A stretch of DNA of 28,795 nucleotides, from the IMG/VR virus record IMGVR_UViG_3300036670_000311, positions 1 to 28,795 of that record; one strand, given 5' to 3'. Under the pieces are notes generated by a model. The model worked only from the letters and a program-made list of their open reading frames with translations. It did not search any database and was not told the DNA's origin. A program made the translations under genes and the position numbers. Positions 1 through 28,795 of this stretch are shown here, one piece after another. The DNA comes from a virus. The first letter of the stretch is position 1. Each line of letters begins with the position of its first letter.

Positions 1-61
1 CTACAAAATTTGACAATTGCCAGTCTGTTTTATTAGGAAATATGAATTTTTGGTGGTGGTT
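1..61 (-). CDS. possible 5' part of a gene running off the left edge
   Basis: Downstream of the TerL stop, one minus-strand frame stays open to the window edge and reads protein-like (…FIFPNKTDWQLSNFV). No ATG is present in it; a TTG at 14-16 is the only usual alternative start. In many tailed phages the portal gene follows terL, so this could be its beginning, but too little is visible to recognise a family. It may also be a chance open frame. Confidence 0.2.
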
Positions 62-1574
62 ATAGAGTTAATGGCAAGTCTAAAGAATCATTTGTTGATG
101 TGATTACATCTTTATACTCTTCATACACCATGATGTCCCAAGCATCGGATAGGTGGGTAGTATGCTCTTGCTTCATAGAACTATTGCGCTCGTCTTTCTT
201 TACCTTTTCAATTCCGTTGGTGCCTTCTTTGGCTTCACTTCTTTCAATAGATATAATTAGATCCTGGTTGTTCGGCTCGTTAAAGGTTAGCTTTGGGTAC
301 CTTGATACGTTCTGCTTCAACAAGGTATTTAATAGAATGTACTTTGTATTGTGCCTTGCTGGTGGCTTCCCTTTCGATTGGTCATAGACAATCCATCCAC
401 GTTTACGTAAATGATTTGCAATCTTATCGCCATAGGTTTCTCTGGTATTCTTTCTTAAAGTAGCATTACCATCATGGCCGTAATATAAGTAGACAAATTT
501 GTTTTGATGCGCTTCATAGTAATCACACCAATTATTTATTAAATCTTCTTCATCACGTTCGCCCTTAACCCAATGATTGTTTATTGTTCTAAATTCTTTC
601 TGAAACTTCTGTGCAGTAACCGACCCCAAGAAGATACCCCAGTCAATAGACAAACGTAAAGGAACGGTTGGTTCTACATCTGCATCTTGCAAACAATTAA
701 AGCTTTTATCAGTATAATTTTCAGTTAAAGAAAGTAGGTAATCGTTGTTATATTTAGTGTAACAATGCTTTTCTGTTTTAAACTGCGGATAAAAGCCATC
801 CAATATTTCTTTAGGTCTTTCGTTTAAATATTCTGCTCTGTACCTTATATCACTTGGAGCTTCTTTTTTTGCTTCATCCCAGTACTCTGCCCTTAAATTA
901 TGTCTATTTATTTCTGCCGATGCTTTAATAAATACATGTGTTTTTCTGTTTTCAGGAAGCGCACATTCTTTTTCTTTATCAATAAACCATTTACCCTTTT
1001 TAGTTAGTGGAGTAGATGATGCGTATATTCTACATCCGAATAATGATTTATTTTTAAACTTTTCTTCTTTTGCTCTATTGGTTAATTTTACATTATAATA
1101 AAGCTTTTCGTAATCAAATAAAGCAGCTTCATCTCCTACTTCGCCAAAAGAATTTAAACCACGACCAGAAGATGGTTGGTCAATAGAAACAAACTGAAAA
1201 ACAGCACCATTACTCCAATGCATAGTATTTTCCCATTTATCTGGTTTATACATCGGTTTTTCAAAACCAAAACGCTCACCATTTTTACCAACTACATAAT
1301 CAATATCTTCAAAAATATTTATCAATTCTAATGCTTTTTTTGTTGATGGCAGCATTTTAGAAAGAATTTGCTGATAAGAAGGACCAACAAAAGCAAAAGA
1401 AGCTTTTGGCATTTGCTGAACCATTCGTAACATTATATAACCTAAAATAAAACTTTTCCCAGTTCCACGACCCCATTCTAAATAAATGGTTTTTTTACCT
1501 AAAGTCTCAATATTATGAACGACAGCTAATTGAGCATCATTTAATTCAAAATAATCTTTATTTTTCATCTTCAA
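60..1574 (-). CDS. terL: terminase large subunit (ATPase-nuclease DNA packaging motor)
   Basis: This is the motor that pumps phage DNA into the prohead and cuts it. The 504-aa length is normal for the family. Visible motifs are Walker A GRGTGKS (about residues 35-41), an adenine-binding-like Q near the N-terminus, Walker B with the catalytic acid at GEVGDE (144-149), and the coupling motif SST (186-188). A C-terminal RNase H-like nuclease follows, with acidic residues at LSIDWG (D311), YYGHDG (D368) and HLSDAWD (D477/D480). The start overlaps the end of the preceding 186-aa gene by 17 bases, typical of a TerS-TerL pair. It is the last complete gene of the leftward packaging/head block, and nothing looks broken. 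Confidence 0.93.
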   Translation of the reverse strand: MKMKNKDYFELNDAQLAVVHNIETLGKKTIYLEWGRGTGKSFILGYIMLRMVQQMPKASFAFVGPSYQQILSKMLPSTKKALELINIFEDIDYVVGKNGERFGFEKPMYKPDKWENTMHWSNGAVFQFVSIDQPSSGRGLNSFGEVGDEAALFDYEKLYYNVKLTNRAKEEKFKNKSLFGCRIYASSTPLTKKGKWFIDKEKECALPENRKTHVFIKASAEINRHNLRAEYWDEAKKEAPSDIRYRAEYLNERPKEILDGFYPQFKTEKHCYTKYNNDYLLSLTENYTDKSFNCLQDADVEPTVPLRLSIDWGIFLGSVTAQKFQKEFRTINNHWVKGERDEEDLINNWCDYYEAHQNKFVYLYYGHDGNATLRKNTRETYGDKIANHLRKRGWIVYDQSKGKPPARHNTKYILLNTLLKQNVSRYPKLTFNEPNNQDLIISIERSEAKEGTNGIEKVKKDERNSSMKQEHTTHLSDAWDIMVYEEYKDVITSTNDSLDLPLTL

Positions 1575-2118
1575 TTATTTCAGCTTCTGCATCGATTATT
1601 TTATTAAAATTCATAACACCAGTATTTGATTGCATACTCATTCTTAATTCAACAATTTTAGGAATCTTAATTTTAATAGGTTTATCAACCAATTTTTCTG
1701 GGTTAAATTTTAATTGATCTTCTACTTTTGCAACATCCCAAGAATCCCCAAGCATTTTAAGTAATTTAACTGCATTATCTGTATCTCCATTCTTTTGGCA
1801 TCTTTCTAACCATTCTTTTACCATTTCTTCATAAATAGCTTTGTTTGCTTTTTTATCAGATTCAATAAGATTACCAAATAATATGTTTGCATTTCTAGTG
1901 TCTCTAAAAAATTGAGCACGCTCTTTTCCTGTTTTCCTTTGATAAATTGCAAAAGATGCTTTTACAGATGGATGCCTGTGCCTTAAAGTCCAAACAACAA
2001 GTAATCGTTCTAGTATTTCATTCTGAACATCATTTAATTCTATTTCAGAATTTAAATAGGATGCATGAATTGTATCTAAATTAGAATCTCCAGTTTTTAT
2101 TTTAGGAACTAAATTCAT
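1558..2118 (-). CDS. putative terminase small subunit
   Basis: This 186-aa soluble, mostly helical protein lies directly upstream of terL, overlapping it by 17 bases, and its own start abuts the stop of the 238-aa gene. Position and size fit the DNA-recognition subunit of the terminase. I do not see a clear helix-turn-helix motif. The N-terminal half is rich in charged helices (for example ERLLVVWTLRHRHPSVKASF) and the C-terminus is acidic, as in TerS proteins that contact TerL. The call is based mainly on context. Alternatively it is another packaging or head accessory protein. Confidence 0.5.
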   Translation of the reverse strand: MNLVPKIKTGDSNLDTIHASYLNSEIELNDVQNEILERLLVVWTLRHRHPSVKASFAIYQRKTGKERAQFFRDTRNANILFGNLIESDKKANKAIYEEMVKEWLERCQKNGDTDNAVKLLKMLGDSWDVAKVEDQLKFNPEKLVDKPIKIKIPKIVELRMSMQSNTGVMNFNKIIDAEAEIIEDEK

Positions 2119-2834
2119 TAATCTTTTTTATTAATTAAAAACGTTAAATCTGCAATATCCTTTTCCAATTGTGCAAACTTTGTCTTTTGCTTTTCAATTG
2201 TTATTTCTTGTTTTGTGGTGGTTTTTATGGTGTTTGGTGTTTGCAATAGCAATACTTCTAAACGCTTTTTTGTTTTGGTTAAAACAGTGCGCTTATTGTT
2301 TCTTCTAAGAATTAATTGTGCAGGAGAAAGTTTTTCAAAATCATTTTCTTTAATTTCTAAAACTGTTTTTGTATCTGTAAAATGATCTAATTGTTTCCAA
2401 GCCAATTCTACAGCATCAAACAAAGCATCAATTTGTAAACAGATTTCTAAGGCTTTTTCTTCATCTTCTGCAGGCAATGCATTTAATTGAATTTTTAAAG
2501 AACAGGCAGTTGCAAAATCATTCTTTTGTTTTATAAAAACAGGATGCAATACAACAGGAAAATCAGAAATTAAAACATTTTTGTATTTTGGTTTTTCTTC
2601 AATTACAGTATCCGGTTTAATAATTGGTTTTTTTACGGATGCAATTAAAGGAGTAAATGAAGTTTCTGAATCTTTGTATTTTGATAATTCATACTTTAAT
2701 TTATCCGCAAAAGCATTCGTTTTTTTACGTTTAAAAAGTTGCAATAAGTTTGGCTTTGCTTCTTTTAAAGTAGCATACATTGCAACGCCTTCTTCGTAGT
2801 TGCAGCCATTATTAAACCAATCGTTTATTTTCAT
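2118..2834 (-). CDS. unrecognised protein upstream of the terminase genes
   Basis: This 238-aa protein has no family I can name. The N-terminal part starts with a W/Y-rich segment (MKINDWFNNGCNYEEGVAMY). The middle is helical and acidic (about 120-160), and the last ~60 residues form a long Lys/Glu/Leu helix that reads as a coiled coil. The stop and the next gene's start share one base (TAATG), so it is translationally coupled to the TerS candidate and then TerL. It is preceded by a terminator and a copy of the putative late promoter motif, so it is probably the first gene of the packaging operon. A role in packaging or head assembly is inference from location only. Confidence 0.6.
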   Translation of the reverse strand: MKINDWFNNGCNYEEGVAMYATLKEAKPNLLQLFKRKKTNAFADKLKYELSKYKDSETSFTPLIASVKKPIIKPDTVIEEKPKYKNVLISDFPVVLHPVFIKQKNDFATACSLKIQLNALPAEDEEKALEICLQIDALFDAVELAWKQLDHFTDTKTVLEIKENDFEKLSPAQLILRRNNKRTVLTKTKKRLEVLLLQTPNTIKTTTKQEITIEKQKTKFAQLEKDIADLTFLINKKD

Positions 2835-2865
2835 AGTGTAAAAATGGCAATTGTTATTCTTTAAA

Positions 2866-2882
2866 TATAGGACACAAAAAAA
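2866..2882 (-). promoter_or_regulatory. putative phage late promoter motif, copy 1
   Basis: On the minus strand this reads TTTTTTTGTGTCCTATA, about 30 bases upstream of the 238-aa gene. It directly follows the terminator hairpin at 2879-2904, so its T-run doubles as the terminator U-tract. It is one of six similar sites, all on the minus strand and all upstream of leftward genes. Promoter function is inferred. Confidence 0.5.
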
Positions 2883-2906
2883 CCACCTCGTAAAAGGTGG
2901 TTTTAA
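2867..2906. repeat. 40-bp direct repeat, left copy
   Basis: These 40 bases are identical to 3403-3442 by eye. The repeat contains the promoter-like motif plus the CCACCTCGTAAAAGGTGG hairpin. The two copies bracket the signal-peptide gene at 2924-3340. Both are also preceded by a shared ATGGCAATTGT (2844-2854 and 3388-3398). Confidence 0.85.
2879..2904 (-). terminator. rho-independent terminator after the 138-aa gene
   Basis: The hairpin has stem AAAACCACC / GGTGGTTTT around a TCGTAAAA loop. On the minus strand it is followed by a run of seven Ts. It lies 20 bases after the stop of the leftward signal-peptide gene. Confidence 0.8.
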
Positions 2907-2923
2907 AGTATGTTAGAAATTTA

Positions 2924-3340
2924 CTACTTATAACTAAACAAATTATTCTGGTATTTCTGTTTTATAGATCTATTATAAAATTGCATCCTGGAACTCGTAT
3001 TTGTAAAGTATTTTTTATTTGAATTGTAACTTTCTAAAGGTGGTTTTAAATTTTTATCAATATAAATACTTAGATAGTTTTTTTGCCAACCAATAGGAAT
3101 ATCAATTTCTAAATTGATAAAATTTAATTGAATCGTTTTTACATCAAAAATAACAGCATGGCTTTTATCTTTTGAATTCGATTTTTTTACAATTGTTTTA
3201 AAAACAAATGCAGTAGTAAAATTTAGATCGGTAGTTTTACTGATTTTTGAAGTATGTTTTTGTAGAACACCTCCTTCGATAGGGTTTGCGTTTATCCCAA
3301 TAAAGGAAAACAGCAACAATACTAAAAGAATTTTTTTCAT
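2924..3340 (-). CDS. small exported protein, moron-like
   Basis: This 138-aa protein begins with a clear signal peptide: MKK, then a hydrophobic core (ILLVLLLFSFIGI), with likely cleavage after the NANP region at about 18-20. The mature part is basic and Asn/Lys/Tyr-rich, with no recognised domain and no cysteine pair. It has its own upstream promoter-like motif and its own downstream terminator, and it sits between two identical 40-bp repeats inside the packaging/head block. That is the arrangement of a moron, an extra gene transcribed independently. A lysogenic-conversion or superinfection role at the cell envelope is possible but not shown by sequence. It could also be a lysis-related protein, as no other lysis gene is obvious. 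Confidence 0.65.
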   Translation of the reverse strand: MKKILLVLLLFSFIGINANPIEGGVLQKHTSKISKTTDLNFTTAFVFKTIVKKSNSKDKSHAVIFDVKTIQLNFINLEIDIPIGWQKNYLSIYIDKNLKPPLESYNSNKKYFTNTSSRMQFYNRSIKQKYQNNLFSYK

Positions 3341-3401
3341 TTTAAAAAGGTTTTAATTAATAATTATTGAAGTACTAAAATAGAAAGATGGCAATTGTAA
3401 A

Positions 3402-3418
3402 AATAGGACACAAAAAAA
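3402..3418 (-). promoter_or_regulatory. putative phage late promoter motif, copy 2
   Basis: The minus strand reads TTTTTTTGTGTCCTATT. It lies about 65 bases upstream of the signal-peptide gene and follows directly on the hairpin at 3415-3440. It shares the terminator-then-motif layout of copy 1. Confidence 0.5.
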
Positions 3419-3442
3419 CCACCTCGTAAAAGGTGGTTTTAA
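3403..3442. repeat. 40-bp direct repeat, right copy
   Basis: This copy is identical to 2867-2906. Recombination between the two would delete or insert the 138-aa gene together with one terminator and one promoter unit, leaving the late block intact. Confidence 0.85.
3415..3440 (-). terminator. rho-independent terminator after the 191-aa gene
   Basis: It has the same stem-loop as at 2879-2904 (ACCACC / GGTGGT with TCGTAAAA loop) and a minus-strand T-run. It closes the transcript running from the protease through the capsid protein to the 191-aa gene, whose stop is 65 bases away. Confidence 0.75.
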
Positions 3443-3504
3443 TGAAAAAAAAATCAACTAACTAATTCAAAAAAAAAGACAAATCTTAAATTTGTAAATA
3501 TTTT

Positions 3505-4080
3505 TTATGCTGATGGAACTAAAGTTACTAGTCCTGAATAAACAGGTGCCTCGTATCTGCTTTTATCCGAAACAGTAATTGTTCGTTTATTAAAGCCTTC
3601 ATTTGAAGCTTCTACCATTGCATCCATTTCTGTAAACATAGCACCATGATCTTCTGAACCTATTTGTCTGTAATTACCAGAACCAACTTCTTGCAATAAA
3701 ACAACGCAACGCTTGTTTCTAGACCATCTAGAAAAACCAATTAATTCTGCAGTAGAACCTTCTAAAACAATTGATGCTTTATTTTCTACAATTTTATTAG
3801 TGCTTTCGCCTAAATAAGCAGATTTAATATCTGATGTTTGTTCTGCAACTGTTAACTTAATAAAACCTTTACCCGTTAAAAACGTATGGTCAGTTGTTAT
3901 GCTACCTAATTCGGCAAACGTGGTCCCTTCATTTGCGGGTGTTGCATCATCCAACTTTAAAGGTGCTGCAATTGTTGCAAACCAATCTAAAGGTGCGTAC
4001 AAAACATTTGTATGCACAATGCCCCCAAAATGTTCTTGTTCTGCTTTTCCTAATTTTTCTATTATAATATCCTGTGCCAT
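3505..4080 (-). CDS. putative major tail tube or head-tail structural protein
   Basis: This 191-aa soluble protein has no signal or membrane segment. It is rich in beta-type residues and small side chains, and ends with a region (about 150-191) typical of tail-tube-like or decoration folds (TITVSDKSRYEAPVYSGLVT). It is third after the major capsid protein on the same strand, with only a 69-aa gene between, which is where head-tail joining or major tail proteins often lie. The start follows a short A/T leader 19 bases from the previous stop. I do not recognise a specific family; major tail protein is a best guess and head decoration is the alternative. Confidence 0.45.
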   Translation of the reverse strand: MAQDIIIEKLGKAEQEHFGGIVHTNVLYAPLDWFATIAAPLKLDDATPANEGTTFAELGSITTDHTFLTGKGFIKLTVAEQTSDIKSAYLGESTNKIVENKASIVLEGSTAELIGFSRWSRNKRCVVLLQEVGSGNYRQIGSEDHGAMFTEMDAMVEASNEGFNKRTITVSDKSRYEAPVYSGLVTLVPSA

Positions 4081-4099
4081 TTTACGGTGGTTTTATAAA

Positions 4100-4309
4100 T
4101 TAAACTTTTTCTACTACAGATGAACCAGAAGCAACTAATGCAGCACATAATGCTTCATTTTTACCAGCTTCTTCTTTGGTAAATCGTTCTCCTTGAAATA
4201 TGAAATTTTTATTAGGACCTCCTAATAATTCATATTTTACTTTTTCTAACTCAAAAATTACTTTTTTAGGAGCAGCTTCTTTTGAAGCTGCTGTATTATC
4301 TTTTGCCAT
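4100..4309 (-). CDS. small protein after the major capsid gene
   Basis: This 69-aa protein begins with a Lys/Ala-rich, probably disordered stretch (MAKDNTAASKEAAPKK) and continues with a compact section (VIFELEKVKYELLGGPNKNF) that reads as a small beta domain, then a helix. It lies between the capsid gene and the 191-aa structural gene, 28 and 19 bases apart. Its placement suggests a head-completion, capsid-associated or short tail component. No family is recognised. Confidence 0.55.
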   Translation of the reverse strand: MAKDNTAASKEAAPKKVIFELEKVKYELLGGPNKNFIFQGERFTKEEAGKNEALCAALVASGSSVVEKV

Positions 4310-4337
4310 ATTTATGGTTTTTAAAATTAATTACTAA

Positions 4338-5285
4338 TTATACCCAAGTCGCTGCATAAACCAACTCATCATGATTAAAGCCAATTGCTTCATACCAATC
4401 TAACATTAAGAAAACTTGTCTTTTACTTTCTTCTACTTTAGGACTTCTCATTCCGTTTACTTTTCTAAGGTAAACAAAGTTTTCTTTAGTAGTTGCCCAC
4501 AACATTTTTTCGCCAGCCATAGAAGGTAAACCAACTAATTGAACATCTGTGAAATCTACAGTAACAGAATCGCCTTTGTAGTTTACATCTTGACCATGGG
4601 TGTTTCTTTTATCTCTTAAATACCATTTAAGAATTTTAAGATCCATTTTTACTTTTACAGGAATTCCTTTATCTGTAAATTCAGATAAACCATCCACAAA
4701 CTCTTCAACTCTTTCAAATGCATTCGCTTGCGTAATTGCATCTGTTAAAGTAATTGTGTTCATATTAAGTAACAAACCATCTGTAATAGTTTTTTTAATA
4801 CCATTCATAACAGCAGAAGCAGCAGTTGCTGTTCCTTGTGTTGGTGGAACATATACTCCTTTAAAGTACGCTTTTGTTTCTAAATCGTGCGGAATACGAT
4901 TTGCAACATGTTCTTCTGCTATGTAACGAACCAAAGGCCATTCAGCTCTTGCTTCTGCAGTTAAAGATGTTAAAAACCCAAGCCAAGAAGCTTTTAAATC
5001 GTCTGGATATAATTCCATATCGATTTTAATGTTTCTTAAAGGAATTTCATTTGGTGTAAACGTTACACCGCCTTTTGGTGTCCAACCTTTTTGGAAACCT
5101 TGAATGATTTCTGACAAATCTGCATTTGAAGATCTGTACACATCGCTTTCAATAATTAATGGGGTTGCAAAAGAAGGCGTTACAGATTTCTGTCTTAAAG
5201 AAGATGTTAATCTTGTAAGGTTCTGACCTTCATTTAAATAGTAATCGCCAAAAGCAGTTACTATTGCAGAATTATCAATACTCAT
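4338..5285 (-). CDS. major capsid protein
   Basis: This 315-aa protein lies immediately after the protease/scaffold gene and has the expected size and composition of an HK97-fold capsid protein of a Bacteroidota phage. Visible features are a helical N-arm (about 1-45), a segment rich in paired acidic and aromatic residues (about 80-140), the internal FxxVEEFVDGL region (about 190-205), and a C-terminal KVEESKRQVFLMLDWYEAIG stretch that reads as the central axial-domain beta strands. There is no signal peptide and no cysteine. Order relative to protease and terminase (protease, MCP, small proteins, TerS, TerL) supports the call. The exact family cannot be named without a profile search. Confidence 0.75.
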   Translation of the reverse strand: MSIDNSAIVTAFGDYYLNEGQNLTRLTSSLRQKSVTPSFATPLIIESDVYRSSNADLSEIIQGFQKGWTPKGGVTFTPNEIPLRNIKIDMELYPDDLKASWLGFLTSLTAEARAEWPLVRYIAEEHVANRIPHDLETKAYFKGVYVPPTQGTATAASAVMNGIKKTITDGLLLNMNTITLTDAITQANAFERVEEFVDGLSEFTDKGIPVKVKMDLKILKWYLRDKRNTHGQDVNYKGDSVTVDFTDVQLVGLPSMAGEKMLWATTKENFVYLRKVNGMRSPKVEESKRQVFLMLDWYEAIGFNHDELVYAATWV

Positions 5286-5311
5286 AATTTTATATTTAAA
5301 TGTTAATACTA

Positions 5312-6619
5312 TTAATTGTTCATTGCTAATGAAATATCAACGCCGCCAACTATGTTGGTTGCACCAATATTTTTATCGTTTGCATTATTTACAATAATTG
5401 TATGTTTTGAACCATCTAACTGGCCATACTCTACAACTTTTTTTGCTAAAGCAGTAATTGCATCTGCTCCGTTTAATTCTTCGGTAATATCTGCAGTTGT
5501 TAATGCTGCAGTAATTGATGCAGAAATTGCAGTTTCTTTTTCTGATGCAATTCTTACAGTTTCTTGAAAATCTGTAATTGTAGCATTTAAAGGTTTTGTT
5601 GCTGCTTCGATTGATGCAGGAATTCCAGAAATTTTATTTTCTAAAGTTTCCATTTGTTCTTCGGATAAAAAGAAACCTGCATCATTGTTGCTTTCAAATG
5701 CAACTTCTAATCCAAGTGTTTCTTGAATTGAACTATAATTTTTACTCATGGTTTGCGAATTTGTATTTGTATTTGCTTTTGAGATTTCAAAAACTTTATC
5801 TATTGCATTTTGTAGTGTGCCTATCTGGTCAATTAATCCTTCTTTAAGTGATTGCTTCGGATTAAAAATATCTCCCTTTAAAGCCTTCTCTGTAATGTTT
5901 GGCCTTGCACTTTTAACAGCTTCATGAAATTGAGAAGCCATAGGATTCAAATATTCTTTAATTAAAACAGAAGTATCTCCTGCAGCTAAAGATCTTGAAA
6001 GTTTGTTTTTATCTGGAGATAGATCAGAATATTCTTCTATTACTTCAACGCCTTGTTTTTTAAGTGCGCCTTGAATGTCTATTTTTGAAAACATGGTACC
6101 AATAGAACCAATAAAATCTGCATGCTTATGTGCAATAATAAAATCGGATGCAGAAGCCATATAATATGCTGCAGAACCTATCATGTCTTTTGTAAAAGAA
6201 ACAACTGGTTTGCTGTAGTCTTTTATAAAGTCGAAAAATTCTGCATTACCAGAAGCTTGACCACCTCCAGAATTAAAATCTAAAACAACCCCTTTAATAT
6301 TTGGGTTTGCTTCAAATTCTCTTAAAGTTTGCATTATTGATTGCGTTCCTTTTGGCCCACAGGTTTGATCGTATTTAAATATTGGATGATGAATATTTAC
6401 AATTGCAACAGAATTCTGTTGAATAGATAAACCTTCTGAATTTTCTAAAGATTGAAAATTACCAGAAGCATCTGCAAATAAAAATTTTGTTGGTTCTAAA
6501 GAATCAGAAGAAATATTCTGACCTTTTAATATAGAAAGTAAAAAAGGCATCAAAGCAGCTTTACTACTTTGATTAATCATCCAATTACTACTTAATAAAG
6601 AAAACGTGTTTTTATTCAT
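5312..6619 (-). CDS. prohead protease (peptidase S49) with C-terminal scaffold-like region
   Basis: This 435-aa protein is a head-maturation protease of the SppA/lambda C type. The N-terminal ~270 residues carry the S49 core: a beta strand and turn (GVVLDFNSGGGQASG, 110-124), the nucleophile serine in DMIGSAAYYMAS (S149), the IGSIGTMF segment (171-177), and a lysine pair near YSDLSPDKNK (K204/K206), one of which is the likely general base. The remainder (about 285-435) is helical, Ala/Thr/Glu-rich and lacks cysteines, like a scaffold. An internal ATG at residue 291 (base 5749) could give a separate ~145-aa scaffold, as lambda Nu3 arises within C. It is followed after 26 bases by the capsid gene and preceded by a promoter-like motif at 6674-6691. 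Confidence 0.88.
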   Translation of the reverse strand: MNKNTFSLLSSNWMINQSSKAALMPFLLSILKGQNISSDSLEPTKFLFADASGNFQSLENSEGLSIQQNSVAIVNIHHPIFKYDQTCGPKGTQSIMQTLREFEANPNIKGVVLDFNSGGGQASGNAEFFDFIKDYSKPVVSFTKDMIGSAAYYMASASDFIIAHKHADFIGSIGTMFSKIDIQGALKKQGVEVIEEYSDLSPDKNKLSRSLAAGDTSVLIKEYLNPMASQFHEAVKSARPNITEKALKGDIFNPKQSLKEGLIDQIGTLQNAIDKVFEISKANTNTNSQTMSKNYSSIQETLGLEVAFESNNDAGFFLSEEQMETLENKISGIPASIEAATKPLNATITDFQETVRIASEKETAISASITAALTTADITEELNGADAITALAKKVVEYGQLDGSKHTIIVNNANDKNIGATNIVGGVDISLAMNN

Positions 6620-6673
6620 TTGTAAAATGCCTTTTCTAGCACATTACAAACATCATAAAAAATCAATCTAAAA

Positions 6674-6691
6674 TATAGGACACAAAAAAAA
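6674..6691 (-). promoter_or_regulatory. putative phage late promoter motif, copy 3
   Basis: The minus strand reads TTTTTTTTGTGTCCTATA, about 55 bases upstream of the prohead protease gene. No hairpin precedes it here, so the conserved T-run is not simply a terminator tail. This is the main argument that the motif itself has a role. Confidence 0.5.
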
Positions 6692-6698
6692 CCAATTA

Positions 6699-7172
6699 CT
6701 AAACACTTATATAAACTGGCTTTTGCGGAATATTGCCATCTATATTTATTCTGGTAATTGAAGAATCTTCTAATTTTTTACCATTAATTTCTTGGTAAGA
6801 AAAATCTAAAGGATGCGTTTTGCTGCCAAACATTTTTATTGTTTGATTGGTATCTGTTGCAATAACAACTCCTTTTTTATTGATGAATTTTTTTAAATAA
6901 GAATCGATTGTTGAAGATTGAAAAGGAAAATCTAAAGAAATAGAAATTGAATACGTAGTTCCGTTTTTACCACTTCTAGGCGTTACATTTATTGTAAAGC
7001 TTTCTGGAATAGGTAAAAAATTAAAAGTATCTGCAACTCCTTCAATAAGTACCAAAGAAGCGTTTTCATTTGTTAAAATGGTAGGACAAACTTTTATTTC
7101 TGATAAAATAGCGAATTGAACATTTAACCAACCGCCTGTTTGCTCTCTATTATTTACATTTTCTGTACTCAT
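6699..7172 (-). CDS. putative phage structural protein
   Basis: This 157-aa protein has no signal peptide and alternates polar and hydrophobic residues throughout, suggesting a beta-rich fold. A central stretch of serine/isoleucine strands (SISISLDFPFQSS) is followed by the segment MFGSKTHPLDFSY. Similar '…gs…hPl.f.y…' layouts occur in small tail proteins of Bacteroidota phages, as far as I recall. It has its own upstream copy of the late motif and lies just upstream of the prohead protease. Tail-tube-like or head-associated structural protein is the best guess; the function is not established. Confidence 0.45.
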   Translation of the reverse strand: MSTENVNNREQTGGWLNVQFAILSEIKVCPTILTNENASLVLIEGVADTFNFLPIPESFTINVTPRSGKNGTTYSISISLDFPFQSSTIDSYLKKFINKKGVVIATDTNQTIKMFGSKTHPLDFSYQEINGKKLEDSSITRINIDGNIPQKPVYISV

Positions 7173-7184
7173 AATTTTATATTT

Positions 7185-7200
7185 TATAGGACAAAAAAAA
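7185..7200 (-). promoter_or_regulatory. putative phage late promoter motif, copy 4
   Basis: The minus strand reads TTTTTTTTGTCCTATA (lacking one GT relative to copies 1-3), only 12 bases from the start codon of the 157-aa gene. No stable hairpin precedes it. Confidence 0.45.
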
Positions 7201-7262
7201 CTTTTGTTTTATTTGTCTTAATGTAACCTATTGATTTTTAATAATTTAAAACATATAAAAAA

Positions 7263-7751
7263 CTAACTTTCTAAAAGCTGTCCTAAACTGCTTTTATCTC
7301 TGTGATAATTTCTGTATAAATTTTCTAGCTTTAGTTCATCTTCTGTAACATCATAGCATTTTAAGAATTGCTTCATGGCCTTCATTACATCCTGCTTTAA
7401 AATAGAATTTTCGCTCTTAACTACTAAATTGCTATGCATAGAGGTTGTTATATAATCATCCATTGATGATAAAAAAAGCTTCTGGAGAAACATTTCAAAT
7501 TTTTTCATTTTTGCAGAACTCATATCAAAGCCTTGTCTTTCAATAATTGTTTTAGGAAAATGAAAAGGGTAAAAATTTTTCTCCTTTAAATTTTTGTGCT
7601 CTTTTCTATATTGTTTGTCAAGTAGATCTGTTAAATAAATACCTAAAGAAGAATTGATGCTAACTTTATGATGATTGCCATACTTCTTTTCTAAAAATTT
7701 ACATAAGTAACTCTTTAAAGGCATATTAATGATTATTGTTCCTGTATCCAT
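7263..7751 (-). CDS. unrecognised conserved-looking phage protein
   Basis: This 162-aa basic, soluble protein has the N-terminal pattern of a short beta strand followed by LKSYLCKFLEKKYG, and ends with a segment rich in aromatic and charged residues (DELKLENLYRNYHRDKSS). I recall similar proteins in Bacteroidota prophages, but no function. It is the second gene leftward from the repeat region at 8111-8390 and lies 44 bases from the stop of the 80-aa gene. Its position between the candidate origin and the head genes could suit a regulator of late transcription, which is only a guess. No helix-turn-helix is clear. Confidence 0.6.
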   Translation of the reverse strand: MDTGTIIINMPLKSYLCKFLEKKYGNHHKVSINSSLGIYLTDLLDKQYRKEHKNLKEKNFYPFHFPKTIIERQGFDMSSAKMKKFEMFLQKLFLSSMDDYITTSMHSNLVVKSENSILKQDVMKAMKQFLKCYDVTEDELKLENLYRNYHRDKSSLGQLLES

Positions 7752-7795
7752 AGAATTCGTAGTTTATCAAATTTACATAATTGCAATGATAAAAT

Positions 7796-8038
7796 CTACA
7801 ATTTACTTTGTTTTTTGCAGTAATTTTTTGCACCTAAACTTCTAAAATACAAAGTTTTAGTTTGCTTTATTTCATCAATTAGATGAATAGGAGAAACCCC
7901 CAGAACAAACTGTTTTTGCAATTCTTTTTCTGCAGTTTCAATATCAGTAAATGATTTTATAATCTCCTTCTTTACCGGAACACCTTTTTGCAAAGCATTT
8001 TTGTACGTAATTATTTTAAAATCTGATTTTTTACCCAT
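7796..8038 (-). CDS. small basic protein, first gene left of the repeat region
   Basis: I start this 80-aa protein at the ATG at 8036-8038 (MGKKSDFKII…). A longer reading from a TTG at 8101 would run through the promoter-like motif and is unlikely. It is Lys-rich and soluble with no recognised domain. It is preceded by a late-motif copy at 8093-8105 and a TATGTTTG box (a Bacteroidota-type -7 element) about 25 bases upstream. It heads the leftward block adjoining the candidate origin. Function unknown. Confidence 0.55.
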   Translation of the reverse strand: MGKKSDFKIITYKNALQKGVPVKKEIIKSFTDIETAEKELQKQFVLGVSPIHLIDEIKQTKTLYFRSLGAKNYCKKQSKL

Positions 8039-8092
8039 GATAAAATATTTAAAATTTGATAAAACAAACATACAATGGTCCATTTTAAGAAA

Positions 8093-8105
8093 ATAGGACA
8101 AAAAA
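8093..8105 (-). promoter_or_regulatory. putative phage late promoter motif, copy 5
   Basis: The minus strand reads TTTTTTTGTCCTATT, about 55 bases upstream of the 80-aa gene's ATG. A downstream TATGTTTG on the same strand matches the Bacteroidota -7 box TAnnTTTG, so the region could hold two overlapping promoter signals. The site lies at the very edge of the repeat array that starts at 8111. Confidence 0.45.
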
Positions 8106-8110
8106 ATGCG

Positions 8111-8390
8111 TGTTGGAACCTTGGAACCCTAATTTTAAGTAAAAAAGGTTCAAGGTTCCAACATTTAGTTTAACTATTTGATTATTAGAACTGTAATTTC
8201 TTGAACCCTCTAAAAAACTGTTGGAACTTCTTGAACCAACCCCCAGAATGTTGGAACGCTATTTTTGTGGTTCAAGAAGTTCCAACAAAATAAGTAGTAT
8301 ATTATATAGATTAAATAAAGATAAGTGTTTAGTAATTAGATATATACTATAAAGAATATCTATAATGTTGGAACCATTGAACTCTTGAAC
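8111..8390. repeat. GTTGGAAC / TTGAACC repeat array with AT-rich tract (candidate origin)
   Basis: At least seven related sites occur in 280 bases. They are GTTGGAACCTTGGAACC (8111-8127), GGTTCAAGGTTCCAAC (8146-8161), TTCTTGAACC (8197-8206), GTTGGAACTTCTTGAACC (8219-8236), GTTGGAAC (8249-8256), GGTTCAAGAAGTTCCAAC (8268-8285) and GTTGGAAC…TTGAACC (8366-8390). The first two form an imperfect inverted pair, and 8219-8236 with 8268-8285 a perfect 18-bp one. Between 8286 and 8365 the DNA is almost pure A/T. Iteron-like sites plus an AT-rich tract directly downstream of the replication operon suggest a replication origin. An operator cluster for a phage regulator is the alternative. The whole gap 8106-8538 has no credible gene. 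Confidence 0.6.
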
Positions 8391-8460
8391 CAAAAACAAT
8401 GCTCATTTTTATTCTCTAAATGTTTTTTTAAAATAGGGGTGCGGGGATTTTGCAAAAAAA

Positions 8461-8488
8461 AACGCCAGAAGTTGAAAATTCTGGCGTT
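8461..8488. terminator. strong bidirectional terminator
   Basis: A perfect 10-bp stem AACGCCAGAA / TTCTGGCGTT around GTTGAAAA is flanked by A9 on the left and T5 on the right. It works for the leftward 80-aa gene at 8539-8781 and shields the repeat array from read-through. Confidence 0.88.
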
Positions 8489-8538
8489 TTTGATGATCTA
8501 TTGTTCAATGTTTCAATTTGCATTGACCTGGATGGTTT

Positions 8539-8781
8539 TTAATCGTTATCTGCAATAAACTTGCAACCAAACAAGCTAACTACTGTCCGGTTGTTTTTCG
8601 CTCCGTTATAGCTAATTTTATTGTCATTTGCATAATTCTGAATTGTTTTTAAATTCAAATACGGATTAATACGTTCTATGATTTGAACTAAATTTTCATT
8701 AGTAAGTTCACCTTTTTGCAAACATTTATAAATGTACTCTTCCACTTTTTGAACGTGTGTTTGGTTTTTCGTAAGGTTCAT
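8539..8781 (-). CDS. small protein with possible helix-turn-helix
   Basis: This 80-aa protein begins MNLTKNQTHVQKVEEYIYKC. Its second half (LNLKTIQNYANDNKISYNGAKNNRTVVSLFGCKFIADND) reads like the short Bacteroidota proteins in which a helix pair precedes a 'SYNGAKK…FG.KF..DND' end. That layout suggests a DNA-binding or adaptor protein, but it is not a confident family match. It ends 50 bases before the strong terminator at 8461-8488, and its start lies only 16 bases from the perfect inverted repeat at 8797-8815. It may therefore be the resident gene next to which the cassette-like module inserted. Confidence 0.6.
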   Translation of the reverse strand: MNLTKNQTHVQKVEEYIYKCLQKGELTNENLVQIIERINPYLNLKTIQNYANDNKISYNGAKNNRTVVSLFGCKFIADND

Positions 8782-8796
8782 TTTTTTGAATTTGTA

Positions 8797-8815
8797 TTAT
8801 AAGGTGTTGGCAGTA
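8797..8815. repeat. 19-bp inverted repeat bounding the cassette-like module (left end)
   Basis: TTATAAGGTGTTGGCAGTA here is the exact reverse complement of 10115-10133. It also shares GTTGGCAGTA with 9827-9836. It stands as a half-element: no matching left arm is visible further left. Confidence 0.8.
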
Positions 8816-8823
8816 ATTTGAAA

Positions 8824-9399
8824 ATGAGCATTAACCTACAAGATATACTTTCCGATACAGAAGATTATTTAGACAAATTAAAATCTGATTTAAAAGCAGT
8901 TAACATATCAAAAAGCCAAACTATTCAATTTAATTCAGTTGAATTTCGAAACTCTGAAATTTTAAATAGTAAGATAAAAAAAATTAATAGAAACGAATTT
9001 CCATTGATTTATACAATTGAATTAAAACAAAAAAAAATACTTCCGAATTTACTGCAAAACTTTGAACATTTTCACGAACAAAAAAAACTTAAAATAAAAA
9101 ATAAAGACAGAGTAAATGTTTCAAAATATAATAAAACAAATTCTAGTTTTTTATATGTTGGAAGTTCTATGACTGACTTTTATTCTCGAATAAAAAACCA
9201 TTTTGGAACAAGAGGGAAAAGAGTTTATAGTATGCATTTATCAAAATGGGACAATAATATTATTTACGATTTAATAATAAATACATATGAAATTAAGAGT
9301 TCTAATGAAACATTAACTGACCAAAAACTAATTGAATTAATAGAACAACAAGTTTGGGAATTATTACAACCAAATTTTGGAAAAAAAAGCGGACAATAA
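8824..9399 (+). CDS. GIY-YIG-like nuclease, cassette gene
   Basis: This 191-aa protein starts at ATG 8824; a TTG six bases earlier overlaps the repeat and is less likely. The C-terminal half matches the GIY-YIG nuclease layout: LIYTIEL (Y63, first strand), SSFLYVGSS (Y111, G113, the 'YIG' strand), FYSRIKNHFG (R122), IEQQVWELLQPNFGKKSG (E174 as metal ligand, N184). The N-terminal ~55 residues are helical and of unknown role. It is the only plus-strand gene in this area and is flanked by GTTGGCAGTA and TACTGCCAAC repeats, so it looks acquired and independent of the phage operons. It could be an anti-competitor nuclease, a homing-type enzyme or a defence protein. Catalytic activity is inferred from the spacing of the motifs. 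Confidence 0.7.
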   Translation: MSINLQDILSDTEDYLDKLKSDLKAVNISKSQTIQFNSVEFRNSEILNSKIKKINRNEFPLIYTIELKQKKILPNLLQNFEHFHEQKKLKIKNKDRVNVSKYNKTNSSFLYVGSSMTDFYSRIKNHFGTRGKRVYSMHLSKWDNNIIYDLIINTYEIKSSNETLTDQKLIELIEQQVWELLQPNFGKKSGQ

Positions 9400-9419
9400 A
9401 ATTTAAAAACATAAATTTG

Positions 9420-9689
9420 CGTGTTCTTTGAAATTGTGAGTTAACTTTTAAATTCATCTAAAAATGGAAATAAAAATTTACTTGCGAGTGACTGTATCGC
9501 TAAAGGTGTATCAACTTATTAAAGTTTTAATTTACGCCACACAGTTCGCTATGTTAGTTATTAACTAATGTTTAATGACTCATTAGGGCACATTCTAACT
9601 TTGAAAAGAGAATAGATTTTAGTTTGCCCTATTTGAGAGAAATAGTTCTCAACCTCACATTTCAAAGGATATTTTTTGAATAAAACACG
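9420..9689. other. structured non-coding region with long imperfect inverted repeat
   Basis: The 3' region of the nuclease cassette holds no good gene. Its ends pair: CGTGTT (9420-9425) with AACACG (9684-9689), and CTTTGAAAT-GTGAG (9426-9440) with CTCAC-ATTTCAAAG (9654-9667). Inside are AGGGCA…TGCCCT (about 9587-9630) and TGAGA…TCTCA (about 9643-9661). This suggests a folded RNA or ssDNA element. A 34-codon ATG frame (9464-9568) crosses it but has no support. Confidence 0.4.
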
Positions 9690-9698
9690 AATAAAAAC

Positions 9699-9836
9699 TA
9701 CTGCCAACACCGTATATAATTTATTGCTTGCTTCTCGCCTACTTACGAAAATCCTCGCGGATTTTCTATTCAGTTTTTATTTACTAAATTAGTTGTTTAA
9801 CCACGCAACAAACCATATACAACAACGTTGGCAGTA
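9699..9836. repeat. attC-like palindromic element between the two cassette genes
   Basis: This 138-base imperfect palindrome has ends TACTGCCAAC (9699-9708) and GTTGGCAGTA (9827-9836). The next inner blocks also pair: GTATAT with ATATAC and TTTATTGCTTG with its near-complement, with a few extra bases on the right arm (ACC versus AACAAC). The centre is a hairpin GAAAATCC-TCGC-GGATTTTC (9747-9766). Long folded arms with unpaired extra bases, placed between short genes, recall integron attC sites. However, the conserved ends are GCCAAC/GTTGGC, not the canonical RYYYAAC/GTTRRRY. I recall similar elements scattered in other Bacteroidota genomes but cannot check this. Confidence 0.6.
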
Positions 9837-9853
9837 ATTAGAGCCAGGTACTT

Positions 9854-10084
9854 TTAACGAGCAATTACAGTATTGTGTTTTAGTATATTGTGCTGTTCAA
9901 AAATTTGTCCTATGGAAAAAACATCCTGTATATCTCCAAACTCTAAATCAATATAATATGAGTATTTTAATTCTTCTGCAATCTTATAAGTTCCCGAAAA
10001 CATTTCTTCACATACTTCTTTAAAAACATCTAAATCCTCCTTACCTACAATAATTCTACCTTTTAACTTCTCTTTAATTTCCAT
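9854..10084 (-). CDS. 76-aa orphan protein in a cassette-like unit
   Basis: This small acidic protein (MEIKEKLKGRIIVGKEDLDVFKEVCEEMF…) is the only gene between two palindromic elements (9699-9836 and 10115-10250) and runs on the opposite strand to the nuclease. It has alternating strands and a helix with no recognised family or membrane segment. Its isolation, flanked on both sides by TACTGCCAAC / GTTGGCAGTA sequences, supports transfer as a unit. Function unknown; an immunity, toxin or small defence protein would fit a cassette but nothing in the sequence shows it. Confidence 0.55.
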   Translation of the reverse strand: MEIKEKLKGRIIVGKEDLDVFKEVCEEMFSGTYKIAEELKYSYYIDLEFGDIQDVFSIGQIFEQHNILKHNTVIAR

Positions 10085-10114
10085 ATAAATTCAATTTAAT
10101 AATTAATAATTAAC

Positions 10115-10250
10115 TACTGCCAACACCTTATAAAATTAATAGCTAGGCAGTGTTTAACTATTAATTATGTTCTTATTTATTTGCTTATCGCTTAACTATT
10201 GGTAAGTGCTTATTTATACGCTACAAATCTTATAAATGAAACGTTGGCAA
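10115..10250. repeat. attC-like palindromic element, right end of the module
   Basis: The left arm is TACTGCCAACACCTTATAA (10115-10133), which pairs with TTATAAATGAAACGTTGGC on the right arm (GTTGGC starts at 10243). Inner blocks ATTAATAGC and GCTACAAAT also pair. As in the 9699-9836 element, the right arm carries extra unpaired bases between GTTGGC and the next stem. The region 10085-10268 holds no gene. Confidence 0.6.
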
Positions 10251-10268
10251 CAAATAAATGCTACAACT

Positions 10269-10559
10269 TTACATTTTAAAATCCTTATGAATAAAAACCC
10301 TGTTGTCTTTTAAAAAAACACTAATATCTGCCATATTGGTATGTTCTCTTATAAAGTAGCATTTGGCTTCAATTGTATCTGTTTTAAAAGATTTTAACCA
10401 GATAGGTAAATTTAATTTTCGTTTATAAACCGGTACATATTCTTCTCCTGGCAACTCTTTGTAAAAGTCTATTTCTTTTAAATCATTGGCAGTCGCCAAA
10501 ACCAATTCCAATTCTATTTTTATAGTTTCAATCTCTAATTCTAAAGGTAGTACACACAT
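10269..10559 (-). CDS. small protein downstream of the primase
   Basis: This 96-aa protein (MCVLPLELEIETIKIELELVL…) lies 11 bases after the stop of the primase-ATPase, so it is the last gene of the replication operon. The N-terminus is a run of alternating Glu/Ile residues, and the remainder is beta-like with a Lys/Phe-rich end. No domain is recognised. Co-transcription with replication genes suggests an early function. The attC-like element at 10115-10250 begins just after it. Confidence 0.6.
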   Translation of the reverse strand: MCVLPLELEIETIKIELELVLATANDLKEIDFYKELPGEEYVPVYKRKLNLPIWLKSFKTDTIEAKCYFIREHTNMADISVFLKDNRVFIHKDFKM

Positions 10560-10570
10560 GTTTTTTAGTT

Positions 10571-13500
10571 TTAAAATGGTAAATCTTCATCTTCTTTGGG
10601 TGATTTTGCCTCTTTAGAAGCTTCATCATTACTAGCTTTAGGCAAAGGGTCTAATGAAATAATATTATTCCTTTTCATTGCTTCATAGTCAAAAGCGTAG
10701 CAAGAAGAAGAACCTCCGTTTTTAAAATATTTGCCTTTTACTAAGCCAATAAAATACGTTCTACTTTTAAAATAGTTTCTTAAAGTAGTTTCGCCAATTG
10801 GTTGAATTCCTTCTCTTTTGGTGCATTCTTTTGTGTAATCTTGATGAACCGAATTTAAACGCAAATACAAAATTTCTTTCATTTCTGTATTTCTGTAAAC
10901 TTCTGTTTTCTTTTGAGAACCAATTGTTTTTACTTCTGGATTGCTATCTATAATAAATTGAAATCCTTCTGATATAAAACGGTGTTCATACATCCATTGT
11001 AAAATATTCCAGAATTCGGTTAATCCGTTAGAATCTTGAATTGCTTCACTATTTTCAATGATCCCTTCAATAGATTGTTTAAAAATTGCTTCGTAGCTAA
11101 AAGGAAAAGTAATTCTACTTTCTAAAATTTTATACGTAATTAATAAAACCGCATAATTACCAAGAATACGTTCTTCATATTCCTGCTCTTTGCCAGGTGT
11201 ATCAAACACTTCTTTTAATTCTCTTACAACTTCATTGTAGGTTTTGCCAATAGCATCTTCAAATAATTGTCTGTGCTCAATTACTTCTAAAATTAAGGAG
11301 CTTAAACCTGCTGTACTTGAATTCATCAATTTTGTAAAATTGGCTCTTTGTTCGCTTGTTTTATTACCTAAAGGAAACTGTAAAGAAATCAATCTACTTT
11401 GCAATGAGTTATCATCTCTAGTAGGTAGGTATTGGCCAGCGATATAGATAGAACAGTTTATCTTATCGGTTTTGGTTCTATTGTCATTCGTGGCCATACC
11501 TTTTTCCCTACCCATTCCTTGATGTGCTCCTTTCATTGCCTGGAACATTTTTTCGTCTAAGCGATCATGGTATTCATCTAAAAATACAGTTGTGTTTTTT
11601 GTTCTTGATAATCTTCTTGAAAAACCTACTAAAGTGGATGTATTTAACTCCAGAGCATCCAAATTATAAAAAAAGAAATTTTGTAATACTTTACCAAAAG
11701 CAGATTTTCCAGAACCTTTTTCGCCAAAACCACCAAGCAAAGGAAAAAAATCATAGTTGGTTAAAAACAAATCTCTAAACAAGGTTGCAAAATTAAACAG
11801 GATGCCAATTCTGCCCTTTTCTTCAAAAACAGTAAGAAACTGTTCCATCCAATTTTGTAAGGTAATAGGCGCCTTCTTATAGATAAATTTTCTATCATTT
11901 TCGTAAGGATCATCTCCATCTTGATTTTTTACGTGCATTGCAGAATATGCAGGCGAATAATAATATTCTACTTTTTCGTTGTATTCATCTTCTTCTGCAG
12001 TATCAACACCTTCTAAGTGAATGATGCCATATTTGTTTACTTCTCTAAATTTATCCTTCCAATAAACGCCATTTGCAAAAGCAAAGAATCCTTTACCGTT
12101 CCAACCCATATTTTGAAGTTCTAAGGCTGTATTAAATTCTCTAAGAATTTTTTGCGCTAATAAATCAAATTCAGAAGTAGAAGTTCCCGATAAAAAAATA
12201 AAATATCCTAAACGTATCAATTGCTTTTTAAAGTCAGAAAAATTAACAAAAGAATCAGATTCTAAATCAATCAATTGTTTTTGGTTGTTCATATTGGTAA
12301 CCTCACAAAGGCGTTTATTGTCCTTTTTACCTTTGATGTGAAACAAAGGCGTAATCTTAAATTGCGTGCCTTGGTAAAAGCCATTTCCTTTTGTAAAATG
12401 GTAGCTATTGCCAACAATGCAAAAACGATCTTTTAAAAATTGTTCTTGGTCCGCTCCTTTAGGTAGTCCTAAAGTGTCTTTAGATATTCCTTTGCCTCCA
12501 GAAGCTGCTTCAATTTCGCTTTGTCTTGCAATCGTTAATTCTGATATTTGATGTTTTAAAACTCTTTGCGATTGTTTTAAAACTTTTGCTGCAACCTTTA
12601 CATAGGCATCTTGCACAACTGTATTTGTAATTTTAAACAAAAGAGCTGCAGTTTCGGTAACTACTTTTGCAATTGCATGCGGATCATCTTCTGCTTCTTT
12701 TTGCAATTTGTACAAATACCATTCTATGGCATCAATTCTGTATTCTTCTATATAAGCAGGAACGTTAATTTGGCCACGTGCAAATTCATCTGGATCTGTA
12801 TCTTCATCCAAAGGAACAATTGAAACTCTAAAACCATGTTTTATTAAAATTTCTAAATCTCTAATTGATGCTTTTACCCCGGCAACATCGCCATCTCTAA
12901 ATAAAATTACATGGTCGCAAATTCTTTTTAATTTCTTTGCTTGTATTTCTGTTAATGCGGTGCCACAAGTAGCAATGGTTTGTGTAGCTTCTTTTTGATG
13001 CATTGTAATTACATCTGTATATCCTTCACATAAAATGGCGAATCCGCTTTTTGCAATACTTCTTTTTGCTAAATTATAGCCATACAAATTTTCTTCTTTT
13101 TTGTATAATTCTGTTTCTGCACCATTTAAATACTTAGCATATTTATTAAATTCTTCTCCGTTTTGTCTACGCCCACCAAAAGAAATAGTGTCTCCGTTTT
13201 TGTTGCAAATAGGAAACATGATTCTTTCTTTGTAAAAGTCATAGGTTTTATTATTATCAGATTTACAAACGCCAATATTAACACCTGCAGCTAGTTTGGC
13301 ATTGTCTATTAAAGCAGTTGTAATTTCGTTGGTTGCAAAAGCAAAACCAATATTAAATTCTATTAAAATAGAATCATCATACCCAAGATTTGCAATGTGT
13401 TTTTTGGCCCAATGATTTGCAGGTAAATTTCTAAAATTTTGATGGTATTTTTTAGCGATATTATTTGCCAAACCAACTAAAGAAGTTTGTTGCTTAATGG

Positions 13501-13816
13501 CTTGTTTCACTTCTTCGGATTGAATTTCTTCTTCTAAAATAATGTTACAAATACCAGCAATTGTTTTTACAGCTTCAATAAATTCGCATTTATCAACCTC
13601 CATTACAAACTTTAAAGCATCGCCTCCAATACCAGTTCCAAAACATTTAAAAATTTCTTTGGTTGGTGAAACGCTTAAGCTTGCTGTTTTTTCATCCTTA
13701 AAAGGAGATTTACAAAAATAGTTTGCGCCTTTTTTGGTTAAATCTTTGCAATAATGGCTTACAACTGTAACAATATCTGCTTCTCTTACTCTGTCTATTG
13801 ATTGTTTAGTGTACAT
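10571..13816 (-). CDS. DnaG-type primase fused to a replicative ATPase/helicase domain
   Basis: This 1081-aa replication protein has three parts. Residues 1-95 correspond to the CHC2 zinc domain of DnaG, but its ligands are degenerate: the usual CPFH is SPFK (with C35 just before) and CFGCG is CFGTG (C58 kept). Residues ~110-350 are the primase core, with TOPRIM acids in LCEGYTDV (E264) and LFRDGDVAG (D308, D310) and the DPDEF motif (341-345). Residues ~450-900 are a phage helicase-type ATPase with Walker A GEKGSGKS (698-705), Walker B TVFLDE (743-748) and an arginine-rich sensor near SLQSRLISLQFP. The C-terminus ends in acidic DEDLPF, like an SSB tail. It follows the small early genes and overlaps the zinc-ribbon gene by 11 bases. 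Confidence 0.92.
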   Translation of the reverse strand: MYTKQSIDRVREADIVTVVSHYCKDLTKKGANYFCKSPFKDEKTASLSVSPTKEIFKCFGTGIGGDALKFVMEVDKCEFIEAVKTIAGICNIILEEEIQSEEVKQAIKQQTSLVGLANNIAKKYHQNFRNLPANHWAKKHIANLGYDDSILIEFNIGFAFATNEITTALIDNAKLAAGVNIGVCKSDNNKTYDFYKERIMFPICNKNGDTISFGGRRQNGEEFNKYAKYLNGAETELYKKEENLYGYNLAKRSIAKSGFAILCEGYTDVITMHQKEATQTIATCGTALTEIQAKKLKRICDHVILFRDGDVAGVKASIRDLEILIKHGFRVSIVPLDEDTDPDEFARGQINVPAYIEEYRIDAIEWYLYKLQKEAEDDPHAIAKVVTETAALLFKITNTVVQDAYVKVAAKVLKQSQRVLKHQISELTIARQSEIEAASGGKGISKDTLGLPKGADQEQFLKDRFCIVGNSYHFTKGNGFYQGTQFKITPLFHIKGKKDNKRLCEVTNMNNQKQLIDLESDSFVNFSDFKKQLIRLGYFIFLSGTSTSEFDLLAQKILREFNTALELQNMGWNGKGFFAFANGVYWKDKFREVNKYGIIHLEGVDTAEEDEYNEKVEYYYSPAYSAMHVKNQDGDDPYENDRKFIYKKAPITLQNWMEQFLTVFEEKGRIGILFNFATLFRDLFLTNYDFFPLLGGFGEKGSGKSAFGKVLQNFFFYNLDALELNTSTLVGFSRRLSRTKNTTVFLDEYHDRLDEKMFQAMKGAHQGMGREKGMATNDNRTKTDKINCSIYIAGQYLPTRDDNSLQSRLISLQFPLGNKTSEQRANFTKLMNSSTAGLSSLILEVIEHRQLFEDAIGKTYNEVVRELKEVFDTPGKEQEYEERILGNYAVLLITYKILESRITFPFSYEAIFKQSIEGIIENSEAIQDSNGLTEFWNILQWMYEHRFISEGFQFIIDSNPEVKTIGSQKKTEVYRNTEMKEILYLRLNSVHQDYTKECTKREGIQPIGETTLRNYFKSRTYFIGLVKGKYFKNGGSSSCYAFDYEAMKRNNIISLDPLPKASNDEASKEAKSPKEDEDLPF

Positions 13817-14057
13817 GTATTGCAGTTTTTTTTATTTTTATTGTTTGATGATGATAATAAGTATATGAGATATTAAAATCGGATCCATGGCAGCTTCTAC
13901 AAACTTTTATTCTGTCTGGATAATTAAGAACAGAAAAATCTAAATGTTTTACAGAAAATTGCTTTTTAACACCAACTATAATTCTATTGATAAAAGTTGT
14001 ATTGCAGTTTTTGCAACTGTAACTTACTTTTAGGTGTTTGCGAATTTTCTTACACAT
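13806..14057 (-). CDS. small zinc-ribbon protein
   Basis: This 83-aa basic protein has two CxxC knuckles, CKNC (15-18) and CRSC (53-56), about 35 residues apart, as in zinc ribbons. The end is His-rich (YYHHQTIKIKKTAIHVH). It overlaps the primase start by 11 bases and the upstream 69-aa gene by 28, so it is tightly coupled to replication. Because the adjoining primase has lost most of its own zinc ligands, a zinc-ribbon partner that helps template recognition is an attractive but unproved idea. Confidence 0.65.
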   Translation of the reverse strand: MCKKIRKHLKVSYSCKNCNTTFINRIIVGVKKQFSVKHLDFSVLNYPDRIKVCRSCHGSDFNISYTYYHHQTIKIKKTAIHVH

Positions 14058-14239
14058 TTTTTTTTGTATTTATTAAAATATTCTTCAACTGTTTTTGGTT
14101 CTCTGTCTGGGTTTTCAAAAACTTGCAGTTGCTGTATTTCATTAACCAGTTGATAAGCTGTAACTCTATAAACATTCTGCGCCATTAACTGTGATACCAT
14201 TTGCTCTTTGGGTGTCAATTTTTCTAAGTTGGTGCTCAT
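14030..14239 (-). CDS. small early protein
   Basis: This 69-aa helical, charged protein (MSTNLEKLTPKEQMVSQLMAQNV…) is not a recognised family. It overlaps the zinc-ribbon gene by 28 bases and the upstream 74-aa gene by 74. A later start (M14 or M19) would shrink the upstream overlap, but the N-terminal sequence reads well in this frame. It is part of the leftward early operon. Confidence 0.5.
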   Translation of the reverse strand: MSTNLEKLTPKEQMVSQLMAQNVYRVTAYQLVNEIQQLQVFENPDREPKTVEEYFNKYKKKCVRKFANT

Positions 14240-14390
14240 AGCTATTTATTTTTTCTTGGTAATAGTTTAATAATTGCTTTCTTTTTTCTTCATGGTTCGC
14301 ATAATTAGCATCATCCTTTAATAGAGCTTCTTTTGCTCTGGTAAATCTGTCTAAATGTCTTACAACATAATCTTCTCCTTGTCTGTTCAT
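14166..14390 (-). CDS. small coiled-coil early protein
   Basis: This 74-aa, highly charged helical protein (DRFTRAKEALLKDD…EEKRKQLLNYYQEKINSYEHQLRKID) very likely forms a coiled coil over residues 15-60. It begins 5 bases after the HTH protein's stop and overlaps the next gene by an unusual 74 bases. Function unknown; early operon. Confidence 0.55.
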   Translation of the reverse strand: MNRQGEDYVVRHLDRFTRAKEALLKDDANYANHEEKRKQLLNYYQEKINSYEHQLRKIDTQRANGITVNGAECL

Positions 14391-14395
14391 AGCAA

Positions 14396-14983
14396 TTATA
14401 TTACGTTTTGATCTTTAGCCTTTAATACTAAAGCTGTTTTGGTTTGTGTACTGGTATGGTTAAAAAGTTGGCGCTTTAATGCATCGTAATGAGAATGACA
14501 AACTCCAATTGCATCTGCTATTACAGCATCTTTATGATCATCTGCAATCATATCTATGATTACCAAATCTCTTGGTGTTAAAATGTATCTATCAATGGTA
14601 ATATCTTTTCCGTTCCATAATAAAGAAGGGCAGTTTCTCTTGTCTCTAAAGTTTTCGCTGTTAGAAAGTTTACCGTTTTTAATGTCTGGCGTTGTGTCTA
14701 GATCACCCCACATGTAGTAAGTAAAAAGCTCTACTTGATCTCTAAGCTCTCTATGAATATTAGAACAAAACATTATTGCTTTTGGCGTTTGTAAATATTC
14801 TTTTTTTAGTAAACTGTAATATTCAGAAGGCAACTCTGTAAAAAAGTGAATGCAACCGTTTTGCATCCATAAAGTTTTTTTTGTTTCTCTATTACCAAAA
14901 AACTCAATGTTGTTATCCGAAGGAAATAAACCTGCAATTTTTTGAGGTGTAAAATTTTGATTACTTTTGTAATTGTTAATCAT
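14396..14983 (-). CDS. protein with C-terminal LuxR/GerE-type helix-turn-helix
   Basis: This 195-aa protein's last ~55 residues (135-190) follow the LuxR/GerE DNA-binding pattern: LTPRDLVIIDMIADDHKDA, then VIADAIGVCHSHYDALKRQL, with the LTPR start and the recognition helix in place. The first 130 residues are mixed, with aromatic-rich helices, and are unlike a receiver or autoinducer domain. In the middle of the early operon it is probably a transcription regulator of phage genes, for example switching to late expression, or a replication-associated DNA-binding protein. The domain assignment is reasonably firm; the target is unknown. Confidence 0.6.
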   Translation of the reverse strand: MINNYKSNQNFTPQKIAGLFPSDNNIEFFGNRETKKTLWMQNGCIHFFTELPSEYYSLLKKEYLQTPKAIMFCSNIHRELRDQVELFTYYMWGDLDTTPDIKNGKLSNSENFRDKRNCPSLLWNGKDITIDRYILTPRDLVIIDMIADDHKDAVIADAIGVCHSHYDALKRQLFNHTSTQTKTALVLKAKDQNVI

Positions 14984-15010
14984 TGCTTTAAAATTTAGTG
15001 ATTAATTAAT

Positions 15011-15193
15011 TTAAGAATCGATTGTTATAGCAATCGATTTTTTTTGTTTGTAACTATCTATAAACTGATGTGCCTTTTGTACTACAATTTTTCTATAATC
15101 GTCTTTGTTTATTATTACATTTTTGCAATAGATATAAAAATGAGCCGGTGTAAAGCTTTCTTTAATGGCGTTAAATTTTGTTAGTGTAGCCAT
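15011..15193 (-). CDS. 60-aa basic early protein
   Basis: I place the start at ATG 15191-15193 (MATLTKFNAIKESFTPAHFY…), one base after the SSB-like gene's stop. A longer reading from 15271 would overlap that gene by 77 bases with an odd Lys/Arg-rich N-terminus. The protein is basic, with Tyr/Phe-rich segments and a Lys-rich C-terminal helix. Not recognised. It is co-transcribed with replication genes. Confidence 0.55.
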   Translation of the reverse strand: MATLTKFNAIKESFTPAHFYIYCKNVIINKDDYRKIVVQKAHQFIDSYKQKKSIAITIDS

Positions 15194-15194
15194 A

Positions 15195-15491
15195 TTAAAA
15201 AGGTAAATCGTCTTTTTCTGCTTGCGTAATTGGTTGTGCCTCTTTTTGTTCCCAAATTTTACCATTCCCAATAAAAATTCTGTCTATTTTTTCGCCGTTT
15301 TTTCTTCTTTCAGTCTCTTCTTTAGTTGGTGACATTGATACTGAGAAGTCATTGTCAAACTTATCTGGAGTATCATTGTCCCAAGTAGAGATGTTCATAT
15401 ACATTTTACCGTTTTCATGTTTAAATATTCTATCCTTTGGGATATCTGATACACAAATATTTAGAGATCTACTTTTGCCTTGTTTTGCCAT
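15195..15491 (-). CDS. putative small single-strand-DNA-binding-like protein
   Basis: This 98-aa protein is beta-rich with aromatic and basic residues in strands (SLNICVSDIPKDRIFKHENG, YMNISTWDND, IFIGNGKIWE) and ends in acidic QAEKDDLPF. A DDLPF-type tip is the hallmark of SSB C-termini, which recruit replication partners. The primase-ATPase at 10571-13816 ends in a very similar DEDLPF. The rest is shorter than a full OB-fold SSB (about 110 residues plus linker), so homology to SSB is not certain. It belongs to the early/replication operon and is followed by the 60-aa gene. Confidence 0.5.
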   Translation of the reverse strand: MAKQGKSRSLNICVSDIPKDRIFKHENGKMYMNISTWDNDTPDKFDNDFSVSMSPTKEETERRKNGEKIDRIFIGNGKIWEQKEAQPITQAEKDDLPF

Positions 15492-15515
15492 TATTACTTT
15501 AATTTTTTAAATTGA

Positions 15516-15656
15516 TTAATAAAACATTTCTACTATAAAAGTTACCATTGTCATAATAGCAACGCCACATAGAACACCTTTTAAAAAACCAATCATTTTG
15601 CCTTGCTGGTAACCTAATTTATACATCATTGTTAGTTGTTCTTCTTGCTTTTTCAT
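15516..15656 (-). CDS. 46-aa single-pass membrane protein
   Basis: This short gene (MKKQEEQLTMMYKLGYQQGK…) has a charged N-terminus and one hydrophobic segment (about 25-42, GVLCGVAIMTMVTFIV). Its start shares one base with the upstream gene's stop (TAATG), strong support for translation. It is the second gene of the leftward early operon. Its role is unknown; such small early membrane proteins can act in host takeover or exclusion. Confidence 0.65.
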   Translation of the reverse strand: MKKQEEQLTMMYKLGYQQGKMIGFLKGVLCGVAIMTMVTFIVEMFY

Positions 15657-15919
15657 TATTGTATTGATTTTAAAAGTTTTTCTTTTTTGCGTTTTAAATC
15701 CTTCAATTTTTTCTTTTCAATTAAAGCAGCTTCAATGATTGCTTCTTCAATTTCTTCGTGTTCTCTTTTTCCGTTAAAAACTTGTCTTATCATTTCTGAT
15801 GAATGCGTCTTATTAGATGTGTCTTTAACTCCTTTTAATTCTAAAACCGCAATTACATTAGAAGTGTAATGATTGCCAAATAGATTTTTTAGCGCTTTTT
15901 GTTCCCTTTTTGATATCAT
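15656..15919 (-). CDS. putative Cro-like early regulator
   Basis: This 87-aa protein is the first leftward gene opposite the CI-like repressor. Residues 1-50 (QKALKNLFGNHYTSNVIAVL…SSEMIRQVFNGKREH) read as a helix-turn-helix with the 'S..MIRQV.NG' recognition-helix pattern often seen in short Bacteroidota phage regulators. The C-terminal 35 residues are a Lys/Glu-rich helix. Position and size fit a Cro protein that turns off the repressor and controls the early operon. The call rests on context plus a moderate HTH resemblance. Confidence 0.6.
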   Translation of the reverse strand: MISKREQKALKNLFGNHYTSNVIAVLELKGVKDTSNKTHSSEMIRQVFNGKREHEEIEEAIIEAALIEKKKLKDLKRKKEKLLKSIQ

Positions 15920-15943
15920 AGAAATCTATTTTTTATGGTGTTG

Positions 15944-15996
15944 TATTTTTGTTTAACTTGCTAACGCTTTGTATTCGTTCTGCGTTTACAAATATA
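15944..15996. promoter_or_regulatory. lysogeny switch: face-to-face promoters and candidate operator
   Basis: Two Bacteroidota-type -7 boxes face each other: TATTTTTG on the plus strand (15944-15951) toward the repressor, and TATATTTG on the minus strand (15989-15996) toward the Cro-like gene. Between them AACGC (15963-15967) and GCGTT (15982-15986) form a spaced inverted repeat that overlaps the expected leftward start site. Binding there would block the early promoter. -33 boxes are weak, so promoter strength and use are inferred. Confidence 0.5.
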
Positions 15997-16024
15997 GTTA
16001 ATAAATAAATTATAAACCTAGTGT

Positions 16025-16399
16025 ATGGTTAATAAAAAAACTTATATAAAAGAGAGAATTAAACAAGTTGCTGATAATCATAATATTAGTTACAAAAATT
16101 TATTTGATATAATTCAAATGAGTGACTCAGGTTTTAAAGGCGAACATATAAAAAAGCCTATAAAATCGGATGCATTAGTTTATTTAGTAACTGAATTTCC
16201 AGATGTAGACTTAAACTGGGTTTTGACAGGAAAAGAAAAAAAAATCGCTAAAAAAGAAGAAAAAGAAGAAGTTTTGCAGACAAACGAACCGCCAAGTAAC
16301 TACGGAGGTAGTTATTTAGAAAAGTATATAGAATTACTTGAAGAAAACAGAGAATTAAAAAATGAGATTATTGGTTTGCTAAAAAAAACAATAATTTAA
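16025..16399 (+). CDS. CI-like phage repressor with coiled-coil C-terminus
   Basis: This 124-aa protein has an N-terminal helix-turn-helix (YIKERIKQVADNHNISYKNLFDII, then MSDSGFKGEHIKKPI as the recognition region). The following segment, FPDVDLNWVLTGKE, is the usual end of the HTH domain in Bacteroidota phage repressors. The C-terminus (about 100-124) is a leucine-rich helix likely to mediate oligomerisation, where a peptidase S24 domain would be in lambda CI. Hence this repressor is probably not RecA-cleaved. It may be controlled by the antirepressor encoded at 26064-26603. It is divergent from the Cro-like gene. Confidence 0.8.
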   Translation: MVNKKTYIKERIKQVADNHNISYKNLFDIIQMSDSGFKGEHIKKPIKSDALVYLVTEFPDVDLNWVLTGKEKKIAKKEEKEEVLQTNEPPSNYGGSYLEKYIELLEENRELKNEIIGLLKKTII

Positions 16400-16443
16400 A
16401 AATTATTATAAACGAGTTTTTACTTACTAAAAATTGAAAAAGA

Positions 16444-17247
16444 ATGATTTGGATTATAATTTTCGTAGTCGCAATAATATTAGTTTTTAAATATAATAAA
16501 AAAACGAGTTCAGTAAATTCTTCACAAAAAGGATCATTAAAAAAAAAGAAGTTTGAATTTGTAATGAATTCTATTAATGAAGAAATTATTCATAAATTTA
16601 AAAAAGACAGTAAGGGAATTTTAAATTTCAAGATTGATGATACTTCATTAAGATCGTATGTAACCTTAGATAATATAAAAATTGGTTATGTAGAAACTAA
16701 GTTGTTTGAAGAAGCTAGGTATTACATGAATAATTATGATTATATAATAGACACTACAATAACATGTAAAACAATTAAAAAAGTAGATCAAATAGTTATT
16801 TGCATTGTAGTAGTAAAATCTGAATTTGCAACAGATTTACTTTCTAATAATGATGAAAAAGAAGAAATATCTGATGCTTACAGCAATGGTTTTGGTAATG
16901 ATGATTTCTTTCAGTTAAAGAATACCAAATTTGATTCTAAGTACTTGATCCCTAGAAAAGATTTAGCACCAAACGGACATTTATTTTATGGTAAAAAAGT
17001 TGTTATAACTGGCGGCCTTGAAAGTTTTCCTTTTAGAGAAGAGCTCGCAAAACTACTGTGGGAAGTTGGTGCTGATATTGATACAGCTATTGGTAAGTAT
17101 ACAGATATCGCTATTGTTGGGAATTATAATGTAGGACCTAAAAAAATGGAAAAGATAATTGAACAGGGAATTAGAATTATAAGAGAAAAAGAATTAATTG
17201 AGATATTTCCAGAAAGAATTTTAAACAGAAAAGTAGAGAGTATTTAG
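16444..17247 (+). CDS. membrane-anchored BRCT-domain protein
   Basis: This 267-aa protein starts with one membrane helix (about 1-15, IWIIIFVVAIILVF) followed by a basic linker. The C-terminal domain (about 180-255) is a BRCT fold like that of NAD-dependent DNA ligase: GKKVVITGGLESFPFREELAKLL, W at the helix, GADIDTAIGKYTDIAIVG, then the closing helix. The middle (about 55-130) is a mixed domain. Its KIGYVETKLFEEARYYM stretch vaguely resembles the HIRAN core, which I cannot confirm. It lies 44 bases after the repressor on the same strand, so it is probably expressed in the lysogen. It could be a superinfection-exclusion or defence protein; nothing in the phage life cycle requires it. Confidence 0.7.
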   Translation: MIWIIIFVVAIILVFKYNKKTSSVNSSQKGSLKKKKFEFVMNSINEEIIHKFKKDSKGILNFKIDDTSLRSYVTLDNIKIGYVETKLFEEARYYMNNYDYIIDTTITCKTIKKVDQIVICIVVVKSEFATDLLSNNDEKEEISDAYSNGFGNDDFFQLKNTKFDSKYLIPRKDLAPNGHLFYGKKVVITGGLESFPFREELAKLLWEVGADIDTAIGKYTDIAIVGNYNVGPKKMEKIIEQGIRIIREKELIEIFPERILNRKVESI

Positions 17248-17281
17248 ATCTCATTTTAAAAATAAATAAACATAAAAAAAG

Positions 17282-17425
17282 ATGATTCATCAAAAAAATA
17301 GTCCTCAAACAATAGAATTTACCGAAAATGAAAACGGCGAATTATCCAAAGACCTTGAAAACATTATACAAAATGAGGTTGAAATCGTGTCAAAATCTCG
17401 TCAAAACAAATCAAAAAAAGACTAA
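17282..17425 (+). CDS. 47-aa small protein before the attachment site
   Basis: This is an acidic, then Lys/Ser-rich short ORF (MIHQKNSPQTIEFTENENGE…). Its 3' end contains GTGTCAAAATCTCGTCAAA, nearly repeated at the integrase start (GTGTCAAAATCTAGCCAAA). It may be a real small gene of the lysogeny operon, or only a frame across the integrase arm-site region. The remaining gap 17426-17556 holds a palindrome ACTGATAATCAGT (17442-17454) and the att-like sequence. Confidence 0.35.
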   Translation: MIHQKNSPQTIEFTENENGELSKDLENIIQNEVEIVSKSRQNKSKKD

Positions 17426-17482
17426 AATTAATTTGTAACTAACTGATAATCAGTGATAAAATATTGTTAATTTTAAAAATTA

Positions 17483-17499
17483 GAATCCCTTTCTCTCTG
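17483..17499 (+). other. candidate attP core resembling the 3' end of tRNA-Ser
   Basis: GAATCCCTTTCTCTCTG can be read as the end of a tRNA: T-loop …GAAT, T-stem CCCTT, acceptor strand TCTCTCT and discriminator G. A G discriminator and a GGAGAGA-type 5' partner are features of bacterial tRNA-Ser. No tRNA body precedes it, so this is a copy of the end only, as expected for an attP core that rebuilds a host tRNA on integration. It lies 58 bases before the integrase. The GTGTCAAAATCT repeats at 17388 and 17557 could be integrase arm sites. Confidence 0.45.
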
Positions 17500-17556
17500 C
17501 AAGGTTCGTCTGAACCCCTATTAAATAAAGGATTTTAGAACAACAAAATAAAAAGT

Positions 17557-18729
17557 GTGTCAAAATCTAGCCAAATTGTAAACAATAAAATATTTGTAGA
17601 TTACTATCCTGCAGAACTTAAAGAAAATGCAGTTTGGGAAATTGTTTATTATGTAAAAAACCCAGAAACGGACCAGCTGGTACGAAAAAGGAATCGAGTT
17701 AAACCTTTGGTTAAAATTTCTGATAGAAGAAAGATTGCAAAGATTATGATTGCAGAAATTAACAAACGTTTAGAAAGTGGTTGGAATCCCTTTTACCAAA
17801 ACAAAGGAACTAAAGAGCTTATTAAATTAACGGATGTCTGCAAAGTGTACGTAAATAGAATTGAAAAAGAATTTGCTTCTGGTAATATTAGACAAGATAC
17901 TAGAAGAACGTATGTTTCTCAAATTGCACAACTAGAAAAATATCTTATTCATTCTGAGAATATAAGTATGTTCTGTTTTAAATTTAATGCAGATTTTATT
18001 GATGGATATTTAGATTATATCAGATATGAAAAGAATTTATCCGCAAAAACTAGAGACAACTACCTTGCCTGGTTAACTACTTTTGCCAATTTTCTACTTC
18101 AAAAAAAATACATTGTTGTAAACCCTACTTCTGGATTTAGTAAAATAAATAAACAGATAAAAACTAGAGTTTTAATAGATCCAAAAACTAGAGATATTAT
18201 TTTTGAATATTGGCTTCATAAAGACACCGCATTTTTAACGCTCTGCCTTTTATGTTATTATTGTTTAATTAGAAGAACAGAAATTACAAAACTAAAAGTT
18301 TTAAATGTAAACCTAGAAAAGCAAACTTTATACATTGATGCATCAGAATCTAAAAACAGAAAAAACGCTTTTGTTACCATTCCAAAACAATTGTTGCCAG
18401 TTTTAGAAAAGCATCTTAAAAATGCGCATCCTTTAGATTATTTATTCTCTAAAAAATATACGCCAGGAGCTGTTCAAATTACACCAAATTCGATTACAAA
18501 AAGATGGTCTTTTATGCGTACAAAATTAAAACTAGCCAATAATATACATTGGTACTCATTAAAAGATTCTGGTATTACAGACTTGCTTCGTGCAGGCGTG
18601 CCTTTAATTTCTGTAAGAGATCATGCAAGGCATCACAGTTCTGCACAAACAGACACCTACACTCCTAAAGATATGAGAAGTGCAGATGCAAATATTTTAA
18701 ATTCTTCTGTAAGATTTAATCAGGATTAA
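17557..18729 (+). CDS. int: tyrosine recombinase (phage integrase)
   Basis: This 390-aa site-specific recombinase, read from a GTG start, integrates the phage into the host chromosome and excises it. An N-terminal arm-binding part (about 1-75) is followed by a SAM-like core-binding domain (about 90-190) and the catalytic domain (about 205-385). Active-site residues visible are Arg in CLIRRTEITKL (R239/R240), Lys in ASESKNRKN (K266), the HxxR box replaced by YSLKDSG (Y333, K336), His in ARHHSS (H359/H360) and the nucleophile tyrosine in TDTYTP (Y368). The K-for-R change is common in Bacteroidota integrases as I recall. It ends overlapping the converging tail gene by 4 bases, with no terminator between. 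Confidence 0.9.
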   Translation: MSKSSQIVNNKIFVDYYPAELKENAVWEIVYYVKNPETDQLVRKRNRVKPLVKISDRRKIAKIMIAEINKRLESGWNPFYQNKGTKELIKLTDVCKVYVNRIEKEFASGNIRQDTRRTYVSQIAQLEKYLIHSENISMFCFKFNADFIDGYLDYIRYEKNLSAKTRDNYLAWLTTFANFLLQKKYIVVNPTSGFSKINKQIKTRVLIDPKTRDIIFEYWLHKDTAFLTLCLLCYYCLIRRTEITKLKVLNVNLEKQTLYIDASESKNRKNAFVTIPKQLLPVLEKHLKNAHPLDYLFSKKYTPGAVQITPNSITKRWSFMRTKLKLANNIHWYSLKDSGITDLLRAGVPLISVRDHARHHSSAQTDTYTPKDMRSADANILNSSVRFNQD

Positions 18730-20468
18730 AGCGTTTCACTTTCAATTTCATACAAATACTGTTCTTCGGATACTCTGCTTTTTGTAATCTTTTTAATAAT
18801 ATGCTTTTTACTGTATTTAAAGCGACCTACTAAAGTTGAGAATTCTTCTAAAGAATGAGCTGTAAATTTATCGGTGTAGGTTTCTGAATTAAGTCTAAAA
18901 TACAACCACTTTTTCCAATATTTTGGATACAATTCTTGCAAAGAAAAGCTAAACCCTTCAACTGCAGAAGCAACAACTGGATACCCATTTGCATCGATTC
19001 CTTTGTACAAAAAAATACCAAAGTTTGCATCTGTATTTCTAACTGCAGTAAAAATACCTTCTCTTTCTTCTATCGGATAAATTGAAATTCCTGTTTCAAT
19101 AGTCCTTATATCTTCTTCTCTAATATCATCAATAGAAGATGCTAAACCCATTTTACCAACAAATATTTCTGAATACGGATTTGAAGTTGTTATCTTATAT
19201 CTTTTTATTTTATTAAATTCTCTTTTCGGATGCTGAATTTCAAAGGCTCGTTCATCATTAAATGTAAGAACATCAAAAAATTCTTCTACATAATTTATTG
19301 CTACAAAATTGGTGTATAAATCAATCTTTAAATTTAACCAATTCTTTAATTTCTCTAAAAAAGCACCAAAAGTAATGTCTGGCATTACTTCGGCCAATGA
19401 AAATTCATTTTTAAAAATGTTTAGTTTTCCTTCTGATTTCTCAAAAGAAAAATTATTAAAATCTTCAATAGTATCATAATTGCCTTCTAATTCTAAAACA
19501 AAGGTTACAACGATAGTACCTGCAGCAACTTCTTTATTGATTGCCAATTCTTGCTGAATAGAATTTGAAGTGCTTTCAAATAAAACAACTGAATCTTGCA
19601 AAATTTTAAAAGTTTTTACAATCGTATCTTTTGGTAAATTAACAGAAACTTTTACGTTATAGGTGCCAATTGCAGTAATTGAAATGACTTTTTCAAATTC
19701 AGATATTAAGGTATTACCAATTAAATATTGATCTGTATGGCTAACAAACACAAAGTTGTTTTCTGTGGATGTTGAAAAGCGTTCTAAATGCTTTTTGGTG
19801 TCTAAAAGCAAATGTGAGTTTTCTTTTCTATGCACAAATCCGCCTACAATTTCTTTTCCTGCAGAACTAAACCCAACCTTTAAAATTTCCATGATATAAG
19901 GAAAAGGAGTTAACACATTTCTATTTAAAACAGTTCCTTCTGCAGATAGTACATTGTTTAAAAAGTTTGACCCGTTATGATTGTTTGTGATACCTAAAAA
20001 GGAATCATAATTTGTTGTTTTGCTAAAACCATCATCAAAAACCATAGGGAAGTTGCAAGAAACTTCTGGCCACGATTTAATAATATAGGTATCTGCCAAC
20101 GCTGCAATATTAGATGCTGTAATTGTTTTAAATGGTAATTCTTTTAAAGGAGTTTCCAATAAAGAAAGTGTTTCTTTACCATAATAAAAAGAACCTTCTA
20201 GGGTTTCATTTTCTGTATCAATTACTAAATAGGCATCTTCAAATTTTGTGTCAATAAATAGTTTTCCTTCATATTGTAAACTGTAATTCGCCACGTTTTC
20301 AACATCAATCAAGCCTAATTTTTTTGATGTTTCATCATCCAAATCCATAGAAAAAGGAGGCGTATAATTTTTGTAAAAAGCATCAAAGAAAAAAGAACTT
20401 TCTTCAATAAACTTAATATTTAGGTTTGTAACATTTAAAGTAAAATTGGCTCCGTAAAAGATGATCAT
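18726..20468 (-). CDS. putative tail tip / baseplate hub protein
   Basis: This 580-aa protein, last in the leftward tail operon, overlaps the upstream 633-aa gene by 4 bases. It is beta-rich throughout, with regions of aromatic and acidic residues, and its C-terminal ~180 residues (from DITFGAFLEKLKNWLNLKID) read like the hub proteins that attach to the tail tube in Bacteroidota phages, ending in the basic RFKYSKKHIIKKITKSRV. The order tape measure, distal-tail-like, hub fits siphovirus tails. I do not see a lysozyme or peptidase motif. The call is by position and composition. Confidence 0.5.
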   Translation of the reverse strand: MIIFYGANFTLNVTNLNIKFIEESSFFFDAFYKNYTPPFSMDLDDETSKKLGLIDVENVANYSLQYEGKLFIDTKFEDAYLVIDTENETLEGSFYYGKETLSLLETPLKELPFKTITASNIAALADTYIIKSWPEVSCNFPMVFDDGFSKTTNYDSFLGITNNHNGSNFLNNVLSAEGTVLNRNVLTPFPYIMEILKVGFSSAGKEIVGGFVHRKENSHLLLDTKKHLERFSTSTENNFVFVSHTDQYLIGNTLISEFEKVISITAIGTYNVKVSVNLPKDTIVKTFKILQDSVVLFESTSNSIQQELAINKEVAAGTIVVTFVLELEGNYDTIEDFNNFSFEKSEGKLNIFKNEFSLAEVMPDITFGAFLEKLKNWLNLKIDLYTNFVAINYVEEFFDVLTFNDERAFEIQHPKREFNKIKRYKITTSNPYSEIFVGKMGLASSIDDIREEDIRTIETGISIYPIEEREGIFTAVRNTDANFGIFLYKGIDANGYPVVASAVEGFSFSLQELYPKYWKKWLYFRLNSETYTDKFTAHSLEEFSTLVGRFKYSKKHIIKKITKSRVSEEQYLYEIESETL

Positions 20469-22366
20469 TCTTCTGTAGTATTAAAATTGATATCAAATGA
20501 TTGAAAATTATCCAAAGAAGTAAACGTTGGTACTTCGGATGTTGAAGGAATTACAGCAACTGTGATGCCTTGCGTTTGTAAATACAGGTTTTTAGAACTT
20601 AGCATATTATAAATCATCTCTAAAGATTCTTTTGTACGTACAATGCCAGTATTTACTTTGTAGCTTCTTGGTTTTAAAATCTCTAAAACCTTGTTTTTTG
20701 TAGTGTGTTTACTGTCACCTCTAAAAGTGGCTGTTTTTCTTTTGATACCTGCATCAATAGCAACTTCACCGGTTAATTCTAAAGCATCAAAACAGCCGTT
20801 TTCATTTTCCCAAAAAACCATAGTATGATCTACGCCTTCATCAATAATAACAACTGTAATTGTTTCGCCTAAAAAAGTGATGTTTAATTCGTGGCCTTCC
20901 CAAAAATTACCCATAGAGGCAATAGGTATTACAACTGTATAAAAGTCTTTATCTGCAGAAACCGAATCAGTAACATTTATTGTTTTGGTAATTGTGCCGG
21001 TAATTTCAATATTGCCAGAACTAGCGTTTTCTGATAAAACAGAAAAACACAATGTTGCTTTTGTGGTTAAAAATATCGTTCTTGAAATTTCACTTAATAA
21101 ATTGGTTGTTGGCTTGTATCCTTTTATAAATTTCAATCCGTTTACAGATGAAGTAGCTACAATTGCTTCTGTAAATAGTTCTTTTTCATGCAGTTCTATA
21201 TTTAATAATAAAGGAAAATAAGGCTGAAAAACGGCCGTTTCTGCCAAGCCTATTAAAAACTGATCTCCTATTATTTTTTTAGGAATTAAACCAATATTTC
21301 TTTCTGCCAAACCTTTAAAGAATGGCAATTCTACAGTATAATTAAATAAAACAGAATTGTAATTAGTAGTGTAATTTAGTTGCATAAAAGTATCTAATCT
21401 GCTACTTTTTAAAGAAAGTGTGTTTTCTTCTTCTGTAAATAAAAGATTGGTGTTTGATGGTGTTTGAGCAGTAACATCGTAAACAGTTAGCGTAATTATA
21501 ACTGTTTTAACAACTGCACCGCTTGTAATGGTAATTGTTGCATAATGTTCGCCTTCTGCCAATGCAGTTAATGCAGCATTGTTTAACAAAGCAGCTTGTA
21601 TTACTTGCGGACCAGCAACGCCAGAAGTAGTTGGTAAATTTACCCAAGTTTCATTTACAGATGCTGTAAAAGTAGTTGATGCGTTTAATTCTATATTTTT
21701 TGATGGGGGTATTGTGCCACCTACAGTAAAACCAAAACTTAAATTTGTTGGTGAAACATATAAATAATCTGTGCCCGTATTGGCATCTGTAACGGTAAAG
21801 TTTACAGCAATTGTTTTAGTAGTAACCCCATCGTTTACTGTAATTGTATCTGTATAACTGCCAGAAGTTAAACCGGTAGTAATTACAGAAACATTAAAAC
21901 TACCAGAACCCGAACCAGAAGCAGTTGAAAGTGATAACCAAGCAGCGTTTTTAGCTAATGTCCAATCGTTTTCTGATGAAACAGAAATTAATTTACTAGA
22001 TGGTGCTGTGCCACCTATTTGGTAATTGTAAGAAATATTGGTGGGTGAAACGCTTAAAACAATGGTATCTTCTACGGTAATATTTAAAGTAATATTACCA
22101 ACTGTTTTATTTTTTGATAAATCTACATCATATAATTCTACAGTTAAAGAAAACGTATTTAAACCAACGGCCAAAGAATCTGCTCCTGGCGCTTTTAATC
22201 TAATTTTTACAGTTTCTAAAGTTGCATCGTACAATTCTAAATAATTTGCATAAATAGCAGGGATTGTTGGCACAGAATTAAAAACAACATCGTGCGTTAA
22301 CAATACTGCAGGAGGTATGGAGTTGTATTTTTTGTAGGTAAAATTTACATTATTTGGCGTAATCAT
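20465..22366 (-). CDS. tail protein with tandem BACON/Ig-like domains
   Basis: This 633-aa protein follows the tape measure with a one-base overlap. The N-terminal ~300 residues are three beta-sandwich repeats, at roughly 5-98, 105-192 and 202-297. The second and third begin VSPTNISYNYQIGGT and VSPTNLSFGFTVGGT, carry a central Trp (WLSLS, WVNLP) and end in TITV…K strand pairs. This is the layout of BACON domains, which in Bacteroidota and crAss-like phages occur in surface or tail proteins. The C-terminal ~330 residues are a different beta-rich region that presumably joins the tail. A role as a distal-tail adhesin contacting host glycan is plausible. Confidence 0.65.
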   Translation of the reverse strand: MITPNNVNFTYKKYNSIPPAVLLTHDVVFNSVPTIPAIYANYLELYDATLETVKIRLKAPGADSLAVGLNTFSLTVELYDVDLSKNKTVGNITLNITVEDTIVLSVSPTNISYNYQIGGTAPSSKLISVSSENDWTLAKNAAWLSLSTASGSGSGSFNVSVITTGLTSGSYTDTITVNDGVTTKTIAVNFTVTDANTGTDYLYVSPTNLSFGFTVGGTIPPSKNIELNASTTFTASVNETWVNLPTTSGVAGPQVIQAALLNNAALTALAEGEHYATITITSGAVVKTVIITLTVYDVTAQTPSNTNLLFTEEENTLSLKSSRLDTFMQLNYTTNYNSVLFNYTVELPFFKGLAERNIGLIPKKIIGDQFLIGLAETAVFQPYFPLLLNIELHEKELFTEAIVATSSVNGLKFIKGYKPTTNLLSEISRTIFLTTKATLCFSVLSENASSGNIEITGTITKTINVTDSVSADKDFYTVVIPIASMGNFWEGHELNITFLGETITVVIIDEGVDHTMVFWENENGCFDALELTGEVAIDAGIKRKTATFRGDSKHTTKNKVLEILKPRSYKVNTGIVRTKESLEMIYNMLSSKNLYLQTQGITVAVIPSTSEVPTFTSLDNFQSFDINFNTTEE

Positions 22367-25095
22367 TATTTTATTTTTGCGTTAACTCTGTTTTGACTTA
22401 TTTTATTTTGTCTGGTGGTTTGCCTTGCAATTTCATCATCTCCAATATTTGCAACTGCTGTAATTGGTTGGTTTAACCTTTGCACCAACATAATAACTGC
22501 ATTTGTTAGCATTGCATTATCTAATGACCCAGAAGCAACGCCATTAGAAGGTAAATCTAGTTTTTGAATTCTTGCTTGTTCTAATTGTGCAATTTGAGGT
22601 GCATATGTTGGATCTGCTCTTACAATTTCTGGAACTACATATTCATTGCCATGATTAAATGATGTTATTGGGCCATAACGATCATTGCCAATTGCTTTAT
22701 TTGGCGTAAAACCTCCATCATTCATTCCTTTTAAAGCAGAACCAGCAATGGTAGCTAAACTAACACCAGCCATTATTTTATTGGTTAATAGAGCTTTTGC
22801 TGCAATAGCCGTATTAATTCCTGTAGTCGGCAAACCACCTGTAAAAGGCGAAGCAGCAACCGCTTTTACATTTGCAATTGCTAAGTTAGAAGCTATTTGA
22901 GCATTTGCTTTAGCTGTATTTACAATTACTTCGTTAATAGCAAGTGCTTTTTCAAGGCCAAACATTAATTTATAAATACCTGCTTTTTCGCCAAAAAAAG
23001 TTCTTAAAGAAGCAACTCCTGCAGATAAACCAATTCTTTTGGCATTTTCTAAATCTTCATCTGCTTTTAATATTTTAGCTTTTGTTTCTTTGTCTAATTG
23101 TTCAAATTTAGCATCTTCTTCTGCTTTTTTCTTTAAACGCTCTACAGACCATTTGTCTTTTATTTTTTGAATTTCTGAATTATGAGCATCTTCTAAACCT
23201 GCAGCAAGTATTGTTTCATAACCGGCATCTTCTGCCATTTTTAAATATTTAGCCTCTAGTCTTAAAAGTTCTGCTTCTTCTTCTTGAAGTGTTTTTTCTA
23301 CTTTTTTAGCTTCATCTAATATTTTCTGTTCTTCTTCAAAATCTGCAATAAATTCTGCAAGTTTCTTTTTTGATTCTAATATCGATTTATCTTCTTCGGT
23401 TAATTTTGTTTTATCATTTTTTGTTTTATCAGTGTCTTTTGTAATTATTTTTTTAGTCGTATCAGTTGGTTCTTTATTCGCCAATTCACCTGCTGCAGTT
23501 TGAGAATCAAAATGTTGTTTTATTATAGAACTTCTGGCCTTTAATTTTATTTCATCTATTTTATTGCCAATTTTATCATATTCATCAAAAGCTGTAGTTG
23601 CTGTTTCTTTAACAGATGCTGTAAAATTGTTGAATTCATTTCTTACGCCTTTAAAATTTAAATCTTTTAAATTTTCCCAGGCATTACCTAAATATTTAAA
23701 AGCGCCAATTATTTCTGTAGCGGCCTTTAATAACAATTTTTTTGTTTCATTAAATTTCATCGGAATAGATAAAAAAGAAATCTCAATATTAGAAAACCCC
23801 AATTTCATATTTAAAAACCAATTTTGAAAACCATCAACCAAACCAGCAATTACTGTATAAAAAAAGGTCTTTGTCTTGTTCCATATAATAGAAATATCAG
23901 ATGAAAATTTTGCAAAAGAATCAGATTTAAAAGCATCATCCTGCGCTTGTTTTAATTCTTTCGTTGCCTCTAATTGCTCTAAATGCAATTTTTGTATTTC
24001 GGTAAGTGGTTTTTTCTGCTCGTTTAAAGCAATGTTTAATGCTTCAAAAACTTTTAAAGAACCACCCGCATCTTCTCCTGCACCTTTAAATAAATCTGCA
24101 GTAAGTTGTGCTTGTTGCTGTTGGTTTAAATTTACTTTAGTAGATTCTAATGCTATGCTTTGAAGTGCTTCTTTTGTTGTGATTTCGCCAGTTCTTACTT
24201 TTTGCAATAAATCTTCTGTAAATGCTGCGCCAAAAGCATTTACCAAAGCATCTGTTGTTGTTTTGGTTTGTTCTTTTATAGCTAAATCGGCTTCTTTTAT
24301 GGCATCTGGCAATTTATCTTTATAGATAGATAAATTCATTCCAGTATTTACAATATTTATAAATTCTGATGCAGAAAAACCTGCATTTTTAAATTGAATA
24401 GGATATTCTTTTATGCTGTCTATAAATTCATCATTGGCACTTGCACCCTTTACATAGCTTTCTTCAATTAAATTAAATGCATCATCATAGCTAATGCCAA
24501 AACTCTTTACCAATGATTTGGCTGCATTAATATTTGTTTCAAAATTAGAGCTGGTAAATACCTCCGATAAAGCTAATGCTTTAATTCTTGCGTTGTCTAA
24601 TTCTGCACCTGTAAGCTGTGTTATTTCTTGAGTTATAATGTTCGCTTTTCTAGCTTCTTCATTGTAATTTACCCATTCTTTTGTTGCTAAAGCAATACCA
24701 CTTAAAACTGCAATTGCAGCACCTAAAGGAGTTGCTATAAAAGCAAGAGCCGCTTTGGTCATTCCTTTTAAATTACCAACAATACCTTTTAAACCTGCAG
24801 AAACCATATTAAAATTACCAGAAGCCAAACCGCCAAATAAATTAGCAAAATGGCCTTGCGCTTCTTCTAAAGAAACATTGGTGTTTTTTACTTCATCATT
24901 CATTTTTTTATAATGAGCGCGCGCCTTTTCTAGTTCTGCTGATTTTTTAATAAACTCTTCAGTACCTGGTTGTAAATTTCTAATTTGCCCGTTTAATTTA
25001 CTTATGGATTTACCAACAGAGTTTAAATTGTTTTTAACTTCTTCTCCATTTATTTCTATAGAAATATCCCAAGTTCCTTTTTGCTTTCTTGCCAT
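22366..25095 (-). CDS. tail tape measure protein
   Basis: This 909-aa protein is the longest in the tail block and sets tail length. The N-terminal region is helical and coiled-coil (about 20-80). Hydrophobic stretches follow at about 113-140 (AALAFIATPLGAAIAVLSGI) and about 425-445. A long Lys/Glu-rich coiled coil covers about 560-690. The C-terminus has the typical GGFTPNKAIG…HGNEYVVP stretch of tape measure proteins. It sits between the gp10-like completion gene (1 base apart) and the two tail-tip proteins. No zinc-peptidase or transglycosylase motif is evident. Confidence 0.88.
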   Translation of the reverse strand: MARKQKGTWDISIEINGEEVKNNLNSVGKSISKLNGQIRNLQPGTEEFIKKSAELEKARAHYKKMNDEVKNTNVSLEEAQGHFANLFGGLASGNFNMVSAGLKGIVGNLKGMTKAALAFIATPLGAAIAVLSGIALATKEWVNYNEEARKANIITQEITQLTGAELDNARIKALALSEVFTSSNFETNINAAKSLVKSFGISYDDAFNLIEESYVKGASANDEFIDSIKEYPIQFKNAGFSASEFINIVNTGMNLSIYKDKLPDAIKEADLAIKEQTKTTTDALVNAFGAAFTEDLLQKVRTGEITTKEALQSIALESTKVNLNQQQQAQLTADLFKGAGEDAGGSLKVFEALNIALNEQKKPLTEIQKLHLEQLEATKELKQAQDDAFKSDSFAKFSSDISIIWNKTKTFFYTVIAGLVDGFQNWFLNMKLGFSNIEISFLSIPMKFNETKKLLLKAATEIIGAFKYLGNAWENLKDLNFKGVRNEFNNFTASVKETATTAFDEYDKIGNKIDEIKLKARSSIIKQHFDSQTAAGELANKEPTDTTKKIITKDTDKTKNDKTKLTEEDKSILESKKKLAEFIADFEEEQKILDEAKKVEKTLQEEEAELLRLEAKYLKMAEDAGYETILAAGLEDAHNSEIQKIKDKWSVERLKKKAEEDAKFEQLDKETKAKILKADEDLENAKRIGLSAGVASLRTFFGEKAGIYKLMFGLEKALAINEVIVNTAKANAQIASNLAIANVKAVAASPFTGGLPTTGINTAIAAKALLTNKIMAGVSLATIAGSALKGMNDGGFTPNKAIGNDRYGPITSFNHGNEYVVPEIVRADPTYAPQIAQLEQARIQKLDLPSNGVASGSLDNAMLTNAVIMLVQRLNQPITAVANIGDDEIARQTTRQNKISQNRVNAKIK

Positions 25096-25096
25096 A

Positions 25097-25582
25097 TTAA
25101 GTAATATTTACACCGTTTTTTTTAAACATAATTTTCACTTCTTGCATTCTTAAAGCTCCTAATTCATTAAAAATAATATCAAAACCACCTGATTTTTCGA
25201 TTCCATCTTCTATAAATGCGATTGCGGTTAATTTAAAAGGGTGTGCAGATACGTTTGTAAAAGGACTTTTATTTCTACCTCCTGCTTCTCTTTCATTTCG
25301 CCATCTTCCTTTTGCACGAATATGACCTGACCTATTTGTATTAACACCGTGTTGTATTATAAACCCATGACGTGCCATAGTTGTCTGAATTTTAAAAAGA
25401 CGAACCTTACCCATTTTTGGTGTGGTTTTTACGGAATCTAACAAAGAGAGTTCATCACCTTGCTTTACGTTACCAGAAAATAAATTGTGTTTTCTTATTT
25501 CTTGTTGGATGCTTTTTTGTATCATCCTAGAAGCTTTTAAACCTATTCTTCTTTCTGTTTTTAGTATTTCATCTAAAGTCAT
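25097..25582 (-). CDS. HK97 gp10-like tail completion protein
   Basis: This 161-aa basic protein lies immediately upstream of the tape measure. Its central section ARHGFIIQHGVNTNRSGHIRA, then SAHPFKLTAIAFIEDGIEKSG near the C-terminus, resembles the gp10/head-tail joining and tail-terminator group. It is preceded by a late-motif copy at 25625-25641, so the tail operon restarts here after the accessory insert. Confidence 0.6.
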   Translation of the reverse strand: MTLDEILKTERRIGLKASRMIQKSIQQEIRKHNLFSGNVKQGDELSLLDSVKTTPKMGKVRLFKIQTTMARHGFIIQHGVNTNRSGHIRAKGRWRNEREAGGRNKSPFTNVSAHPFKLTAIAFIEDGIEKSGGFDIIFNELGALRMQEVKIMFKKNGVNIT

Positions 25583-25624
25583 CTTTTAAATTTTGATGCA
25601 ATTTAAGTTTGCTTTCTATGAAAT

Positions 25625-25641
25625 TATAGGACACAAAAAAA
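25625..25641 (-). promoter_or_regulatory. putative phage late promoter motif, copy 6
   Basis: The minus strand reads TTTTTTTGTGTCCTATA, about 45 bases upstream of the gp10-like gene and directly after the hairpin at 25639-25664. It is the only copy outside the head block. Confidence 0.5.
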
Positions 25642-25664
25642 CCACTCATTTTTTTGAGTGGTTT
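25639..25664 (-). terminator. rho-independent terminator before the tail operon
   Basis: The stem AAACCACTCA / TGAGTGGTTT surrounds a T-rich loop, with a T-run on the minus strand. It lies after the 69-aa gene of the accessory insert. The stem differs in sequence from the CCACCTCGT hairpins but shares the terminator-then-motif design. Confidence 0.8.
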
Positions 25665-25688
25665 TTAAAAAGTTAACTTATAAGTTAA

Positions 25689-25898
25689 TTAATTTAAATG
25701 AATTTTTTGAATAAATTCTGTTTTGTAAATTCCTTTTTTATGATTGTATTGCCATTCAACGGCATTACTTTCTAAAAAGTAGATTAAAGGGTCTGATGAA
25801 ATTAAATTTCTTTCTTTTAAAGATTTAAGTTCTTTGTAAACATTGTCGAAAAATGTTTGGCTTTCCTTTTTTAAAAATTCTTCTTTCGGGTTTTGCAT
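25689..25898 (-). CDS. 69-aa accessory protein
   Basis: This small helical protein (MQNPKEEFLKKESQTFFDNVYKELKSLKERN…) has an aromatic, charged C-terminus. It lies in the accessory insert between antirepressor and tail genes, ends just before the terminator at 25639-25664, and is preceded by the structured element at 25920-25993. Its first codons (ATGCAAAACCCG) lie in an 11-bp repeat also found at 26032-26042. Not recognised. Confidence 0.5.
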   Translation of the reverse strand: MQNPKEEFLKKESQTFFDNVYKELKSLKERNLISSDPLIYFLESNAVEWQYNHKKGIYKTEFIQKIHLN

Positions 25899-25919
25899 AA
25901 TATTGAAAGTTTGAAAATA

Positions 25920-25993
25920 GCAGGAGTTTGCCAGTACCCGAAAACCGAAGTAATCTTAAAACTGCCAGAACGTTACCGTTTCTGAACTCCTGC
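25920..25993. other. structured element flanked by 11-bp direct repeats
   Basis: The outer stem is GCAGGAGTT (25920-25928) with AACTCCTGC (25985-25993). It encloses CAGAACG-TTAC-CGTTTCTG (25966-25984) and a second arm CAGT…ACTG (25932-25964), together a three-way-junction shape. On the minus strand the first hairpin has a GTAA tetraloop. CGGGTTTTGCA repeats flank it at 25887-25897 and 26032-26042. It could be an RNA leader for the 69-aa gene or an inserted palindromic unit. A 72-codon frame from GTG 26043 runs across it and is probably not a gene. Confidence 0.5.
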
Positions 25994-26063
25994 GTTATTG
26001 TTAGTGTATTTTTTTTGAAAATCATTGTTTCCGGGTTTTGCACTGTAAATGTATGAAATTAAT

Positions 26064-26603
26064 TTATAATTCCATTATTGTCTGATTTTTTTTAGATTTG
26101 TAATCTTCAAAACTAAATTTTCTGATATCAGTTAATTTGTTTTCTGCTTCATTTAAAATACTACGTGCATCTTTAAAGTTGTTTTTTGCAGATTTTAAAA
26201 TATCTAATTGTTCTTCAATTTGTATTTGTCTTTCTTCTATAAATTCTGAACGTGCAGAAAAATAATTGAAAAGAGCATCATAACATTCAGATTGATATTT
26301 AATCAAATTTTCTCTAGCTTCTTCTTTTACATTTTTAGGACTGATTTTAAATAACCATCCAAAAACATATTTTAAAGGAATTGTTTGCATTTGATAACTT
26401 TTCCCATCAGCTCCAGTTGTAACCCTGAGGGTTATAACTGAACCAATAATTGGGTCCTCTTTTAAACGGTCTAATTGTGTTTGAATTGATACTCCTAGAA
26501 TTTCACAAATGGGTTTAATTGCTACTCTTTTTTCTAAATCTTGATTTACCAAAATTTGAACATCATTAATTTTAGCGATTACTTTAGTTTCTGTATTCAT
26601 CAT
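26064..26603 (-). CDS. P22-type phage antirepressor
   Basis: This protein is 179 aa from the first ATG at 26601-26603 (a second ATG follows at once). A longer reading from a TTG at 26660 would run through the operator and is rejected. Residues ~5-110 match the P22 antirepressor N-terminal domain pattern: a short beta lead (ILVNQD), VAIKPICEILGVSIQTQL as the helix pair, DPIIGSVITLRVT, the hallmark IPLKYVFGWLFKI, and ENLIKYQSECYDALFNYF. The C-terminal ~65 residues are a charged coiled coil. It is likely to inactivate the phage repressor or a superinfecting phage's repressor. It is divergently transcribed from the 75-aa gene under a shared operator pair. Confidence 0.78.
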   Translation of the reverse strand: MMNTETKVIAKINDVQILVNQDLEKRVAIKPICEILGVSIQTQLDRLKEDPIIGSVITLRVTTGADGKSYQMQTIPLKYVFGWLFKISPKNVKEEARENLIKYQSECYDALFNYFSARSEFIEERQIQIEEQLDILKSAKNNFKDARSILNEAENKLTDIRKFSFEDYKSKKNQTIMEL

Positions 26604-26625
26604 TATAATTTTAAATATATTAATA

Positions 26626-26699
26626 TTTTGTAAATATACTCGAATATATTTACAAAACAAGTCTTTTTACAAATATTCTCGAAAATATTTATATATTTG
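26626..26699. promoter_or_regulatory. divergent promoter with two matching palindromic operators
   Basis: Operator 1, AAATATACTCGAATATATTT (26632-26651), sits inside a 32-base near-perfect palindrome (26626-26657). Operator 2, AAATATTCTCGAAAATATTT (26671-26690), matches it at 18 of 20 bases, 39 bases away. Leftward, a TTG and TATATTTA spaced 19 bases form a Bacteroidota-type promoter covered by operator 1. Rightward, a TATATTTG -7 box (26692-26699) lies just 4 bases before the 75-aa gene's ATG, next to operator 2. A dimeric repressor binding both sites would shut off both genes. Confidence 0.75.
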
Positions 26700-26703
26700 T
26701 ATT

Positions 26704-26931
26704 ATGAATACATATAAAGAACAATTAAAAAAGAAAAAGTATTTTGTTATTAATAACGAAAACTTAACAATTGGGGTTTTTACCAACTTGCGTAAACTCT
26801 GTGAAGAAATGAAAGAAAAAGATAATAGTTTTCCTTCTTATTGGACTGTAGTTAAATTAGACAAAACAGAACCTATTAAAATTAAAGATTATATTATTCA
26901 AGAATTACCAATGAATAATGGAAAACTTTAA
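26704..26931 (+). CDS. 75-aa protein divergent from the antirepressor
   Basis: This small protein reads MNTYKEQLKKKKYFVINNEN, then LTIGVFTNLRKLCEEMKEKD, then SFPSYWTVVKLDKTEPIKI. The layout of strand, helix, and a YWTV strand looks like a compact alpha/beta domain. I recall similar short proteins in Bacteroidota phages, with no function. It has no obvious HTH, so it is not clearly the protein that binds the operators. Its ATG is almost at the expected transcription start (a -7 box at 26692-26699), so it may be translated from a nearly leaderless mRNA. Confidence 0.6.
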   Translation: MNTYKEQLKKKKYFVINNENLTIGVFTNLRKLCEEMKEKDNSFPSYWTVVKLDKTEPIKIKDYIIQELPMNNGKL

Positions 26932-27019
26932 ATGGTGGTATTTACCAATACTAATAACAGTTTGGTTAATTGGTTTATTCTTTAATAACTTCATCCATAG
27001 AAATAAGTATAAAAAGTAA
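26918..27019 (+). CDS. 33-aa single-pass membrane protein
   Basis: This tiny ORF (MENFKWWYLPILITVWLIGL…) has one hydrophobic segment (about 6-24) and a basic C-terminus (HRNKYKK). It starts 14 bases inside the end of the 75-aa gene, so it is translationally coupled, and it ends inside the terminator stem at 27001-27036. Small hydrophobic products of this kind can be holin-like, toxin-like or exclusion proteins; none is proven. Confidence 0.5.
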   Translation: MENFKWWYLPILITVWLIGLFFNNFIHRNKYKK

Positions 27020-27041
27020 AATTTTTATACTTATTTTTTTT
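27001..27041 (+). terminator. terminator of the rightward accessory operon
   Basis: A 15-bp stem AAATAAGTATAAAAA / TTTTTATACTTATTT with loop GTAAAA is followed by a T-run. It overlaps the last codons of the 33-aa gene and also works as a leftward structure. Confidence 0.8.
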
Positions 27042-27050
27042 TACAAAAAT

Positions 27051-27070
27051 ACCACCTCGTAAAAGGTGGT
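27051..27070 (-). terminator. leftward terminator, third CCACCTCGT hairpin
   Basis: ACCACC-TCGTAAAA-GGTGGT is the same stem-loop as at 2879-2904 and 3415-3440. It sits 35 bases after the 189-aa tail gene and closes that transcript before the accessory insert. No GTCCTAT motif follows here. The shared sequence suggests the hairpin travels with inserted units. Confidence 0.7.
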
Positions 27071-27105
27071 AAAAAGAAAAATAAGTTGACAGCGTACACT
27101 CCTTT

Positions 27106-27675
27106 TTAATCAATTACGGTTTCATCTACAATACCAATTTCTATTATTTGTGGAATTACTGCAGATTGTAAATCTGCCCATTTATCATAATCAATAGAAT
27201 AATCTTCTAAAGATTTTATGGTAAACTCGCATCTGTAACCATATAAGTTTTCTGTAAAAACAGGACCCACTTTAAAGAAAGAGAAAGATCCTTTTTCTAA
27301 ATTACCGTACAACCATTTATTTGCTGCATAATCATCTGCTTCACGAATTAAACGAGCCGCAATTTCAAAGGCAATATTTTGGCAATGTTCTAAAACATCA
27401 TTTTGCGCATCATAAGAATCAATTTTGGCAGTAGAAACGCCTTCTTTTCCTAAAATAGTAATGGCACATTGGTTTAAATGTAAATTATTGTTTCCTGGCG
27501 AATCTGTATTTACCTCTATTGCATCAATTAACATAATGCTTTTGGTGGCCCCAGAACGCATGGCGCCATCTAGTTCTAAACGGTTCCATCTGTAAACAGA
27601 ATTTACATCGGTATGATTAGAGCCAATTAACGTAAGGAAATCAACAATTTTTTTAAAAGATGCTTTTGGTGTCAT
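27106..27675 (-). CDS. putative tail-region structural protein
   Basis: This 189-aa soluble protein has alternating strands and helices, no signal and no membrane segment. It is the last gene before the accessory insert and shares one base with the stop/start of the upstream 248-aa gene. Its C-terminal region (GPVFTENLYGYRCEFTIKSLEDYSIDYDKW) has the GxRCEFTI strand seen in tail-completion-like proteins. Its placement between a large unknown and the gp10-like/tape-measure cluster fits a tail terminator or minor tail protein. The family is not recognised with confidence. Confidence 0.45.
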   Translation of the reverse strand: MTPKASFKKIVDFLTLIGSNHTDVNSVYRWNRLELDGAMRSGATKSIMLIDAIEVNTDSPGNNNLHLNQCAITILGKEGVSTAKIDSYDAQNDVLEHCQNIAFEIAARLIREADDYAANKWLYGNLEKGSFSFFKVGPVFTENLYGYRCEFTIKSLEDYSIDYDKWADLQSAVIPQIIEIGIVDETVID

Positions 27676-28421
27676 TATTTTTTAGGTTTTAGTAAATTAT
27701 CTAGTTCAGTTAAAAAATCGTGCAAATTGGTTTTTTTAGTTTCTTCTAAGTTTCCAAATTTACCACCTGCAATGTCTAATATTACTTTGTCAAAATTTGG
27801 AGCTTCCGGTGTTTGTGGTTTTGCGTTTGGTTTTGGAGCTAATTTTTTAAACACATTAGGATATAAAGTTTGAATAAATAAAGAAGAACCTTTGTAACTA
27901 AAAGCAATAGTAAGCAGTTTGTTTGGTGGCACTTTATCAAACAAATCTGTATTGTCCGATAATGTACTTTGATTAAAGGACACTTTTTGTCCGGACACTT
28001 TTTGTCTATATAAAACGGCCGCTAACATTTTAATATAATCTAAATCATTCGTAGTAAAATACATAAAAAACAAATCTTCACATTTCGCAAATTCTTCTAT
28101 GGTAATATTATGAAGGCGTTTACCAGGAGCAAAGTATCTTTTATTATTGATCGTTAAATACGGTAAAAACTTTTTTAATTGAATGTCTTTAAAAAGGAAT
28201 TCATAATGTTTTTTCACTTCGGATAAAGGCACGTATTTTAAAACTTTTAAAGCCTTTCTTATTTTAAAAAAATGCCAAAATTTTAAATTTTGCAAAGCCA
28301 AATACAATAAAATATCTTGCTTTTTGCTTGGTTTTAAAGTAGACAATAGCCAGACCACTTTTTTTAAAGTTTGGTTTGGAATTTCATCCCAAGAAGTTGG
28401 TATGTTTATTTTTATGGTCAT
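27675..28421 (-). CDS. unrecognised tail-operon protein
   Basis: This 248-aa basic, Lys/Leu-rich protein begins MTIKINIPTSWDEIPNQTLK. Residues ~20-130 are packed with aromatic and Leu residues (FWHFFKIRKALKVLKYVPL), probably an all-helical domain. The last 60 are Pro/Lys-rich, then helical. It overlaps the upstream membrane protein by 4 bases and abuts the 189-aa gene. It lies in the tail operon where assembly chaperones often are, but I see no slippery frameshift site. Function unknown. Confidence 0.55.
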   Translation of the reverse strand: MTIKINIPTSWDEIPNQTLKKVVWLLSTLKPSKKQDILLYLALQNLKFWHFFKIRKALKVLKYVPLSEVKKHYEFLFKDIQLKKFLPYLTINNKRYFAPGKRLHNITIEEFAKCEDLFFMYFTTNDLDYIKMLAAVLYRQKVSGQKVSFNQSTLSDNTDLFDKVPPNKLLTIAFSYKGSSLFIQTLYPNVFKKLAPKPNAKPQTPEAPNFDKVILDIAGGKFGNLEETKKTNLHDFLTELDNLLKPKK

Positions 28422-28636
28422 TTTTTGACAACTGTTTTTTTATTAAAAAATCTTCTTAATACATAACTTCTTAAAATACTAATTACAGTAAAAAATAAGG
28501 TAATTATAATATTTTTATATCCTGTAGATTCAATACCAACAATAGGAAAAATAAAAAAGGTTGCTGCTAATGAAATTAAAAAACCAATAACAGTATTTGT
28601 AATTGCTTCTATAAAACTTTGTTTTTTTGTTTGCAT
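28418..28636 (-). CDS. DUF7220-like two-helix membrane protein
   Basis: This 72-aa protein has two membrane helices, about 12-30 (NTVIGFLISLAATFFIFPIV) and 41-58 (IIITLFFTVISILRSYVL), and ends in RRFFNKK. The IEAITNTVIGFLIS…GIES…LRSYVLRRFF pattern matches, from memory, the DUF7220 family of small phage membrane proteins. A holin-like role is conceivable; no endolysin is visible nearby. It is coupled to the 248-aa gene by a 4-base overlap. Confidence 0.65.
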   Translation of the reverse strand: MQTKKQSFIEAITNTVIGFLISLAATFFIFPIVGIESTGYKNIIITLFFTVISILRSYVLRRFFNKKTVVKK

Positions 28637-28638
28637 TT

Positions 28639-28764
28639 TTAATCTAATTGACTATCCAAATCTTGTAAAAGCAATCTTATTTCTGATGAAGTAAACGTGC
28701 CATTTATTTCTAGTATAAATTCTGATGAAGATATTTTATGTATGTTTTTTGTATTTGTTGCCAT
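28639..28764 (-). CDS. 41-aa small protein at the right edge
   Basis: This short ORF (MATNTKNIHKISSSEFILEI…) ends 2 bases before the membrane protein gene. The spacing, a good ATG and a residue pattern like a small strand-helix unit support real translation. It is the first complete gene of the visible tail operon, which probably extends beyond the right edge. Not recognised. Confidence 0.5.
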   Translation of the reverse strand: MATNTKNIHKISSSEFILEINGTFTSSEIRLLLQDLDSQLD

Positions 28765-28795
28765 CGTTAAAACTTAATTACATTATAATTTACAG

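Follow-up and report, generated by a model that had tools for sequence, protein, structure and literature searches.

The locus analysed here raises the question of how a short gene with an apparent signal peptide came to lie between two perfect repeats among the late genes of a virus, and what these repeats might do for its expression. The window, i.e., the whole stretch of DNA under study, is a virus record of 28,795 bases whose late genes lie on the minus strand. Our main reading, to which we assign a probability of roughly 0.75, is that the feature is a cargo cassette occupying a permissive slot within the late region in a lineage of temperate flavobacterial siphophages, equipped with units that would stop and restart transcription.

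The first-pass annotation described a signal-peptide gene at 2924-3340 flanked by identical 40-bp repeats, and its coordinates as well as the repeat identity (100%; 536 nt from start to start) are borne out by the sequence; the layout stands for the repeats and the gene but had to be corrected for the strand, since all the elements lie on the minus strand (Table 1). Read on that strand, each block (TTAAAACCACCTTTTACGAGGTGGTTTTTTTGTGTCCTAT) consists of an 11-bp terminator hairpin with a 4-base loop, a T run, and then the TGTCCTAT motif. Both hairpins fold at -13.7 kcal/mol (z -4.4 and -4.8), the 20-nt hairpin is found three times in the window against 0 expected, and the TATAGGACACAAAAAAA motif, allowing up to three mismatches, six times against 0.72 expected. 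A sigma-70 scan of the window yielded no excess (41 found, 49.6 expected), and the exact window unit had no match among the viral contigs searched. The hairpin, which is predicted to terminate transcription, and the late-type motif attributed to each repeat are real and conserved in relatives. Calling the repeat a promoter-terminator was thus right as to the terminator and the motif, but the promoter outruns the 40 bp and has its -7 box outside. When 1323 within-genome pairs of promoter sites from the relatives were compared, no pair other than that of the window had at least 30 identical bases 5' of the motif, and therefore a chance origin of the repeat is excluded.

Table 1. Features of the cargo slot and related promoter sites in the window.
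Feature	Position	Strand	Remarks
238-aa conserved gene, 3' of slot	2118..2834	-	Heads 238-186-terminase operon; homologues found
Putative -7 box CATTTTTA of 238-aa gene promoter	2839..2846	-	Start codon 4 nt on
Downstream 40-bp copy	2867..2906	-	Putative cargo-gene terminator 2879-2904, T run, TGTCCTAT of next promoter 2867-2874
Cargo ("moron") gene, 138 aa, plausible N-terminal signal peptide	2924..3340	-	ORF; mature part without relatives in the collections searched
Putative -7 box TATTTTAG of cargo promoter	3375..3382	-	Standard offset from TGTCC, imperfect; placed by the spacing rule
Upstream 40-bp copy	3403..3442	-	Hairpin 3415-3440, T run, TGTCCTAT 3403-3410
191-aa conserved gene, 5' of slot	3505..4080	-	Profile matches in relatives
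TGTCCTAT ... GATGTTTG, same promoter class	6647..6682	-	5' of head-maturation protease operon 5312-6619
TGTCCTAT ... TATGTTTG, same promoter class	8065..8100	-	5' of 101-aa/162-aa/157-aa genes
Terminator-promoter unit with another hairpin (ACCACTC..GAGTGGT)	25616..25665	-	Motif at 25633; 5' of 161-aa gene 25097-25582
Third identical hairpin copy ACCACCTTTTACGAGGTGGT	27051..27070	-	Without TGTCC motif

The motif belongs to a promoter class that is defined by its spacing. Of the 139 sites of related phages preceded by a T run, 56 have a spacing of exactly 32 nt from the first base of TGTCC to that of TTTG, against about 1 typically and at most 5 at any other offset, counts that are not independent because the loci share ancestry. 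A perfect hairpin stands 5' of the motif at 78 of these 139 sites, compared with 1.6% in shuffled sequences. The TGTCC sites lacking a T run also keep TTTG at +32 (65/441; background 4.4), and thus promoter and terminator can occur apart, although the two are frequently joined. Bacteroidota promoters have a -7 element TAnnTTTG, and the second element of the promoter, an AnnTTTG box, fits it. Upstream of the 238-aa gene the distance from TTTG to ATG is 4 nt in 38 of 44 loci and 3 nt in four, so that a leaderless mRNA is predicted for this gene. Since the same promoter is found 5' of the protease-capsid operon, whose protease was identified by domain and family searches, it is probably a late promoter, and we expect it to be active. 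When 2.9 million viral contigs of IMG/VR were scanned blindly for the unit plus its spacing, 60 stretches were recovered, 43 of them in this phage group (39 new loci and 4 already in the locus set); the terminator-promoter geometry is nearly restricted to this group. In host genomes TTTTTNTGTCCTAT occurs in 2-6 copies, which in the Polaribacter genomes carrying loci L073 and L074 are mostly on the prophage contig. No earlier description of this promoter was found in the literature searched, which is weak evidence of novelty as subscription papers lie mostly outside it.

To compare the slot among relatives, an alignment of TerL from the window, an IMG/VR contig and the Polaribacter phage Leef_1 served as the starting set and led to 88 loci, including prophages of Polaribacter, Tenacibaculum, Arenibacter, and other Flavobacteriia. 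In about 50 of these loci, profiles of the flanking genes located the interval that separates the 191-aa gene from the 238-aa gene, and its length varies between 96 nt and about 7 kb. The first-pass annotation had predicted relatives with a single repeat and no gene at this site, and this is what was seen in six non-redundant loci (L005, L007, L008, L012, L075, and L077), where the interval is 96-113 nt and contains one hairpin-TGTCC unit. The presence of the gene in all relatives, which would have spoken against the proposal, was therefore not observed. Moreover, L005 is the sister of the window on the TerL tree (SH-aLRT 100; TerL 69% identical), and at least six changes between empty and occupied states are needed on that tree. 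L073, L074, L068, L089, and L153 resemble the window in having a signal-peptide gene with a unit on either side, and other relatives hold from one to many genes in the slot. In the prophages L006 and L007, which are about 83% identical outside the slot, the L006 slot measures about 770 nt and contains genes on the reverse strand, one of them a small HTH-like ORF; its TGTCC motif no longer has a terminator hairpin immediately 5' of it.

A Pfam scan of the slot genes detected D12 and C5 DNA methylases, a Tad2-like protein, an amidase, and other domains, and L074 has an N6/N4 methylase in the slot that follows, which separates its 238-aa gene from the 186-aa gene. Signal peptides, called by a crude rule, are enriched in slot genes (20/114 versus 59/958; p 9e-5). 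The slot gene L089:5801-6295 of an Arenibacter prophage appears to join a signal peptide to a Tad2-like domain (PF11195, E 2.6e-15) with PDB matches to SptTad2 and AcrIIA7; as Tad2 works in the cytoplasm, an exported form would be odd, and the gene also has an ATG further inside, close to where Tad2 usually starts. Exported cargo proteins of one further family (L073:6501-7022, L074:5429-6115, L077:20861-21388, and L039:4087-4662) have in common a C-terminal part ending in YY; they are encoded in the slot and elsewhere, and they match no Pfam family with confidence.

The protein of the window itself begins with MKKILLVLLLFSFIGINA, plausibly a signal peptide, and is presumably exported. Its mature part had no relative among viral contigs, genome contigs, phages, Pfam, PHROGs, NCBIfam, PADLOC, and PDB, and in 116 genomes of the Polaribacter-type genus the protein had none beyond the N-terminal module of L073 and L074. 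The structure prediction was unusable (pLDDT 35.5). An iterated profile search proposed five homologues, which would place the protein in the YY-ending family, but at the level of residues only the signal-peptide region supports this membership, and thus the protein has not been placed there. By analogy with the DNA methylases and the Tad2-like gene of neighbouring cargo, our guess is a role in counter-defence or in superinfection exclusion in the envelope, a guess drawn from the neighbourhood only, as the protein has neither a relative nor a confident model.

The distribution of units follows that of the inserted genes. The cargo-free junctions protease-MCP, MCP-69aa, 69aa-191aa, and 186aa-TerL did not show a promoter in any of 205 cases, and 44 of 53 loci have one promoter unit 5' of the 238-aa gene. 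At the junction of the 238-aa gene with the 186-aa gene, where the two normally overlap, a promoter is found in 7 of the 15 loci with a gap above 250 nt versus 1 of the 42 tight ones (p 0.0002). In L074 an exact late-promoter repeat of 50 bp (L074:6159 and L074:9320) lies 5' of the 238-aa and 186-aa genes and brackets the 238-aa gene and the DNA methylase. These junction counts suggest that inserted genes tend to bring a unit with them, as would be needed to insulate the structural operon.

We propose that the ancestral slot held one composite unit, whose intrinsic terminator would end the protease-capsid transcript and whose late promoter, fused at the T run (TGTCCTAT, 32 nt, TTTG, 4 nt, ATG), would restart transcription of the 238-186-terminase genes. 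In the window, an exported-protein gene would occupy the slot together with its own, second unit: the capsid transcript would stop and the cargo gene start at the upstream unit, the cargo transcript would stop and the structural genes restart at the downstream unit, and the neighbours would therefore be insulated from the insert. The fusion of hairpin and motif at many sites could also mean that the hairpin and T run form an attenuator or leader of one continuous late transcript, with TGTCCTAT being an RNA signal and no promoter at all; this is very improbable, given that the motif keeps its 32-nt spacing in the absence of a T run and that the downstream box, 4 nt from the start codon, fits the Bacteroidota -7 consensus. 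A classical moron of lysogenic conversion, whose own promoter is active in the repressed prophage and whose product changes the host surface, e.g., for superinfection exclusion, would agree with a lone signal-peptide gene lying between promoter and terminator where the flanking genes are adjacent in relatives, with a cargo promoter that differs in detail from that of its neighbour, and with the GC content of the gene (24.7%), the minimum in a comparison of 15 genes (24.7-35.6), albeit in a short gene and not far off the others. Expression from the repressed prophage is a trait of many, not all, morons. However, the cargo promoter has the same TGTCC element as the protease gene and the 238-aa gene, both of which are expected to be silent in the lysogen, and we regard this alternative as distinctly unlikely. 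From the "moron" reading of the first-pass annotation we retain the insertion between adjacent genes and, on sequence grounds, the gene's own promoter and terminator, but not its autonomous expression: because the promoter is of the class of the protease-capsid operon, the cargo gene is most likely expressed late and under phage control.

The origin of the perfect repeat is a separate matter from that of the cassette. From the T run onwards, the cargo promoter, leader, and signal peptide of the window align with those of the two Polaribacter prophages L073 and L074 (z 24 and 23, the value for L073 being that of the leader and first codons), whereas the gene bodies do not (z 0.9 and -0.6). Compared with L073, the window cargo promoter lacks 8 nt between TGTCCTAT and ACAATTGCC, and its old -7 box is damaged (CATCTTTC); the replacement box TATTTTAG at the right offset could be due to chance. 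The idea that the cargo promoter is a deleted copy of the window's 238-aa gene promoter was dropped, given this alignment to the L073 cargo promoter and leader. Identical flanking repeats, which had been taken as the arrangement of the unit, are not general, as L073, L074, L068, and L153 each have two units with unlike hairpins. The identical repeats might be the scar of an insertion, the gene having entered by homologous recombination at a single unit or with its duplication, in a reversible manner. The uniqueness of the 40-bp identity favours such a scar, and so do the 50-bp promoter repeat around the 238-aa gene and cargo in L074, a 29-bp repeat in L056, and the nearly alike hairpins of the two units of L089. 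Nevertheless, a crossover at the unit would leave the donor's hairpin on one side, and the 5' module is common to L073 and L074, whose hairpins differ, so that the cassette is older than the 40-bp identity. Thus, we find a scar somewhat unlikely, and the perfect repeat is better read as a later homogenisation by recombination within the genome between the two units, which would be the simplest account. Loss of the gene by recombination between the repeats is plausible and, if it happens, would restore a site like that of L005. More ambitiously, the unit may be a dedicated shuffling element with a new class of late promoter and a phage-encoded TGTCCTAT activator, by which exported and counter-defence genes, as well as chimeras of one promoter-leader-signal-peptide module with different mature domains, could be swapped harmlessly within the structural operon; we consider this possible, at somewhat less than even odds. 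A candidate for the late activator is the 162-aa gene (7263-7751), which lies upstream of the late region and was found in 43 loci; its model has a pLDDT of 86 and its structural matches are weak (best Z 4.1).

Repeated short sequences 5' of several genes, with an extended form containing an inverted repeat, are reportedly known as SAS and ESAS in Cluster K mycobacteriophages, and are said to be tied to translation starts rather than to terminator-promoter fusions. In T4-like phages, composite promoter-terminator cassettes have been described as PeSLs (promoter early stem-loops) (Arbiol 2010; Comeau 2014; via PMC4503421). In these, a stem-loop and a promoter form one unit that recurs between genes in a variable region, and a role in the shuffling of cargo genes has been proposed for them. 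The window unit, as far as can be told from its sequence, is likewise a terminator stem-loop fused to a promoter and recurs in a plastic region. However, this promoter is not the early sigma-70-type promoter of a T4-like myovirus but the phage's own, probably late class (TGTCC, Bacteroidota -7 box) that also precedes the protease and capsid genes, and the phage group is one of temperate siphophages with slots within the structural operon. Since promoter class and phage type differ, the window unit is not a member of the PeSLs. A moron in the sense of Juhala and Hendrix is a lone gene with promoter and terminator between genes adjacent in relatives (PMC4378225; PMC7067206). Here, the gene is absent from L005 and the five other relatives with adjacent flanking genes, and a promoter and terminator of its own are predicted, but the promoter class is common to the late genes and the downstream unit would also serve the next structural gene. 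The Polaribacter phage Leef_1 (Helgolandviridae), reported as a siphovirus (PMC8776804), has the same gene order and one hairpin-TGTCC unit 5' of gp46, the 238-aa homologue; it differs in the 98-aa gp45 that follows the 191-aa homologue, which is unrelated to the 138-aa gene and has no unit upstream.

This type of cargo slot is therefore already known from T4-type phages, and what is new here is the different, probably late promoter, suggesting that temperate siphophages with late promoters have their own version of the PeSL-type solution, in which stop-start units bound the cargo. With the rule of hairpin, T run, TGTCCTAT, 32 nt, TTTG, 4 nt, and ATG, late operons and cargo slots can be predicted across a large phage group of marine Flavobacteriia. 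The DNA methylases and the Tad2-like gene gathered in the slot make the orphan genes found there promising candidates for novel factors of counter-defence or exclusion.

Two further elements were observed in the window. A perfect inverted repeat of 20 nt (TGTTGGAACTTCTTGAACCA), its arms separated by 29 nt, lies at 8219-8287 with related copies of the GTTCCAAC motif nearby, and in a mostly intergenic stretch the AACTACTGCCAACACC element is present at 9696-9728, 10112-10144, and 8790-8818, as two direct copies and one inverted copy.
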